The position numbers were made by a program, and so were the translations under genes. From positions 4,898,001 to 4,962,000 of the forward strand of contig NZ_CP022752.1 in assembly GCF_002263515.1 (NCBI RefSeq): a stretch of DNA of 64,000 nucleotides. The letters run 5' to 3'. Origin of the DNA: Actinopolyspora erythraea (GTDB taxonomy: Bacteria > Actinomycetota > Actinomycetes > Mycobacteriales > Pseudonocardiaceae). This document shows positions 1 through 64,000 of this stretch, one piece after another (position 1 is the stretch's first letter; each line of letters begins with the position of its first letter). The notes under the pieces were generated by a model, which was not told the DNA's origin, did no database searches, and saw only the letters and a program-made list of their open reading frames with translations.

Positions 1-2526
1 GCCCACGGCGGGCGGCTGGTGACGGTGCCCTACGAGGTGAGCCGCGATCCGGAGACCTTCTGGGAACTCCTGCGGCGTGAGCGGGTGACGGTGCTCAACC
101 AGACACCCTCCGCTTTCCTGCGGTTGCTGGCGGCGGCCCGCCGATCCGGCTTCCCGGCGACCTCGCTGCGGCTGGTGGTGTTCGGTGGGGAGGAGCTGCG
201 CCCTCCGACGCTGCGCCCCTGGCTGGAGGGGTACCCGGACCACGCGCCGGAGCTGGTCAACATGTACGGCATCACCGAGACCACCGTGCACGTGACGCTG
301 CGGCGAGTACGCGAGGCGGACGTGGCCAGCCCGGACAGCCCGATCGGCACCCCGCTCGACGATCTGGAACTGCACCTGCTCGGCCCCGATCTCGGTCCCG
401 TCGGGCCCTCCGACACCGGTGAGTTGTACGTGGGTGGCGCCGGCCTGGCCCGGGGGTACCTGCGCCGCCCGGGGCTGACCGCCGAACGGTTCGTGCCGAA
501 CCCCTACGGGCCACCGGGGAGCCGGCTGTACCGGACGGGCGACCTGGCCCGCAGACGGCAGGACGGCGAACTGGTCTTCCTGGGTCGCGCCGATCGACAG
601 GTCCAGCTGCGCGGCTTCCGCATCGAGCCGGGCGAGGTAGAGGCCGCGCTGCGGAACCACTCCGAGGTGGACCAGGCCGCCGCAGTCGTCCGCGACGACG
701 GCCACGGCGAGCCGATGCTGGTCGGCTACGTCGTTCCCTCGGACGGCACCGCTCCGGACCCGGCCGCGGTGCGAGCCCGGGTATCCGAGCTGCTGCCGCC
801 GCAGCTGGTGCCGACGTGGATCGTCGCGCTGGACACGCTGCCGCTGACGGCCCAGGGCAAACTGGACGAGGAAGCGCTCCCCGCTCCCGAGGGCTCTCGC
901 GGAGGGGGCCCCGCCGGCGTCGGCCGGGAGGATCGCCCCGACGAACTGCTCGCCAGCCTCGCCGCCGAGGTACTGGAACTGCCACGCCTCGACCCGGAGC
1001 AGAACTTCTTCGCCCGGGGCGGGGACTCCATCCGCGCGGTCCGGCTCGTGGCCCGCGCACGCGAGCTGGGTCTGTCCTTCACGGTCGCCGATCTCTACCG
1101 CGCGCCGGTCCTCCGGCAGCTCGCCGAGCGGGCGGTTCCGGCCGAGCAGGCGGCTCCGGCCGAAGAAACGGGGACAGCCGAGGAGACAGCGGCACCGTGG
1201 GAAACCGATTCCGGGGTGCGTCCGGCATCGCACGCGCAGCTCGGCATGCTCTACGAGTGCGAGCTGCACGACGACCCGACGCTGTACCGGGTGCTCGCCG
1301 CCGTACGACTGCGCGGCACCCCGCGACCGAACGAGCTGCGTGCGGCCCTCGACCACGTCTCGGCGCGCCACGAGGTGCTCAACAGTCACTTCGACCAGGC
1401 GGAGGACGGCCTACCCGTGCAGCGGATCCTCGCCGGAACCAGGATTCCGCTGTCGGTGTGGCCGAGCGGTTCACCGAAGGACGACGCCCTGACCGACGTG
1501 GTCGAACACTGGCGCCACCACTGGGCGGAACACGTCCGGGCCGATCACGCGCCACCCCTGCACTGCCACGTGCTGCCGCACGACGACGGCACCTACCACC
1601 TCGCCCTGGTCGTTCACCACGCGCTGCTGGACGGTTGGAGCATCGCCACGCTCGGCACCGAACTGCTGCACACCTACCGCGCGCACCTCGAAGGCTCCGA
1701 ACCTGCGCTGCCCGCGCCGGTGGGAACCGGCTGTCGGGAGCACGTCCGGGCTGAGCGACGGGCCAAGGAGGATCCCGGGTCCCGGTCCTTCTGGCGACGA
1801 CACCTGCGGCGGGTCGTCCCCGGCCCGCCACCGGGGCCGCCGCACACCGACGCCGGCGAGGAGGCCGGAACACCCCGGGTCACGCTCCCGTCCGGCACGA
1901 CGGAGGCCCTGCGGAGGACGGCCCGCGAACTGTCCGTACCCGTGAAGTCCCTGTACCTGGCGGCGCAGCTGTGGGCCCGCGCGGCCCTGACCGAGCACGC
2001 CACACCGGTCGTGGGTCTGGCGTTCCACCTCCGCCCCGAGACTTCGGCCGGTGACCGCGCGCTCGGCATGTTCCTCAACATCCTGCCGATCACGACCGGG
2101 ATGTCCGAGGGAACGCGGTGGCCGGACCTGGTTCACAGCGCTTTCGACCAGGAACGTCACTTGCTGCCCTACCGCGGGATGCCGCTCTCCGAGCTCGTCT
2201 CGTGGCGGGGAGGGCCGCTGTTCGACACGGTTTTCAACTACACCGACTTCCACGTCCTCCGCTCGGAGGAGGACAACCTGCCCCGGCAGGAGTGGTACTT
2301 CGACAACCCGACGACGTTCCCCCTGTTCGTCGAGGTACAGCACGGTCCCGTGCACGCGGCCACGAGCCTCACCACCAGAGCCGGGATCGGACATTCCACC
2401 GCCGTGGCGAAGCGGTCCCAGCGGCTCATGCTCCGAGCGCTGACCTCGCTCGCGGAAGAACCCGACGCCACGGTCCCATCACTCACCGGCACCGAGGAAA
2501 CCGAACGGACCAGGAGCGGAAGATGA
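1..2526 (+). CDS. Non-ribosomal peptide synthetase, 3' part (A-T-C)
   Basis: The reading frame is open from base 1, so the 5' part lies outside the window. Visible in order: the C-terminal half of an adenylation domain (NMYGITETT about 240-290; GELYVGGAGLARGY; YRTGDLAR; the QLRGFRIEPGE hinge; the LTAQGK lysine near base 860), a carrier domain whose GGDS serine sits near base 1027, and a condensation domain with HHALLDG near base 1615. The pocket residues that can be read (N278, V299, G301, M322, V330, H331 in GrsA numbering) fit the threonine code DFWNIGMVHK, with V for I at 299. No thioesterase follows, so the chain is probably released or passed on by the terminal condensation domain (inference). 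The stop overlaps the start of the MbtH gene. Confidence 0.93.
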   Translation, partial: AHGGRLVTVPYEVSRDPETFWELLRRERVTVLNQTPSAFLRLLAAARRSGFPATSLRLVVFGGEELRPPTLRPWLEGYPDHAPELVNMYGITETTVHVTLRRVREADVASPDSPIGTPLDDLELHLLGPDLGPVGPSDTGELYVGGAGLARGYLRRPGLTAERFVPNPYGPPGSRLYRTGDLARRRQDGELVFLGRADRQVQLRGFRIEPGEVEAALRNHSEVDQAAAVVRDDGHGEPMLVGYVVPSDGTAPDPAAVRARVSELLPPQLVPTWIVALDTLPLTAQGKLDEEALPAPEGSRGGGPAGVGREDRPDELLASLAAEVLELPRLDPEQNFFARGGDSIRAVRLVARARELGLSFTVADLYRAPVLRQLAERAVPAEQAAPAEETGTAEETAAPWETDSGVRPASHAQLGMLYECELHDDPTLYRVLAAVRLRGTPRPNELRAALDHVSARHEVLNSHFDQAEDGLPVQRILAGTRIPLSVWPSGSPKDDALTDVVEHWRHHWAEHVRADHAPPLHCHVLPHDDGTYHLALVVHHALLDGWSIATLGTELLHTYRAHLEGSEPALPAPVGTGCREHVRAERRAKEDPGSRSFWRRHLRRVVPGPPPGPPHTDAGEEAGTPRVTLPSGTTEALRRTARELSVPVKSLYLAAQLWARAALTEHATPVVGLAFHLRPETSAGDRALGMFLNILPITTGMSEGTRWPDLVHSAFDQERHLLPYRGMPLSELVSWRGGPLFDTVFNYTDFHVLRSEEDNLPRQEWYFDNPTTFPLFVEVQHGPVHAATSLTTRAGIGHSTAVAKRSQRLMLRALTSLAEEPDATVPSLTGTEETERTRSGR

Positions 2527-2693
2527 CGGAACACACCGAACCCGAACGCTACGTCGTGGTCGTCAACGATCGCGGCCAGTACTCCATCTGGGAGCGGGAG
2601 TCGGCGCCACCCGCCGGGTGGTACGACGCCGGATTCGAGGGCGACCGGGACGACTGCCTCGCTCACATCGAGCGAACCTGGCGAGACATCTGA
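2523..2693 (+). CDS. MbtH-like protein
   Basis: A 56-residue protein with the MbtH signature: an Asn near residue 15, QYSIWERE, PPAGW and a C-terminal IERTWRD. MbtH proteins bind adenylation domains and help them fold and activate amino acids. The ATG overlaps the synthetase stop (ATGA), so the two are almost certainly co-translated and work together. It is slightly short: the usual RP after WTD/WRD is missing. The frame is too small for most ORF length cut-offs. Confidence 0.9.
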   Translation: MTEHTEPERYVVVVNDRGQYSIWERESAPPAGWYDAGFEGDRDDCLAHIERTWRDI

Positions 2694-3185
2694 GCGGAGC
2701 GGCTGATCCGACGGGAACGCGGTACCCGCACCGGTGCTCGCGACCCCGTAGCGGCGGGTCGGCTCCCGCCGTCGGTTGCCGATGGCTGGCGACACCCGCT
2801 GCCACCCGGTCCGGCACCTGCCGCCAACCGGCCACTGTGGCTGGTCGATGCCGCTCGGCTGTCGTGGTCTCGCGTGGGCACAGTGCGGTGGTGGCCGATC
2901 GAAGCGAACAGCCCCACGATGTGTCCGGAGTTCCTGTGCTCTCGGCATGGTCACGGGTACGGGATCGGTTGGTCGAGGCCTCGCGAATGGGTGAGCCGGG
3001 TCGACGCCGATCTCAGCGGGGAGCTCACGCCGCGCGGATCCGGTACCCCGAATTCCGCGAAAGGCACCGGAGATGTGTGTCGTCAACACCGACACCCCAC
3101 CTACCCGGTGCCACACGCCTCAGGTGTCGTGAGCGAGTTCCTCCGGAGCTCGGAGAACGACAGACAGCCGGATCGGCCCGGCCGC
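2694..3185. other. Intergenic region after the NRPS genes
   Basis: About 490 bases without a supportable gene. Open frames cross it on both strands, but they are rich in Arg and Cys, lack ribosome binding sites and match no family I recognise. It probably marks the downstream edge of the peptide cluster. Confidence 0.5.
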
Positions 3186-3815
3186 TCAGGAGGCGAACGG
3201 ATCGCGTCCGAGCATGTCCTCGGAGGTGGGCAAGGCGTGGTCGTGATAGCGGTCAGCGGTCGCCGCCAGCCAGGTCAGCGCGTAGGCGTTGGGAGCACGA
3301 CGAGCGGCCGTCTCGACGGTGTCGGTCATTCGATCGGCGAACCCGTTCCGGGGGAAAGCGGCGAGAACCTCGCCGACCCGCGCGGGATCGAGCTGGTCGA
3401 GCCCACTGCCGTCGATGTCGATTCCCGCACCCCAGTGCACCAGGGCACACTCCGGTGACTTGTGGTCGGCGATGCCCACCGACGTGTGCAGCGCGACGGC
3501 ATTCCAGATCGCGCGCGCCTCCTCAGCCACGAAACCGCTGTCCCTCGCCCAGTCGTACGCGGCGTCGGCCCCCTCGACCTCGAATCGCCGCCGTCCCCCG
3601 TAGTGCTCGGTGAGCCCCAGATCGTGCAGCAGCGCCGCGACGTAGGCGAGCTCTTCGCGCACCTGGAGGCCCGCCGCCGCGGTAGCCAGCCGACCGAAGA
3701 CATAGGTGCGTTCACAGTGACGCAGCAGAAACTCGGGGCTGTGACGCGCGGCCAGCGCGTGTGCCCCACGTGTGAGCGTGCTGTCGGGAATGCGGATACC
3801 CGCGATAACGGACAT
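3186..3815 (-). CDS. HD-domain phosphohydrolase-like protein
   Basis: 209 residues. A metal-binding HD domain is visible: a His near residue 32 (LLRHCERT) and the HD pair in AALLHDLGL. A second His-rich stretch (NAVALHTSVGIADH) follows. The arrangement resembles the HD proteins annotated as cyanamide-hydratase-like. The ATG at 3815 is preferred over the upstream GTG at 3833 because GGAGGA lies 8 bases before it. The gene is divergent from a GlxA-type regulator 181 bp away, which is a likely controller. The substrate is unknown. Confidence 0.82.
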   Translation of the reverse strand: MSVIAGIRIPDSTLTRGAHALAARHSPEFLLRHCERTYVFGRLATAAAGLQVREELAYVAALLHDLGLTEHYGGRRRFEVEGADAAYDWARDSGFVAEEARAIWNAVALHTSVGIADHKSPECALVHWGAGIDIDGSGLDQLDPARVGEVLAAFPRNGFADRMTDTVETAARRAPNAYALTWLAATADRYHDHALPTSEDMLGRDPFAS

Positions 3816-3996
3816 GGTGTGAGTCCTCCGCACGCCGCTGCCCGTGAGCTGGGGAAGTCGGCGCGTTCGATCGGGTGAGCTGCTGGCCGTGGGTGGTCTT
3901 CGAACCGAGCGAGACCATCAGCGATACGTACGCCCCGACCCTGCCGTGGTGTCCAACAGAGCGCGAGTGGCAGGAACGACAGGATGCGCAAGAATA

Positions 3997-4965
3997 ATGC
4001 CAATGCATCAGATCAGTGTGCTCGCGTTGCCAGGGGTCGTGCTGTTCGATCTGGCGATCGCGCTGGAGGTCTTCGACAACCAGCCGGACCGCTACACCAC
4101 CACGGTTTGCGCCCCCAGCTCTGGTCCGGTGCCCAGCACCGGGCCGGTCCCCGTCCACGCCGCGGCAGGGCTCACATCACTGGTCGAAGCCGACACGGTG
4201 ATCGTCCCCGGCTTCAACCCGCGAGACGTTCCCGCGCGGGAAGTGCTCGCGGCGCTGCACGATGCCGCCGAGCGAGGCGCACGAGTGATCTCGATCTGCA
4301 CCGGCGCGTTCGCCCTGGCTCCCACAGGCCTGCTTGACCAGCGATCCGCGACCACCCACTGGTACTACACCGACGAGCTCGCCCAGCGTTATCCACGAGT
4401 CCAAGTCGACCCGGACGTGCTCTACGTCGATCACGGCGACATCGCCAGCAGCGCCGGAATGGCCGCCGGGATCGATCTGTGCCTGCACCTCGTGCGCCGG
4501 GACCACGGCGCCGATGCGGCTACCGACATCGCGCGTCGCATGGTCGTCCCTCCCCACCGCCGTGGTGGTCAGGCCCAACTGCTGGACCGGCCGCTGCCTC
4601 CCAACGGCGACACTCTCGCCGAGACCTGCGCCTGGGCACGTGAGCACCTGGACCAGCGACTGACCGTCGCTGACCTCGCCCAGCACGCCGGATACGCACC
4701 CCGCACCTTCGCCCGACACTTCCGGGCCCAAACCGGCACAACCCCCTTGCGGTGGCTGACCGCCCAACGCATCCACCAAGCCCGCAGGCTGCTGGAACAA
4801 ACCGACCGCACCGTGACCGACATCGCCCGCAACGTCGGACTGGGAACCGCTGCCAATCTGCGCGCACAACTCGCCCGCGACGCTCACACCAGCCCCAACG
4901 CGTACCGACGCACCTACCAGGAATCACATCGGGAACCTCGCTACGACGAGGACAGTGCGCACTGA
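3997..4965 (+). CDS. GlxA-family (DJ-1/PfpI-AraC) transcriptional regulator
   Basis: 322 residues. The N-terminal half is a DJ-1/PfpI-like domain (SVLALPGVVLFDLAIALEVF at the start; the nucleophile-elbow motif SICTGAFALA near residue 105). The C-terminal half is an AraC/XylS DNA-binding domain with two helix-turn-helices (TVADLAQHAGYAPRTFARHF and TDIARNVGLGTAANLR). The ATG at 3997 begins just before the conserved domain; a second ATG at 4003 is also possible. It is divergent from the HD hydrolase gene, which it probably regulates (inference from layout). Confidence 0.88.
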   Translation: MPMHQISVLALPGVVLFDLAIALEVFDNQPDRYTTTVCAPSSGPVPSTGPVPVHAAAGLTSLVEADTVIVPGFNPRDVPAREVLAALHDAAERGARVISICTGAFALAPTGLLDQRSATTHWYYTDELAQRYPRVQVDPDVLYVDHGDIASSAGMAAGIDLCLHLVRRDHGADAATDIARRMVVPPHRRGGQAQLLDRPLPPNGDTLAETCAWAREHLDQRLTVADLAQHAGYAPRTFARHFRAQTGTTPLRWLTAQRIHQARRLLEQTDRTVTDIARNVGLGTAANLRAQLARDAHTSPNAYRRTYQESHREPRYDEDSAH

Positions 4966-5134
4966 GGAATGGCATCGGTTCCGGTCACGCGTCCCGGACA
5001 AGTCGGTATTCGCGGTGAGCCGGTGTGGTATGCCGGATGAACGTGCTGGCCGACGCGAAAGGGATGCCGGGAAGGAGAGAGCAAGATCAAAAAAACGGGC
5101 GACCTCTCAGGGGCTGAACCAAGTAGCACATTGC

Positions 5135-5153
5135 GCCACGCTTAGAGCGTGGC
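5135..5153. terminator. Short perfect hairpin
   Basis: GCCACGCT and AGCGTGGC pair over 8 bp around a TAG loop. There is no T-tract. It lies 170 bases after the GlxA-type gene and just before the toxin relic. It may be a terminator for the regulator gene or an end of the relic. Confidence 0.4.
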
Positions 5154-5169
5154 AATCGAGCTCTGGTAG

Positions 5170-5457
5170 GACGAAGAGGACGTCGAACACATACGTACTC
5201 GTTCGGTCCGCTATCCCGGAGCGACCGACATCGAACCGAGTTGGACGACAGAAGCGGCCACGGACGCCCACCGAGTAGTACGTGATCCGGACCCGAAAAG
5301 CCGAGCGAGCTACATCCGGATCATCGGTTACTCCACGAGCGCCGAGTTCGTGATCACCGTCATCGTCGACCCCGAGGACTTCTCCGGGGTTAAGGCCTGG
5401 AAAACGCGTGGTGCCGACCTACGCGAGTATCTGAAGAACAAGGAGGCCGGAACATGA
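5170..5457 (+). pseudogene. Start-less relic of a small toxin-like protein
   Basis: An open frame runs from just after a TAG at 5167 to the TGA at 5455-5457 and reads about 95 residues, including RYPGATDIEPSWTTEAA, SRASYIRIIGYSTSAEFVI, TVIVDPEDFSGVKAWKTRG and REYLKNKEAG. It looks like coding sequence. No ATG, GTG or TTG occurs before residue 60, so the 5' end appears lost. Its stop overlaps the ATG of the next gene (ATGA), which is the arrangement of a two-gene toxin-antitoxin operon. The family name is not certain. Confidence 0.6.
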
Positions 5458-5780
5458 CGAGGAGCGAGGACAACCGGGCACTCCGCCGTGCCAGACATGC
5501 GGAGATCCGAGCCGAAGTAGCAGCGGAAGAGGCCGAGAACGCCGAAGCGGAAGCGGTCGAAAACGCTACGACGCTGGATGTCCCGCTGCACTTGCGCATC
5601 GATCAGCAACTGGACGCACAGCTACGCGAGTGGGCCGCTACCGAGCACATCCCCACCTCGGCGCTGGTGCGCCGCCTGTTGCGGCAAGCCATACAGGAAC
5701 ATCACGGCGTCTCTCCCACCATTGCTCAGGTGGAAGAGATCGCCCGCCGTGTGGCACGCGAAGAACTCCACCACAGCTGA
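5454..5780 (+). CDS. Ribbon-helix-helix (CopG-like) antitoxin-type protein
   Basis: 108 residues. An acidic, Ala/Glu-rich N-terminal helix (about 12-40) is followed by a ribbon-helix-helix fold: the strand LDVPLHLRID, then LDAQLREWAATEHIPTSALV and RRLLRQAIQ. AGGAGG lies a few bases before the ATG. The overlap with the upstream toxin-like relic suggests it was the antitoxin and repressor of the pair and may now be an orphan DNA-binding protein. Confidence 0.72.
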   Translation: MTRSEDNRALRRARHAEIRAEVAAEEAENAEAEAVENATTLDVPLHLRIDQQLDAQLREWAATEHIPTSALVRRLLRQAIQEHHGVSPTIAQVEEIARRVAREELHHS

Positions 5781-5820
5781 GCACGGGGCAACGCCCGGAA
5801 CACGGTTTCGTGGGAACAGA

Positions 5821-5910
5821 GTGTGGCAGTGATCTTGATCTGATCACTGCGCAAAACTCTGACCTGGCCTTTTGGTGGGCCGCCAGGGACTCGAACCCTG
5901 AACCCGTGGA
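5821..5910. repeat. Left attachment site of a tRNA-Lys element
   Basis: A 90-bp direct repeat of 9429-9518. The last 40 bp (5871-5910) are identical and correspond to the 3' half of tRNA-Lys with its CCA end. The first 50 bp match at 43 positions. The repeat includes a GTGATC...GATCAC palindrome. It marks the far edge of an integrated element from the intact tRNA gene. Confidence 0.85.
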
Positions 5911-6292
5911 GTAATGATCCACTTTTCCCGTTGTCTGTCGGGCAATGTCTATGGCTGCTGTGCGCTGGCACGAAGCCCCTCCAAAGCGTCCCTTAAGGGT
6001 CGACCTTTGCGGGTGCTTGTCATCGTTTCGTACACATAAAGTGCGCTCGTGATCTTGATCCCGACTTACATGACAAGGTAGGGCTTCGTCCTCATCTCGT
6101 CTGGTCTGACTTCGCCCGACCAGGCCGTGTTAAACAGTGTAGCAGTCACACTAGACGATACGCTTCGTTACCAGGATTGCATCCTTAACCCTGTCTTATC
6201 GAACTCGGGTAGCCAGGAAGGATAAAAGATCCTGGCCACCACTGAGAAGCAAGTTATCTCTCCAGGAGGATAACTCTTAACATTATATATTT
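5911..6292. other. Gene-free left edge of the element
   Basis: About 380 bases of lower GC than the surroundings. It begins with a version of the anticodon arm in which the 5-bp stem is kept but the loop is changed. A partial third copy of the GTGATCTTGATC word lies at 6049. I see no gene here. Confidence 0.5.
6252..6275 (-). terminator. Hairpin after the Shedu gene
   Basis: AGTTATC and GATAACT pair over 7 bp around a 10-base loop, about 18 bases beyond the stop of the Shedu gene. It is AT-rich like the gene and lacks a clear T-tract on the transcribed strand. Confidence 0.45.
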
Positions 6293-7516
6293 TTATGTTA
6301 CTGATTCTTGCGCTGCCGACTCGACGTGCCATTCGGCGCGAGCTACCAGTTCGTCGAAAGTTATAATTTCTGGCTCACTTAGGTTCCGTCGAAACAATTC
6401 GAAACTTCGGACCTTGTCGAGTACAGCCCCTCCTTCAGAGCCAGTTAGTTGGTTCAACGTTCCCACGATAACGAAGGACCTCGGCCGAAGGAGGAACGTG
6501 CCAGATGGGAGTCGTTCTCCTTCGGACGAAGTGTCCGGCAGGTAGTCATCGAGGCTACTGCACGCTAGGTGGACGGTCTGTTGTGCTTGGACGACAGCTC
6601 CTGCGACCTCATCCGATGGCTTCCAACAACCGGCGCGATAATTTTCCTTTTTATCGAGCAATTGTGTCCGATGGTGCTTTATCTCGGCAAAGGTGAGCGA
6701 ACGGATGAGTCCAGTTGTGCGCAGGAGAGCATCTACCCTCTTGCCAACTCCTTTGACGCTTCGCCCTGTGACATCTTGTTCGAGTTTTCTTTTGTCCCAG
6801 GACGTATATAGCTTCCCTCCGAGCCCTACCCCGAGGATCCAAGGGTTGTTTTCAAGCAATTCTTGCCACGCCCTCTCGGGGCCGTTTGATTTGGCAGCTG
6901 CCGCGTCAAATTCCTCCTTGTCCTCTAGCCATCTACGCATCTGAGCCACAACATTCCTGCGATGTTTAAGCGCTATCACATCATCTGCTTCAGCATCGTT
7001 TTCGATCAACTCTCGGAAGTGATTAGGATATTGTGAATATATATTTTTCACAGCTGATGGGTCAGCGAAAATATCACGGAGAAGTTGATCATCAACGCGA
7101 ACTGACTCTCCGCCCTCAACCGGGATAACATCGACCGCCCGCAGCATCTCAATCAGACGTGTCGCCTGCTCGCGATTCAGCTCCAGAACTGTATCGAGCT
7201 TCGTACGGTCACCGTTAGTTGGCACCTTCTGAATCTTTAGCTTGCGAACCGCCCCCTCGGTACGCGCCACTTGGAGCTGCAACTGCTTACGTCCCGCGGG
7301 TGTCGTGTAGACCACTTCACTCGTCCAATCCCAATCGTCCTCATCGTCAGTGGGTGCCTCATCGAAGACCCGGTAGATGTAGCGCGACGGATGCCCTTCG
7401 TCCCGGCTAAACCGCGTGATGAAGCTGCTTGACACGTAGGTCCTCGTCGTCAGGCGCCCTTCGGCGAAGGTCACCTCGTTGGCCTCGGGAGATTCCCCGA
7501 AGCTTACGAAGTGCAT
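6293..7516 (-). CDS. sduA: Shedu anti-phage nuclease (DUF4263)
   Basis: 407 residues. The C-terminal part (about 200-395) shows the DUF4263 nuclease of the Shedu defence system: NNPWILGVGLGGKL (223-236), KRVDALL with D262, FAEIKHH with E278 and K280 (the PD-(D/E)XK core), VVQAQQTVHLA (308-318), RSFVIVG and FRRNLSEPEIITFDEL. The N-terminal 150 residues are a separate domain that is variable in the family. Shedu acts alone and restricts phage (known for the family). Codon and base use are visibly poorer in GC than the neighbours, as expected for acquired DNA. It is the main cargo of the tRNA-Lys element. Confidence 0.85.
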   Translation of the reverse strand: MHFVSFGESPEANEVTFAEGRLTTRTYVSSSFITRFSRDEGHPSRYIYRVFDEAPTDDEDDWDWTSEVVYTTPAGRKQLQLQVARTEGAVRKLKIQKVPTNGDRTKLDTVLELNREQATRLIEMLRAVDVIPVEGGESVRVDDQLLRDIFADPSAVKNIYSQYPNHFRELIENDAEADDVIALKHRRNVVAQMRRWLEDKEEFDAAAAKSNGPERAWQELLENNPWILGVGLGGKLYTSWDKRKLEQDVTGRSVKGVGKRVDALLRTTGLIRSLTFAEIKHHRTQLLDKKENYRAGCWKPSDEVAGAVVQAQQTVHLACSSLDDYLPDTSSEGERLPSGTFLLRPRSFVIVGTLNQLTGSEGGAVLDKVRSFELFRRNLSEPEIITFDELVARAEWHVESAAQESVT

Positions 7517-8103
7517 ATTTCTAACCTCCCTCAGTAATTACCGCGACATAAGTTTCGCGCACTAGGGGGCCGCAGGACCAGTGGTTACCTCCCTTACCAA
7601 CTTCTGCTTGTTGGCTCCTGTCGGTTAAGTGACTTGCGACGTTCGGGGCAAGGCTGTGGCCAGCGCGGATCGCCCAGCGATCCCCGATGTCCACGGCCGC
7701 GGCAGCGATCGCCGGGACCAGCGGCACAAGGCCGGCCACGTCGGCGATCGTCGGAAAGCTTCCCGAGCGCTCGAGTTCCTCCTTAGCGGCCCCTGCCGTG
7801 GTGTCGGGTCGCCTGCCTTCCGCTCTGCGTCCGAGGATGCCGCCTGCCCACCGCTTGGCGGTCGGCCGCCGGCGCCGGGACCGGGCTTGCCCGCACGCCC
7901 GGCGTCGGCCTGGCCGACCGCACCAGGCAAGCGGGCGGGCGGCTCTCCCCGGACGCACCGGGCAAGTAGGCAGGCGGCCCCGGCAGGGGCCGCCCTTGAT
8001 GAAGAAAAGAAACTCTACACACACGCACACTGGGGCTGGGTCGATCGGTGGTCACCCACGTTTTGCCCATCGGGGTGTCGGTTCGGATGGCTAGGGTCGT
8101 GCT
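7517..8103. other. Region without a convincing gene
   Basis: One minus-strand frame (7521-8030) crosses the region. Its part at 7530-7790 reads like protein (FPTIADVAGLVPLVPAIA), but the rest is Arg/Gly-rich low-complexity translation of GC-skewed DNA. It could be the relic of a plasmid or ICE gene. No start or binding site stands out. Confidence 0.4.
7973..7994. terminator. Strong GC hairpin
   Basis: GGCGGCCCC and GGGGCCGCC form a perfect 9-bp stem with a GGCA loop. It lies 110 bases before the HD-domain gene. Downstream on the plus strand is an A-rich stretch rather than a T-tract. It may act as a terminator on the minus strand. Confidence 0.5.
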
Positions 8104-8655
8104 ATGACGTTGTATGCGTGGGCGTTCGAGGTCTCGCGGGAGAAGCTGGCGGAGAGTTTGCCGCGCCGTTGGTCGCATGTTCAGGGTGTTGCCGAACGTG
8201 CTCGGGGGCTTCGTCCGGTCTCCGGTGGCGATGCTGATCTGTTGGAGGCTGCGGCGGTCCTGCACGATGTGGGCTACGCTCCGGACTTGGCCACAACCGG
8301 TTTCCACCCGTTGGACGGGGCGGTCTTCCTCCGCGACATCGGTGCCCCGGATCGGTTGGTGCACTTGGTCGCGCATCACTCGTACGCGGTGCTGGAAGCC
8401 GAACTTCGCGGGCTCTCGAACGAACTCGGGGACTTCATGGACGAGGGCGGTGTTCTTCGTGATGCGTTGTGGTACTGCGATCTGAACACCACTCCGGACG
8501 GTACGGAGGTGGACGCGCGGTACCGCATCGCCGAGATTCAGCAGCGTTACGGACCGGAGCATCTGGTTACCCGGTTCATCACCGAGGGATCGCCGGAACT
8601 GCTCGCGGCCGTGGATCGCACGCGTACGCGGCTGGATTCGGCGGTGGTCAGCTGA
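8104..8655 (+). CDS. HD-domain protein of the integrated element
   Basis: 183 residues. An HD phosphohydrolase domain begins near residue 20: SHVQGVAERA with the first His, AAAVLHDVGYAP with the HD pair, then GAPDRLVHLVAHHSY. The substrate is unknown. The 3' end overlaps the convergent NUDIX gene by 8 bases. HD and NUDIX proteins recur together near integrases of actinomycete integrative elements (from memory), which fits this position between the att repeats. Confidence 0.8.
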   Translation: MTLYAWAFEVSREKLAESLPRRWSHVQGVAERARGLRPVSGGDADLLEAAAVLHDVGYAPDLATTGFHPLDGAVFLRDIGAPDRLVHLVAHHSYAVLEAELRGLSNELGDFMDEGGVLRDALWYCDLNTTPDGTEVDARYRIAEIQQRYGPEHLVTRFITEGSPELLAAVDRTRTRLDSAVVS

Positions 8656-9124
8656 GATACGGCCTGGATCGCTCTTGGAACGCGTGCTCGATGCGCATCC
8701 GCATCGTGGGGTGCATGGTCAGCGAATCCAGCTTCTCGGGTTGGATCCAGTGCACGCGGCGGCTCTCACTGCTGGGCCGTAGTCGTCCCGCCGCCGGCCG
8801 GGCGGCGAACACGATCGAGAACTCCTGGCGGACCTCACCGTCGTCGTAGGCGATCACGTGTCGCGGGTCGGAGTAGATACCCACGATGCCGGTGATCTCC
8901 ACGGTCAGCCCGGTCTCCTCGGCGACCTCGCGCAGGGCGGCTTGTCGGGTGGTCTCGCCGATGTCCTGTGCTCCGCCGGGCAGTGCCCACAGGTCGTTAT
9001 CGGTGCGCTCGATCAACAGCACACGGCCGGAATCGTCGCGGACCACCACGGCCACGGCCACGGCCACCACCAGACTGTTGGCCGCCGGGGCCTGCGGATC
9101 GCCGTAGTAGTCCCGCTTGCTCAT
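8648..9124 (-). CDS. NUDIX hydrolase
   Basis: 158 residues with a complete NUDIX box (Gx5Ex7REVxEExGL, reading from GAQDIGE to REVAEETGL) near residues 51-73. The family cleaves nucleoside diphosphates linked to another group; the substrate here is unknown. AGGA lies just before the ATG. It converges on the HD gene and sits next to the integrase relic, so it probably belongs to the element cargo. Confidence 0.87.
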   Translation of the reverse strand: MSKRDYYGDPQAPAANSLVVAVAVAVVVRDDSGRVLLIERTDNDLWALPGGAQDIGETTRQAALREVAEETGLTVEITGIVGIYSDPRHVIAYDDGEVRQEFSIVFAARPAAGRLRPSSESRRVHWIQPEKLDSLTMHPTMRMRIEHAFQERSRPYLS

Positions 9125-9194
9125 GGTTCCTGTCTCTCAGATCAATGCCGAAGCACCGTCCAACACAACACCTAGATAGTCTAATGTGGACTAA

Positions 9195-9413
9195 TTCCCA
9201 CGGAAGGGGCGGCCCGCCCGGGTGACCTCGCACGTGTTCCGGAAAACGGCAGCCACTATCCTGGATGAAGCGGGCTTGTCGGCGCGGGTGGTGGCCGATC
9301 AGCTGGGGCACGCGCGGCCGTCGCTGACTCAGGACGTGTACCTGGGGCGTAAGGCGGTCACCGAGGACGCGGCCACAGCGCTGGAAACGGTCTTCGATAG
9401 CGAGTCAGAGTAG
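9195..9413 (+). pseudogene. Tyrosine integrase, 3' remnant
   Basis: A frame open from a TAA at 9192 encodes only the end of a tyrosine recombinase: HVFRKT (the HxxR box), LGHARPS (the second His) and the nucleophile in DVYLGRK. The N-terminal domains and the first catalytic Arg are absent and no proper start is visible. It lies 70 bases downstream of the intact tRNA-Lys 3' end, the usual place for the integrase of an element in a tRNA gene. The element can no longer excise by itself. Confidence 0.82.
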
Positions 9414-9428
9414 TTTTGTGTGGGTAAA

Positions 9429-9518
9429 GTGTGGCGGTGATCTTGATCTGATCACTCCGCAGCGCTCTGACCTGGTCGTTTGGTGGGCCGCCAGGGACTC
9501 GAACCCTGAACCCGTGGA
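9429..9518. repeat. Right attachment site overlapping tRNA-Lys
   Basis: The second copy of the 90-bp direct repeat at 5821-5910. The 40 identical bases (9479-9518) run from just beyond the encoded CCA to the anticodon stem of tRNA-Lys. Together the two copies bound about 3.6 kb. Confidence 0.85.
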
Positions 9519-9556
9519 TTAAAAGTCCACTGCTCTGCCCATTGAGCTAACGGCCC
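9481..9556 (-). tRNA. tRNA-Lys (TTT), CCA encoded
   Basis: A complete cloverleaf: acceptor GGGCCGT/GCGGCCC, D-arm GCTC/GAGC, anticodon stem GTGGA/TCCAC with loop CTTTTAA (anticodon TTT), T-arm CAGGG/CCCTG with TTCGAGT, discriminator A, and an encoded CCA at 9483-9481. It is the integration site of the adjacent element. Confidence 0.97.
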
Positions 9557-9639
9557 GCAGGCTACAGGTTACAGGGAACCGTTGATCTCGTGCAGTGCCG
9601 GGCGGGAGTGTTTCCGCCCGGCACTGCCGACTCAACCGC

Positions 9640-10596
9640 TCAACCGCGCGCGAGCGCGGGTTCCGGTGCTACGACCTTCCTGTCACCAGCGCGTTCGTTC
9701 CAGCCGAGTCCGGTGATCATCGCGACCAGCAGCACGAAACCCACCCATTGGGTGAGAGTCAGCGTCTCCCCCAACACGCCGACTCCGACGACGGCCGCGG
9801 TGGCGGGAAACGAGAGCTCCGCCAGTGTGGCCCGGGCCGCGGGGGTGGTGCGCAGCCCGAGGTAGTACAAGCTGAGCGCCAGCAGGCCGGGGATCAGCGC
9901 GAGCAGCAGCAGTCCGCCGATATTGGCCCAGCCCACCGCCAGCGCGTCGCCGATGTTCGAGAGCCCTTCGGAGATCGAACCGTCCCGGAGCAGCAACACC
10001 AGCGCCACCGTGGGCAATCCGATCGAGTAGCGCAGCGTGGTCACCTCCACGGGAGCGAGCTCACGGCTGAGCACCCGGCCGAGCACCGTTCCGGCGGCCC
10101 ACAGGGCAGCCGCACCCAGCGCCAGCAGCGCGGGCATCAACCGCGAGACGCTCACCTGCACGGGATTCGGGAACGCCAGCAGCCACGCGCCCGCCAACGC
10201 GGGCAGCGCGAAGGCCAGGTACCCACGGCGGAACCCCTCGCGCAGCAACAGGAACGAGGCCAACGCGGCGAACACCGGCTGCAGTTTCTGCAACACCACG
10301 GGCGTGACCGGATCGCCGTAGCCGAACGCGGCGGTGAACAACATCGTGGCCAGCGCGGAGGTACCGGCCCCCACCACCAGCGCCGCCGCCCGGTGCCGCC
10401 CCCGGCACCGGGCGAACGCGCGCCACGCGCGGGGCAGCAGCGGCACCAGCAGCAGCGTGACGATCAGGTGCTCGCACAGCACCACGGTCGTGCTCGGCAG
10501 GCTGTTCGCCAGCGGCATCCGCCACAGCGCGTCGGTCCCCCACATCGCGGTGGCGATCGCGACCAGCCAGGTGCGGTCGCGCCCCGAATCAGTCAT
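9640..10596 (-). CDS. EamA/DMT-family transporter
   Basis: 318 residues with about ten hydrophobic segments in two homologous halves, the EamA arrangement (WGTDALWRMPLA at the start; the second half begins near ALLALGAAALWAAGTVLGR). It is a predicted inner-membrane metabolite exporter of unknown substrate. The ATG at 10596 is preferred over the start at 10620 because the latter only adds a charged tail. It stands alone between the tRNA and the SOD-like gene. Confidence 0.85.
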   Translation of the reverse strand: MTDSGRDRTWLVAIATAMWGTDALWRMPLANSLPSTTVVLCEHLIVTLLLVPLLPRAWRAFARCRGRHRAAALVVGAGTSALATMLFTAAFGYGDPVTPVVLQKLQPVFAALASFLLLREGFRRGYLAFALPALAGAWLLAFPNPVQVSVSRLMPALLALGAAALWAAGTVLGRVLSRELAPVEVTTLRYSIGLPTVALVLLLRDGSISEGLSNIGDALAVGWANIGGLLLLALIPGLLALSLYYLGLRTTPAARATLAELSFPATAAVVGVGVLGETLTLTQWVGFVLLVAMITGLGWNERAGDRKVVAPEPALARG

Positions 10597-10742
10597 TCGA
10601 TCAACGTAGCGCGAGCGCACAGCGCTACGCGCCCTCGACGGGAACGATCCTCATCACACTCGCCCCGGTCACGGACACACCACTTCACTCGTCAGGGCGA
10701 AGAATCACCAACCGAGCCAGCGAATCGCGTAGAACTCGACGT

Positions 10743-11318
10743 ATGCGATCCGCGACGAAAGCCGTGCTGACCGTACTCGCCCTGGCACTCGCTGCCCCCA
10801 CCGCCGCACAGGCCGAACCCGCCTCCGGTAATCGCCACGACCGCGCGGTGGCACACGGGGTCTTCGCCCCGTACCACGAAACGGCGGAAGCGATCACCTA
10901 CGCGCCGGAGCTGGTGCCGCCGGGGGCGCGGATGGGAGTGTTCGCGAACGACCTGCCGGGCGAGCGCACCACCGTGCTGGCGGCGCTCGAGGGGCTGCGG
11001 CCGAACCGCACCTACGGTGCTCACGTACACACCCGGCCGTGCGGCCCCGAGGGGTCGGACGCCGGTCCGCACTTCCAGCAGGTACCCGCTCCGGAAGGCG
11101 TCTCCGGCGATCCGGCCTACGCCAACCCGCGCAACGAGGTGTGGTTGGACTTCCGCACCGACGCGTCCGGTAACGCCGTGACCGGCGCTGTCGGTGACTG
11201 GACCCCGCACCGGGGCGAAGCGTCCTCGGTGGTGATCCACGAGCACCGCACCCGCACCGCCCCCGGGGTGGCCGGCGAGGCCGGTGCGCGGTTGGCCTGC
11301 CTGAACGTGCCGTTCTGA
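10743..11318 (+). CDS. Secreted Cu/Zn superoxide dismutase-like protein
   Basis: 191 residues. A signal peptide is clear (a hydrophobic stretch ending TAAQA, cleavage near residue 24). The SOD_Cu core follows: GAHVHTRPCG (metal-binding His), a GPHFQ segment, EVWLDFRTDASGNA, SVVIHEH and the final ARLACLNV, with cysteines positioned for the usual disulfide. It resembles the SOD-like proteins of actinomycetes. Whether all copper and zinc ligands are present cannot be settled by eye. It probably protects the cell surface from superoxide. Confidence 0.8.
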   Translation: MRSATKAVLTVLALALAAPTAAQAEPASGNRHDRAVAHGVFAPYHETAEAITYAPELVPPGARMGVFANDLPGERTTVLAALEGLRPNRTYGAHVHTRPCGPEGSDAGPHFQQVPAPEGVSGDPAYANPRNEVWLDFRTDASGNAVTGAVGDWTPHRGEASSVVIHEHRTRTAPGVAGEAGARLACLNVPF

Positions 11319-11493
11319 ACGGTTCCCGGCACTTCCCGGAGTGGTTCGCCCGGTCCGGGCGGCTCGGGATGTTCGGACGCATCGACCGTGGGCCCACCGA
11401 CCAGCCGGGGGCGTGCTTCCGGCGGCGCGCACGCGCCCCCGGTCCGCCGCCGCCCGGTACTGATCGGTGGGAACCGGCACCGATAATGGAGGC

Positions 11494-12639
11494 ATGTCGC
11501 TCGCGTCAGCCACCGCACCGCTTCGGATCGGACCGTACTCGGTCGATCCTCCCGTGGTACTCGCTCCGATGGCGGGCATTACGAACCTCGCCTTCCGCAA
11601 GTTGTGCCGGGAGTACGGCAGTCGTGACTCGCTCTACGTCTGCGAGATGATCACCGCCCGCGCGGTCGTGGAGCGCAATGCGAAGACGCTGCGGATGATG
11701 AGCTTCGACGAGGGGGAGCACCCGCGTTCGATGCAGCTCTACGGCGTGGATCCGGCGACCATGGCCGAAGCGGTCAAAATCGTCGTGGGCGAGGGCTGGG
11801 CCGACCACATCGACACGAACTGGGGTTGTCCGGTCGCCAAGGTGACCCGCAAGGGCGGCGGAGCGGCCCTGCCCTACAAGCGCAGGCTGTTCGGGGAGAT
11901 CATCTCCGCCGCCGTGCGGGCCGCCGAGCCGGCCGGTGTTCCGGTCACGGCGAAGTTCCGGGTCGGGATCGACGACGAGCACACCACCCACCTGGACGCG
12001 GGGCGCATAGCGGAGGAGGCCGGAGCGGCGGCCGTGGCCCTCCACGGCCGGACGGCGGCCCAGCGGTACTCCGGGACAGCGGACTGGGAACAGATCGCCC
12101 GGTTGAAGGAAACCGTGCGCGGCATCCCGGTGCTGGGCAACGGTGACATCTTCCGGGCGGCGGACGCCCGGAGGATGATGGACAGCACCGGCTGTGACGG
12201 TGTCGTCGTCGGACGCGGCTGCCTGGGCAGGCCGTGGCTGTTCCGGGAACTGCACGCCGAGCTGCGGGGCGAGCCGATCCCCGAGCCTCCCGACCTCGGC
12301 GAGATCCGGGGAATCGTCTACCGCCACGCCTGTCTGCTGACCGAGCTCATGGGGGAGGAGAAGGCGCTGCGTGACCTGCGCAAACACATGTCGTGGTACT
12401 TCATGGGCTTTCCCGTGGGGTCGGAGCTTCGGCGCAGGCTCGGCGTGGTCACCACCCTCGACGAGTTGGCCGGGCTGTTGGACCAGCTCGATCCGGAGGT
12501 CCCCTTCCCCTCGGAGGCGGAGGGACCGCGCGGCAGGCAGGGTTCCCCGGGCAGGGTGGCGTTGCCCGAGGGCTGGCTGGACGATCCGGAGGACAACTCG
12601 GTGCCGGTCGGCGCGGACATGGACCACAGCGGGGGGTGA
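11494..12639 (+). CDS. dusB: tRNA-dihydrouridine synthase (DusB-like)
   Basis: 381 residues. It has the Dus TIM barrel: VVLAPMAGITNLAFR (FMN site), DTNWGCPVAKVTRKGGG with the catalytic Cys, KFRVGID, ALHGRTAAQRY, PVLGNGDI and GVVVGRGCLGRPW. A C-terminal helical domain follows (LRDLRKHMSWYFMGF). The enzyme reduces uridines in the tRNA D-loop using FMN and NADPH. The ATG at 11494 has GGAGG just before it. The stop overlaps the next gene by GTGA. Confidence 0.93.
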   Translation: MSLASATAPLRIGPYSVDPPVVLAPMAGITNLAFRKLCREYGSRDSLYVCEMITARAVVERNAKTLRMMSFDEGEHPRSMQLYGVDPATMAEAVKIVVGEGWADHIDTNWGCPVAKVTRKGGGAALPYKRRLFGEIISAAVRAAEPAGVPVTAKFRVGIDDEHTTHLDAGRIAEEAGAAAVALHGRTAAQRYSGTADWEQIARLKETVRGIPVLGNGDIFRAADARRMMDSTGCDGVVVGRGCLGRPWLFRELHAELRGEPIPEPPDLGEIRGIVYRHACLLTELMGEEKALRDLRKHMSWYFMGFPVGSELRRRLGVVTTLDELAGLLDQLDPEVPFPSEAEGPRGRQGSPGRVALPEGWLDDPEDNSVPVGADMDHSGG

Positions 12640-13094
12640 TCCACCCACGTCGCGGCTTCGCGCCGCTCGCCTGCTCGCTGTCACTGCCGGTACTGCTCGG
12701 ATGTCTGGTCGGGGACCGACCCGTCGGCACGTCGTCCTCGTGGGAGACGGGCCCCGTCCGCTCGGTCACGGCCTACTTCAGGACCAACAACGCGGCGGCC
12801 CGGCTCGGCCCGGAGGAGCAGCGAGTCTTCCTGCACCGTACCCAGCACCCCGACTACCGGTCCCCGTCGTGCTCGCTGGGCGGGATGACGGTCACGGCGG
12901 AGCCCGCACCGGCGACCCTGCGCCCCGACGGGGAGTTCACCGTGGCCGGCAGCCGGCCGCGGGGAAGCGTCTGGGTCATCGGCGTGGAGGTCACGGTGCG
13001 CCGGGACGGGGCGATCGTCGGTAGGCAACTCGGTTCACAGCACCTGGTCAGGCTCGGCGGTCAGTGGTACGGCTTCGCGCCGTGCCCCCGTTGA
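12636..13094 (+). CDS. Putative lipoprotein
   Basis: 152 residues from a GTG that overlaps the dus stop. A short basic N-terminus, a hydrophobic segment and the lipobox LLGC indicate a lipoprotein anchored outside the membrane. The remainder, with TAYFRTNNAAARLGPEEQR and GSQHLVRLGGQWYGF, looks like a small folded domain, possibly NTF2-like. No family is recognised. It is translationally coupled to dus. Confidence 0.7.
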   Translation: MIHPRRGFAPLACSLSLPVLLGCLVGDRPVGTSSSWETGPVRSVTAYFRTNNAAARLGPEEQRVFLHRTQHPDYRSPSCSLGGMTVTAEPAPATLRPDGEFTVAGSRPRGSVWVIGVEVTVRRDGAIVGRQLGSQHLVRLGGQWYGFAPCPR

Positions 13095-13391
13095 ATCGCA
13101 CAGCGGAACAACGCTTTGTCCTCAGTTCGACACGATGCGTTATCGCGTGAAAGCGTGTTGAATTACGGGTGAGGCCCGGAGTTCCCCGCACGGTTCGAGT
13201 GGCAAGCGGAAACGGCACGGGCGGACACCGGAGCGGTCGGAGCCCCCGAGGGGGACGGGGCCGGATGACCGCCCAGCCCGATCCGTCCTCGCGACCCGGG
13301 TACGCCGGTTGAGCGAATTCGGCTCCGGTTGAGCGGAACCGGCTCAAGCAGAGCGGCTCACCCGACGACACCAGTACGGGAGGTGAGTGCG

Positions 13392-14270
13392 ATGTCCGGA
13401 GTTCGCGACGGCATTGCCAGGTCGGAGACCTGGCGGGAGGAAGCCGCCAGAACCCGGCCGCACGACCTTCCCTGTACCGAACACACCACGGGCAGGCACT
13501 ACGCGACGGACCCCGCCACAGTCACCGGGCTGGCCGAGCTGCACGAGGCCATCGCGGAGTTGCTCGCCTCGCGCGGACGTTGGCAGCAGGCCTACCACCA
13601 CCTGCGGGCCGCGCTGGACCTGCGAAACAGCGAACTGGCCCCGCCGGTACCGGAACAACTGCGGCACGAGGTGGACTGGCTGCGCCGCGAGCACGCCCGC
13701 GCCAGGGAGCAGAGTCTGCGCGACACGTTGACCGGGGGTTACAACCGTCGCTACCTGGACGAGCGACTCACGAACCTGTTGAGGGAGACCACCGGCGGAC
13801 TCGGTATCGCCCTGGTGGACCTGGACTGGTTCAAACAGGTCAACGACACCTTCGGGCACGTGCTCGGCGACCGCGTGTTGCAGCGTGTCGCCGAATTACT
13901 GCAGGAGGAACTGCCCCCTGGAGGATTCTGTGCGCGTTACGGCGGAGAGGAATTCGTACTGGTGCTGCCGGACACCACCGCGGCGAGCGCTATTTCACTG
14001 TGTGAACGGGCCCGGCTGCGGATAGCGAACTTTCCGTGGCGGCGAGTGGCCCACGGGCTCCGAATAAGCGTGAGCATTGGATTGACCTACGACCCCCGGG
14101 ACGAGAGCTCTGCCGTGTCCACCAGTACGGAGCAGAAAATTCTCGGTGCGGACGTGTTGCTCTACGCGGCCAAGCAGGCGGGGCGGAACGTGGTCGCCTA
14201 CCGCGAAGGAGGTGAGGTCCGCTTGACGGGAATTACCAGGGAATCCGAATCGTCACAGCAGTACTACTGA
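13392..14270 (+). CDS. Diguanylate cyclase (GGDEF domain)
   Basis: 292 residues. The N-terminal 110 residues are helical and TPR-like (LAELHEAIAELLASRGRW). A GGDEF domain follows: DTLTGGYNRRYLDERL, ALVDLDWFKQVNDTFGH, then the catalytic YGGEEF and VSIGLT. It should make c-di-GMP from GTP. The inhibitory RxxD site normally found just before GGEEF is absent. No membrane segment is visible. The ATG at 13392 follows GGGAGG. c-di-GMP acts on the RsiG encoded at 38.6 kb. Confidence 0.9.
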   Translation: MSGVRDGIARSETWREEAARTRPHDLPCTEHTTGRHYATDPATVTGLAELHEAIAELLASRGRWQQAYHHLRAALDLRNSELAPPVPEQLRHEVDWLRREHARAREQSLRDTLTGGYNRRYLDERLTNLLRETTGGLGIALVDLDWFKQVNDTFGHVLGDRVLQRVAELLQEELPPGGFCARYGGEEFVLVLPDTTAASAISLCERARLRIANFPWRRVAHGLRISVSIGLTYDPRDESSAVSTSTEQKILGADVLLYAAKQAGRNVVAYREGGEVRLTGITRESESSQQYY

Positions 14271-14519
14271 AAGCGACCACTTCGGATTCGGGGGACTTCC
14301 GGGACGACATCGCTGATCCGGCCGGACGAGCACACGCTGTGATTTATCCGACATAACACGGTTGTGCCGTGCACTGATTGTGAAGAATCCGGCGCCGCTA
14401 TCGTCAGTCCGGGCGATCAGCCGTAGCATCTTGACCAAGTCTGGCGATACAGCTTCGGGGGTGGGGGTCGCCAACCGTCCGAATGAACGCTAATGACAGC
14501 AAGGTGGGAGGGAACACGG

Positions 14520-15293
14520 GTGCCGGATAATCCCCGCCAAGGCAGTTCGGGGCACCAAAGTTCCCACTCGGAGTGGGCCCGTCCTGACGAGGAAACCGGA
14601 AACGAGGCCGAAACCGGCAAACGTGCCGCCTCGCGCAGGCGTAGAAGGGCGCTGGGCGACGACGGGACCGGCGGCACTCGCGTCGGCGATCTGCTGTCCA
14701 GGCACGGCAAGGGAAAGACCCAGACCACCGGTTCCCACCGGAAGGTCGAAGTGGACGAATCGGGATTCGCCCCGCCGGAGGGGGCGTCCGGTTCCCACGC
14801 CGCTCCGGACCAGCCACCGTCGGCACCATCCGAGCATCCCACCCGCGCCGTCGACCCCGCACCTGAGGTTCCGGCGCGCGAAGACGGAGCACGCGCTACC
14901 GGCCGCCGTGCACGACGCAGGCGCCGGGAGTCGGAGGAGCAGGAGCACGGAGGGGCTCGGCAGGCCCCTTCCGAGCAGACGCAGTGGCGCATCCCGAGCG
15001 GTGCTGATTCCTCCCAGGCACCGGCGGATGGAATCGGTTCCACCCCGGTGCCCCCGGTTGAAAGCGACGACACCGCACGAATAGCTCCGGTGGGCGACGT
15101 TCCGCGCGGGCCGACCCCCCCGCGGGAGGACAGCACAGTGCGGTCCTCCCCGAGGAGACCGCACCGACCTCCTCGCACACTTACCCGATCGCGCCGTCCT
15201 CGGCCTCTCGGGGGGAAGCGGGAACGCGCTCGGGCCCCGCCGAGGAGGCGGGAGGGGACACCGGGGAGCGCACCCGTCCTAGCCGGCCGATGA
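14520..15293 (+). pseudogene. N-terminal part of the LCP gene, out of frame with the rest
   Basis: It starts at a GTG with GGGAGG upstream (VPDNPRQGSSG) and encodes an Arg-rich cytoplasmic tail containing KRAASRRRRRA and TRVGDLLSRHG, as expected at the front of Pseudonocardiales LCP proteins (from memory). After about 15149 this frame turns into basic low-complexity sequence (RRPHRPPRTLTRSRRPRP). The +2 frame at the same place reads EETAPTSS...PAEEAGGDTGERTRP and continues without a stop into the LCP domain. One missing C in the C run at 15148-15151 would join the two. It is either a real mutation or a sequencing error. Confidence 0.65.
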
Positions 15294-17410
15294 GTGCGGC
15301 ACCGAACCGGGGGACTCCGCCCCCCGCATCACCCGCTCCACCACCGGAAGCCCCGCCCGAGGAGCCCACCGCTCAGCAGCCCCCCGTGCGGGACGAAGTT
15401 CCGCCGCCCCACACCGCCCTCCCGGCGGAGGGGGCACGGCGGAAACCCCAGCGGGACGAGCCCCGAGCGCATGACCCGGCCACGCCCTCGGCCACGGAGG
15501 CCATGCTCAACGGGAGCACCCGTACGGCGACTCCGCTGCCGGAGTCGGCGACGCGGAGCGACATGACCCCGCCGGAGAGAACCGCCGGAGGCGAGGCCGG
15601 CAACGGAGCGGAGGCCTCGCCGGAGGGGGTCTCCGAAGCCGCCCCGCACGCGGCACCGGGTGACTCCCCCGAGCCGGGGCGGGAGGACTCCGAGGAGGCG
15701 TCGGACGACGAGGCCAGTGCCGCGATCGACGCGACGTTGGCCCGGTTCTCCGCCGTGCACGACGAGCTCGCGGCCGAGGAGGAGAAGCGCCGCAAGAAGT
15801 ACGCCTGGCTGCTGGGCAACCGCAAGGAGCCCGAACCGGGTCAGGACATGCCGTTCGACTTCGCCGAGGACCGCGACGCGAACTCCTCCCGGGTGGAGTG
15901 GCGCAGGAGCAAACGCCGCAGGCGAACGCGGACGCTGGCCCGGGTGGCCGCCGTGGTCGCCGCCGTTCTCGTGTTCGTCACGACCGGAGTCGGCTGGGGC
16001 AGCAAGACGTGGTTGGACGCGAGCTTCAACCAGATTTCCGCGCTGGATCAGCAGTCCCAGGCCATCGAGGACGCGCACCTGCAGGAAGGGGACCTGAACT
16101 TCCTGCTGATCGGTTCGGACACCCGGCAGGGCGCGGAGGCCGGGGACGACATCGGCACCGCCGAGGGAGTTCCGGGGGCGCGCTCGGACACCACCATGAT
16201 CGCGCACATCCCCGCCGACCGGAGTCGCGTGGTGATCGTGTCGATCCCGCGCGACCTGGAAATCGACATCCAGGCCGACACCTGCAGGAAGTGGGATTCC
16301 GCCACCGGGAAGTACGCCGACAGCACTGTTCCGGCCGTGGAGAACGTCAAGTTCAACACCGCGTTCGCGGAAGGCGGTCCCGCCTGCGTGACCAAGCAGG
16401 TGCAGCAGCTCTCCGGACTCAAGATCAGCAGCTTCATGGGGGTCAACTTCCAGGGCTTCAAGTCCATGGTCGAGGCGGTCGGTGGCGTCCGGGTCTGCAC
16501 CAACAAACCGATGATCGACCAGGAACTGGGCACCATCCTCGCGACGGCGGGCTGGCACGACCTCGGTCCCCAGCAGGCGCTGCAGTACGTCAGGGCGCGC
16601 AAGCTGGTCAACGACCCGACGGCGGACTACGGCCGCATGGAGCGGCAGCAGTTGTTCCTCAGCGCGTTGTTACGCAAGATGACCTCGGCGAACGTGCTGC
16701 TCAACCCCAGCAAGCTCGCGGACATGGCCAATGCCGTCATCGCCAACACCTTCGGCGACAACGTCGACAGTGACAAGCTGATCGCGCTGGGCAAGTCGCT
16801 GGACGGGCTCGACCCGAAGAAGGTCACCTTCGTGACCATCCCCACCACGGGGAACGCCAACTCCCGGGGCAACGAGGTGCTGGCGAAGTCCCAGGCGCAC
16901 TCGCTGTTCCGCGCCATCATCGAGGACGTTCCGATCCACTCCCCCGGTGAACAGCAGAGCGGGCAGGGTTCGGAGGGGGCCTCGGCGAACACCTCGCCCA
17001 TGGCGTTCTCGCAGGAGGGACAGGCGTCGGACTCCGCGAAGCCGGTACCGTCCGAGGTGAGCGTGACGGTGCTCAACAGCACCGCGCGCAGCGGCTTGGC
17101 GAGCGACACCGCGAGTGACCTGCGTGGGTTCGACTTCGGGATCGGCGAACTCGGGAACCTGGAATCACCGCTGGAGCGGACGGTCATTCGCTACTCGGAG
17201 CCGAACAAGCAGCAGGCACAGCTGCTGGCCTCCGCCGTGCCTTCGGCCGAGCTCGTGGCCGACCCCTCGGTCGGGGAAGGTGTCCGGCTGGAGCTGGGCA
17301 CCGACTTCGACAACCGGATCCGCCAGCCGGACAGCGGTGACGTGGACGTCCCGGAGGGCCTGTCGACCGTCAACGCGGGTGAGGACAAGTGCGGTGGCGT
17401 CAACGGCTGA
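15290..17410 (+). CDS. LytR-CpsA-Psr (LCP) family protein
   Basis: 706 residues as read. After a Pro/Glu-rich cytoplasmic region there is one membrane segment (RVAAVVAAVLVFVTTGVGW). An extracellular LCP domain follows: NFLLIGSDTR, GARSDTTMIAHI, VVIVSIPRDL, KFNTAFAEGG, VGGVRVC, ALQYVRARKL and DYGRMERQQLFL. A LytR_C domain ends the protein (VTVLNSTARSGLA). LCP enzymes attach arabinogalactan or other polymers to peptidoglycan. The ATG here overlaps the stop of the upstream frame, but the natural start is probably the GTG at 14520. Confidence 0.88.
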   Translation: MSAAPNRGTPPPASPAPPPEAPPEEPTAQQPPVRDEVPPPHTALPAEGARRKPQRDEPRAHDPATPSATEAMLNGSTRTATPLPESATRSDMTPPERTAGGEAGNGAEASPEGVSEAAPHAAPGDSPEPGREDSEEASDDEASAAIDATLARFSAVHDELAAEEEKRRKKYAWLLGNRKEPEPGQDMPFDFAEDRDANSSRVEWRRSKRRRRTRTLARVAAVVAAVLVFVTTGVGWGSKTWLDASFNQISALDQQSQAIEDAHLQEGDLNFLLIGSDTRQGAEAGDDIGTAEGVPGARSDTTMIAHIPADRSRVVIVSIPRDLEIDIQADTCRKWDSATGKYADSTVPAVENVKFNTAFAEGGPACVTKQVQQLSGLKISSFMGVNFQGFKSMVEAVGGVRVCTNKPMIDQELGTILATAGWHDLGPQQALQYVRARKLVNDPTADYGRMERQQLFLSALLRKMTSANVLLNPSKLADMANAVIANTFGDNVDSDKLIALGKSLDGLDPKKVTFVTIPTTGNANSRGNEVLAKSQAHSLFRAIIEDVPIHSPGEQQSGQGSEGASANTSPMAFSQEGQASDSAKPVPSEVSVTVLNSTARSGLASDTASDLRGFDFGIGELGNLESPLERTVIRYSEPNKQQAQLLASAVPSAELVADPSVGEGVRLELGTDFDNRIRQPDSGDVDVPEGLSTVNAGEDKCGGVNG

Positions 17411-17566
17411 CCGGGGCGGAAACCGCACCGGCAACGGCGGTGGTTGACCGAACGTGACCCCCGCCGAACGGGCGGTGGTCCGTTCGAATGAGAAATCAAG
17501 CCGCGTTCACCGCTGGTTAACCGGCGGGAACCCTGCGCAACACCCCCACGAAGTAGGCTGGATGCC

Positions 17567-18223
17567 ATGCGTGAGGTCTATCAGGAACAGCTCGACAAGC
17601 TCGCCGACGAGCTCGCCGCGATGTCGACCATGGTCGGCAACGCGATGGAGCAGGCCACCACGGCGCTGCTGGGAGCGGACCTGTCACTGGCCGAACAGGT
17701 CATCGACGACGACATGAAGGTCGACGAGGCGCGGGCGCGCTGCGAGGAGCACGCCTTCGGGCTGCTGGCGCTGCAGGCACCGGTCGCGGGTGATCTGCGT
17801 ACCGTGATCTCGACGATCCACGCCGCGGAGAGCCTGGAGCGGATGGGCGACCTCGCGCTGCACGTGGCCAAGGCCGCGAGGCGCAGGCACCCGCAGCCCG
17901 TGCTGCCGGAGGACGTGCAGACCTACTTCTCCCAGATGGGACAGGTCGCGGTCAAGCTCGCTAACCGGCTGAACCAGATCCTGCGCACCCAGGACGTGCA
18001 GCAGGCGCGGGACCTGGAGGTCGACGACGACGAGATGGACGACCTGCACCGTCACCTGTTCAGCGTGGTCATGGGGTCCGAGTGGTCGCACGGCGTCTCG
18101 GCGGCTGTGGACATCACCCTGCTGGGGAGGTTCTACGAGCGTTTCGCCGACCACGCGGTGTCGGTGGCGCGGCGGATCGTCTACGTGGTCACCGGAACCA
18201 TGCCGAACAGTGACCGTCCGTGA
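17567..18223 (+). CDS. phoU: Phosphate transport regulator PhoU
   Basis: 218 residues in two repeated three-helix bundles, with PhoU metal-site motifs (ESLERMGDLALHVAKAA; FYERFADHAVSVARR). PhoU links the Pst transporter to the PhoR/PhoP two-component system and limits phosphate uptake. pstB lies 1.6 kb downstream on the other strand. I see no PHO box directly before the gene. Confidence 0.95.
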   Translation: MREVYQEQLDKLADELAAMSTMVGNAMEQATTALLGADLSLAEQVIDDDMKVDEARARCEEHAFGLLALQAPVAGDLRTVISTIHAAESLERMGDLALHVAKAARRRHPQPVLPEDVQTYFSQMGQVAVKLANRLNQILRTQDVQQARDLEVDDDEMDDLHRHLFSVVMGSEWSHGVSAAVDITLLGRFYERFADHAVSVARRIVYVVTGTMPNSDRP

Positions 18224-18394
18224 CCAGAAATCGTCCATCCGACCCATCTTCCGGTCAGCGGGGAAGACGTTTCCGGTAGGGCTGTCACTCCGAGGCGACC
18301 GCACTCGAACAGCGCTCGATCCGATCGAGTGAACACTATTATTAGTCGGCGTTGACGACGGCCGTTCGCGGCGGCGGTGTGCGAGGCTGCCGAC

Positions 18395-19252
18395 GTGAGT
18401 AAGAGTCCTACCGTTCACCGCAGACGTCTGGGCAGCGAACTCCGCAAGTTGCGTGAGGCCGCGCAGCGGACCCACCGCGAGGTCGCGGCCCACCTGGATT
18501 GCTCACAGGGCAAGATCAGCCAGATCGAACTCGGCCGTGTCCCGGTCCGCACCGCCGACGTCCGGCTCATGGCCGAGTTCTACGGTTCGAGTTCCGAACA
18601 GGTCACCACATTGCTCGAACTGGCCGAGGGGTCCAAGAAGCGCGGCTGGTGGCAGGCCTACCCCAGCACCGCGCGCCGGAACGGTTTCGACACGTACCTG
18701 GGGTTGGAAACGGCCGCCACCGCCCTCAGCACGTTCGGGGCGGATCCGCTCCCGGAGTTACTGCAGACCGAGGAGTACGGTTCCGCGCTGCTGACGACCG
18801 AGCGCAACGCCATAACCGAGGACGAGATCTCGGAGCGGCTCACCGTCACGGCGATCCGGCAGCAGCGGCTGCTGGGCGACCAACCGCTGGAGCTGTACTC
18901 GGTGCTGGACGAGTCCGCGTTGCGGCGCACCGTCGGAGGCCGGCGGGCGATGCGCGCGCAGCTGGAACACCTGGTGCTGATGAGCTACCGACGCAACGTG
19001 ACGGTTCGGGTGCTGCCCTTCGGCAGCGGGGCGCACCCGCTGCTCGGCGACCGGGTGACCGCCTTCTCGTTCCGGGGGACCGGGGACCCGCAGGTGGTGC
19101 ACGTGGGGGACTCCACGAACTCGCGCTTCTGGGAGAAACCGGCCGATACGGCCCCTTACCTGGCGGCTTTCGAGCGGGTGTGCGATCTGGCGCTGTCCCC
19201 GAAGGAGTCGACGATGCTGATCTCGAGTATCGCGGACGAGCACCGCGAGTGA
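18395..19252 (+). CDS. XRE-family regulator with DUF5753 domain
   Basis: 285 residues from the GTG at 18395 (an upstream GTG at 18377 is possible). An N-terminal helix-turn-helix (ELRKLREAAQRTHREVAAHL) is followed by the DUF5753 ligand domain (LLQTEEYGSALL; ESALRRTVGG; VTVRVLPF; FWEKP). Such regulators usually pair with a small DUF397 protein; none is adjacent here, unlike the copy at 52.4 kb. Confidence 0.9.
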   Translation: MSKSPTVHRRRLGSELRKLREAAQRTHREVAAHLDCSQGKISQIELGRVPVRTADVRLMAEFYGSSSEQVTTLLELAEGSKKRGWWQAYPSTARRNGFDTYLGLETAATALSTFGADPLPELLQTEEYGSALLTTERNAITEDEISERLTVTAIRQQRLLGDQPLELYSVLDESALRRTVGGRRAMRAQLEHLVLMSYRRNVTVRVLPFGSGAHPLLGDRVTAFSFRGTGDPQVVHVGDSTNSRFWEKPADTAPYLAAFERVCDLALSPKESTMLISSIADEHRE

Positions 19253-19788
19253 CCCGGGGCCGGGAAAGTTCCGCCCGGCAGGACACCCACTACGTCCACC
19301 GGAAATCCGGACAGGGTCCCAGTACACGTTTCGGAGTGCTCGGCTGTGAACTCAGCGGCTGTCCGGCGCTGCCGTATCCGTTCGGGCAATGACATCTCGC
19401 CGGTGTTCTTCGGCGCTCCCAGCGCCGAAACACCCACTCACGCAGCTCGCACCGCCACGGGTTCTCCCGTGCGGCTCTCGTGAGGAAGGTCCGACGTCGT
19501 GTAGTACCTACCCGATGTCGGGCCTGGCCGCGGCGAGAGCCGTGCGAGAGGTCGCGTCACCCGAACAGCCACGAAACCCAGCCCCAGAAGAACCGGTGGT
19601 GTCCACCACCTGCCGCAGTCGTTCCTACGCGATCTGACCGGAGAACACGTCCCCGGTGCGTGAGTCGGACGCGTCGCGAGGCAGGGCCGCTCCCGCGTGG
19701 ATCGCTACTCACCAGCCGGCCCAACGCGGCAAGGAGCCGACTCACGTGCCGGTAGTCGAGCATCTGAGCCGGGTAACGCCGGGAACTC
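19253..19788. other. Convergent intergenic region with hairpin copy A
   Basis: About 535 bases between the end of the XRE gene and the end of pstB. Apart from the hairpin at 19446-19551 I see no gene. Confidence 0.6.
19446..19551. repeat. Dispersed long hairpin, copy A
   Basis: An outer stem of about 17 positions (around 19464-19480 with 19534-19550; one mismatch and two G-T pairs), an inner 12-bp stem (19488-19499 with 19513-19524) and a GTAG/CTAC tip with a TAC loop. The layout and tip match copy B at 25166-25273, but the inner stem sequence differs by compensating changes. Confidence 0.75.
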
Positions 19789-20565
19789 TCATCCGAAGCG
19801 GCCGGAGATGTAGTCCTCGGTGGCCTTCTGACTCGGGTTGGAGAAGATCTTGCCGGTCTCGCCGATCTCGACCAGCTGACCGGGCTCCCCCACGGCGGGC
19901 AGGTTGAAGAACGCCGTCTGGTCGCTCACCCGCGCGGCCTGCTGCATGTTGTGCGTGACGATGACGATCGTGTAGTCCTTCTTCAGCTCCGCGATGAGGT
20001 CCTCGATCGCCAGCGTCGATATGGGGTCGAGTGCCGAGCAGGGCTCGTCCATCAGCAGCACGTCGGGCTGTACCGCGATGGCCCGGGCGATGCAGAGCCG
20101 CTGCTGCTGTCCACCGGAGAGCCCGCCGCCCGGCTTGTTGAGCCGGTCCTTGACCTCCTCCCAGAGGTTGGCCCCGCGCAGCGAGCGCTCGGTGACCTCC
20201 TCCAGGCGCTTCTTGTCCTTGACGCCAGCCAGCTTCAACCCGGCCACCACGTTGTCCCTGATCGACATGGTGGGGAACGGGTTGGCGCGCTGGAACACCA
20301 TCCCGATGGTGCGGCGGACCTGGACCGGATCGACCCCCGGCGCGTACACGTTCTCCCCGTCGAGCAGCACGCTGCCCTCGACCCTGGAGCCGGGAACCAC
20401 CTCGTGCATCCGGTTCAGCGCGCGCAGCACGGTGGACTTGCCGCAGCCGGAGGGGCCGATGAAGGCGGTGACGCTGCGGGCGTGCACCTGCAGCGTGACG
20501 TCCCGCACCGCGTGGAACTTGTTGTAGTAGAGGTTGAGCTCGTTGATGTCGAGACGTTTGGCCAT
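19789..20565 (-). CDS. pstB: Phosphate ABC transporter ATP-binding protein
   Basis: 258 residues. Walker [10 protein letters not shown] (37-45), signature LSGGQQQR, Walker B VLLMDEP and the switch histidine in IVTHNMQQ are all present. It powers phosphate import through PstC/PstA. It is the last gene of the pstSCAB run, 15 bases after pstA. Confidence 0.97.
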
Positions 20566-20580
20566 GGTTCGGCTACCGCC

Positions 20581-21495
20581 CTACCTGGTCTTTACCGAGA
20601 ACAGTTTGGACAACAGTGTTGCCAGCAGATTGATCAGCATGATCAGCAGGACGAGGGTGAGCGCGGCTCCCCACATCCGGTACTCGCCCGCCTCCGTGGA
20701 GGTCTTGCGCGCCGTGTAGACCGTCAGCGGCAATGAGGCCATCGGCCCGTCGAACAGGTTGAAGTTGATCGCCCGGGAGTAGCCGACGAGGATGAGCAGC
20801 GGCGCGGTCTCCCCCATGATCCTGGCCAGCCCGAGGATGATGCCGGTGATGATGCCGGACAGCGAGGTCGGCAGCACCACCTTCAGGATCGTCTTCCACT
20901 TGGGCACGCCCAGTGCGTAGGAGGCCTCCCGCAGCTCGTCGGGCACGATGGTCAGCATCGTCTCGGTCACCCGCACCACCACCGGCAGCATCAGCAGCAC
21001 CAGCGAGAGCGACACCGCGAAACCACTGCGGTCGAACCCGAACGTGGTGATCCACAGCGCGTAGATGAACAGTCCCGCGACGATGGAGGGCAGCCCGCTG
21101 AGGATGTCCACCATGAACGTGGTGGTCCGGGCCAGCTTGGAGTTCCTGCCGTACTCGATGAGGAAGATGCCGACCGTCACCCCGAGCGGAACCGCGATCA
21201 CGGCGCAGATGAGCGTCTGTTCCAGGGTGCCCACCAGCGCGTGGTAGATCCCGCCACCGAAGTCGTTCGGCAGCAGCCCGTAGAACGAGTGGGTCCACCA
21301 CTCGGTGCTGAGCATGGGCATCAGCCCGCGTCGCACCAGGGTGAACAGCACCCACAGCAGTGGGATGACCGCGACCACGAACGCGAGGGCGAACAGCACC
21401 GTGGCGGTGTGGTTCTTGATCCTGCGCCCCAGGCCGAGGTGCTGGAAGGCGGGGGCGCTCGCGGGCCGCTCGATGTCGGCGGTGTCGGTTCTCAT
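20581..21495 (-). CDS. pstA: Phosphate ABC transporter permease PstA
   Basis: 304 residues with six membrane segments and the EAA loop that contacts PstB (ELREASYALGVPKWKTILKV). Its start overlaps the pstC stop (ATGA), so the two permeases are coupled. Confidence 0.96.
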   Translation of the reverse strand: MRTDTADIERPASAPAFQHLGLGRRIKNHTATVLFALAFVVAVIPLLWVLFTLVRRGLMPMLSTEWWTHSFYGLLPNDFGGGIYHALVGTLEQTLICAVIAVPLGVTVGIFLIEYGRNSKLARTTTFMVDILSGLPSIVAGLFIYALWITTFGFDRSGFAVSLSLVLLMLPVVVRVTETMLTIVPDELREASYALGVPKWKTILKVVLPTSLSGIITGIILGLARIMGETAPLLILVGYSRAINFNLFDGPMASLPLTVYTARKTSTEAGEYRMWGAALTLVLLIMLINLLATLLSKLFSVKTR

Positions 21496-22553
21496 TCCTT
21501 CCCCTTAGCGCTGCCGCTCTCGATCCAGCGGGCGATCGCGTTGACGGCGAAGGTGCTGATGAACAGCACCAGTCCGGCCGCGATGTAGGCACCGACGGTG
21601 AGGTTGTTGTTGAACTCGGCGGACCCGAGGGCGATCCGCGAGGCGAAGGTGGCACCGGCGTCGAAGATGCTGTAGTGCGGCCCCTCGAAGGTGTAGCTGA
21701 GGATGACGGTCAGCGCGACGGTCTCGCCGAGCGCCCTGCCGAGGCCGAGCATCGCGCCCCCGACGAACCCGCTGCGCCCGAACGGCCAGACGGTGGTGCG
21801 CACCACTTCCCACTTGGTCGCGCCGAGCGCCAGGGCTCCCTCGATCTGCACCGCCGGGGTCCGTGCGAACACCTCGCGGGCGACGCCGGTGATGATCGGC
21901 AGGATCATCACGGCGAGCACGATGCCCGCCGTGAAGACGTTGGAACCGCTGCCCGCGGGCACGTTGCCGTCGGCGAAGATCGGTATCCAGCCGAGGGTCT
22001 CGTTGAGCCGGATCGCGACCGGTTTGAGCACCGGTGCCAGTACCAGCGCGCCCCAGAGGCCGTAGATCACGGAGGGCACGGCGGCGAGCAGGTCCACCAC
22101 GTAGGCGAACGGACGGGCCAGCACCCTGGGGGCGTACTGGGTGAGGAACAGCGCGATCCCGCCCGCCACGGGCATCGCGAGGATGAGCGCCACCAGCGAG
22201 CTCGCGACCGTGATCCAGGCGAGATCGATGATGCCGAAGGCCATGTGCTCCGGATCGCCGGTCCTCCACTCCCCGGACAGCAGGAAGTTGGCCTCGTTGG
22301 CGTGCAACGCGGGGATGGCCCGAACGAGCAGGAACAGCCCGATGGCCGCGATGATGGCGACCACGAAGATCCCGGATCCGGTTGCCACGCTCTTGAACAC
22401 CCGATCGCCGAGGCGGACCACCTTCTTCTCGCCCGGTTCGCTCGGCGGGGTCACCGGCTCCTCCGGCACCGGCGTTTCCGGGGGTTCCACGAGGGTGTTC
22501 CCCGTCTCGTCCGGCGGTGCGGAGCGCCACTCGGAGTTCGTCGACTCGGTCAC
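21492..22553 (-). CDS. pstC: Phosphate ABC transporter permease PstC
   Basis: 353 residues. A long Pro/Glu-rich cytoplasmic N-terminus (about 60 residues) precedes six membrane segments. The coupling loop reads EGALALGATKWEVVRTT. The GTG at 22553 is the assigned start. It forms the translocation path with PstA. Confidence 0.95.
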   Translation of the reverse strand: MTESTNSEWRSAPPDETGNTLVEPPETPVPEEPVTPPSEPGEKKVVRLGDRVFKSVATGSGIFVVAIIAAIGLFLLVRAIPALHANEANFLLSGEWRTGDPEHMAFGIIDLAWITVASSLVALILAMPVAGGIALFLTQYAPRVLARPFAYVVDLLAAVPSVIYGLWGALVLAPVLKPVAIRLNETLGWIPIFADGNVPAGSGSNVFTAGIVLAVMILPIITGVAREVFARTPAVQIEGALALGATKWEVVRTTVWPFGRSGFVGGAMLGLGRALGETVALTVILSYTFEGPHYSIFDAGATFASRIALGSAEFNNNLTVGAYIAAGLVLFISTFAVNAIARWIESGSAKGKE

Positions 22554-22682
22554 CGTTGTTCGCGACCTCTCAGTTGCCGGAAGTTCCCGGTAGTGCTCGG
22601 GTGCCGCGGCTGCCGCGCGGAACGAACACGCACTCCTCCGGGAGGACGTCGGTTGGGGACACCTGGCCCGGCACGACCGGGC

Positions 22683-23795
22683 TCAGGTCCGGATCGCCTC
22701 GATCGCGTCGAGGACCCTCTCACGGAATTTCGGAGGAAGCGGCACGTATCCCGCCTGCTCCAGGTTCTCCTCGCCCGCGTGGGCGGCGACGCGCAGCGCG
22801 GCGGTCACCGACTGGGCCGTCTGCTCGTCGTATCCCGCCGAGCACACGACCTCGTAGGTGGCCAGCACCAGCGGGTAGACGCCGGGGGAATCGTTGCCGT
22901 AGATCGACTCCAGGTTCAGCCGGAGGTCGTGGCCGCTACCGGCTATCTCGGCACCGTCGATGGCCTTGCCCGCCGACCCGCTGGTCAGTTCGACGGGGCC
23001 GTTACCGCTGTCGATGGCGGCGATGCCCAGGCCCGCGTTCTTCGGGAAGGCCCAGGCGGCGTAGGTGATCCCGCCCTCGGTCTGTTCGACCGAGGAGGTC
23101 ACACCGTCGGTGCCCGCCCTGCCCTGGCCGACACCGGAGCCGGGGCGGAACGTCTTGCCCGCTCCCTTCCACAGGCCGTCGGTGGCGATGGACAGGTACT
23201 CCTGGAAGTTCGCCGAGGTGCCGGACTCGTCGGAGCGGTAGAACGGGACGATCTCGATGCCCGGCAGCTCGGTTCCCGGGTTGAGCCGCTGGATGGCGGG
23301 ATCGTTCCACCTGGTGATCTCGCCCTGGTAGATCCCGGTGATCGCCTCGGGGCTGAGCGTGAGGTCGTCGACCCCCGGGATGTTGTAGGTGATCGCCAGT
23401 GGACCGAACACCATGGGGATGTTCCAGGCCGGGTTCCCGCCGCAGCGCTCCGCGGCCTTCTCGGCCTCGGGGCCGCTCAGTGCCTCGTCGGACCCGGCGA
23501 GATCGACCTGTCCTGCGGTGAACGCGGAGATCCCCTTGCCGGAGCCGGAGGCGGTGTAGTTGAGCTGCCTGCCCTGGCACTTGACCCCGAAGTCCCTGGC
23601 GAAGACGTCCATGGCGTTCTTCTGCGCGGAGGATCCCTCGGCCGCCACGGAGGCGTCCCCGCAGTCGACCTCGAGTTGTCGCAGTTCGGAGTTCAGATCG
23701 GCCGTGGTGACGTTGCGATCGGTTCCGCAGGCGCTCAGCGCGAGAACACCCACCGCGAGACACCCGAGCGCGATCCTGTGCCGCCCGAATTGCAC
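22683..23795 (-). CDS. pstS: Phosphate-binding lipoprotein PstS
   Basis: 370 residues. The GTG at 23795 has TTGGAGGAA before it. A signal peptide ends at the lipobox LSAC. Ligand-site motifs of PstS are present: SGSGKGISAFTAG, DLAGSDEAL, IYQGEITRWNDP and RSDESGTS. It captures phosphate outside the membrane for PstCAB. A PHO box about 90 bases upstream predicts induction under phosphate limitation. Confidence 0.96.
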   Translation of the reverse strand: MQFGRHRIALGCLAVGVLALSACGTDRNVTTADLNSELRQLEVDCGDASVAAEGSSAQKNAMDVFARDFGVKCQGRQLNYTASGSGKGISAFTAGQVDLAGSDEALSGPEAEKAAERCGGNPAWNIPMVFGPLAITYNIPGVDDLTLSPEAITGIYQGEITRWNDPAIQRLNPGTELPGIEIVPFYRSDESGTSANFQEYLSIATDGLWKGAGKTFRPGSGVGQGRAGTDGVTSSVEQTEGGITYAAWAFPKNAGLGIAAIDSGNGPVELTSGSAGKAIDGAEIAGSGHDLRLNLESIYGNDSPGVYPLVLATYEVVCSAGYDEQTAQSVTAALRVAAHAGEENLEQAGYVPLPPKFRERVLDAIEAIRT

Positions 23796-23883
23796 GTCGT
23801 TCCTCCAAGGCAACGGAGTTGACGGCGTGTGCCGTTCCGAGGGCGACCCTAAGGCGACCGGGTAGCCATCGACCGCCATCCAG

Positions 23884-23900
23884 GTGAACAAAAAGTGAAC
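23884..23900 (-). promoter_or_regulatory. PHO box upstream of pstS
   Basis: On the minus strand GTTCAC occurs twice at 11-base spacing (GTTCACTTTTTGTTCACC), the direct repeat bound by PhoP in actinomycetes. It lies about 90 bases before the pstS start. Confidence 0.85.
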
Positions 23901-24001
23901 ACGGCACGCTAAGTAAGCAAGGACACAGCTGGGCGGATGAACGAACCCGAAGCTCGCTCACCCGCCCGGCATTCCCGGACACCCTGAGTGTTCGCCGCCG
24001 A

Positions 24002-24964
24002 TCAGCGGCCGAACTGCGCGTCGACGTCCCAGCGCTCGAAGCCCAGACGGCGGTAGACGCTGACGGCGGGACCGTTGTCCGCCTCCACGTAGAGCATCAC
24101 GCGGGGACAACCGACACCGCGCAGGTACCGCAGCCCGGCCAGGGTCAACGCACGACCGAGACCACTACCCTGCGTGTTCGGATCCACGCCGACCACGTAG
24201 ACCTCGCCGGTGCCGTCCGGATGAATCTTGGTCCAGTGGAAACCGAGCAACCGGTCCGCACTGTCGACGGCGAGCAGGAAACCCGCCGGGTCGAACCAGT
24301 CCAGGTCCTCCTTCTCGCGCAGCTCGGCCTCGGTCATCCCGCCCTGCTCGGGGTGCCAGGAGAACGCGAGGTGGTTGACCCGGACCAGCTCCGGCTCGTC
24401 CTCACCCACCCGGAAACCGCGTATCGTGACTCCCTCGGGCAGCACGGGCTCGTCGAGCTCGTCACCGGTGAACTCACGGCCCATCCGCCACAACTCCCGG
24501 ACCCGGGTGAACCCGAACCGTTCCGCCAGCCGCACCGCACCGCCGAGCAGGCCGTGCGACCAGACCCGCAGCCGCCCCGAGTCCTCCTCATCGGATTCGG
24601 CGAGCGTCTCGGAACGTTCGAGCAACGCGCGGAGCAGCTGGGACCCCACCCCGTTCCCCCGGTAGCGGGGGTGTACCGCGAGCTCGGCCACCAGCGGCCG
24701 CCCCTCGGGCTCCCCCTCGGTGTCCAGGTGGGCGTAACCCGCCAGTTCACCACCGTCGGCACGCACCACGAAGTGCTCCGAACCACCGACGTCGGCCTGC
24801 ACCGGCTCGATCTGTTCACTCACTCCCCGGTGGGCACGCAACCGCATGGCCACGTGCTCTCCGGCGGGAGCCACACCGTCCACTCGTTCGGCTTCGGCAA
24901 GCAGCTCGAAGACCTCGGCGGTCTCGGCCTCGTCCAGCCCGTTTCGCCACGTCAGATGCACCAC
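24002..24964 (-). CDS. mshD: Mycothiol synthase MshD
   Basis: 320 residues made of two GNAT acetyltransferase domains. The first has AELAVHPRYRGNGVGSQLL and the second, catalytic one has VYVVGVDPNTQGSGLGRAL and FHWTKIHPDGTGE. It acetylates Cys-GlcN-Ins, the last step of mycothiol synthesis. Two GTG codons (24964, 24961) are the likely starts; no strong ribosome site decides between them. The inositol for mycothiol comes from the Ino1 pathway at 58 kb. Confidence 0.93.
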   Translation of the reverse strand: MVHLTWRNGLDEAETAEVFELLAEAERVDGVAPAGEHVAMRLRAHRGVSEQIEPVQADVGGSEHFVVRADGGELAGYAHLDTEGEPEGRPLVAELAVHPRYRGNGVGSQLLRALLERSETLAESDEEDSGRLRVWSHGLLGGAVRLAERFGFTRVRELWRMGREFTGDELDEPVLPEGVTIRGFRVGEDEPELVRVNHLAFSWHPEQGGMTEAELREKEDLDWFDPAGFLLAVDSADRLLGFHWTKIHPDGTGEVYVVGVDPNTQGSGLGRALTLAGLRYLRGVGCPRVMLYVEADNGPAVSVYRRLGFERWDVDAQFGR

Positions 24965-25165
24965 ACCGCAGAGATTACCGATGTTCGCCCCCCGTTTGTT
25001 GGCCCTGCTCCGTCCCGCGACTAAGAAACCGGAGAGACCATCGTCACGAACACCAGAGTCGCGGCGAGTGAGACGACGACCGCAGCGCGCCGCGCCGAGC
25101 CCTAGAACACACCCACGAAATCGCCGGGCCGCTGAGACGCGGGGCCGAACTCCCACCACCCCGCA

Positions 25166-25273
25166 CTCGGCACCGCCGCGAGTTCTCTCGTACGGCTCTC
25201 GCGAGGACGCCGGAGACGTTGTGTAGGTCGCTACCCGATGTCTCCGGCCCCGGAGCGAGAGCCGTACGAGAGG
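25166..25273. repeat. Dispersed long hairpin, copy B
   Basis: A perfect 17-bp outer stem (25185-25201 with 25256-25272), an inner 13-bp stem (25209-25221 with 25236-25248, with G-T pairs) and a GTAG/CTAC tip with a GTCG loop. It lies in the divergent gap between mshD and the permease gene, about 55 bases before the permease start. Confidence 0.8.
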
Positions 25274-25328
25274 TTCCGCCAAGCGACCAACCAGGCAACA
25301 CAAGCCCATCACCCAAAGGAAAGTGGTC

Positions 25329-26612
25329 ATGCGTCTGGAAGCCCGCCTCGGCACCGCCGACGCCGTGACGATCGGATTGAGTTCGATGATCGGCGCCGGA
25401 CTGTTCGCGGCGTTCGCCCCGGCGGCGTCGCGGGCGGGCTGGAACCTCGTGCCCGCACTGCTGCTGGCCGCGTTGGTGGCGTTCTGCAACGCCACCAGCT
25501 CGGCCGCCCTGGCCGCGCGCCACCCCGCGGCGGGTGGTGCCTACGTCTACGGACGCGAACGGCTCGGGCCGAACTGGGGTTACCTGGCGGGCTGGGGCTT
25601 CGTCACGGGCAAGACCGCCTCGTGCGCCGCGATGGCGCTGACGGCCGCCAACTACCTGGTTCCCGAGCACCCGCACGTCGCCGCCGTCGTGTTCGTGCTG
25701 CTGCTGACCGGGACCAACTACGTGGGAATCACCCGGACGGCACGACTGGCCAGGATGCTGCTGGGAGTCACCCTCACCGGGGTGGCGGTGGCGCTGGTGG
25801 CGATCTGGTTCCCGGACCGGACCCCACCGCTCCTCCCCGGCACCACGAACCTCCCGCGGGGAACCGAACTCCGCTGGGGCGGGCTGTGGGGAATCACCGG
25901 GGCCGCGGGGCTGCTGTTCTTCGCCTTCGCCGGATACGCGCGGATAGCCACTCTCGGCGAAGAGGTCCGCGCCCCGGAACGGACCATCCCGCGGGCCGTC
26001 CCGATCGCGCTGGGCGCGGTGGTGGTGCTGTACCTGGTGGTCGGCGTGACGCTGCTCGGAGCGCTGGGCCCCGCCGAGCTGGCGAGGTCCACCGCCCCGC
26101 TGGCCGAGGCCGTGCGCGGCGGACCGCTCCCCTGGTTGGCCCCCGCCGCGCGGCTGGCGGCGGGGACGGCCGCGCTGGGCGCGCTGCTGGCGCTGCTGGC
26201 GGGCGTGGGCAGGACCGCGCTGGCGATGGCACGCGAGCGGGACCTGCCGCGTTGGCTGAACCGGGTTCACCCCAGGTTCGGCACCCCGCACCACGCGGAA
26301 CTCGGGGTCGCGGCCGTGGTGGCGGTACTGGTCCTGGCCGGTGACCTGCGGTCGGTCATCGGCTTCTCCTCGTTCGGGGTGCTGGTCTACTACGCCGTCG
26401 CCAACGCGGCCGCGTGGCGCCTGCCCCGGGACCATCGGTGGTTCCCCCGCGCGCTCCCGGCGGCGGGCCTACTGGGGTGCGCTGTGCTCGCGTTCAGCCT
26501 GCCGTGGCAGGCCGTGGTCGCCGGAGTCGGCTGCTTCCTCGTCGGCGCGCTGTTCCGCCTCCAGCGGAAACTCCTGCCCAACCCGCTGGGCGGCCGAGTC
26601 GGCCCGTCGTGA
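25329..26612 (+). CDS. APC-family amino-acid permease
   Basis: 427 residues, about 12 membrane segments. The APC signature is at the start ([20 protein letters not shown]) and the central [22 protein letters not shown] loop is present. The ATG at 25329 is chosen because AAAGGA ends 8 bases before it. It is a predicted uptake system for an amino acid or amine. Its last 144 bases overlap glnR on the other strand, which suggests a nitrogen link. Confidence 0.9.
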
Positions 26613-27302
26613 ACCGCCCGTTTCCCTGCTCGCCCGGGAAGGCCGCACGAACTTGTAGCCGACACTGCGAACGGTGCCGATCATGGCCTCGTGCTCGGGG
26701 CCGAGCTTGGCTCGCAGCCGCCTGATGTGCACGTCCACCGTGCGGGTGCCACCGAAGAAGTCGTAGCCCCAGACGTCCTGCAGCAGCTGCACGCGGGTGA
26801 AGACCCTGCCCGCGTGGGTGGCGAGGTGCTTGAGCAGCTCGAACTCCTTGTAGGTCAGTTCGAGGGCCCTTCCCTTGAGCCTGGCGGTGTAGGTCTCGTC
26901 CTCGATGACCAGGTCGCCCACCGTGACCGGGCCTCCCGCCACGGAGTCGGCACCGCGCCGCGCCGTGCGCAGCCTGATCCGCGCGTCCACCTCGGCGGGG
27001 CCCGCCGTGGGCAGCAGCACGTCGTCCACGCCCCACTCCGCGTTGACCACCACGAGGCCGCCCTCGTTGACCACCGCGAACACCGGCAGCCCGGAATCCG
27101 AGGAGGACAGCATCCGGCACAGCTTCCTGGCTTCGGCGAGGTCGTGACGGGCGTCCACCACGACGAGCTCGTACCCGGTGGCCGTGGCCATCGCCGAGCT
27201 GTCCGGGGCGATCACCCGGACGCGGTGGGGCAGCAGGGCCAGGGCCGGCAGCACGGACTCGCAGTCGGACTCGTTGCTCAACAACAGCAGATCGGAGCTC
27301 AT
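26469..27302 (-). CDS. glnR: Nitrogen regulator GlnR (OmpR-like orphan regulator)
   Basis: 277 residues. The receiver-like domain ([15 protein letters not shown] at the start; [31 protein letters not shown]) matches GlnR as I know it. A winged helix follows ([54 protein letters not shown]). GlnR activates nitrogen assimilation genes without a cognate kinase. The ATG at 27302 has GGAGG. About 55 residues of acidic tail extend past the domain and overlap the permease gene. Confidence 0.9.
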
Positions 27303-27674
27303 ACAATGCCTCCGTAAACCGGCGCGAACGCCGGACGTGGGCGATGCGGAAAAGGTCGCCGTGGCCGGTCGTCGAGGCGCCGTTGCCTCCGATGACGGAG
27401 AGAATACCCATAACACGGTGGACCGGCACAGTTAACGCAACACAACTCACACGACCGCCGCAACGACGGCGCGCGTCGGCGGGGAGCAACGGCAAGCAGC
27501 GGTCCGGTGACCAGCGAACGCGACGGTGCCGACCGCGCGATCGGGCGGTGTCCGGGTACGCGGGTACCACCGCCGCTTCCTGCCGCGACCGGGCTCGGCG
27601 TGCCCCGCATACCATTGGGGCGAAAGCACCCGTGTGTCTGCCGTGGGCGCACCAGACAGAAACGGAAGAACCCG
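27303..27674. other. glnR-lmeA divergent promoter region
   Basis: About 370 bases between divergent genes. It must hold both promoters. I could not recognise a box with confidence and see no gene. Confidence 0.4.
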
Positions 27675-28466
27675 GTGCGACGTGCCTTCCCGTTCAAGAA
27701 GTTCACGATCACGCTGGTCGTGCTCCTCGGTCTCCTCCTCGCGGCCGACTTCGGTGCCGCGGCGGCCGCCGAGTACCAGGTCTCCAAGAAGATGGGGGAG
27801 AAACTCGAGGGAAATCGCGATCCCGGAGTGCGGATAACGGGTTTCCCGTTCCTGACGCAGGCGGCACGCGGTGACTTCCGCGACGTCCGGTTACGCGTCC
27901 CCGACGTGGACGTGGGGCCGCTGCGGGACGTGGACGTCCGGGCGCGGCTGCACCACGCGCGGCTGTCCACGTTCGGGATGCTGACGGGCGGCAGCAGCCG
28001 GATAAGGGTCGAGGAGGTCACCGGCAGCGTTCGCATCGACGAGTCCGACCTCGACGGAGTGCTACCGGTCCGGGACCTGCGGATAACCCCGGCCGAGGGA
28101 TCGGACGCCTCGGCCGCGACGGCCGGGGGATCGGGCGGCGACTCCTCGACCAGGGTGCGGATGCGGGGGAAGGTCGACATCGCGGGCACCACCAACCGTG
28201 TGGCGGTGACGGGCGGGCTGCACCTCCGGGACGGCGAGCTGCGGATCGTGCCCGACGAGCTGGAGCTGGACAACAGTGCCGTCGGGCGCGTGGACCTGGC
28301 GGGCCCCTTCGAGAAGGCGATCCTGCGGCAGTTCGACACCTCGGTCGACCCCGGGGGGATGCCGTTCGACGTGCGCCCGACGGCCGTGCGGGTCGAGCGC
28401 GGCGCACTGGTGGTGGCGGGCACCGCCGAGAACGTGATCATCGACGGCGACGGGGTCGGCGGCTGA
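27675..28466 (+). CDS. LmeA-like phospholipid-binding protein (DUF2993)
   Basis: 263 residues from a GTG (VRRAFPFKKF). One N-terminal membrane segment (FTITLVVLLGLLLAADFGAAA) is followed by a DUF2993 domain: EGNRDPGVRITGFPFLTQAARGDF, then regularly spaced beta strands to the end. Mycobacterial LmeA supports lipomannan maturation in the periplasm. The stop overlaps the start of the thioredoxin-like gene. Confidence 0.85.
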   Translation: MRRAFPFKKFTITLVVLLGLLLAADFGAAAAAEYQVSKKMGEKLEGNRDPGVRITGFPFLTQAARGDFRDVRLRVPDVDVGPLRDVDVRARLHHARLSTFGMLTGGSSRIRVEEVTGSVRIDESDLDGVLPVRDLRITPAEGSDASAATAGGSGGDSSTRVRMRGKVDIAGTTNRVAVTGGLHLRDGELRIVPDELELDNSAVGRVDLAGPFEKAILRQFDTSVDPGGMPFDVRPTAVRVERGALVVAGTAENVIIDGDGVGG

Positions 28467-28972
28467 TGCCGCCGGGCTGGTGGGCCCTGCTGGGCGCGCT
28501 GCTGGTGACCGCGGTGCTCGGCACGGCGCTGCGCGCGCGGGAGGGCAGGATCACCAGGCGGAATAACGAGCGGGGAAACGGAGTTGACCGGTCGGTGTTC
28601 GATCAGCTTCCCACGGAAATCGCCGAGGTACTGCGCCGCGAGGTGACCGGCGGCGCACGCGAGGCCGGGACGGTGGCGTCAGGCCGGGCGCACGGTTGCC
28701 CGCCCGAGGTCACCCTGCTGCAGCTGTCCACCACGTTCTGCGCGCCGTGCCGGCACACCCGCGTCCTGCTGTCGACGATGGCCGAGCGGACCACGGGCCT
28801 GCGGCACGTGGAGATCGACCTGACCAGCCGTCCGGAGTGGTCGGGCCCCCTGCGGGTGCACACCACCCCGACCACCCTCGCGCTGGACCCGGCGGGCAGG
28901 GAGCTGTTCCGGCTCTCGGGAGTTCCCCGGCGGGACGGCCTCACCGAGGCCCTGCGCCCCCACCTTCCCTGA
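28466..28972 (+). CDS. Membrane-anchored thioredoxin-like protein
   Basis: 168 residues. An N-terminal membrane segment (WWALLGALLVTAVLGTALRA) precedes a thioredoxin fold with the active site FCAPCRH, the cis-Pro region VHTTPTTLAL and GVPRRDGL. It is probably a thiol oxidoreductase facing outside the membrane. TGATG couples it to the DUF2993 gene. Confidence 0.85.
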   Translation: MPPGWWALLGALLVTAVLGTALRAREGRITRRNNERGNGVDRSVFDQLPTEIAEVLRREVTGGAREAGTVASGRAHGCPPEVTLLQLSTTFCAPCRHTRVLLSTMAERTTGLRHVEIDLTSRPEWSGPLRVHTTPTTLALDPAGRELFRLSGVPRRDGLTEALRPHLP

Positions 28973-29268
28973 GAACCGCCCGCGCGGCGGTTCACCCCGG
29001 AGATGAGCCCGGGGCGGGAACGACCGTTCCGGAAGGTCTCCGTCCGGCAGCCGGGACGTGGAACCGCGCCGCGGTTTCGCCACGAGCCGCGCGGGCCGCC
29101 GAACCCGCGAATTGTCCACTTCGGACCTACAACCGGCCGCACCGGCGCACCGGAGGCCCCCGGGCCACGGACCGCCCGTGACGGGTCACTTCCGACCGAA
29201 GCCCCGAAACCATCCCAACAGGTGAACAATCTTTCCGCTCGCCGCTCGTGACGGGTAACCTCCGAAGT

Positions 29269-29340
29269 GTGCATGTACTGCTGACCTCCAGGCGCGCGGT
29301 GGACCTGTGCCGCGTCGGAAGCAGCCTGTGTCGCGGATGA
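29269..29340 (+). CDS. Sulfur-operon leader peptide (23 aa)
   Basis: A GTG-started frame reads VHVLLTSRRAVDLCRVG and ends SSLCRG, then TGA. It fits the short Arg/Cys-containing leader peptides found upstream of actinobacterial sulfur genes. It lies 103 bases before the DUF4395 gene. The two Cys codons suggest translation-dependent control by cysteine supply (inference). No strong ribosome site is visible. Confidence 0.7.
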   Translation: MHVLLTSRRAVDLCRVGSSLCRG

Positions 29341-29443
29341 CGACAAGGGCGGCGGCACCGGATGCGAGCGGTCCCCACACCGACGTGTCGACCCACCCCG
29401 TCCCGGCGGATTCGGCAACCCCTTCCACCGGCCAGGAGAACTC

Positions 29444-29893
29444 ATGCCCAGTGATGCCCGCATCGATCCACGCGGTGTCCGCTTCACGGCATGGATCACC
29501 AGCGGCATCCTCGTCGTTGGCCTGCTGACCGGGAGTTGGCGGGTACTGGCGGTGCAGACCGCTCTGTTCGCGCTGTGCTCCTTCGTGGGACTGCGCATGA
29601 ATCCGTGGGGACACTTCTACCGGCACGCGGTGCGGCCCCACTTGTCCGAAGAACAGGACCGGCCGCACGAGGACCCCTCGCCGGTTCGGTTCGCCCAGGG
29701 AATCGGGTTCGCCTGCACCCTGGTGGCCACCATCGGATACGCCGGGGGCTGGACCGCCCTTGGGGTGACGACGAACACGCTGGCGCTGGTGGCCGCGCTG
29801 CTCAACGCCGCCTTCGGCTACTGCCTCGGGTGCCGGTTGTACCCACTGGCCCGGAGATTGGTCCCCGTGGGACCGGCCACCCGAACCCGCTGA
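29444..29893 (+). CDS. DUF4395 membrane protein
   Basis: 149 residues with four hydrophobic segments and the DUF4395 pattern DPRGVRFTAWITSGIL at the start, plus a FGYCLGCRLYPL Cys pair near the end. AGGAGA lies before the ATG. It heads the sulfur operon with the sulfurtransferase and DUF1416 genes. The exact role is unknown; thiol or sulfur transport is a guess. Confidence 0.85.
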   Translation: MPSDARIDPRGVRFTAWITSGILVVGLLTGSWRVLAVQTALFALCSFVGLRMNPWGHFYRHAVRPHLSEEQDRPHEDPSPVRFAQGIGFACTLVATIGYAGGWTALGVTTNTLALVAALLNAAFGYCLGCRLYPLARRLVPVGPATRTR

Positions 29894-29932
29894 GAATCCA
29901 CACTTCGCCGATACGAACGAAGGAGTCGCTCG

Positions 29933-30778
29933 ATGAGTCGTGAACAGGTCCTGGTCACCACCGACTGGGCCGAACAGAACCTGGACACCGACGGAGTCGT
30001 GTTCGCCGAGGTCGACGAGGACACCACGGCCTACGACGGCGGGCACATCCGCGGCGCGGTCAAGCTCGACTGGCGCAACGAGCTGCAGGACCACGTGCGG
30101 CGGGACTTCGTCGGCCGGGAGGACTTCGGCAAGCTGCTGTCCGCCAAGGGCATCTCGAACGACGACACGGTGATCCTCTACGGCGGCAACAACAACTGGT
30201 TCGCCGCCTACGCCTACTGGTACTTCAAGCTCTACGGCCACCGCGACGTCCGGCTGCTCGACGGCGGGCGCAAGAAGTGGGAGCTGGACGGCAGGGAGCT
30301 GACCAAGGAGGTCCCGGAGCGTCCCGCGACCAACTACGTCGCGGCGGAGCCGGACAACTCGATCCGTGCCTTCCGCGACGAGGTCGTCGAGGCGATCGGC
30401 CAGCGCAACCTGGTGGACGTGCGCTCGCCTGACGAGTTCTCCGGCAAGCTGCTCGCTCCGGCGCACCTGCCGCAGGAGTCCGCGCAGCGCGCCGGCCACA
30501 TCCCGTCCGCGATCAACGTTCCCTGGAGCCGCGCCGCCAACGAGGACGGCACCTTCAAGTCCGAGGACGAGCTGCGCAAGGTCTACAACGAGGCCGGGCT
30601 GGACGACTCCCGGAACACGATCGCCTACTGCAGGATCGGCGAGCGCTCCTCGCACACCTGGTTCGTGCTACACGAGCTGCTGGGGCAGCAGAACGTGAAG
30701 AACTACGACGGTTCGTGGACCGAGTACGGCTCGCTGGTCGGCGTGCCGATCGAGAACCCGAGCGAGCAGGAGGCGTGA
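29933..30778 (+). CDS. sseA: Thiosulfate sulfurtransferase (rhodanese, two-domain)
   Basis: 281 residues in two rhodanese domains. The first has YDGGHIRGAVKLDWR and the second VDVRSPDEFSGK and GHIPSAINVPW. The active-site loop is CRIGERSSHTW with the catalytic Cys. It moves sulfane sulfur from thiosulfate to acceptors. AAGGAG precedes the ATG. The order DUF4395-sulfurtransferase-DUF1416 is conserved in actinobacteria. Confidence 0.93.
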   Translation: MSREQVLVTTDWAEQNLDTDGVVFAEVDEDTTAYDGGHIRGAVKLDWRNELQDHVRRDFVGREDFGKLLSAKGISNDDTVILYGGNNNWFAAYAYWYFKLYGHRDVRLLDGGRKKWELDGRELTKEVPERPATNYVAAEPDNSIRAFRDEVVEAIGQRNLVDVRSPDEFSGKLLAPAHLPQESAQRAGHIPSAINVPWSRAANEDGTFKSEDELRKVYNEAGLDDSRNTIAYCRIGERSSHTWFVLHELLGQQNVKNYDGSWTEYGSLVGVPIENPSEQEA

Positions 30779-30780
30779 CC

Positions 30781-31080
30781 GTGAGCAGCGGATGCGGAGC
30801 ACCCGACCAGTCGGTCGCCGGTGCGGACACCGGTGACCAGACCGTCGTCGCGGGCAAGGTGCGCTCCGGAGGGCAGCCCGTCGGCGGCGCCTTCGTGCGG
30901 CTGCTGAACTCAGCCGGCGACTTCACCGCCGAGGTCGTCTCCGCCGACAGCGGCGACTTCCGGTTCTACGCGGCCGAGGGGACGTGGACCGTCCGGGCGC
31001 TGCACCGGGACGGCAGCGGCGAGTCCGAGGTGGCCGCCACGGGGCCGGGCCTGCACGAGGTCGACATCGCCGTGGCGTGA
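30781..31080 (+). CDS. DUF1416 protein (SseC-like)
   Basis: 99 residues of beta-rich sequence (VVAGKVRSGGQPVGGAFVRLL; DFRFYAAEGTWTVRAL) with the family's CGAPDQ near the start. The GTG at 30781 is chosen since AGGAGG at 30768-30773 is 7 bases before it; a GTG at 30775 overlaps the upstream stop. It is the mycobacterial SseC type, of unknown function in sulfur metabolism. Confidence 0.88.
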   Translation: MSSGCGAPDQSVAGADTGDQTVVAGKVRSGGQPVGGAFVRLLNSAGDFTAEVVSADSGDFRFYAAEGTWTVRALHRDGSGESEVAATGPGLHEVDIAVA

Positions 31081-31107
31081 CCAGCGCTCCGGAGCCGGAC
31101 CGATGGG

Positions 31108-31127
31108 GCCGGCCCGGGCGGGCCGGC
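31108..31127. terminator. Terminator hairpin after the sulfur operon
   Basis: GCCGGCCC and GGGCCGGC pair closely, 30 bases after the DUF1416 stop. It is very GC-rich and has no T-tract, as is common in high-GC actinomycetes. Confidence 0.6.
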
Positions 31128-31310
31128 GCGTGGCGAAGCCCCGCCCGGCCCGCCTTCGGCCCTCCCGGAACGGCACCCCCGCTCCGGGAGGTCAGCGCCC
31201 GGACGGGGCGGAAGCCGAGCGAGGCGAACCGACGGGTGGTGCCGAGCTGGCGACCTCGGCACCACCGGGCTCGTCCCCGCCCGGTGACGCTCAGCCCGCG
31301 GGACTGACTT

Positions 31311-32060
31311 TCACCCCGCGAGGACTCGGGAGCGCAGCAGGGCGAACGCCCGTTCGTCGCGCTCCTGGGCCGCCGGGTCGGAGCCCTCGGTGCACCCGAC
31401 GGTGGTGAACTCGAGCACCTCCCAGCCGGTGCGGTCGAACAACCTGCGCAGCCCGGCTTCCGAGAAGATCCAGAAGTTGGTGGGGTCGTCGTTGGCCTCG
31501 GTCGGGTGGAGCAGGTAGGCCACCGGCTGTTCCGCGAACCGGGTGCCGTGGTCCGGGCTGAGCTGTGCGATCCGGGTGGAGACGAAGCACAGTTCGCTGT
31601 GCCCGGCCAGCGTCTCCAGCACGTAGAACGGGTTCTTCAGGTGGTACAGCAGCCCGAGGAACAGCACGGCCCGGTAGCGCTCGGTGGGCAGCCGGAACTG
31701 GCTGTCCAGGTCCACGTCGTGGATGCGGGCGTCGGAGTCGAGCCGTTCGGCCAGCAGGCGCGCTCCGCGCAGCCCGTTGTAGTTGGGGGCCGAGGTTTCC
31801 ACCACGTCGAGTTCGCACCCCAGCTGGGACTCCAGGAAGAAACCCAGGTCACCGTCGGCGGCGCCGATGTCGGCGATCCGCTGCCCGGCCAGCCGGTCGA
31901 ACACTGTCCGGTTGGGGCCGGACAGTAACCCGTCCAGGTGAAGCATGTTGGCGAGGGTGTCGAAGGGGTACCAGGGAAAGTCCGGGTCGATCTCGGACTT
32001 GCGCTTCAACAGCCATTCCCGGTAGGCCATCGCCTTGTCCCGCAGTGTCGCGAACTCCAT
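31311..32060 (-). CDS. SAM-dependent methyltransferase
   Basis: 249 residues. The SAM-binding motif RIADIGAADGDLGFFLE is near residue 60, with VVETSAPNYNGL and YRAVLFLGLLYHLKNPFYVLE following. The layout resembles DUF1698/CmoB-like methyltransferases, but the substrate is unknown. The ATG at 32060 begins MEFATLRDKAMAYR. Confidence 0.82.
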   Translation of the reverse strand: MEFATLRDKAMAYREWLLKRKSEIDPDFPWYPFDTLANMLHLDGLLSGPNRTVFDRLAGQRIADIGAADGDLGFFLESQLGCELDVVETSAPNYNGLRGARLLAERLDSDARIHDVDLDSQFRLPTERYRAVLFLGLLYHLKNPFYVLETLAGHSELCFVSTRIAQLSPDHGTRFAEQPVAYLLHPTEANDDPTNFWIFSEAGLRRLFDRTGWEVLEFTTVGCTEGSDPAAQERDERAFALLRSRVLAG

Positions 32061-32181
32061 GTGATCCCTGTCTCTCCGGCGCCGGTCCCAGCCCCGCTGA
32101 GCACCGAAACGCGCTTGGGACGCCGTGTCGTACCGGCAGATCATGCCTGAGACCACACCCCACGACGGGCGGGTGGTGGTT

Positions 32182-32304
32182 ATGCTTACGCCCGTGACAC
32201 TCATCGACTTCCTGCACTACGGCCTGGTCACTCTGGTGGGGATCGCCGCCCTGGCGACGGTCTGGTTCGCCGTCTACGTGGTGTATCGCCTGCACAGCGA
32301 CTGA
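32182..32304 (+). CDS. Small single-pass membrane protein
   Basis: 40 residues (or 36 from a GTG at 32194): VTLIDFLHYGLVTLVGIAAL, then a hydrophobic run and VYRLHSD. One membrane helix fills most of it. No family is recognised and no clear ribosome site is seen. It lies between the divergent methyltransferase gene and the nitrobindin-like gene. Confidence 0.5.
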   Translation: MLTPVTLIDFLHYGLVTLVGIAALATVWFAVYVVYRLHSD

Positions 32305-32370
32305 TGAGGCGGACCCCGGAACGGGGAGCGGCGATGAGCGCGACCAGCCTTCGAGGTAGTCTCGGAGGCG

Positions 32371-33045
32371 ATGTCTGCCACGCCCAACCAGCCGTCCGAA
32401 CAGTCCGGCCCGTCCAACGGTCAACCGCAGCCCGGCAGCGGTGACGCGGCGGTGCGCGCCCAGGCCGAACGCGCGGAGAAGACCCGAGGGCGCAACATTC
32501 CCGAGTTCGACGACCTGCCGGGGATCGGTGACACCGCGAACCTGCGCATGGGACCGGAGCTCAACGGCGCCTGTCTGGGGCTGCTGCCGCTGATCGGCGT
32601 CTGGCGCGGCGAGGGCGAGGCCAACCACCCCTCGCTGGACGAGAAGTACCGCTTCCTGCAGCAGGTAACCTTCGCGCACGACGGCAGGCCGTTCCTGTAC
32701 TACGAGAGCCGCGCCTGGAAGCTGGACGGCGAGGGCGGCGAGATCGTGGAGCCCGCCTTCCGCGAGCTCGGCTGGTGGCGTCCGCAGCCCGACGACAGCA
32801 TCGAGCTGCTGCTGGTGCACTCCTCCGGCATCGCGGAGATGTTCTTCGGCAATCCCCGGAACCAGACCAGCTGGGAGCTGTCCACCGACGCGGTGCTGCG
32901 CACGCCCACCTCGGAGGACGTGACGGCCGCGACCCGGCTGTACGGCGTGGTCGAGGGATCGCTGGCCTACGTCGAGGAACGCGCCACCTCCGAGCACGAG
33001 CTGCAGCCCCGGCTCTCCGCCAAGCTGGAACGCGTGGTCGGCTGA
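32371..33045 (+). CDS. Nitrobindin-like heme-binding (FABP) protein
   Basis: 224 residues. After an acidic, disordered 45-residue start comes the THAP4/nitrobindin beta barrel: LLPLIGVWRGEGEANHP (the GxWxGxG motif), FLYYESRAWKL, ELGWWRPQ and GIAEMFFGN. The family binds ferric heme and isomerises peroxynitrite. The His ligand near the C-terminus is plausibly the one in TSEHELQPRL. Confidence 0.87.
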   Translation: MSATPNQPSEQSGPSNGQPQPGSGDAAVRAQAERAEKTRGRNIPEFDDLPGIGDTANLRMGPELNGACLGLLPLIGVWRGEGEANHPSLDEKYRFLQQVTFAHDGRPFLYYESRAWKLDGEGGEIVEPAFRELGWWRPQPDDSIELLLVHSSGIAEMFFGNPRNQTSWELSTDAVLRTPTSEDVTAATRLYGVVEGSLAYVEERATSEHELQPRLSAKLERVVG

Positions 33046-33390
33046 GGACCGATACGGCGCCGATCCCGGAACTCCAACCGGCCTTCACCAGGCCTCGGGG
33101 TGACCGTTCGCCTGTGGCGGCCCGGTGACACTTCTCGGCCCGACGAGGAACGGACCAACCATCACCTGGGATGGACCGCCGAAGTCCTGTCGGCGGAACG
33201 CCCTGGTTCGGAGAGCGGGTTCGGCCTTCGTGGTTGACGGCTCGGGATCGTCGCGGGACACGTCGAGTGATCACTTGTGCCGCGTGTCCCGTCACCTTGA
33301 CGCCGTATTCGCATCGGAAACGCGGCGCGACTCTCCCCTTCCGGGCGAGCGCCCGGTTCGAAGCAGTGTCCCGAAACTTTCAAGATCCGG
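33046..33390. other. Intergenic region
   Basis: About 345 bases with no supportable gene or site. Confidence 0.4.
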
Positions 33391-33624
33391 TTACTGACAG
33401 CACTTGAACGGGAACTGGTCAGGCCCCACCTCGACCGCATTCCTGAGCGGCAGAGCCACTGAGACGTCGCTGCCCTCGATCTCGTGATGGCACACCGGCC
33501 TGCCTCGGATCGTGTCACCGAGCACACGGGCCGACCATTCGCACTCCGCCCGCTGTGCCACATGCCGAGTCCGGTAACAGCGGCGTGAGCCGAGAGGGCA
33601 GCCCACTCGCCCGCGGAACCGCAC
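33391..33624 (-). CDS. Possible Cys-containing small protein or fragment
   Basis: 77 residues from a start at 33624. The second half reads like protein (ECEWSARVLGDTIRGRP; HEIEGSDVSVALPLRNAVE) and ends FPFKCCQ. Four cysteines lie in the second half. The first 20 residues look like noise, so it may be the tail of a decayed gene. It lies just downstream of the small membrane protein on the same strand. Confidence 0.3.
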   Translation of the reverse strand: MRFRGRVGCPLGSRRCYRTRHVAQRAECEWSARVLGDTIRGRPVCHHEIEGSDVSVALPLRNAVEVGPDQFPFKCCQ

Positions 33625-33689
33625 CGCTGACCGAACCGGCCCCCGATGTCAGCAGACCGCACCGGGTCAATGAGTGACCGGATACGCGG

Positions 33690-34133
33690 TCATTCGCTAA
33701 CGTCCTCCCGATGTGACGGACTTCGACGGGTTCTCCGGGCGAGATACACGGCCACCACCACGCAGACGGCCGCTCCGGCCAGCAACGCGTACAGCAGCGG
33801 GGCCACGTAGCCCGGAACCAGATCGGAAGTGTCGCCGTTCGCCCACACACATTCGGCACTCGGCGGGAAGATTCCGTAATCGACCCGTTCGAAACCACCA
33901 CCACGAGGGCCTTCCCGCGGCGAGGACAAGCACACCTCCCCCGCATCGGGGACGGTGATCGTGCGCAGGAACCCCCAAACATAGCTCAGCGAGGCGAGGG
34001 AAAGAAAAACCGCGGCGGAGTACGACCAGATCGCGACAGGGCTTCTCCGGTCGATGGAAGTCAGCAGCTTCACCACCGAAGCGAGCGGACCGAACACGAG
34101 CAGCGGCAACAGCGGAAACGCCAGAGAAAACAT
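33690..34133 (-). CDS. Small membrane protein, unknown
   Basis: 147 residues. GGGAGGAAGAA leads into the ATG at 34133. Three hydrophobic segments are visible: FSLAFPLLPLLVFGPLASV, IWSYSAAVFLSLASLSYVW and YVAPLLYALLAGAAVCVVV. Between the second and third lies an outside loop with two Cys (VCLS, ECVW) that may form a disulfide. No family is recognised. Confidence 0.7.
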   Translation of the reverse strand: MFSLAFPLLPLLVFGPLASVVKLLTSIDRRSPVAIWSYSAAVFLSLASLSYVWGFLRTITVPDAGEVCLSSPREGPRGGGFERVDYGIFPPSAECVWANGDTSDLVPGYVAPLLYALLAGAAVCVVVAVYLARRTRRSPSHREDVSE

Positions 34134-34553
34134 TTCTTCCTCCCGCGTTTTCCCAGCTTCTGGGGAGCACCACCACGAACCCTTCTTTCCGGCGTTTTCG
34201 AACGACCTCGGTGCGTCCGTCATCGATGGCACCGGCACGGTTCAGGCCGTACAGCGGTGGGCGCCGAAACACCGTGGGATCGTGCGCGGCTCGGAGAAGG
34301 AGTCCGGCAGTACGAGAAACCGCCCTCAGGTGTCGGTGGCCACGGTCGCCGAGCGCTTGGACGCTCCGCCGGATGAGCCGGCCGCCCCCGACCCAGCGGT
34401 GCGATGGCTACCTGTTTCCGCACATCTTCCCGACGATCACAGCGGTCTGTCCCGCGCCGGCGGCTAGGGCGGCGGAAACAGCCGCCTGCGGTCTGCCCAA
34501 CCCCACAATCCGCCGATCAGTCTTGGCCGAGCGGCGAGCAGCTCCCGGAGCCG
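34134..34553. other. Intergenic region
   Basis: About 420 bases; no convincing gene or site seen. Confidence 0.4.
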
Positions 34554-35402
34554 TCAGTACCGCGACTCGTAGAGCTTGCAGATCCGCTCGTGCAGCCCGG
34601 AGTCGGTGGCCACGGGCGTGCCGTCGATCGTGTGCACCTGGGTGATCTTGCGGATGCTCGAAGCCAGCCAGACCCCGTCGGCGCGCCACAGCCGCTCGCG
34701 GGCTATCGGCTCCACCGCCGTCCGCCAGCCCGCCTCCTCGGCCGCCCGGAACAACGCGCCCTGGGTGGTGCCCCGCAGGATGCCGGAGCTCGGCGGCGGG
34801 GTCGCCAGCCTGCCGTCCTCCGCCAGCACCACGTTGGAGGTGGGGCCCTCCAGCAGGGACTCGTCGCTCGCGGTGAACACGACCTCGTCGGCGCCGCGCC
34901 GCTCCGCCTCGCGCAGCGCCGCCATGTTGACCGCGTAGGACAGCGTCTTCGCCGAGAGCAGCAGCCAGGGGGCCCGCTCCATCATCCCCGGGTCGATGCC
35001 GCGCTCCAGGGTCACCACCGAGATCCCCCGGGCGCGCTTGCGCATCAGCTCCTCCGACAGCGACTGCCCCGACACGAAGGCGGTGGGGGTACCGTCCCCG
35101 CCGTCCAGCCCGCGGGTGCACACGAGTTTGATCGCGGCCTCCCGCTCGCTGCCCCACGGCCACTCCGCCAGCACCGTCCGCACGGCGTGCTGCCACTTCG
35201 CGCGTTCCGGCAGCGTCAGCTCCATCAGGCGCGCCGACCGCTCCAGTCGGTCGAGGTGGGCCTCCAGCTCCCGGGGATGACCGTCGACGGCCAGGATCGT
35301 CTCGAAGATCCCGTCCCCGCGCTGCACCCCGAGGTCGTGGGAACGCAGCAGTGGGGCGTCGGGATCGACGAGGGTGCCGTCGAGCAGAGCCAGGATGCGC
35401 AT
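34554..35402 (-). CDS. pabC: Aminodeoxychorismate lyase (aminotransferase class IV)
   Basis: 282 residues of fold-type IV PLP enzyme: GVQRGDGIFETILAVDG at the start, the lysine in LLLSAKTLSYAVN, EVVFTASDESLLEGPTSNV and GILRGTTQGAL. The family includes 4-amino-4-deoxychorismate lyase (folate pathway) and branched-chain or D-amino-acid aminotransferases; the layout favours PabC. It stands alone on the minus strand. Confidence 0.82.
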   Translation of the reverse strand: MRILALLDGTLVDPDAPLLRSHDLGVQRGDGIFETILAVDGHPRELEAHLDRLERSARLMELTLPERAKWQHAVRTVLAEWPWGSEREAAIKLVCTRGLDGGDGTPTAFVSGQSLSEELMRKRARGISVVTLERGIDPGMMERAPWLLLSAKTLSYAVNMAALREAERRGADEVVFTASDESLLEGPTSNVVLAEDGRLATPPPSSGILRGTTQGALFRAAEEAGWRTAVEPIARERLWRADGVWLASSIRKITQVHTIDGTPVATDSGLHERICKLYESRY

Positions 35403-35618
35403 ACCCGCAGCCTAGTAGGAGTCGGGCGGCCCGCTCGCCGGAGTACTCACCCGGTAGGGCGACGGAACGCTCCCGACCGCGAACGGGGCGTACCTCGCCA
35501 CGGCCGCCTCCCCCGCGCCCGAGCGGGCCGCACGGGCTACGCCGGTCGTACGATCGGGGCGAGACTCGGCAGAGGCGTCCTGGCACGTGGAGCACGCCGC
35601 AACCCACGGGGAACTCAG

Positions 35619-36158
35619 ATGAGGCAGAACGAGGAACGGCCCCCGAACGAGAGGCGATCGCGAACCGGGCGGGGACCGGGGAACGGCAGACCCGCGCTGC
35701 GCAGCACGCTGCACCAGCGGGGTATGCGCATGACACCGCAACGCCAGCTGGTCCTCGACTCCGTCCGGGAGCTGGAGCACGCCACCCCGGAGCAGGTGTG
35801 CAAGCACATCCAGCGGACGACGCCGACGGTCAACATCACCACCGTCTACCGCGCTCTCGACCTGCTGGAGCAGCTCGGGCTGGTTCGGCACACCCACCTG
35901 GGGCACGGCGCTCCCACCTACTCGGCGGAGGAGCACGAGCACGTGCACCTGGTCTGCCACCACTGCGGCGAGGTGGACGAGGTCCCCTGCGAATGGTTCG
36001 AGGAGCTCGGCGGACTGCTGCGCCGGGAGCGCGGGTTCGCGCTGGACGCCAGCCATCTCGCGCTGTCCGGGACCTGCGCGGCGTGCCGGGCGGACGAGGC
36101 GGACCGGGACGGGAATACCGGAGATCCGCGCGGTGCTGACCCCGTCGAAGGCGGCTGA
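35619..36158 (+). CDS. Fur-family metal-dependent repressor
   Basis: 179 residues. A basic N-terminal tail precedes the winged helix (LHQRGMRMTPQRQLVLDSV; HIQRTTPTVNITTVYRALDLLEQLGLV). The Fur metal region follows: EEHEHVHLVCHHCGEVDEV and CAACRADEAD, with CxxC pairs for structural zinc. The sensed metal cannot be told. It precedes ygfZ, and the Fe-S link of YgfZ suggests iron or redox sensing (inference). Confidence 0.9.
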   Translation: MRQNEERPPNERRSRTGRGPGNGRPALRSTLHQRGMRMTPQRQLVLDSVRELEHATPEQVCKHIQRTTPTVNITTVYRALDLLEQLGLVRHTHLGHGAPTYSAEEHEHVHLVCHHCGEVDEVPCEWFEELGGLLRRERGFALDASHLALSGTCAACRADEADRDGNTGDPRGADPVEGG

Positions 36159-36310
36159 CCGGGGCCCGCGTCCGACCTCGCGGGGCGCCCGCGCCGCCGG
36201 ATCCTCCGTCGGTTCCCACCCCCGCGACGAAGACGTCGAGTAGGTACCGCGCCAACACCGAGAACGAAAGCACCGGCAGCGAGCCGCCGGGATCCCGCGA
36301 TGGGAGAAGA

Positions 36311-37456
36311 ATGAACTCACCCCTGCTCGAACTTCCCGGTGCGGTCCCCGCACCCGAGGACTCCCCGGACTACGGGGTGCCGTGGCACTTCGGCGACCCG
36401 TTCGGGGAACAGCGCGCCGCCACCCGTGACGCGGTGGTCGTCGACCGCTCGCACCGCCAGGTGATCGCGGTTCCGGGTGGGGAACGCCTGAGCTGGCTGC
36501 ACCTGGTGCTCTCGCAGCACCTCACCGAACTGGGCGAGGACCGGGGCACCGAGGCGCTGGTGCTGGACAACCAGGGGCGGGTGGACAGCCACATGATGGT
36601 GGCCCACCACGGGGAGGTCGTCTACCTCGACTGCGAGGCGGGCTCCACGGCGACCAGCGCGCTGCCCAGCATGGGGACGGACGGCACCCAGTCCCTGTCG
36701 GAGTACCTGGAGGCGATGCGGTTCTGGTCCGACGTCCAGCCGCGCGAGGCCACGGAGGAGTTCGCGGTGTTCACCGTGATCGGCCCCCGCGCGGGCGAGG
36801 TACTGGAAGCGGCCGGGGTGACGGTCCCGGCAGAACCCTACGGGGTGAGTGGCCTGCCCGGCGGTGGGCTGGTCCGGCACGTACCGTTCCGCCAGGTCTT
36901 CACCGCCGATCTGCTGGTGCCCCGGGACTCGATGGTCGACTGGTGGATGCGGTTGACCAACCAGGGCGCGCGCCGCGCTGGCACCATGGCCTACGAAGCG
37001 CTGCGCGTGGAGGCGCTGCGCCCCCGCGTGGGCCTGGACACCGACGAGCGGGCGATTCCCCACGAGCTGGGCTGGATCCACACCGCCGCGCACGTGGCCA
37101 AGGGCTGCTACCGGGGTCAGGAGACCGTGGCCAAGGTCCACAACGTGGGCAAGCCGCCGCGTCGGATGCTGCTGCTGCACCTGGACGGTTCGGTGGAGAT
37201 ACGTCCCGAGACCGGTGATCCGGTGCTGCGCGGCGAGCGCACCGTGGGGCGGGTGGGCAGCGTGGTGCTGCACCACGAGCTGGGCCCCGTGGCCCTGGCG
37301 CTGCTGAAGCGCTCGGCTCCGGTCGACGAGGAGCTGCTGGCGGGCGACGCCGAGCAGGAGCGCCAGGTCGCCGCCGCCGTGGACCCGGACTCGGTGCCGC
37401 CGGACACGGGGGAGCCGCCGGGCAGGATCGCGGCGCAGCGGGTTCGCGGGCACTGA
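36311..37456 (+). CDS. ygfZ: YgfZ/GcvT folate-binding protein
   Basis: 381 residues. The hallmark KGCYRGQETVAKVHN is near residue 262, and HLVLSQHLTEL and LLVPRDSMVDWW fit the GcvT-like fold. YgfZ uses tetrahydrofolate to help repair or assemble Fe-S enzymes. GGGAGAAGA precedes the ATG. A strong terminator follows. Confidence 0.92.
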   Translation: MNSPLLELPGAVPAPEDSPDYGVPWHFGDPFGEQRAATRDAVVVDRSHRQVIAVPGGERLSWLHLVLSQHLTELGEDRGTEALVLDNQGRVDSHMMVAHHGEVVYLDCEAGSTATSALPSMGTDGTQSLSEYLEAMRFWSDVQPREATEEFAVFTVIGPRAGEVLEAAGVTVPAEPYGVSGLPGGGLVRHVPFRQVFTADLLVPRDSMVDWWMRLTNQGARRAGTMAYEALRVEALRPRVGLDTDERAIPHELGWIHTAAHVAKGCYRGQETVAKVHNVGKPPRRMLLLHLDGSVEIRPETGDPVLRGERTVGRVGSVVLHHELGPVALALLKRSAPVDEELLAGDAEQERQVAAAVDPDSVPPDTGEPPGRIAAQRVRGH

Positions 37457-37476
37457 CCGGAACCGGGAGTCCGCTG

Positions 37477-37502
37477 CCCTTACCCGCCGGGACGGGTAAG
37501 GG
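37477..37502 (+). terminator. Terminator after ygfZ
   Basis: CCCTTACCCG and CGGGTAAGGG form a perfect 10-bp stem around CCGGGA, 20 bases after the ygfZ stop. Confidence 0.75.
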
Positions 37503-37672
37503 CTCGCCGCACGTGCCCGAGCCCGACGCTCCGCCGATCCCGCTGGGTCCCCTCCCGCTGGATCGGGCCGGCGCGGCCACCGTGCGGAGGCCACCGGAAC
37601 CGGTCGGTGAAGTGTGCGGGATCGCCCTCGCCACGGGATCACCGCGAGCCGCCGCTGTGCCAAGATCGAAGC

Positions 37673-38458
37673 ATGACAGCTCCGTCAACCGATCCAGCCA
37701 GCTCGTCGGAGCGCCCGGGAACGATCATCACGGTCGCGGTGACGGGAGCCCACGCGAAAGCGGACGTCCCCGCGCTTCCCGTCGGCAGTGAGGAGGTCGC
37801 CACGGCGGCGGCCTCCTGTGCGCGGGTGGGCGCCTCGGTCGTCGACCTGGAGCCCCGGCACGACACCTCGGTCCCGGACGTAGTGGCGGCGATACGCAAC
37901 CGGACCGACCTGGTGGTGCGGGTGTCCGCCTACGCGCGCTCGGAGACGCTGGCGACCCTGCTGGACTCCGGTGCCGAGGTGCTGACCTGCCCGGTGGACG
38001 CGCCGGAGGAGTTCGTCTCCGACCTGCGGGCCGGGGCGCGCTCCCGGGGCATCGCGGTGCACCACGAGGTGCGGGAGCTCGACCAGCTGGAAACGCTGCG
38101 GCTGCGGTGCGCCGAGGAGACAGGGCCGGTGCACGCGGTGCTGGTCTTCGGCTCCTCCGCCGGGGCCGGGATGCGCGGCGACCTGGAGACGCTGAGCGCG
38201 GCGGTGGCGCGGCTTCCGGAACGGGTCGGCTACACGGTGGCGGGGTTGGACGAGACGGCAGTGCCGATGCTGCTGGGCACGTTGGCCACGGACGGTCACG
38301 TCAGGGTGGGCATGGCCGACACCCTGGAGTACGCGCCGGGGGTGCCGGTGCGGGACAACGCCCAACTGGTGGCCCGCGCCGCCGGAGTCGCGAAGATAGC
38401 TCAGCGGTTGCCGCTGTCGGTATCCCACGTTCGTGGGGTGTTCGGGTTGTCCGGGTGA
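37673..38458 (+). CDS. Degenerate BKACE-fold protein (DUF849-like)
   Basis: 261 residues. The TIM-barrel outline of the beta-keto acid cleavage enzymes is visible: IITVAVTGAHAKADVPALPV at the start, an Ala-rich helix, and GHVRVGMADTLEYAPGVPVRDN near the end. In active enzymes strand 2 ends HxHAR (zinc ligands), but here it reads VVDLEPRH, and the E of the late GLED motif is A. Zinc chemistry of the family is therefore probably lost. The ATG at 37673 has weak ribosome binding. Confidence 0.7.
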   Translation: MTAPSTDPASSSERPGTIITVAVTGAHAKADVPALPVGSEEVATAAASCARVGASVVDLEPRHDTSVPDVVAAIRNRTDLVVRVSAYARSETLATLLDSGAEVLTCPVDAPEEFVSDLRAGARSRGIAVHHEVRELDQLETLRLRCAEETGPVHAVLVFGSSAGAGMRGDLETLSAAVARLPERVGYTVAGLDETAVPMLLGTLATDGHVRVGMADTLEYAPGVPVRDNAQLVARAAGVAKIAQRLPLSVSHVRGVFGLSG

Positions 38459-38582
38459 AACGCGGGGCGGCACACCATCCGATCACACCACGTGGTGGAC
38501 CGTCTGCCCTAGGATGTGGGTAGTTTCGAGCACCGGAGCCCCGGCTCCGGCGAGCTCAGCACCCGATGCAGAGGATGTGGCC

Positions 38583-39143
38583 GTGATCGAAGTGCGCCCC
38601 GGTGGCCGCCGACGCATCGACCGGGTCCTGGACCCGGGCTACGCGGGTGGTCTCGAACAACGTGATCTCGACGAAGTCCGCTCGCTGCGGGACGAGGCGG
38701 CGCAGGAGGAGACGGACCTGTCCTATCTGCGCCGGATGTTGCACGCGCGGATCGACATCGTGCGTGCCGAACAGCGCAGGCGCTCCGAGAACGGTTCCGC
38801 GACGGTGGTCGAGGAGCTGGTGGGCATCCTCTCGGACAACGCCGTCGGACCGGCCACCGGCTCGGGGCGCTACCAGACCATGGAACCCTCGCGGGCCGAG
38901 GCACACCGCAGGCACGTGGAGGCCCTGGTCTCGGACGTGGACCTGTCCGACGTGATGTCGCTGTCGGCCGCGAAGCTCGACGCGGCCCTGCGGGCCTTCG
39001 AGTCCGAGGAGGAGTCCGTCTCCACTCGGCGCAAGCAGGTACAGCACGTGGTAGACGAACTCAACGACGAGATCGCCCGCCGATACCGCGAGGGAGTCGC
39101 GTCGGTGGACGAATTACTGGCTGCGGAAAGGGACGGGCATTGA
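38583..39143 (+). CDS. rsiG: Anti-sigma factor RsiG (c-di-GMP-dependent)
   Basis: 186 residues from a GTG (VIEVRPGGRRRIDRVLD). Two helices carry the c-di-GMP motif E(x3)S(x2)R(x3)Q(x3)D. The first (E43, S47, R50, H54, D58) has His for Gln; the second (E143, S147, R150, Q154, D158) is exact. In Streptomyces RsiG bound to c-di-GMP holds sigma WhiG and delays spore formation. The last codon overlaps the next gene's TTG. Confidence 0.88.
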   Translation: MIEVRPGGRRRIDRVLDPGYAGGLEQRDLDEVRSLRDEAAQEETDLSYLRRMLHARIDIVRAEQRRRSENGSATVVEELVGILSDNAVGPATGSGRYQTMEPSRAEAHRRHVEALVSDVDLSDVMSLSAAKLDAALRAFESEEESVSTRRKQVQHVVDELNDEIARRYREGVASVDELLAAERDGH

Positions 39144-40108
39144 GCGAGCAGGGTGAGCACGCCCCGGTGGTGGAGCTGGTTCGCGGTGACATCCGGGAGG
39201 GGCTCCATCACGGTTCGGCGGTGGTGCTGGCACCGGACGGTGAGGTGTCGCGTCGCGTGGGCGAGGTCGACCGACCGATGTACCCGCGCTCGGCGAACAA
39301 GCCGGCACAGGCCGTGGGCATGGTGCGGGCGGGGCTGGAGCTCGCGGAGCAGGCCGATCTGGCGATGGCCGCGGCCTCCCACAACGGGGAGCCGGAACAC
39401 GTGCTGCGCACTCGGGAGCTGTTGAACCGCCACGACCTGACCGAGGACGCGCTGCGGTGCCCCACCGACTGGCCGCTGCGGGAGGACGAGCGTGACCGGC
39501 GCGCCTCCGAGGGGTTCGGCAAGCAGCGCATCACGATGAACTGCTCGGGCAAGCACGCGGCGATGCTCGCCACCTGCACCCAGCGCGGCTGGGCCACCGA
39601 GGACTACCTGGATCGCGGGCATCCGCTGCAGATCGGGCTGCACGAGGTGGTCGCCGAACTGGCGGGCGAACCGATCCCCTCGGTCTCGGTGGACGGCTGC
39701 GGAGCCCCGCTGTTCGCGCTCTCGCTGACGGGGCTCGCCCGCACGTTCCGGACCATGGTCACCGCGGCCCCCGGGACCGCCGAGCGTCGGGTCGCCGACG
39801 CCATGCGCGCGCACCCCTGGTTCGTGGCGGGCACCGAACGCGAGGACACGCTGCTGATGCGCGCGGTCCCCGGACTGCTGAGCAAGTCCGGGGTCGAGGG
39901 AGTGCTGGCGGTGGCGCTGCCCGACGGGCACGCGGTCGCGGTGAAGATCGCGGACGGCTCGGCGCGCGCCAGGCTGCCGGTGGTGGTGGCCGCGCTGCGC
40001 TCGTTGGGGATCGACAACGAGGAGCTGGCGGCACTGGCGGAGAGCGGCGTGCTGGGCGGCGGCCGGCCGATGGGGACCGTCCGTGCGCTGAAGGGCCTGT
40101 TCGACTGA
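39140..40108 (+). CDS. L-asparaginase (Rhizobium-type)
   Basis: 322 residues from a TTG that overlaps the rsiG stop. Family motifs: YPRSANKPAQAVGMVRAGL, ASHNGEPEHV, MNCSGKHAAML and VDGCGAPLFALSLTGLAR. This is the pfam06089 asparaginase (R. etli AnsA type), which converts asparagine to aspartate. TTG and overlap imply low, coupled expression with rsiG. Confidence 0.9.
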   Translation: MSEQGEHAPVVELVRGDIREGLHHGSAVVLAPDGEVSRRVGEVDRPMYPRSANKPAQAVGMVRAGLELAEQADLAMAAASHNGEPEHVLRTRELLNRHDLTEDALRCPTDWPLREDERDRRASEGFGKQRITMNCSGKHAAMLATCTQRGWATEDYLDRGHPLQIGLHEVVAELAGEPIPSVSVDGCGAPLFALSLTGLARTFRTMVTAAPGTAERRVADAMRAHPWFVAGTEREDTLLMRAVPGLLSKSGVEGVLAVALPDGHAVAVKIADGSARARLPVVVAALRSLGIDNEELAALAESGVLGGGRPMGTVRALKGLFD

Positions 40109-40124
40109 GGCGCCGGTGCTCCTG

Positions 40125-40154
40125 GGGAACCGTTTCCGGAGGCGACCGGTTCCC
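40125..40154. terminator. Bidirectional terminator hairpin
   Basis: GGGAACCG and CGGTTCCC pair over 8 bp between the convergent asparaginase gene and the next minus-strand gene. Confidence 0.6.
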
Positions 40155-40275
40155 GGGGCACCGTTCCGGAGGGCTCGCGTTCTGCGGCCGGGGGCGGGGC
40201 CCGGTCCGCTCCGGCGCGTGCGGTAACGGGAGCCGCCGGGCGAGCGCGCCCTCGGTGGTGGGCGGCGCGCTCCGG

Positions 40276-41136
40276 TCAGTTGTACCGCTCGTGCGCGGCC
40301 AGCTCGGCCCAGAACTCCCGCAGCGCCTCGTAGCGCTCCCCCACCTCGGTGGTGTGGCCGAGCTCCATCGCGTCCACGATCGCGTGCACGTCCGAGGCCG
40401 AGGTGTCGGCTTCCAGATCCTCGTCGGACATCATCCGCACCAGGCCGCCGTAGTCGAGCTCCACCGCCGAGTGGGGGTGGAACCGCTCCAGCCAGCGACC
40501 GGTCTCCCGCAGGATCTTCGGCGGTCCCTCGTCCCCGAGGGTGTTCCGCGTGACGGTGTGGGCCCGCGAGACCCGCCTGCGGGCGTCGGCCATCGAGGTC
40601 AGCCAGTAGAGCCGCTCGATCCTGCCGTGCTCGTCGCGGACGACGACGCGCTCCTCGGGATCGACCACGGCGAACCAGGGAAGCGGGATGGTCCAGGTGG
40701 AGGAGATCACGTGGACCGCGCTGTCGGAGAGTTCCTGGACGACGGCGGAGGCCTTGGACTTGGCGGTCTCCTCGGGCACGTTCAGGGCCGCTGTGCGCAG
40801 CGGTGGGTCGGCCGCACCGATGAAACCGACCAGCGCGGCGGCCGCTCGGCCGCGCAGATCCAGCGGACAGACGAGCGGGCCCGGCCCCACCTCGGAGGAG
40901 GTGCCGGTCGGCACGTCCTCCGGATCGAGCGCCAGCAGCTCGTCCGGCCCCTGGGCGGTGCCGTCGAAGGCCTCCCCCGGGAGCAGACGCGGACGGATGG
41001 ACAGTTGGGTACGCAGCCACCTGTTCTGTTCCCGAGACCCGACCCCGACCGGATCCACAGCACCCTGCTCCAGCGCTTCGGAGAGCTGTTCACGTCGGGG
41101 CGACTCGAACGATGACAGGGGCTCGTACACCCTCAT
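40276..41136 (-). CDS. Conserved hypothetical protein
   Basis: 286 residues from the ATG at 41136 (GTG at 41160 possible). It is acidic and soluble, with no membrane segment. Readable stretches include LVCPLDLRGRAAAALVGF, HVISSTWTIPLPWFAVVDPE, MADARRRVSRAHTV and ELDYGGLVRMM. It resembles actinobacterial DUF5926-type proteins in its last third, but I am not sure. It is divergent from the DUF3073 gene. Confidence 0.75.
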   Translation of the reverse strand: MRVYEPLSSFESPRREQLSEALEQGAVDPVGVGSREQNRWLRTQLSIRPRLLPGEAFDGTAQGPDELLALDPEDVPTGTSSEVGPGPLVCPLDLRGRAAAALVGFIGAADPPLRTAALNVPEETAKSKASAVVQELSDSAVHVISSTWTIPLPWFAVVDPEERVVVRDEHGRIERLYWLTSMADARRRVSRAHTVTRNTLGDEGPPKILRETGRWLERFHPHSAVELDYGGLVRMMSDEDLEADTSASDVHAIVDAMELGHTTEVGERYEALREFWAELAAHERYN

Positions 41137-41392
41137 GTAGGCGACGAACGGCTCCGGCACAGCGTGTATGTTGCCATGCCGACGAGCGGCTCCGGCCAGT
41201 GCCCGTCCCGAGTGACACCGCCCGGACCTGTTGCGTTCCAGATCACTCGGCCCTGGTGGAGCCGGTTGGCCTACCACGTCGCGAAGAACCGCATCGGCAC
41301 GGTACGGTAGTTACAGGAAAAGGTTGTCGAGATTAATGCGGGGCCGCCGTTCCCCTGGCCGCCCCGCAAACCCTGCGCGAGGGGGTCGAGCC

Positions 41393-41572
41393 ATGGGGCG
41401 CGGCCGTGCCAAGGCCAAGCAGACGAAAGTGGCCCGCGAGCTGAAATACAATTCCCCCAGTGTTGACCTCGGGGCGTTGGAGCGTGAGCTTTCCTCTGAC
41501 TACACCCCTGAGTGGTACGAAGAGGGAGATTACTACTACGACGACGACAGGGACGACGACCGCCGACGCTGA
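41393..41572 (+). CDS. DUF3073 small protein
   Basis: 59 residues: a basic start (MGRGRAKAKQTKVARELKYN), then LGALERELSSDY and an acidic Tyr-rich tail (EEGDYYYDDDRDDDRRR). This is the DUF3073 family of actinobacteria, of unknown role. A GAGGGGG stretch precedes the ATG. Confidence 0.9.
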   Translation: MGRGRAKAKQTKVARELKYNSPSVDLGALERELSSDYTPEWYEEGDYYYDDDRDDDRRR

Positions 41573-42048
41573 ACGCGTTCATGCTGGCGGGTGGCAGGTT
41601 CATTCGACTGGCTGAAGTTCGGCATCCTGTCGACGGACGAGTCAGCGACCTTCACCACGACCCGGCGGAGATGGTGCGTCGGTTACGCGAGTGATTGTTC
41701 GGAGACCATGCCGGGGTGTCTCACCGGGTTCGGTGGGGCACCCCGGTGGGCTCCGTGCACCGTTCGCGAGCGCTCCGGGCCGTTGGTTCACGCTCGTTCC
41801 CGCTGAAACCGACTCCGCCCGCGTGGCCGTACGGCCTCGCCGGAGTCCTCGTACCGTTCTCCCCGCAGGGTGAGGAGTCCGGACCGGTTTTCGCTCGCCG
41901 CCGGGCCGTCCCGGCCCTGGTGGTCGTGCCGTCCGGCGCACCGCGCGCCCGCCTGGTCATCGGGTTCCCGTTGTCCGGCTCGACAGCGCCGCTTCGCCAG
42001 CGGCTGCCACCTTCCCCCAGGACCGCCGGCCGGGGCGGTGTCCGGGTG
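41573..42048. other. Intergenic region
   Basis: About 475 bases between DUF3073 and DUF4396. Only low-complexity open frames; no gene supported. Confidence 0.4.
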
Positions 42049-42501
42049 TCAGTGCGCGTGCGCCCCGTGCACCACCGCGTGCCCCCTGCCACGGCTGATC
42101 ATCCACTTGTTGACCGGCACCGCCAACAGGAACGCCACCGCCAGCGCGAAGGCCAGCGCGGCCCAGAACAGCCAGTTGGCCAGTCCGGCGTGCATGGCTC
42201 CGGGAATCCCCACCATCACCAGGTTGTCCACCAGCTCCATCACCGCGATCGAGAGGGTGTCGGCGGCGAGCGCCAGCCGTAGCGCGCGCTTGAAGCCCAC
42301 CCCCGCCCGCAGGACTCCGCGTATGGTGAGGGCGTAACCGAACATGAAAGCCAGTACGACGGCGAGCGCGATGGTCGCCGCGTTGTGCAGGCCCAGCGCC
42401 GTTCCGATGACCATGCCCGCGACCTCGCCGATGGCACATCCGGTCAGGCAGTGCAGCGTCGCCGAGGCCGCCATGGCCCAGGAAGCCGTGTGCGTCGACA
42501 T
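42049..42501 (-). CDS. DUF4396 membrane protein
   Basis: 150 residues, four or five hydrophobic segments, starting MSTHTASWAMAASATLHCLTG. The HCLTGC motif in the first helix and the His-rich tail (HAVVHGAHAH) could bind metal. DUF4396 proteins often sit near heavy-metal genes (from memory). A CsoR-like palindrome lies 41 bases upstream. Confidence 0.85.
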   Translation of the reverse strand: MSTHTASWAMAASATLHCLTGCAIGEVAGMVIGTALGLHNAATIALAVVLAFMFGYALTIRGVLRAGVGFKRALRLALAADTLSIAVMELVDNLVMVGIPGAMHAGLANWLFWAALAFALAVAFLLAVPVNKWMISRGRGHAVVHGAHAH

Positions 42502-42541
42502 CGGTCCCTCCGTGATCGGGATTCACCACTACCCCAACACC

Positions 42542-42556
42542 TACCCCAGAGGGGTA
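42542..42556 (-). promoter_or_regulatory. CsoR-like palindrome
   Basis: TACCCC-AGA-GGGGTA is a perfect inverted repeat about 41 bases before the DUF4396 gene and overlaps TATACC on the minus strand, a plausible -10. It resembles operators of CsoR-family repressors. Confidence 0.6.
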
Positions 42557-42609
42557 TATTTCACGCACGGGTGACCGAAACTGAGACGCGCCGAACGACG
42601 CGGCGGGCT

Positions 42610-43734
42610 TCAGAACCTCGGGTGGTTGCCCCGCAGCACGACACGCTGACCGGGTTCGGGCTCGGAGTCGCCCGCGTCCTTGGTCACCTCGCCCAGCACC
42701 CAGGCGGGCAGATGCCTGGCGGTCGAGACGGCCAGCGCCCGGTCCACGTCCTCGGCGGCCACCACCGCGACCATGCCCACCCCCATGTTGAAGGTGCGCT
42801 CCATCTCGGCGTTCTCCAGCCTGCCGCGCTGTCCGATCAGCCCGAAGACCGGATCAGGGGTCCAGGTTCCCCGGTCGACGACGGCGCTGAGACCGTTGGG
42901 CAGCACCCGCTCGAGATTGGCGGCGAGCCCACCACCCGTGACGTGCGCGAAGGCCCGCACCTCGGCTTCGGCCGCCAGCGCGAGGCACTCCTTGGCGTAG
43001 ATGCGCGTCGGCTCCAACAGCTCCTCACCGAGGGTGCGTCCGAACTCCTCCACGTGCCCGGACAGCGGCATCCTCGCCTGCTCCAGCAGCACCCGGCGCA
43101 CCAGGGAGAAACCGTTGGAGTGCAGTCCGGAGGAACGCATCCCGATCAGGACGTCGCCGGGACGGACCCGGTCCGGTCCGAGCATGTCGTCGGCCTCGAC
43201 CACGCCGACCCCCGTGGCCGAGATGTCGTACTCCCCGGGCGCCATCATGCCGGGGTGCTCGGCGGTCTCACCGCCCAGCAGCGCGCACCCCGCCTGCACG
43301 CACCCCTCGGACACCCCCTTGACCAGGCTGCTGATCCGGTCCGGGTCGACCGACTCGGTGGCGATGTAGTCCTGCAGGAACATCGGTTCGGCGCCGCACA
43401 CCACCAGATCGTCGACCACCATCGCGACCAGGTCGATGCCCACCGTGTCGTGGATGTCCATGGCCTGGGCGACGGCCAGCTTCGTGCCCACCCCGTCGGT
43501 GGAGGAGGCCAGCACCGGTTCGGTCCAGCGGTCCAGTTTGAGCTGGAACAAGCCGGCGAACCCGCCGATGGAGCCGAGCACCTCGGGGCGCGTGGCGCGC
43601 TCCGCCCAGGGGCGCATCCGCTCGACGGCCTCGTCACCCGCCTCGATACTGACCCCGGCCTCGGCATAGGTGGAGGCGGAACCCTCCGGGTCGCCGGTAC
43701 CGGAATTCGACCCTGCCAGCAGGTCTTCGGACAC
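42610..43734 (-). CDS. purM: Phosphoribosylformylglycinamidine cyclo-ligase PurM
   Basis: 374 residues from a GTG with GGAG upstream. PurM motifs: LASSTDGVGTKLAVA, CGAEPMFLQDYIA, LLGGETAEHPGMM, GVGVVEADD and HVTGGGLAANLERVLP. It closes the imidazole ring to give AIR in purine synthesis. It is 164 bases downstream of purF on the same strand. A Ser/Gly-rich 40-residue start precedes the domain. Confidence 0.95.
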   Translation of the reverse strand: MSEDLLAGSNSGTGDPEGSASTYAEAGVSIEAGDEAVERMRPWAERATRPEVLGSIGGFAGLFQLKLDRWTEPVLASSTDGVGTKLAVAQAMDIHDTVGIDLVAMVVDDLVVCGAEPMFLQDYIATESVDPDRISSLVKGVSEGCVQAGCALLGGETAEHPGMMAPGEYDISATGVGVVEADDMLGPDRVRPGDVLIGMRSSGLHSNGFSLVRRVLLEQARMPLSGHVEEFGRTLGEELLEPTRIYAKECLALAAEAEVRAFAHVTGGGLAANLERVLPNGLSAVVDRGTWTPDPVFGLIGQRGRLENAEMERTFNMGVGMVAVVAAEDVDRALAVSTARHLPAWVLGEVTKDAGDSEPEPGQRVVLRGNHPRF

Positions 43735-43898
43735 GTCTTGCTCCAGATCTGGTGCGTGTTTTGAATCCAATGTGCTTAGCCGTGCGGTACCGCCCACGCT
43801 ACGCCGGAGCGCGGGCGACCGGGACAACGAGCGCGGGGGCGGGACGTTTCACGGCCTGGGAGTCCGGCTCCCGGGACTGCGCCCCGAAGCCGGGGAGG

Positions 43899-45470
43899 TC
43901 ACGGCCTGCTCACCGCGTCCTCCGCGCCGTAACCGCTCGGTAACACCGGCCCGGAGGAGGTCGCCGTGTCACCGCCGGAGGTGGCGGGTCCCTCCAGCAG
44001 GTGCTTGCCGATCCGGTCCTCCTCCGGGATCGGGATCGGGTAGTTCCCGTCGAAGCAGGCCGCGCACAGCCGGTTGCGGGGCTGCTCGGACGCGGCCACC
44101 AGCCCGTCCAGGGAGACGTACCCCAGCGAGTCGGCGCCGATCGACTGCCGGACCCCGTCGAGGTCGAGACCGTTGGCGATGAGCTCGGCCCGGGAGGCGA
44201 AGTCGATCCCGTAGAAGCAGGGCCAACGTACCGGTGGCGAGGCGATCCGCACGTGAACCTCCAGCGCCCCGGCCTCGCGCAGCATCTTCACCAGCGCCCG
44301 CTGGGTGTTACCGCGCACGACGGAGTCGTCCACCACCACCAGCCGCTTGCCCCGGATGACCTCGCGCAGCGGGTTGAGCTTGAGCCTGATGCCGAGCTGG
44401 CGGATCGTCTGCGACGGTTCGATGAAGGTACGTCCCACGTAGGCGTTCTTGACCAGCCCGTTGCCGTAGGCGATGTCGGCTTCCTGGGCGTACCCGATGG
44501 CCGCCGGGGTCCCGGACTCCGGGACCGGCATCACCAGGTCGGCCTCGGCCGGGTGCTCGCGCGCCAGCCTGCGGCCGATCTCCACCCTGGTGCTGTGCAC
44601 CGAGCGCCCGGAGATCGTGGTGTCGGGCCGGGCCAGGTAGACGTACTCGAACACGCACCCCTTCGGCTCGGGGTTGGCGAAGCGCTGGGAGCGCAGCCCC
44701 TCGGAGTCGATGGCCAGCAGTTCCCCCGGCTCCACCTCGCGCACGAAGGAGGCACCCACGATGTCCAGCGCCGCCGTCTCACTGGCGACCACCCAGCCGC
44801 GCTCCAGACGACCGAGCACCAGCGGGCGGACACCGTGCGCGTCCCTGGCCGCGTAGAGCGTCGACTCGTCGGAGAAGACCATGCTGAACGCGCCGCTGAC
44901 CGTCGGCAGCAGTTCCATGGCGGCCTGTTCGACCCCCTTGTCGGCGGCGTTGACGGCCAGCAGGCCGCACACCAGGTCCGAGTCGGAAGTGGCCCGCTGG
45001 CAGGCACCGGAGGCCGAGGAGGCGTTGCCCGCGGCGGTGTCGGCCCCCTCCGCGACCGCGCGGTCGAACAACTCCGCGGTGTTGACGAGGTTGCCGTTGT
45101 GCCCCAGCGCGAGCCCGCGACCGGTGACCGTGGTCCGGAAGGTGGGCTGCGCGTTCTCCCAGGTACTGCCACCGGTCGTGGAGTACCTGGCGTGGCCCAC
45201 GGCCACGTGGCCCCGCAACGAGGCCAGAACCTGCTCGTCGAAGACCTGGCTGACCAGCCCGAGGTCCTTGTAGACGAGCATCTGCGAGCCGTCGCCGACG
45301 GAGATCCCCGCGGCTTCCTGCCCCCTGTGCTGTAGTGCGAACAGACCGTAGAAAGCGAGCTTGGCGACTTCCTCGCCGGGCGCCCAAACGCCGAAGACAC
45401 CGCATTCCTCTCGCGGGGTGTCCTGCTCGACCGCCTCGGCGCTGCCCGGATATGGCAGGTCGGTGACCAC
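43899..45470 (-). CDS. purF: Amidophosphoribosyltransferase PurF
   Basis: 523 residues. The propeptide runs to residue 22 and C23 (EECGVFG) is the glutaminase nucleophile. HRGQEAAGI, GHNGNLVN and ARDAHGVRPL mark the glutaminase domain, and LVVVDDSVVRGNTQ the PRPP loop. It commits PRPP to purine synthesis. AGGGAG precedes the GTG. The C-terminal 25 residues are Gly/Ser-rich. Confidence 0.96.
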   Translation of the reverse strand: MVTDLPYPGSAEAVEQDTPREECGVFGVWAPGEEVAKLAFYGLFALQHRGQEAAGISVGDGSQMLVYKDLGLVSQVFDEQVLASLRGHVAVGHARYSTTGGSTWENAQPTFRTTVTGRGLALGHNGNLVNTAELFDRAVAEGADTAAGNASSASGACQRATSDSDLVCGLLAVNAADKGVEQAAMELLPTVSGAFSMVFSDESTLYAARDAHGVRPLVLGRLERGWVVASETAALDIVGASFVREVEPGELLAIDSEGLRSQRFANPEPKGCVFEYVYLARPDTTISGRSVHSTRVEIGRRLAREHPAEADLVMPVPESGTPAAIGYAQEADIAYGNGLVKNAYVGRTFIEPSQTIRQLGIRLKLNPLREVIRGKRLVVVDDSVVRGNTQRALVKMLREAGALEVHVRIASPPVRWPCFYGIDFASRAELIANGLDLDGVRQSIGADSLGYVSLDGLVAASEQPRNRLCAACFDGNYPIPIPEEDRIGKHLLEGPATSGGDTATSSGPVLPSGYGAEDAVSRP

Positions 45471-45560
45471 CGAAAACTCCCTGAAGGACGGAGTCGGAGT
45501 TGCACCTCAGTATAAACCGCGTGTCACACCGCGGTACCCACCTCCCTGTAGTGGGGCCGG

Positions 45561-45971
45561 TCACTTCTGCGCGGCTTCCCCACCCGGTTCGGCGATGCGC
45601 AGCAGCGGCAGCCACCGCGAGAGGTCGGCTCGGGCCCCCGAGGCCGAGACCAGCTCCGCGTCCACCGCCTGCTCCCAGCCCAGTTTTCCGGTGACCAGTG
45701 ACAGCCAGGTGTGCGGATCGGTCTCGACGACGTTGGGAGGTGTCCCCCTGGTGTGCCTCGGACCGGGAACGCACTGCACCGCCGAGAAGGGCGGTACCCG
45801 CACTTCCACGGTGCGTCCCGGGGCCAGTCGTTCCAGGGTCCGCAGGCTCAGCCGTACCGCCTCGGCCAGCTCGCTCCGCTCCGGGCGCGGCGCGCGGTCG
45901 TTCAACCACGGCAGGGTGGCGGACACGGCGGTGCGCAGTTCGGCGGGATCGACTTCTCGTCGGGCCGGCAT
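45561..45971 (-). CDS. Sterol-carrier-like small protein
   Basis: 136 residues: [50 protein letters not shown] and [20 protein letters not shown]. The last part resembles the SCP2 fold (ligand cavity). It is upstream of purF on the same strand, a common neighbour in Pseudonocardiales from memory. Role unknown. Confidence 0.8.
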
Positions 45972-46050
45972 GTCCGGCAGCTTACGAGCCGCTCGCCGAA
46001 CGACCGTCGCCGCCCGGCGGGAGTGGGCGTCCCGGCAACGGGGAACGGGC

Positions 46051-46839
46051 TCAGAGCCAGCCCAGTTTCACCGCCCGCACCCCGGCCTGGAACCTGGTTT
46101 CCACTCCCAGCCGGGTGACGAGCTCCCGCACCCTGCGGTGCGCCGTGCGGGAGCTGAAGCCCATCAACCTCCCGATGGCCTCGTCGGTGGCTCCCGAAGC
46201 GAGCAGCGAAAGGATCCAGCGCTCCTCGTCGGAGGGGACGTCGGCCTCCGTTCCCGCCGCGGACGCGTGCAACGGGGCCGCCAGGCGCCACAGGTCCTCG
46301 AAGACCCGGATCAGGGACGTGAGCATCGCGGAGTCACGCAGCAGCACCGCGCTCTCCAGCTCGTCCGGCCCGCCGGTCAGCGGGAGCAGCCCGAAGCTGT
46401 CGTCGACCACGAGCAGTTTCATGGGCGCGCAGTGGACCACTCGGGCCTGCTCACCCAGGTCCACCATGCGCCTCGTGGTGTCCAGCTGCGGTGGGCGGGC
46501 CAGCGCGGAACGGTCGTAGAGCACCTGGTACTCGACGCCCTCGGCGAGTTTGTGGCACTCCAGGGTGTCCAGCGGTTCCGTGGCGGCGTAGGGGGGTTTG
46601 ACCACACCGCGCACGAGGCGGCTCGCCCCGCGCTGCAACCGGTGCGCCGCGCTGCCGATCCGCTCGGCACCGTGCACCACTCGCAGCACTCCCTCCTCGC
46701 GCTGGGCCGTACGGGTGGCGGATTCCACTGCCCGCCGCGCTCTGGTGTGCGCGTCGTGCTCGGCAGCGGTGGTGTTCCGGGACTGGTTCCGGGGTGTCGG
46801 ATCCGCGGGTCGCGGCATTCCGGCATGGATTCTCGGCAC
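46051..46839 (-). CDS. LuxR-type helix-turn-helix regulator
   Basis: 262 residues. The GTG at 46839 is preferred for its strong GAGAGGGG. The middle is a PLD-like sensor stretch ([17 protein letters not shown]). The end is a LuxR-like helix-turn-helix ([39 protein letters not shown]). It resembles TrmB/LuxR hybrid regulators seen widely in Streptomyces. The signal is unknown. Confidence 0.8.
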
Positions 46840-47381
46840 GATTACCCCTCTCAGTGGGTGCCCGGCCAGGTTCGGATCTTCGTCCTCTCCTGCGCAGCAA
46901 AGTATCCGAGCCGAATCCGTTGCGGAACCGACTTTAGGGGGAGGCCGTCCAGCCGCAGGTCTTAGATCGAAGGAAGGACTCAACCCCGGCGGAGCACCGG
47001 CGACCGCCTTCGGGACGAAGTGGAGGGATGATCACCCGGTAGGACCACTCCGGGACTCCGGAGCGGTGCGGTACTCCGGGTGAGAGCCCCCTGGCTGGTT
47101 CGGAACGCCCGGCGACACGCTCCCCCACGCGGGAATGCCCGCGGGGATTCACGAGCTGCGCGGAACGGGCACCGTACCGAGGAGTGCCACGGGGACGGAG
47201 TGTCACGGGGACACCGCCGGAGGGCCTGCTCCCCACCCGTGCGGGAGCGGCCACGCCGACGGCGTCACGGCGACAGCCCGGCCACCTCGTGGCGGACCGC
47301 CGCGACGGAACCGGCCGGAGGACTTCCCCGGCCCACCGAGGTCGGCACGGCCGACCTCGAACCCGGTCTCCCGGCGAGCCC
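46840..47381. other. Intergenic region
   Basis: About 540 bases. It must hold the promoter of the LuxR-type gene. No other gene or site is recognised. Confidence 0.4.
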
Positions 47382-47813
47382 TCACTGGGGGGCTGCGGCC
47401 CACCGCCGCAGCCTCGTCCGGACGGCTCGTCCGAGTCCCGGCCAGGAGGGGCGGGAAACCCCGTCCAGCCACAGCACCGACTCCGGCGTGCTCACCCCGG
47501 AGCGCATCCCGTAGTGCGCGCGCAGTTCCGTCTCCTGCTCCGGTTCGAGATCACCGTCCCGGAGTGGGACCCGCGGCGCACGTCGCACCGTCTCCCGGTC
47601 GACCGCGACGGTGAGCGTGTCACCGTCGAACGCGGCTCCGGCGAGCGGAACGAAACTCTCGTTGGTACCGAACAGTCCCGTCTGCACCGTTATCCAAGCG
47701 GGCTGCTCGGTGTCGGCATCCAGGAACATCCGGCCGACGACGCCGATCCGGCTACCACGCGGATCGAACGCCTCACAACCGGTCAACCGCAACGCCTCTC
47801 GTTGTCCGATCAT
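47382..47813 (-). CDS. PRC-barrel domain protein
   Basis: 143 residues. The PRC barrel covers about 10-75 (GCEAFDPRGSRIGVVGRMFL; PAWITVQTGLFGTNESFVPL). The C-terminal part has ELRAHYGMRSG and a basic end. Likely a stress or surface-associated binding protein; role unknown. GGGAGG lies 10 bases before the ATG at 47813. Confidence 0.85.
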   Translation of the reverse strand: MIGQREALRLTGCEAFDPRGSRIGVVGRMFLDADTEQPAWITVQTGLFGTNESFVPLAGAAFDGDTLTVAVDRETVRRAPRVPLRDGDLEPEQETELRAHYGMRSGVSTPESVLWLDGVSRPSWPGLGRAVRTRLRRWAAAPQ

Positions 47814-48167
47814 GAGCGAACCACCTCCCACCCACCTGCTCGCCCCGACACGAGCATCGACTGTTCAGTCTGCACGCCCACCCCCACACGAGGCATCCCG
47901 ATCACCCGCGCGGCAGAGAGCCGTTGTCGTATCGAAACCGACACCACACCGCTGACGCCCCGGAACACCGCCAGCCCACCACGAGGCCGATCCGGCCCGG
48001 CCCGGGCATACTGCCGGTGGGACCGCCGGGCCCGCGTCCGGGCACGCGTCTGAGAACCTTGGTCCCCCGCTCGGGAAACGAACCCGCCGTAACCGGGGCA
48101 GGACCCCGGCACCGGATCTCGGACACTTCCCAGGAACCGACCACCGCATCCGAAAGGGCCGTCGCGA
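47814..48167. other. Intergenic region
   Basis: About 350 bases between divergent genes, GC-rich; nothing supported. Confidence 0.4.
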
Positions 48168-48743
48168 ATGGCAGCCGCCGAATCACTTCCCCCCTACGCT
48201 CCACAGATCACCGACGAGATGCGGGAGCAGGCGAAGCAGACCCCCAACAGCTGGCTCTACATCGTGGATCCGGCCTACGAGGCCTCCGGTGAGAACGTTC
48301 CCCCCGAAGGGGTGGTCGGAGCGTTCCGGATCGACGAGTCGGGGGAGATCGACGAGGACTTCCACCCGAACGACGAGTACGAGCCGGGCACGAGCACGTT
48401 CGAGCCCAGCAACGAGCTGGAGCGGGTACTGCTGCTGATCGCCACCGGTCACGCGTCCGAGTCCGAGCTGCCCGCGGCCGTGCTGGCCGGCGAGCTGCTG
48501 CTCTACGCCGAGGAGGACGACGAGGACGCGTTCTACGAGGCCGAGCTGGACGACGGGAGCAGGCTCGTGCCCGCCTGCACCTCCGTGCACCGGGTGCCGG
48601 AGGACTGGCCGGCGTACCGCACCGTGCCCGGAGCGGAGCTGCCCGAGCTGCTCGACGGGCTGGACTTGGGGCTCAACCTCGACGATCCGGTGCGCGCGGT
48701 GATCCCGTACGACCTGCTGGCCGGGCCCGCCACCTCGGAGTGA
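48168..48743 (+). CDS. SseB-like, type VII secretion-associated protein
   Basis: 191 residues, very acidic. It starts with ITDEMREQAKQTPNSWLYIV and DPAYEASGENVPPEGVVGAF, typical of type VII secretion-associated proteins of Pseudonocardiales (from memory). An SseB-like domain follows (SNELERVLLLIATGHASESEL; VPACTSVHRVPEDW). It is away from the ESX cluster at 53.6 kb. Confidence 0.65.
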   Translation: MAAAESLPPYAPQITDEMREQAKQTPNSWLYIVDPAYEASGENVPPEGVVGAFRIDESGEIDEDFHPNDEYEPGTSTFEPSNELERVLLLIATGHASESELPAAVLAGELLLYAEEDDEDAFYEAELDDGSRLVPACTSVHRVPEDWPAYRTVPGAELPELLDGLDLGLNLDDPVRAVIPYDLLAGPATSE

Positions 48744-48912
48744 CTCCCGGCCGGGCTCCGAGCACCGCCCGGAAGGGTGGCGGAGGCCCGGTCGTTCGCC
48801 CGGGCGGCGGCTCGGGGCGGACCCAAGCGCGACGGTCCCGCACGGCGGCGGTGCAGGGGATTGTGTTCTCCGTCACCTCTGGTGGTGGTCCGTCACGGTT
48901 AGTCTCGGGAGC

Positions 48913-50790
48913 GTGGCAGAGGATCAACAACGCAGCGGCCCGGGTCCGATCGAGCACTACGCGCTGCTGTCCGACCTACGCACCGCGGCCCTGGTCGGTA
49001 GGGACGGCTCGATCGATTGGCTGTGTCTGCCCAGGTTCGACTCGCCGTCCTGTTTCACCCGGCTGCTGGGCCACGACCACCACGGCCACTGGCGGATCGC
49101 ACCGACCGGGACCGTGCGCCGCGTGGAGCGGCGCTACCGGGACAACTCGCTGGTGCTGGAGACGGACTTCCACACCGACGGCGGGACGGTGCGGGTGATC
49201 GACAGCATGCCGCCGCACGAGAAGAACTACGACGACGAGCCCTGCGTGGTGCGCACGGTCGAGGGAGTCTCCGGGGAGGTGGAGATCGGGGTCCGCTGGG
49301 TGGTGCGGTTCGCCTACGGCCACTCGACGCCCTGGGTGCGCACCATCCGCGAGCGGGAGCCGGTGCTGGACGAGTACGTGCTCGCGCTGGCCGGTCCGCA
49401 CACCGTCGTGCTGCGCGGTGACGTGCTCCCGGTCCGCAAGGAGGACGAACGCGCGCACGAGACCACGGTCAACGTGCGCGGCGGGGAGCGCTACTCCTGG
49501 GTGCTGCAGTGGTCCCCGACTCCTGACGAACTTCCCCCTCCCATGGACCCGGTGCAGGAGGTACGCGACAACGAGGACTTCTGGCGGGACTGGTCGCGCC
49601 GGATCAACTACACCGGGCCGCACCGCGAACCGGTGTACCGCTCGCTGGCCACCCTCAAGGCGCTGACCTACGCCCCCACCGGGGGCATCATCGCGGCCCC
49701 GACGACCTCGCTGCCGGAGGCGCTCGACGGGAACCGCAACTGGGACTACCGCTACTGCTGGCTGCGGGACGCCACGCTGGTGCTGCTGGCGCTGGACAAC
49801 TTCGGGTGCTCGGACGAGGCCGCCGCGTGGCGCCGCTGGCTGCTGCGCGCCGTCGCCGGGGACCCCGCTGACCTGCAGATCATGTACGGCGTCGGCGGGG
49901 AACGGCATCTGCTGGAGTGGCAGCCGGACTGGCTGCCCGGCTACCAGGGAAGCTCCCCGGTTCGGATCGGCAACGCGGCCTACGAGCAGTTGCAGCTGGA
50001 CGTGTTCGGCGAGGTGATGGACGCGCTGCACCTGGCCCGCGAACGAGGGGTCGCCGAGACCCCGGACTCCTGGTCGCTGCAGCGCGGGATGCTCAAGCAC
50101 CTGGAGCGGATCTGGCAACAGCCGGACAAGGGGCTCTGGGAGGTGCGCGGCCCGGACCGCTACTTCACCCACTCCAGGGTGATGGTGTGGGTGGCTTTCG
50201 ACCGCGCGATCCGGGCGGTGGAGGAGGACGGGTTGCCCGGCCCGGTGGAGCGCTGGCGCGAGATCCGGGAGTCGGTGCACGAGGAGGTGCTGCGCGAGGG
50301 GTTCAACACCGAGATCGGGGCGTTCACGCAGTACTACGGCGGCACCACCCTGGACGCGGCGACGCTGCTCATCCCGGCGCTGGGGTTCCTGCCCGGTGAC
50401 GACGAGCGGGTGCGGGGCACGGTGCGCGCGGTGGAGCGGCGGCTGCGGCACGGCGTGCTGGTGGACCGCTACAGCACCGTCGGGGGAACCAACTCCATCG
50501 ACGGTCTGACCGGCAGGGAGGGCTCCTTCCTCGCGTGCTCGTTCTGGCTGGTCGACGCGCTCGCGCTGTGCGGCAGGCGTGACGAGGCCGAGCGGATGTT
50601 CGGGCAACTGCTGGAGCTGCGCAACGATGTGGGGCTGTTCTCCGAGGAGTACGACGCGCACGAAGACCGGTTCACCGGCAACTTCCCGCAGGCTTTCAGC
50701 CATCTCGCCCTGGTCAACTCGGCAGCCGTACTCTACGGCGGGCACACTCGCGGGGAGTCCAGTCGACGCGACGGAGGGAGCTGGCGTTGA
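48913..50790 (+). CDS. Glycoside hydrolase family 15 protein
   Basis: 625 residues from a GTG. N-terminal beta domain (IEHYALLSDLRTAALVGRDG; SIDWLCLPRFDSPSCFTRLL) and a C-terminal alpha barrel (NRNWDYRYCWLRDATLVLLAL; GPDRYFTHSRVMVWVAFDRA). Residues DYRYCWLRD are the GH15 core. The actinobacterial type hydrolyses trehalose or maltooligosaccharides. It is coupled to the dehydrogenase gene by TTGA. Confidence 0.92.
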   Translation: MAEDQQRSGPGPIEHYALLSDLRTAALVGRDGSIDWLCLPRFDSPSCFTRLLGHDHHGHWRIAPTGTVRRVERRYRDNSLVLETDFHTDGGTVRVIDSMPPHEKNYDDEPCVVRTVEGVSGEVEIGVRWVVRFAYGHSTPWVRTIREREPVLDEYVLALAGPHTVVLRGDVLPVRKEDERAHETTVNVRGGERYSWVLQWSPTPDELPPPMDPVQEVRDNEDFWRDWSRRINYTGPHREPVYRSLATLKALTYAPTGGIIAAPTTSLPEALDGNRNWDYRYCWLRDATLVLLALDNFGCSDEAAAWRRWLLRAVAGDPADLQIMYGVGGERHLLEWQPDWLPGYQGSSPVRIGNAAYEQLQLDVFGEVMDALHLARERGVAETPDSWSLQRGMLKHLERIWQQPDKGLWEVRGPDRYFTHSRVMVWVAFDRAIRAVEEDGLPGPVERWREIRESVHEEVLREGFNTEIGAFTQYYGGTTLDAATLLIPALGFLPGDDERVRGTVRAVERRLRHGVLVDRYSTVGGTNSIDGLTGREGSFLACSFWLVDALALCGRRDEAERMFGQLLELRNDVGLFSEEYDAHEDRFTGNFPQAFSHLALVNSAAVLYGGHTRGESSRRDGGSWR

Positions 50791-51830
50791 AGGCGGCGAC
50801 CGTGATTCCGGGAAAACCGGGTTCCTCGGCCGTCGACGAGTTGCCCGATCCGTCTCCGGAGCCGGGTGAGCTGCTGGTCGAGGGCCTGTTGGCGGGGGTG
50901 TGCCCGACCGACACCGAGGTCGTGGAGTCCGAGCACGGGATACCGCCCCCGGGCGGGGGACGCATGGTGCTGTTCCACGAGTCACTGGGCAGGGTGCGCC
51001 ACGCCCCCGCCATCAGCGGCTTCCGGGAGGGCGATCACGTCGTGGGGGTGGTTCGCAGGCCCGATCCCCTGCCGTGTGCGGCGTGCGCGGCCGGGCAGTG
51101 GGACTTCTGCCGCAACGACGAGTTCACCGAGTGCGGCATCCGGGGACTCGACGGCTTCGGATCGCAGCGCTGGACCGTCGAGCCCAGGTTCGCCATCCCG
51201 GTGCCCAGCTCGCTCGGGGAGCTCGGGGTGCTCACCGAACCGGCCTCGATCGTCGAGAAGGCTTGGGAGCAGGCCGAGTTCGTCATGCGGCGTTCCTACT
51301 TCACACCCCGCCGGGTGCTGGTCACGGGGGCCGGGCCGATAGGACTGCTGGCCGCGTTGCTCGGCAGGCAGCGGGAGCTGGAGGTGCACGTGATGGACCG
51401 GGTCTCCGGCGGGGTCAAACCGGACCTGGTGCGCGAGCTGGGGGCCTATTACCACAACTCGCTGGACGAGCTCGACTCAGCCCCCGACCTGGTGTTCGAG
51501 ACGACCGGTTCGGGGGAGGTGGTGTTCGACGTGCTGCGCCGGACCGGCCGGAACGCGGTCACGGTGCTGCTCGGGATCTCCGGGGGCGACCAGACGATGC
51601 GGATCCCGGCCGGGACCGTCAACGACGGGCTCGTGCTGGAGAACGCCACCTTGCTCGGCAGCGTGAGCGCGAACCTGCGGCACTACCACGGGGCGGTCCA
51701 GGCGCTGGACGACGCGGACAGGGGCTGGTTGAACGGCCTGATCTCGCGCCGGGTGCCGCTGTCCGACTGGCAGCGAGCGCTGCGCGCGGAGCGGGACGAC
51801 GTGAAGGTCACCGTGCGGCTGGCGGACTGA
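50787..51830 (+). CDS. Glucose 1-dehydrogenase-like MDR enzyme
   Basis: 347 residues from a TTG overlapping the upstream stop. Zinc site: CPTDTEV and FHESLGRV, with structural-zinc cysteines in LPCAACAAGQWDFC. Cofactor motif VLVTGAGPIGLLAALLG. It resembles archaeal-type glucose dehydrogenase. With GH15 upstream it could oxidise released glucose (inference). Confidence 0.88.
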   Translation: MKAATVIPGKPGSSAVDELPDPSPEPGELLVEGLLAGVCPTDTEVVESEHGIPPPGGGRMVLFHESLGRVRHAPAISGFREGDHVVGVVRRPDPLPCAACAAGQWDFCRNDEFTECGIRGLDGFGSQRWTVEPRFAIPVPSSLGELGVLTEPASIVEKAWEQAEFVMRRSYFTPRRVLVTGAGPIGLLAALLGRQRELEVHVMDRVSGGVKPDLVRELGAYYHNSLDELDSAPDLVFETTGSGEVVFDVLRRTGRNAVTVLLGISGGDQTMRIPAGTVNDGLVLENATLLGSVSANLRHYHGAVQALDDADRGWLNGLISRRVPLSDWQRALRAERDDVKVTVRLAD

Positions 51831-51944
51831 GCGAGGGTCGCGGCGGTGCCGGTGCGCCCCGTCGGGGAGGTGGCTTCCGCCGGCGCCCGCGGCACCGGGT
51901 GCCCCCGTCTCCGTTTCCACGCCGCGTCCGACACGGGAGCGGTT

Positions 51945-52115
51945 TCACCGCCGTTCGGACTCCAGGGGCTCGCCCTCCGCTCGCACGCCCGGGACCACCC
52001 ACCGGTCGCCCGCGAGCCGCCCGAGCAGCACGCAGAGCAACGGCCAGCTCAGCACGGTCGCCGCGACCAGCACGGCCCGCAGCACGTCCCAGAACACCGC
52101 ATCCGATTGCCACAC
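51945..52115 (-). CDS. Small membrane protein (56 aa)
   Basis: 56 residues from a GTG at 52115: VWQSDAVFWDVLRAVLVAAT, then SWPLLCVLLGRLAGDRWVV and a charged tail ending ESERR. One or two membrane helices. The GTAAC operator lies directly upstream. No family is recognised. Confidence 0.6.
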   Translation of the reverse strand: MWQSDAVFWDVLRAVLVAATVLSWPLLCVLLGRLAGDRWVVPGVRAEGEPLESERR

Positions 52116-52119
52116 GGCA

Positions 52120-52144
52120 GTAACAGTAACTGAGTTACGGTAAC
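52120..52144. promoter_or_regulatory. GTAAC-repeat operator
   Basis: Four GTAAC/GTTAC half-sites in 25 bases, with GTAACT-G-AGTTAC a perfect inverted repeat in the centre. It lies between the small membrane protein gene and the divergent XRE gene. It resembles TetR-type operators; no TetR gene is nearby. Confidence 0.55.
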
Positions 52145-52355
52145 TGACAATCCCCGTTGCTGTCCCTCACTCGTTCGTGCGCTCCTGTTACGCGCGTTCT
52201 TCCCCAACCGGGTGAACCGAGGGTCCCGGCCCGGCATCCGCTCACACACAGCCCCACCTACGCGGGCCCGCACGTGACTCCTGCCCGGAGCCCCGCCCGG
52301 CGGTTTTCCCCCCACCACCCGGCTGAAGCGGCGGCGACTGGGCGAGAGTGATCAC

Positions 52356-53222
52356 ATGACGCGACTGCTCAGCCCCGCCGTGTACCGCCGAATGATCGCC
52401 TTCGAACTGCAGCGGATGCGCAAGGCCGCCGACATCACCCAGCAGGAGGCGGCGGAGAAACTCGGCTGCTCCCGGGTGCGCATCAACCACTTCGAGTCGA
52501 TGCGCAACCTCCCCCGCTCCGCGGACGTGGAGGTGCTGCTGCCCTACTACGGAGCCGCCGAACGCGTTGAGGAGTTCCGGGACGTCATCGCCATGCTCAA
52601 GGACGTCCCGCACGCCTCCGACCTCGCTCGGCTGGCCGAGGTCCCCCGGGGATTCGACATCTACCTCGGACTCGAACAGGGAGCGCACAGCATCCGCTCC
52701 TACGAGGCGATGATCTTTCCGGGGCTGTTGCAGACCCCCGAGTACGCCGGAGCCCTGATGCGCGGGCACGACGACGACCTCCCCGAGGAGGAGGCGCACC
52801 GCAGGACCGAGCTCAGGCTGGCCAGACAACAGGTTCTGGCCCGGCAGGGCACCCCTCTCGAGCTGACGACCGTCATCGACGAGTCGGTGCTGCGCAGGCG
52901 GATCGGCGACGCGCGGATCATGCGGGAGCAGTTCGACCACCTGCTGGAGATGTCGGCGAGGAACAACATCACGGTGCGGATCCTCGGCGCGGACGTCGGC
53001 GTGCACCCAGCGCTGCACGGGCCCTTCACGCTGATGGACTTCGCCATCCCGGGAGATCCGGGAGTGGTCTACCTGGAGGACCGGCTGGGCGGAAGGTACT
53101 ACGAGGACGCCGACGAAATAGACGAGTACATCGGCGTCATGGAACACCTCCTCGCGCGGTCCCTGGAGGAGAGCGAGTCACGAAGGCTGCTCCGACAGGC
53201 GCGAGAGGAGCTCATCCGTTGA
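52356..53222 (+). CDS. XRE-family regulator with DUF5753 domain
   Basis: 288 residues. Helix-turn-helix ADITQQEAAEKLGCSRVRIN near residue 25, then the DUF5753 region (MIFPGLLQTPEYAGALM; ESVLRRRIGD; NITVRILGADV). Its stop overlaps the TTG of the DUF397 gene, forming the usual regulator-partner pair of the WhiJ type. It is a paralogue of the orphan at 18.4 kb. Confidence 0.92.
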   Translation: MTRLLSPAVYRRMIAFELQRMRKAADITQQEAAEKLGCSRVRINHFESMRNLPRSADVEVLLPYYGAAERVEEFRDVIAMLKDVPHASDLARLAEVPRGFDIYLGLEQGAHSIRSYEAMIFPGLLQTPEYAGALMRGHDDDLPEEEAHRRTELRLARQQVLARQGTPLELTTVIDESVLRRRIGDARIMREQFDHLLEMSARNNITVRILGADVGVHPALHGPFTLMDFAIPGDPGVVYLEDRLGGRYYEDADEIDEYIGVMEHLLARSLEESESRRLLRQAREELIR

Positions 53223-53428
53223 ACACACAGCGGAAACCGGGGAACGCGAAGTGGCGCAAGTCCAGCTACAGCGCCACCCAGGGGCAGTGCGTCGAGGTGG
53301 CGCCGCGCAGCGGCGCCGTCTGGCTGCGAAACGACAGCTTCGGCGGGGCCGGTCCGGTGCTGATGTTCGAGCGCGCCCGGTTCGGCGCCTTTCTGGGCGC
53401 TCTCAAGGACGGCCGGTTCGACCACTGA
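53219..53428 (+). CDS. DUF397 protein
   Basis: 69 residues from a TTG: WRKSSYSATQGQCVEVAPRS, GAVWLRNDSF and FGAFLGALKDGRFDH. The DUF397 family works as a partner or antagonist of the XRE regulator encoded directly upstream. Confidence 0.93.
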   Translation: MNTQRKPGNAKWRKSSYSATQGQCVEVAPRSGAVWLRNDSFGGAGPVLMFERARFGAFLGALKDGRFDH

Positions 53429-53582
53429 ACCTTCCGGGGCAGTACTCCACCGACACGGAGCCGAGTCGCCTTACGCTGTTCGAGCGATCTTTCTACACGA
53501 TCCGGCGATTCGGTTCTGTCATGATTTCTCGGACACTAGAATACCACTTCGGAATTCGGCCTCGACCAATTCTGGGGGCGCC

Positions 53583-54359
53583 GTGACCGAGCGGACCGGT
53601 TTCACAATTCCCGGGTTGACGCTGGAAATGCTGGGACGCCTGCTCGGAGTGCCGGTGCGGGGTTATCCCCTGGAGCTGCCGTATCCGGGCGGGGACCGGC
53701 TCACCACGCTGCGCGCCGCGGAGCGGGCGCACGAGGAGTTGGTGGCCAACGGCCTGGCCGACGAGCACCAGCTGAAGGAAGAGGTGCGGGAAGCCGTCCT
53801 GCTGCTGGGCGAACCCGAGGTGGCCGTCGGGATCCTGGCCAACGACGACCGGGGCGAGTGGCTCGCCCGTGCGGCCAGCGGCGGAGACCGGGCCGTGCTG
53901 GTGGAACAGCTCGGCGACACCGTGGAGTTCACCTGGCTTCCCGGCGAGGACTGGCACTTCCGGCTGGCTGGAATGCTCCCGTCGATGCGCCCCGCACCGG
54001 GAAACGCGGTGAGCACGACACGCGCGGCCTCGAACGAACCGATGGCGGACGATGGGCCCGACCCGGTGCTGCTGCACAACGGACGGACGGCACGTGGTTC
54101 GTCGGACATGCGGGACGTGGCGCGGGTGTTCGCGGCACGGCGCAACGGTTCCGGGCACTTCGCTCCGCACGTCACCGGCCCGTCCGGCGATCTCCGAGAA
54201 CTCCCAGCGCTGTCCTGGGTGGACACCGAGCTCGGCTGCTACGCCGTCCGCGACGAACCGGTGCGTGGCCACAACAGGACCACCTTCACCCCCGTGGACA
54301 ACTCGGAGCTCGGACGGCTGTTGCGGGACCACCTGACAACGGGCGGACCACGGCGGTGA
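53583..54359 (+). CDS. EspG-like ESX secretion-associated protein
   Basis: 258 residues from a GTG. Opening PGLTLEMLGRLLGVPVRGYP and later ANDDRGEWLARAASGGDRAV and TVEFTWLPGEDWHFRLAGML fit EspG. In mycobacteria EspG is the chaperone for PE-PPE substrates. Here it opens the cluster that ends with a PPE-like gene. Confidence 0.75.
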   Translation: MTERTGFTIPGLTLEMLGRLLGVPVRGYPLELPYPGGDRLTTLRAAERAHEELVANGLADEHQLKEEVREAVLLLGEPEVAVGILANDDRGEWLARAASGGDRAVLVEQLGDTVEFTWLPGEDWHFRLAGMLPSMRPAPGNAVSTTRAASNEPMADDGPDPVLLHNGRTARGSSDMRDVARVFAARRNGSGHFAPHVTGPSGDLRELPALSWVDTELGCYAVRDEPVRGHNRTTFTPVDNSELGRLLRDHLTTGGPRR

Positions 54360-54386
54360 ACGGCTCCACCACGGAAAGGAGAGAAC

Positions 54387-54806
54387 ATGACGTCACCGGA
54401 CGCGGGCTCCGGAACGCTCGGCATGGGCGGTTTCCTGCGCTCCGCCGCCGACATGCGCACGGCCGCGGCCGCGGGGAGATTCGCGGCCGATCCCGAGAGC
54501 GGTCGGGCACTCGTGGCAGTACTCGCGAGAAGACGAACTTGGGCAGTGCGCCAATTTAACACAATGTATCGACTCGCCCAGGAGCCACCGCTCGGATCAT
54601 CACCGGGCGCGAACGTCTTCAAACCCTTCTTCGCGTCGATCGCGAACCATCCGAACGAAGGAATATCCCCGCAGTGGGAAAAATTCATTCAAGTTATCGA
54701 TGAAACCATTCGAGCAGTCAACGAATCGATGAAGAACTACCATGATATCGACGTCGAACAGGCCGGCCGACTCAACAGCACGAGCGGATACTCCCATGAG
54801 ACCTAG
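54387..54806 (+). CDS. Small protein with type VII export motif
   Basis: 139 residues. Helical. After a helix FIQVIDETIRAVNESMK it carries NYHDID, that is YxxxD, the general type VII export signal. The first half contains GGFLRSAADMRTAAAAGRF. Likely a secreted ESX substrate (inference). AAGGAGAG precedes the ATG. It overlaps the DUF3558 gene by 11 bases. Confidence 0.55.
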   Translation: MTSPDAGSGTLGMGGFLRSAADMRTAAAAGRFAADPESGRALVAVLARRRTWAVRQFNTMYRLAQEPPLGSSPGANVFKPFFASIANHPNEGISPQWEKFIQVIDETIRAVNESMKNYHDIDVEQAGRLNSTSGYSHET

Positions 54807-55362
54807 GAACGGGTGGACGAAAACGACCTCCGCGGCGGCGTATCTGCTGGCAGCAGTGTTCTTGACCAGTTCGTGCGGCACAGCGGAGGGCGGAGGCGAC
54901 GGGAGCACAACCGAGCCCCCCACCACCTCGAGGGACGTCGAAAGCGTCTCGAAGGAGAACAACTCCGATCTTGCCGAGAAAAAAGCATGCGAAATGCTCA
55001 CCCGGAACAACCGGGAAAACCTCAACCTCCGAAAAGGGGAACCGCAGGACATCGGGACGGCGCGGAGTTGCGTCTACATGACCCGAGGAAGCCCAATAGA
55101 ATCCATACCAGTAGCGATAGACATCCGGGAGGAACAAAGCCTGGACAGCTTCAACGAAGCATACGGAGAAGCAACGGACACGAGAATCGAGGAACGGAGG
55201 GCAAAAATACAGTGCAGCTACGGGAACTGCCTGATAGCGATCCGCGTCGACGACCAGTCCCGCGTGGACGTGACCGCGACTGACGCGACCGACCAGCGGC
55301 GAGCCAGGGAACTGGCGACCAGAACGGCGAGGACGGTGATCGGGAACCTTCCACGACAGTGA
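54796..55362 (+). CDS. DUF3558 lipoprotein
   Basis: 188 residues. Signal peptide with lipobox LTSSC. The DUF3558 fold is visible in KKACEMLTRN, ARSCVYMTRG and KIQCSYGNCLIAIRVDDQSR. The cysteine spacing and CxYGNC match the next gene, its paralogue. Codon use is somewhat poorer in GC. Confidence 0.85.
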   Translation: MRPRNGWTKTTSAAAYLLAAVFLTSSCGTAEGGGDGSTTEPPTTSRDVESVSKENNSDLAEKKACEMLTRNNRENLNLRKGEPQDIGTARSCVYMTRGSPIESIPVAIDIREEQSLDSFNEAYGEATDTRIEERRAKIQCSYGNCLIAIRVDDQSRVDVTATDATDQRRARELATRTARTVIGNLPRQ

Positions 55363-55440
55363 GGAGCGGGAGGTGGCCCTACCGGTTGCGCACAACGGAC
55401 GGTTCCGGGCGGACGGCGGTGGTTATAGGCTCACGGGATC

Positions 55441-56190
55441 ATGACGCAGCACAACTCGAAGGCCAACACCGCCAGAAGCGTCCTCGCGCCACTGGCGGCT
55501 CTCGCACTGCTGACCGCCGCGGGCTGCGGTGGCGACGGAACCGGTTCGCCCCAGCGGTCGCCCACTTCCTCCGTCACCGCCTCGTCGCATGCGACCTCCG
55601 AGCCCGAGACGGAGGGGAACGAATCGGAAACCACGGGGTCGGCGACCTCGCAACCGAACTCCTCCTCCGAGGAGGACGGTGGTGGTTCGGACGAGAACGG
55701 CGACTCCGGCACGGGGACGGGCAGCGGGGACGACGCGCCCGCCCCGGGGAACGGCGACGGTTCCGGCTCTCCGGGGAAGCGGCCCGCGGCGACGCTGGCG
55801 GACATCGATCCGTGCGCCCTGTTGACCACCGCGCAGCGCGACGAACTCGGATTACCGAGGGCCACCGCCAACAAGAAGGAAGGCAAGAGCCGAAGCTGCG
55901 AATTCAATCCCCCGGAGGGCAGCGGCCCCAACACCAGCGCGCTGATCGTGATACACGAGGAGAAGGGACTGAACACCTTCAGCGGTATGACCGGTGAGGC
56001 CGAGAGAACCCGGATCGCCGGACACGAGTCGAAGATCCAGTGCGAGTACGGCAACTGCCTGATCGGAATCGCTGTCACGGAAAACTCGCGAGTTGACGTG
56101 CAGTCCACGGTACTGGGAGACGACGCCGCTACCGAAAAACTGGGCAACCGAATCGCGAAAATGGTCACCGTGAACCTCTCCAGCTCCTAG
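55441..56190 (+). CDS. DUF3558 lipoprotein, paralogue
   Basis: 249 residues. Lipobox TAAGC near residue 29, then about 80 acidic Ser/Gly-rich linker residues. The domain has DIDPCALLTTAQRDELGLP, SRSCEFNPP and CEYGNCLIGIAVTENSRVDV. Likely surface lipoprotein acting with the ESX cluster. Confidence 0.87.
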   Translation: MTQHNSKANTARSVLAPLAALALLTAAGCGGDGTGSPQRSPTSSVTASSHATSEPETEGNESETTGSATSQPNSSSEEDGGGSDENGDSGTGTGSGDDAPAPGNGDGSGSPGKRPAATLADIDPCALLTTAQRDELGLPRATANKKEGKSRSCEFNPPEGSGPNTSALIVIHEEKGLNTFSGMTGEAERTRIAGHESKIQCEYGNCLIGIAVTENSRVDVQSTVLGDDAATEKLGNRIAKMVTVNLSSS

Positions 56191-56220
56191 AGTGGAAAAC
56201 GACGGAGTCGCAGCGGAGTC

Positions 56221-57708
56221 TTGGAGATCGCCTTGAACGATTACGACGTCAACGCGGGGGACTACGAGCAGGCAGCGAATTCCGAGGAGATCTACCGGCA
56301 GGAGTACGCCCGGGCCATGGAGCGGCACTCCGGTAACGGCCTGCTGAGCAGGATGATCACAATGGCCACCGGAACGCTCCAGGCCACGTCCGGCGCCGAC
56401 AGACAGGTCAGATCGGACGCCAGACGTATGGCGGAGCAGGGCGCGGGTCTGCGCGAGGCACCGGCCGGACCCGCTGTCGACTACGAGGGGGTACCACACG
56501 AGAGGCTCCACCGGATGGTCACCCAGGGCGTGGAGCCCGGCACCGTCGGGGAGCTGGAAGCGATCTGGCTGGAGCTCGGCAACGGACTGGTGGAGTTCAA
56601 CGAGGAGATAGCCGAGGCGATCGACCGCAGCGACGGCTGGCAGGGCGAGGCGGGTGACGCCGCCAGGAGGTTCGCGGCGGAAGTGGGCCGCTGGGCCGGT
56701 GCGGTGGGAACCAACGCCCAGCTGGCCGCCCGCAACGTCGTCATGCAGTCCGACGCGGCCGCCACCGCGAAGAACTCCATGCCCGAGGTGGTGCACTTCG
56801 ACGCCAGGGAAGCGGCCGAACGGCTCAACGGCATCAAGGATCCGACCGCCTACGCCGAACAGGCACAGACGATGCGGGACAAGTACGCCGAGCAGCAGGA
56901 GGCCCAGCGGGAAGCCGCGCGGGTGGTACGCAACTACGACGAGGCGTTGGACGAAACCGCCGCCAGTTCACCGCGGTTTCCCCGGCCTCCGCTGTTCGGT
57001 TCGGGTGGCGGCGCTGCGGCGGAGGGCGGTACGGCGGGTCCCACGGGTGGTGTGGGCCCCACGGATGGCATCGGCACCGAAAACGGCGGAGGCCTAACAG
57101 GAGAGCGCGGCGGTGGTTCGGATTCCGGTGGCCCCGGCAGGAGTCCGACGAGGACGCTGCCCGACCCGACACCCCCGATTCCGAGGACGACCGCCCCTGG
57201 CCCGACAGGCACGGCGACGAGGACTCCGGCGGGAAGACGAGTACCCCGGAGGGCTCCGCCCCGGGAGAACGTGCGGCACACGCCTCCTGAACACGGGAAC
57301 GTCCGGCGAGCACCGGCTCGGCCGGCCACGGTCCCGCACCGGACGCGGTCGGAGGCACCTCCCCGGGGCCGTACCGGCTCCGCGGGCAGCGGTGTTCCCG
57401 GCGCCGGCGGCGGTGCCGGTGACTTCGTCGGCGGCGTGACCGGCGGCACCGGTGGCGGTCGCGGCTCGGGCGGCTACGGGACCGGTGGTTACGGACGTGG
57501 TTCCGCCGGATACGGCTCCGGTGGACACGGGCGGGCGGCCGGGGGCCAGAGCAACGCGGGCGGCCACGGCGCCGCCGGACCGGGACGTGGCGGCTCCGGC
57601 GGTGGCGAGGGCGGAGAGCACGACCGCAAGTACGAGGCCGGGGAGGATCCCTACGACATCTTCCTCGGCGACATGCCACCCACGGCGCCTCCGGTCATCG
57701 GGGAGTGA
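56221..57708 (+). CDS. PPE-like type VII secretion substrate
   Basis: 495 residues. The N-terminal 260 are helical (WLELGNGLVEFNEEIAEAID; DGWQGEAGDAARRFAAEVG with the WxG motif), the PPE/EspB pattern. The rest is Gly/Pro-rich (GGYGTGGYGRGSAGYG) with YEAGE and an acidic end. Between about 57141 and 57291 another frame looks more natural, so the middle may be frameshifted. Confidence 0.72.
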   Translation: MEIALNDYDVNAGDYEQAANSEEIYRQEYARAMERHSGNGLLSRMITMATGTLQATSGADRQVRSDARRMAEQGAGLREAPAGPAVDYEGVPHERLHRMVTQGVEPGTVGELEAIWLELGNGLVEFNEEIAEAIDRSDGWQGEAGDAARRFAAEVGRWAGAVGTNAQLAARNVVMQSDAAATAKNSMPEVVHFDAREAAERLNGIKDPTAYAEQAQTMRDKYAEQQEAQREAARVVRNYDEALDETAASSPRFPRPPLFGSGGGAAAEGGTAGPTGGVGPTDGIGTENGGGLTGERGGGSDSGGPGRSPTRTLPDPTPPIPRTTAPGPTGTATRTPAGRRVPRRAPPRENVRHTPPEHGNVRRAPARPATVPHRTRSEAPPRGRTGSAGSGVPGAGGGAGDFVGGVTGGTGGGRGSGGYGTGGYGRGSAGYGSGGHGRAAGGQSNAGGHGAAGPGRGGSGGGEGGEHDRKYEAGEDPYDIFLGDMPPTAPPVIGE

Positions 57709-57743
57709 CCGTCCCCGGCTCGGCGGTTCCGCGAGGGGTCGCC

Positions 57744-57790
57744 GCGCCACGGCCGCGCCCACTGGAGAGGGCGGAGCGCGGCCGTGGCGC
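57744..57790. terminator. Bidirectional terminator hairpin
   Basis: GCGCCACGGCCGCG and CGCGGCCGTGGCGC form a perfect 14-bp stem with a 19-base loop, exactly between the convergent PPE-like gene and ino1. Confidence 0.85.
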
Positions 57791-57807
57791 TGAGCCGAGC
57801 ACCGGGT

Positions 57808-58911
57808 TCAGCTCTCCCCCGCGATGAAGGACTCCACCGCCTCGTAGGCCTCCGAGTCGGAGTACTGCTCCGGCGGGGACTTCATGAAGTAGGACGAGGC
57901 CGACAGCACCGGACCGCCGATCCCACGGTCGGCCGCGATCTTGGCCGCCCGGATCGCGTCGATGATGATGCCCGCCGAGTTGGGCGAGTCCCACACCTCC
58001 AGCTTGTACTCCAGGTTGACCGGAGCGTCCCCGAAGGCACGCCCCTCCAGCCGGATGTAGGCCCACTTGCGATCGTCCAGCCAGGGGACGTAGTCCGAAG
58101 GACCGATGTGCACGTTGCGGTCGCCCATGTCACGCCGCACCTGCGAGGTGACCGAGTTCGTCTTGGACGTCTTCTTGGACTCGAGCCTGCCGAGCTCCTT
58201 CATGTTGAGGAAGTCCATGTTGCCGCCGACGTTGAGCTGCATCGTGCGGTCCAGGTGCACGCCGCGGTCCTCGAACAGCTTGGTGAGCACCCGGTGGGTG
58301 ATGGTCGCCCCCACCTGGGACTTGATGTCGTCGCCCACGATCGGCACCCCCGCCTCGGTGAACTCGCGCGCCCACTCGGGGTCGGAGGCGATGAACACCG
58401 GCAGCGCGTTGACGAAGGCCACACCGGCCCGCAGCGCTGCCCGCGCGTAGAACTTGTCGGCCTCCTCCGAGCCCACCGGCAGGTAGGAAACCAGCACGTC
58501 GGCCCGGGACTCGCGCAGCGCCTCGACGACGTCGACGGGCTGCTCCTCGGACTCCTCGATGGTCTCGGAGTAGAACTGGCCCAGCCCGTCCAGCGTGTGG
58601 CCGCGCTGCACCGACACGCCCAGCGGCGGGACGTCGGCGATCTTCATCGTGTTGTTCTGGCTCGCAACCACGGCCTCGGACAGGTCGCGGCCGACCTTCT
58701 TCGCGTCGACGTCGAACGCTGCGACGAACTCCAGGTCACCGACGTGGTAACCCCCGAAATCCACGTGCATCAGGCCGGGGACCCGACCGCTCGGGTCCAT
58801 CTGCCCGTAGTACTGCACACCCTGTACCAGCGACGCGGCGCAGTTGCCCACACCGACGATCGCCACCCGGACCTTGCCGGTCGTCGCCTCGTCGTGACGA
58901 TCTCCGCCCAT
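57808..58911 (-). CDS. ino1: Inositol-3-phosphate synthase
   Basis: 367 residues. NAD-binding [20 protein letters not shown] at the start, [20 protein letters not shown], and the catalytic [15 protein letters not shown] and SKTNSV region. Converts glucose-6-phosphate to inositol-3-phosphate for mycothiol and phosphatidylinositol. 21 bases downstream of padR, same strand. Confidence 0.96.
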
Positions 58912-58932
58912 GGTCGCCGGCCTCCTTCTCGG

Positions 58933-59520
58933 TCATGTCCCGTTCGTCGTGTCCCTGTCCAAGCCCCGGGCGAGCCGATCACCCGCGGTCTCGGGCCGAC
59001 CGGCACCCTGCTCGGCCCGCTCGTGCGCGATCAGTTCGTCCAGCCAGCGAACCTCCAGTTCGCTGTGATCCAGGCCCAGGCGGTGCAGCTGCGCCGTGTA
59101 CCGGTCGCACTGCTCGTCGGCTCTGGCCAGGATCGCCCGCTGTCCTTCCCGGCGCTGCTCCACGCGCCGACGACGGCTCTCCAGAATCCGCATCCGGATC
59201 GGCGCCGGGGTCCGCGCGAAGAAAGCCAGCCGCACGTCGAACGCCTCGTCCTGGCACGCTCGCGGCCCGCAGTCCTCGACCAGCTCGACGAAGCGGTCCC
59301 TTCCCCGCTCGGTGAGCCGGTAGACACGCCGAGCCCGCCGTGACCGCCGTGCGTCCTGCTCGTCCTGGGTTTCCTCGATCAGCCCCGACCGCCGCATCCG
59401 CCGCAACGTCGGGTAGACCGTTCCGCAGGAGAACGCGCGGATCTCCTGGAGCCGCTTGCGCAGCTCGTAACCGTGCATCGGCGCTTCGTGTAGCAGTCCC
59501 AGCACCGCGAGTTCGAGCAT
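58933..59520 (-). CDS. PadR-family repressor
   Basis: 195 residues. PadR winged helix at the start (MLELAVLGLLHEAPMHGYEL; GTVYPTLRRMRRSGLIEE). The C-terminal half is helical and charged, for dimerisation. GGAGGAGGG precedes the ATG at 59520. It precedes ino1 and has its likely operator 54 bases upstream, so it probably controls both itself and inositol synthesis (inference). Confidence 0.9.
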   Translation of the reverse strand: MLELAVLGLLHEAPMHGYELRKRLQEIRAFSCGTVYPTLRRMRRSGLIEETQDEQDARRSRRARRVYRLTERGRDRFVELVEDCGPRACQDEAFDVRLAFFARTPAPIRMRILESRRRRVEQRREGQRAILARADEQCDRYTAQLHRLGLDHSELEVRWLDELIAHERAEQGAGRPETAGDRLARGLDRDTTNGT

Positions 59521-59573
59521 CGGCCCTCCTCCCCGCGGACGAAGCCCAGTCGAGCAGCACCCGGTGTTGATTA

Positions 59574-59586
59574 TATCGTCTCGATA
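59574..59586. promoter_or_regulatory. PadR operator
   Basis: TATCG-TCT-CGATA, a perfect inverted repeat in an AT-rich patch, 54 bases before padR. Confidence 0.7.
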
Positions 59587-59826
59587 CATCGGGGTCCGAG
59601 GTCCTCACCGGGCCGGTCGACGGCGTTCGGCGCGCGCTCGACGACGGGCCACGACGTCGCCGTCGGCGGCGGGCCGTGAGCCGGAGCACGCGAGCCCCAC
59701 CTCGATTCTTTCAGCAGCTCACGGGCCTGATCACGCGATCACCGCCCCTGGCCCGGCGGGCGTCGCGCCCCGGCTCTGCCCCGAACGGCCCATGGAGCTC
59801 GGGCACAGGGCACGTACGCTGTGGGC

Positions 59827-60231
59827 GTGCGGACCCAACGGCAGGTGGTGGATTACGCGTTGCGGCGTCGGTCGCTGCTCGCGCGACTCCACGCTGGCCG
59901 GGTGAGGGTGACGGATGTCTGCGACGCGGGCCCGTATCTGCTGCAGGCCGCCAAGTTCCACGGCGAGCCCAGTGACGTGATCTGCCCGGTGTGCCGCAAG
60001 GAACGGGTGACCTACGTCTCCTGGGTGTTCGGCGAACAGCTCAAACACGCCGACAATTCGGCCCGGAGCAACGCGGAACTGGCTCGTATGGCCACCATGT
60101 TCGAAGAGTTCAACGTGTTCGTCGTCGAGGTTTGTCGTACATGTAACTGGAACCACCTGGTGCAGTCATACGTCCTCGGGACCGGGGGTCACCACGGCCG
60201 CGGTCGGGGACGCAGGACCGTTGCCGAATGA
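59827..60231 (+). CDS. DUF5318 protein
   Basis: 134 residues from a GTG. QRQVVDYALRRRSLLARLHA at the start, and two zinc-type CxxC pairs, VICPVCRKERVTYVSWVFGE and VCRTCNWNHL. Found before the bifunctional penicillin-binding protein gene in mycobacteria too. Role unknown, likely in cell wall work. Confidence 0.9.
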   Translation: MRTQRQVVDYALRRRSLLARLHAGRVRVTDVCDAGPYLLQAAKFHGEPSDVICPVCRKERVTYVSWVFGEQLKHADNSARSNAELARMATMFEEFNVFVVEVCRTCNWNHLVQSYVLGTGGHHGRGRGRRTVAE

Positions 60232-60327
60232 GCGCCCAGCATCATCGGTAGCGGACGAGTGGCACACCCGCAGACGTGAACGCATCGCACGGCGTCCGCT
60301 GACGCCTGTCCCGGAGGACGACTTCTC

Positions 60328-63300
60328 GTGAGTGACGAGCGTGACGACCGGTCCGACGACGGCCGAGGGCAACCGGCTGCCGGGGACCGGGAACCGGAGC
60401 GCGGACGGCACCCCGGCCGGCCGCCCCACAGTGAGCAGCAGGGGGAACAGGCCGGGCATGGCAACGAGCCCCCGAGGGAGAACCGCCCGGCTCCGCCACC
60501 GGAGCACGGCGGCGCACCGCCACCGCAGCCTCCCCAGGCGCCGCAGTCCTCACAGGCACCACAGCAACCGCCTCGGGGACAACCACCACAGCACCGGTGG
60601 CCCGGCGGCCAGCAGGGCGCACAGCCCCCCGCCCCGCAGGGCGGACCGCCCCCCTCGGCACCACAGCGCCCGGGACAGCAGGGCCCCCAGGGGGGACAGT
60701 TACCGAACGGGCCCGCACCCGAACAACCACCACGCCCCCCGCAAGGAGGGCCTACCCAGGGGCAGCCTCCGCCGCCTCCCGCCGGACCACCGCGCGGCGC
60801 TCCCGCTGGGCAACCACCGGCGCCGGACCCCTCCTCCCAGAGCGGTCCGGCGTGGCCTGGTGAGGACGCCACGACGCAGTGGCCCGGCGGGACGCAGCAA
60901 CCTCCCGGCGGCACGCAGCAGCCCCCCGCCTTCCCCCAGAGTGGGCCGCAACCCCCGCGGGATCCGGACGCGACGGTGCGGCAACCGGCCGTGGGCGACT
61001 CGGGCGCGCCGCGTGGCAGCTCGGGCAGGCCACCCGCCGGTCCTCCCGCCCCACCGCCGGGCAACGCCGGGCCACCCCCGCCCGGCGGGAACCCCGACGA
61101 CGTACCGACCAGGAAGAATCCGCCGCCGGGGCCCCCGCAGGGTCCTCCGCCCGGACAACCTCCCGGATCGGGGCAGTCCTCCGGCGGCCCGGCTGAGGCA
61201 CCGACCGAGCACATCGCCTCCGTGGGCGGCGCGAACACGACCCCCAACGGCCCCGACGAGCGGACCCGCGAACACCGGCCGAGCGATGGTCCGGCGGCCG
61301 GTGCCGCCGGAGCTGCCGGAGCCGCTGCGGCGGGCGGAGTCACCGGTGCCGCCGCGGGCGCCGCGAGCTCCGGCCCGGATCCGGCGGGAACGAGCGGGAG
61401 CCCGCGGGAGGACACGGGCCGGAGCGAGGAACCCGAGACCACGCGGTCGGCCCGCTCCGAGCCACCGGAGCGGCCGTCCGAGTTCGAGGCCACCCGCGCC
61501 GAGCCGGGAGCTCCGCTGGACAACGACCCGGGGCTGATCACGCACCGTGCCTCGCAGGGCGGTTACAGCTACTACTCGGACGCGGACCCCTATCCCGACG
61601 ACGACCACGACGACTTCGAGGACCGGTTCGACGACGAACTCGACTACCCCGACGATCCGGATGACGACGACATGACGGCCCTGGCCAGGAAGAAGCGCGG
61701 CAGACGCAGGATCTGGCGCGGTCTGCGGCGTACCTGCTACGTCGCCGCCGCGCTGGCGATCGTGGTGCCGGGCGCGGTGTTCGCCTGGTGCTACCTCACC
61801 TTCGACATCACCCCGCCGTCGAAGGTCGCCAAGAACTACAGCACCAGCATGGTGGTCAAGTACTCCGACGGCAGCCTGCTGAACAAGTTCTCGTCGGGGC
61901 AGGGGGAGGAACGCGTGCTCATCGACGACCTCAGCGAGGTCTCGGAAGACATGCGGCACGCCACCATGGCGGCCGAGGACGCGGACTTCTACAGCAACCC
62001 GGGCTTCTCGGTGACCGGCATCGGCCGCGCCGTCTACAACCAGCTCTCCGGCGGGCGGGGCGGCGGCTCGACCATGACGCAGCAGTACATCAAGCTGAGC
62101 ACCGGTCGGGACGACCACAGCCTCGAGCGCAAGTTCACCGAGATCGTGCGGGCGTTCAAGCTGACCAACCAGTACGACAAGACCACGATCTTCAAGGCCT
62201 ACCTCAACACCGCCTACTACGGCCGGGACGCCTACGGCATCGACAACGCGGCCGAGGCCTACTTCGGCAAGGACCCGAGCGAGCTCAACGCCTCCGAGTC
62301 GGCCGTGCTGGCCGGAATGGTGCAGCTACCCAGGGGAAACGACCCCCGGGTGGACGCCAAGCGGGCCGAGGACCGCTGGGAGTACGTGACCGGTCAGATG
62401 CGGGACAACGGCTGGATCAGCCAGCGGGAGTACGAGAGCCTGGAGATGCCCCAGACCAGGCCGATGTTCGCGTGGCAGAAGAAGACCACCACCGCACAGC
62501 ATCACATCCAGAAGCGGCTCGTCGAGGAACTGGAGGAGCACGGCTACACCAAGGACGAGATGACCAGCCAGGGCCTTCAGGTGGTCACCACGCTGGACAA
62601 GCAGGCTCAGCAGGCGGCCCAGGAGGCGGTGCGGCAGGTGATGGCCGACGAGCCCGAGGAGATCAACCCCGCCCTCGCCTCGGTGGACCCCGAGACCGGC
62701 GCGGTGCGGGCCTACTACCCCGGCAACAAGGGCTACGACTGGGTCAAGCAGCGCCAGCCCGTGGGCTCCTCGTTCAAGCCGTTCGTCACCGCGACCGGTC
62801 TGAAGCAGGGCCACGGGATCGGGGAGACCTACGACGGTTCGGACAACCAGACCATCGCCGGCACCGAGTTCGGCAACGCGGCCGGTGTGCGGTGTGGCAC
62901 CCCGAAACGCTGCGGGGTACGCGAGGCCACCGAGAAGTCGGTCAACACCACGTTCCTGAACATGGCCAACGAGTTCACCCCGCGGAGCGTGGCCGAGACC
63001 GCCTACGAGGCCGGTGTCCCGCGCGAGAAGGTCACCGACGACGGCGAGACCGTGCCGGTGCTCGCCGACTCGAAGACGGGCAACCCGGCCCTCGGCATCG
63101 CGCTGGGCATGTACCCGATGAGCACGCTGAGCCTGGCCAACGGCTACGGCGGGCTGGCCGACGGGGAGCGGGCCGAGCCGTTCCTGGTCGACAAGATCGT
63201 GGACAGCGACGGCGAGGTCAAGGAGGACTTCTCCGCCGAGACCGAGACGGCCTTCGACGAGAGCTCCACCCGCAGCGCCAACATCGCCGCCAACGTCACC

Positions 63301-63933
63301 GAGAGCATGCGGGACGTGGCCAAGGAGTACGGGCTGGACCTGGACGGCGGCCGGCCGGTGGCCTCCAAGAGCGGCACCCACCAGTTCAACAACACCTCCC
63401 ACAACCAGACCGCCTCGTACGTGGGCTACACGCCGCAGATCTCCACTGCGGTCGTGCTCAACAAGGCCACCACGTCGAGACAACCGCTGACCGACAGCGC
63501 GGGCAGTGACATCTACGGCGCCGACCAGCCCGGGGAGATCTGGCAGAAGTTCATGAACGCCTACCTGGCGGGCAAGCCGGTCGAGCGGTTCCAGGAACCG
63601 GACCCGATCGGACAGTTCAGCGTGCCGCCGCCGCCCAGCTCGGAGGAGCCGAAGGAGGAGACGGAGGAGTCGAGCACTACGCCGTCCAGTGAACCGGAGT
63701 CCAGCGAACCGGAGTCCGGTTCCAGCTCCACACCGCCGTCGAGCGGGTGGTCGGAGACCTCGGAGCCGAACGAGGACTGCCAGGAGAACCCGTGGTTCTC
63801 GGACTGCGAGGGCAACGGCGACGGCTCGGGTGACGGCGACGGATCGGGTGATGGCAACGGCGACGGCAACGGTGACGACGACGAGGCCAACGCGCAGGAC
63901 AACGAAGGGGCCAGGCGCCCCGACTCGGGGTAG
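60328..63933 (+). CDS. Class A penicillin-binding protein (transglycosylase-transpeptidase)
   Basis: 1201 residues from a GTG. Residues 1-380 are Pro/Gln/Gly-rich cytoplasmic sequence, followed by an acidic patch (YPDDDHDDFEDRFDDELDYP). A membrane segment sits near 470-490. The GT51 domain has AAEDADFYSNPGF, GGSTMTQQYIKL and YLNTAYYGRDAYGIDNAA. The transpeptidase has SSFK (S814-K817), SVN (871-873) and KSGT (1014). The C-terminus is Ser/Glu/Gly-rich. It polymerises and crosslinks peptidoglycan. Counterpart of ponA1. Confidence 0.95.
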   Translation: MSDERDDRSDDGRGQPAAGDREPERGRHPGRPPHSEQQGEQAGHGNEPPRENRPAPPPEHGGAPPPQPPQAPQSSQAPQQPPRGQPPQHRWPGGQQGAQPPAPQGGPPPSAPQRPGQQGPQGGQLPNGPAPEQPPRPPQGGPTQGQPPPPPAGPPRGAPAGQPPAPDPSSQSGPAWPGEDATTQWPGGTQQPPGGTQQPPAFPQSGPQPPRDPDATVRQPAVGDSGAPRGSSGRPPAGPPAPPPGNAGPPPPGGNPDDVPTRKNPPPGPPQGPPPGQPPGSGQSSGGPAEAPTEHIASVGGANTTPNGPDERTREHRPSDGPAAGAAGAAGAAAAGGVTGAAAGAASSGPDPAGTSGSPREDTGRSEEPETTRSARSEPPERPSEFEATRAEPGAPLDNDPGLITHRASQGGYSYYSDADPYPDDDHDDFEDRFDDELDYPDDPDDDDMTALARKKRGRRRIWRGLRRTCYVAAALAIVVPGAVFAWCYLTFDITPPSKVAKNYSTSMVVKYSDGSLLNKFSSGQGEERVLIDDLSEVSEDMRHATMAAEDADFYSNPGFSVTGIGRAVYNQLSGGRGGGSTMTQQYIKLSTGRDDHSLERKFTEIVRAFKLTNQYDKTTIFKAYLNTAYYGRDAYGIDNAAEAYFGKDPSELNASESAVLAGMVQLPRGNDPRVDAKRAEDRWEYVTGQMRDNGWISQREYESLEMPQTRPMFAWQKKTTTAQHHIQKRLVEELEEHGYTKDEMTSQGLQVVTTLDKQAQQAAQEAVRQVMADEPEEINPALASVDPETGAVRAYYPGNKGYDWVKQRQPVGSSFKPFVTATGLKQGHGIGETYDGSDNQTIAGTEFGNAAGVRCGTPKRCGVREATEKSVNTTFLNMANEFTPRSVAETAYEAGVPREKVTDDGETVPVLADSKTGNPALGIALGMYPMSTLSLANGYGGLADGERAEPFLVDKIVDSDGEVKEDFSAETETAFDESSTRSANIAANVTESMRDVAKEYGLDLDGGRPVASKSGTHQFNNTSHNQTASYVGYTPQISTAVVLNKATTSRQPLTDSAGSDIYGADQPGEIWQKFMNAYLAGKPVERFQEPDPIGQFSVPPPPSSEEPKEETEESSTTPSSEPESSEPESGSSSTPPSSGWSETSEPNEDCQENPWFSDCEGNGDGSGDGDGSGDGNGDGNGDDDEANAQDNEGARRPDSG

Positions 63934-64000
63934 TCACCTCCCAGCGTCCTCCCGAAGCTGAGCCGGTCACCCGAGCGGGAGACCGGAGGAGCTGAAGCCG

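What the first reader, a model, noticed from the sequence alone, without database searches (positions are those of the whole stretch)
19446..25273. Two dispersed long hairpins with compensating base changes
Copies at 19446-19551 and 25166-25273 share the same nested architecture: a 17-position outer stem, a 12-13-bp inner stem and a GTAG/CTAC tip. The inner stem is GGTCCGACGTCG in one and GCCGGAGACGTTG in the other, yet both pair fully with their partners, including G-T pairs. Stems that change while pairing is kept imply selection for structure or a mobile palindrome. One copy is between convergent genes and one between divergent genes, so a single cis-regulatory role is unlikely. I do not recognise a known RNA family or transposon.
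Basis: seen in the sequence. Interest (0 to 1): 0.78.

Follow-up and report, generated by a model that had tools for sequence, protein, structure and literature searches.

The report
Gene-end hairpin repeats with covarying stems
Two odd hairpins in one actinobacterial genome belong to a large family of hairpin repeats that mostly sit just behind the ends of genes and keep their folded shape while their letters change, so the shape itself probably does a job.

Summary
The hairpins belong to an interspersed family: at least 139 copies in this genome (genus Actinopolyspora), at least 90 in 8 of 9 congeners, and 1 to 116 in other genera of the same GTDB family. No match lay outside that family among 298 genomes of the order. 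Rfam has no matching model.

The fold is conserved. Across 57 copies from 5 genera, 20 of 31 pairs change on both sides and 96.6% of cells stay paired, while internal loops hardly vary. At one shared site behind gatB in five species, three of which have only that copy, 7 of 29 pairs changed on both sides. G-U exceeds A-C 75 to 10: the window's + strand is the one that folds.

Of 138 own copies, 117 lie antisense behind a gene, 102 within 20-50 nt of its stop codon (12 expected at random). In G021, 34 of 36 follow replication direction. Truncated copies end at the hairpin tip.

Best reading: a dispersed gene-end element kept for a strand-specific fold, probably a transcription boundary; function is inferred. 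A folded single-strand mobility substrate is the main rival. REP-like in habit, but not a GTAG/RAYT REP.

The parts
19446..19551 (+). Copy A, type-1 hairpin core; + strand is the strand that folds best; lies in the 3' direction of pstB (antisense to it) with a type-2 hairpin between
19376..19591 (-). Copy A with conserved flanks, extent of the match to a profile of own copies in gene-sense orientation
25166..25273 (+). Copy B, type-1 hairpin core; one of 5 of 138 copies between divergent genes
25124..25309 (-). Copy B with conserved flanks, extent of the profile match
19649..19752 (.). Type-2 hairpin, a second repeat family with other stems, a GTAG-type tip and a tandem wobble on the + strand, between pstB and copy A
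19789..20565 (-). ABC transporter ATPase, pstB by context: the gene behind whose stop type 2 and copy A lie
18377..19252 (+). HTH/DUF5753 regulator gene, the convergent neighbour of copy A
24002..24964 (-). GNAT acetyltransferase gene, left divergent neighbour of copy B
25323..26612 (+). Amino-acid permease gene, right divergent neighbour of copy B

Best explanation
A family of non-coding, structured gene-end elements found in Actinopolyspora, Saccharopolyspora and related genera. SHOWN: the unit is a ~105-nt two-storey hairpin whose internal loops are conserved and whose stems are exchanged with pairing kept; the + strand (antisense to the gene it follows) folds best; most copies lie 20-50 nt behind a stop codon; copy number varies from 1 to well over 100; whole inner blocks switch between a few types; truncated copies end at the tip. 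INFERRED: copies spread by an unidentified route that does not need a Y1/RAYT transposase today. They are kept where they mark the 3' border of a gene. There the folded strand acts as a strand-specific roadblock: as nascent RNA the hairpin halts or destabilises transcription that enters the gene from its 3' side, while the gene's own 3' UTR carries the complementary, weaker hairpin. The near-invariant loops suggest a protein partner.
For: Covariation in 57 copies of 5 genera: score 0.452 against 0.126 +/- 0.008 shuffled (0 of 500 as high) and 0.06-0.10 when slid. In-place compensation at the gatB site in 5 species, 7 of 29 pairs, 97.9% of cells paired; G070, G061 and G203 have no second copy at E <= 0.001, 150 candidates scored each. 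Strand: G-U 75 against A-C 10 outside columns with near-fixed G-U; + strand fold more stable in 115 of 139 own, 26 of 30 G022 and 28 of 30 G021 copies. Position: 102 of 138 within 20-50 nt of an antisense stop, 11.9 +/- 3.3 expected, maximum 24 in 2000 random placements; 25 of 30 (G022) and 26 of 30 (G021) behind a gene. Antisense transcription enriched at gene 3' ends in S. erythraea (PMC3610266, passage).
Against: No transcript data for any copy. 54 of 138 copies lie between tandem genes, where no + strand gene reads into them. No U-run typical of intrinsic terminators near either hairpin: one search finds no terminator-like site; the two overlapping ones lie outside copy A. The replication bias is not explained by a pure RNA role. 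Copy B itself is between divergent genes. A decayed ortholog exists (G307, three unpaired cells), so at least one copy is dispensable.
Confidence: 0.42

Rival explanations
1. Mobility substrate: a non-autonomous element whose folded single DNA strand is recognised by an unidentified recombinase or transposase, as REPs are by RAYTs. Structure is kept because only folded copies move; the gene-end position is target choice plus tolerance.
For: High and variable copy number; one-strand folding; alignment with replication, 34 of 36 in G021, 64 of the 80 best of 116 in G022, 94 of 139 own; breakpoints at the tip.
Against: Single copies kept in place with compensation in g34, where there is nothing to mobilise. 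No Y1 transposase in G002 and G008, both at the scoring ceiling of 90 copies. No clean empty site or duplication found.
Confidence: 0.3
2. Mutational upkeep without function: hairpin arms are repeatedly rewritten from each other (template switching, quasi-palindrome correction) and by gene conversion between copies, so pairing persists without selection.
For: Whole inner blocks switch on both arms between G000 and G008 at 3 of 10 aligned sites; hybrids in 4 of 30 rows of A1.
Against: Such repair gives Watson-Crick pairs without strand preference, but G-U exceeds A-C 75 to 10; loops, which it would not protect, are the most conserved part; gene conversion lacks a second copy in three g34 genomes.
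Confidence: 0.12
3. Chromosome-organising or replication-linked signal, since copies avoid the terminus side and align with replication.
For: None of 139 own copies lies between 1.478 and 2.709 Mb; replication orientation; skew places the origin near 0.
Against: In the own genome the bias after genes is barely beyond gene orientation (82 of 117 against 471 of 769, p = 0.06). The gap may be the accessory part of the chromosome. g34 genomes live with 1-4 copies.
Confidence: 0.09
4. Ordinary transcription terminators of the upstream genes.
For: Hairpin 20-50 nt behind stop codons.
Against: No U-run; sequence shared over more than 100 bases between unrelated sites; conserved loops across genera with different stems; fold favours the antisense strand.
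Confidence: 0.07

Closest known systems
REP / GTAG- and CGTC-tagged palindromic repeats (PMC3733652: abstract and passages; PMC2817692 and PMC8266576: search listing only)
   Same: High copy number, intergenic, mostly behind genes and between convergent or tandem genes; palindromic; suspected both mobile and functional.
   Different: About 105 nt against 20-40 bp; stems rewritten with fixed internal loops; no end tag, since the tip changes between genera; not tied to a RAYT/Y1 gene; fixed register to stop codons on one orientation.
ERIC, Correia/NEMIS and similar 100-160 bp bacterial palindromic repeats (recalled)
   Same: Size class, intergenic imperfect palindromes in many copies.
   Different: Not compared by sequence here. 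Covariation, strand preference and single-copy conservation are not features I recall for them.
Integron attC sites (recalled)
   Same: Structure kept while sequence varies; folded on one strand; placed just behind a stop codon.
   Different: Copies sit behind unrelated chromosomal genes, not in cassette arrays; attC core sites were not searched for.
Intrinsic terminators (general knowledge)
   Same: Hairpin just behind genes.
   Different: No U-run; long shared sequence; fold strongest on the strand antisense to the nearer gene.

Membership tests
REP (GTAG/CGTC-tagged, RAYT-associated) | Short palindrome of 20-40 bp | tested here: not met
   hairpin core about 105 nt
REP (GTAG/CGTC-tagged, RAYT-associated) | GTAG or CGTC at one end of the palindrome | tested here: not met
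   GTAG is at the paired tip, and other genera have other tips such as GTAT/ATAC or GAAT/ATTC
REP (GTAG/CGTC-tagged, RAYT-associated) | Associated Y1 transposase (PF01797) in the genome (GTAG kind) | tested here: not met
   no match in G002 and G008, both with at least 90 copies; two own genes sit beside TnpB-like frames; a transposase too diverged for PF01797 is not excluded
REP (GTAG/CGTC-tagged, RAYT-associated) | Intergenic, behind genes, in many copies | tested here: met
Any Rfam 15 family | Covariance-model match at gathering score | tested here: not met
   only a tRNA elsewhere in the window
Intrinsic terminator | G+C-rich stem followed by a U-run | tested here: not met
   none at copy B; near copy A only two overlapping sites at 19594-19610 on the - strand, outside the hairpin
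MITE / transposon-derived repeat | Target-site duplication at an occupied against empty site | tested here: inconclusive
   sites compared with G008 are truncations or have unrelated filler
attC site | R'/R'' core sites and neighbouring integron integrase | not tested
   resemblance recalled only
ERIC | ERIC consensus sequence | not tested
   no reference copy compared

The most novel reading that the evidence does not exclude
A new class of gene-boundary element: a hairpin with fixed internal loops and freely exchangeable stems, placed in register with stop codons, folding on the strand antisense to the gene and aligned with replication, read by a dedicated and still unknown protein, able both to multiply to well over a hundred copies and to be held as a single functional copy.
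Probability: 0.3. Interest if true: 0.88.

Novelty: new variant of a known kind. Interest (0 to 1): 0.72.

Why it matters
Bacterial palindromic repeats are usually short and are explained through RAYT transposases. Here is a long family whose stems are rewritten while the fold is kept, with a strand preference, a fixed distance to stop codons, and a shared single-copy site that shows compensation without any donor copy. That makes the old question of whether interspersed palindromes have a function beyond parasitism directly testable, in culturable relatives such as Saccharopolyspora.

Tried and rejected
RAYT/IS200-IS605 as mover: the two PF01797 genes of the own genome lie next to TnpB-like frames, and G002 and G008 have none (G021-G023 were not in that search). 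A conserved GTAG signal: rejected, the tip sequence changes across genera. Planotetraspora hit of the pattern scan (L324): no hairpin on inspection, taken as chance. Gene orientation as the whole cause of the replication bias: plausible in the own genome (p = 0.06), not in G021/G022 convergent pairs. A clean insertion boundary: the G008-only copy at C19:181114 has unrelated filler in the own genome. Literature: the searches listed no paper whose title or abstract start describes this family; passages of two papers were read; subscription papers are mostly missing from that library.

Rows dropped before counts: of 145 matches, five with E > 0.001 and one opposite-strand duplicate (139 kept); of 139, one copy without a classified context (138 kept). 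L007 was left out of A1. One search used 75 of 139 own, 30 of 30 G022 and 24 of 30 G021 copies, those where the arm anchors were found. A3 was made from 57 loci that I chose (22 rows G022, 15 G021, 2 G014, 2 G023, 16 own genus; counted). The G022 orientation count used the 80 best of 116 matches. The sequence profile was built from 110 of the 139.
Full report
OBSERVATION. On the + strand they fold with z-scores of -5.3 and -7.8, no shuffle of 200 doing as well; the - strand folds less well, z -2.5 and -4.6. Rfam 15 has no match at curated thresholds apart from a tRNA elsewhere in the window; at E up to 10 around copy A only five far-sub-threshold matches appear.

A FAMILY, NOT TWO COPIES. A nucleotide search with copy B found relatives all over its own 5.24-Mb chromosome (40 of 180 candidates scored, all matched). 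A covariance model from 30 copies (A1, R1) gives 145 matches at E <= 10, with 150 of 8842 candidates scored; 139 remain after dropping five with E > 0.001 and one opposite-strand duplicate. This is a lower bound. In the same genus 8 of 9 other genomes reach the scoring ceiling of 90 matches and G006 has 2; of 15 genomes from other genera of the same GTDB family (f1) 4 have matches (12, 36, 79, 7) and 11 have none; 16 genomes of other families have none. So the window's genus is Actinopolyspora; GTDB's family f1 would be Pseudonocardiaceae in its wide sense (inference), while NCBI gives Actinopolyspora its own family and order. Searched alone, G022 has 116 and G021 has 36. G021's length of 8,212,805 bases is, from recall, that of Saccharopolyspora erythraea NRRL 2338. 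A second model (R2) over 298 genomes of the order finds 19 with a match at E <= 1e-6, all in f1, in 7 of 76 genera (strict filters, 12 candidates scored per genome). Its Planotetraspora hit shows no hairpin.

ANATOMY (+ strand). A base with GTT opposite GTT (GCGGGTTCTC ... GAGGTTCCGC), a 17-18 pair outer stem, a middle loop (GAGGAC ... CCCGCA), an inner stem and a paired tip. The loops are nearly constant across the 5 genera of A3, while outer and inner stems are different sequences in different genera and even within one genome: G022 shows two main stem families among 30 copies, nearly all fully paired. In Actinopolyspora the outer stem holds a tandem U.G/G.U step.

COVARIATION. On 57 copies of 5 genera (A3): 96.6% of cells paired, 20 of 31 pairs with two-sided changes, covariation score 0.452 against 0.126 +/- 0.008 shuffled (0 of 500 as high) and 0.072-0.099 when slid. 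A3 is fitted to the model, which leans towards the structure, and copies within one genome are related, so events are fewer than cells; the slid control and the next test guard against the first point. Genus g34 (7 genomes, 1-4 copies each, 150 candidates scored) keeps a copy at the same place behind a gene I recognise as gatB in five species. The five rows align without gaps, and on a structure that I wrote from G070's sequence 7 of 29 pairs show changes on both sides with 97.9% of cells paired; 5 of 500 shuffles reach 7 such pairs, none reaches the covariation score 0.255, and 'further pair types' is not above shuffles (168 of 500). G070, G061 and G203 have only that copy, so exchange with another copy cannot explain it. 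G307's copy has begun to decay: it holds the three unpaired cells.

WHICH STRAND. If DNA symmetry ruled, G-U and A-C mismatches would be equally common. On A3, outside columns where G-U is nearly fixed, they are 75 and 10. In simple arm-by-arm counts: G022 15 and 0, G021 26 and 9, own 116 and 68, the latter raised by two positions with frequent C-A (30 of 30, 24 of 30 and 75 of 139 copies used). The + strand fold is more stable in 115 of 139, 26 of 30 and 28 of 30 copies.

WHERE. With a GC3-based gene caller of my own on about 963 kb of held sequence, 0 of 138 classified copies overlap a called gene by more than 20 nt. In 117 of 138 the gene on the 3' side is antisense to the + strand, that is, the copy lies behind that gene's stop (63 convergent, 54 tandem; 16 and 5 otherwise). 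102 of 138 lie 20-50 nt from the stop, against 11.9 +/- 3.3 when copies are placed and turned at random in the same gaps (maximum 24 in 2000 trials). The other side is spread, mostly over 60-400 nt. G022 (25 of 30 behind a gene, 16 of those within 20-50 nt) and G021 (26 of 30, 19 within 20-50 nt) show the same habit. Several copies further away have a type-2 hairpin in between, as copy A does behind pstB.

REPLICATION. Skew puts the origin near coordinate 0. None of the 139 own copies lies between 1.478 and 2.709 Mb. Elements point towards the origin in 94 of 139 (own), 64 of the 80 best of 116 in G022 and 34 of 36 in G021. In convergent pairs, where gene orientation gives no preference, copies follow the leading-strand gene 39:24 (own), 14:2 (G022) and 15:1 (G021). 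In the own genome the bias of copies behind genes is barely beyond gene orientation (82 of 117 against 471 of 769, p = 0.06).

TURNOVER. Against G008, about 5% diverged, most copies in about 746 kb have a counterpart at the same site. Of ten orthologous pairs aligned, three (671344, copy A, copy B) have switched the inner block on both arms; at copies A and B neighbouring sequence differs too, so the exchange may be larger there. 4 of 30 rows of A1 are one-arm hybrids. So the difference between the window's two copies is best read as block exchange. Truncated copies are peculiar: 9 of 160 own and 5 of 38 G008 profile hits keep the stop-proximal arm and end at profile positions 99-109, at the tip; none of the reciprocal kind starts at 90-112. 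One own/G008 pair is probably one event, and the own set was fetched around full copies. Four sites are full in one species and tip-truncated in the other (639575, 676704, 556487, 5011231), a fifth (5004826) is unclear. So these truncations look like deletions that start at the tip. No target duplication could be read.

WHAT IT PROBABLY DOES. The fold is kept at single sites, on one strand, in register with gene ends. The simplest function is a boundary at the 3' side of a gene, acting when the antisense strand is made or exposed. I favour RNA (transcription roadblock) over single-stranded DNA, 0.42 to 0.3, because single copies are held in place and because antisense transcription is reported as enriched at gene 3' ends in S. 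erythraea (PMC3610266, passage). The replication bias and tip breakage speak for a DNA component, for instance cleavage of extruded hairpins that purges the more stable orientation from the lagging-strand template; that is inference only.

KNOWN KINDS. It behaves like REPs (PMC3733652, abstract and passages) in copy number and place, but fails the length, end-tag and transposase tests, so I do not file it as a REP. No description of this family turned up in the searches.

Noticed in passing
19649-19752 (and in the orthologous gaps of G001, G005 and G007): A second hairpin family (type 2) with unrelated stems, a GTAG-type tip and the same tandem U.G/G.U step on the + strand; 39 hits in the held own sequence, 29 of 34 full ones behind a gene, 15 of them about 20-35 nt from its stop.
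   Followed up: partly
19594-19610: A terminator-like stem with a T-run on the - strand, in pstB's reading direction, between the type-2 hairpin and copy A.
   Followed up: no
L031, L032: Two IS605-type elements (Y1 transposase beside a TnpB-like frame) in the own genome.
   Followed up: partly
G006 (L042, L056): A congener with a 4.2-Mb genome has only 2 type-1 copies while 8 others have at least 90: a natural comparison for finding the mover or partner.
   Followed up: no
L426, L428: Orthologous copies in two g34 species carry an extra insert of roughly 55 nt in the tip that itself looks hairpin-forming.
   Followed up: no
L145, L175 and other intergenic gaps: A small palindrome around CGATTTCTCGCGAAATCG recurs in intergenic regions of this genus, often near type-1 copies.
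   Followed up: no
25274-25345 against L095 and L094: The 3' flank of copy B matches that of the more distant G004 and not that of the nearest relative G008, a sign of recombination between species at this gap.
   Followed up: no
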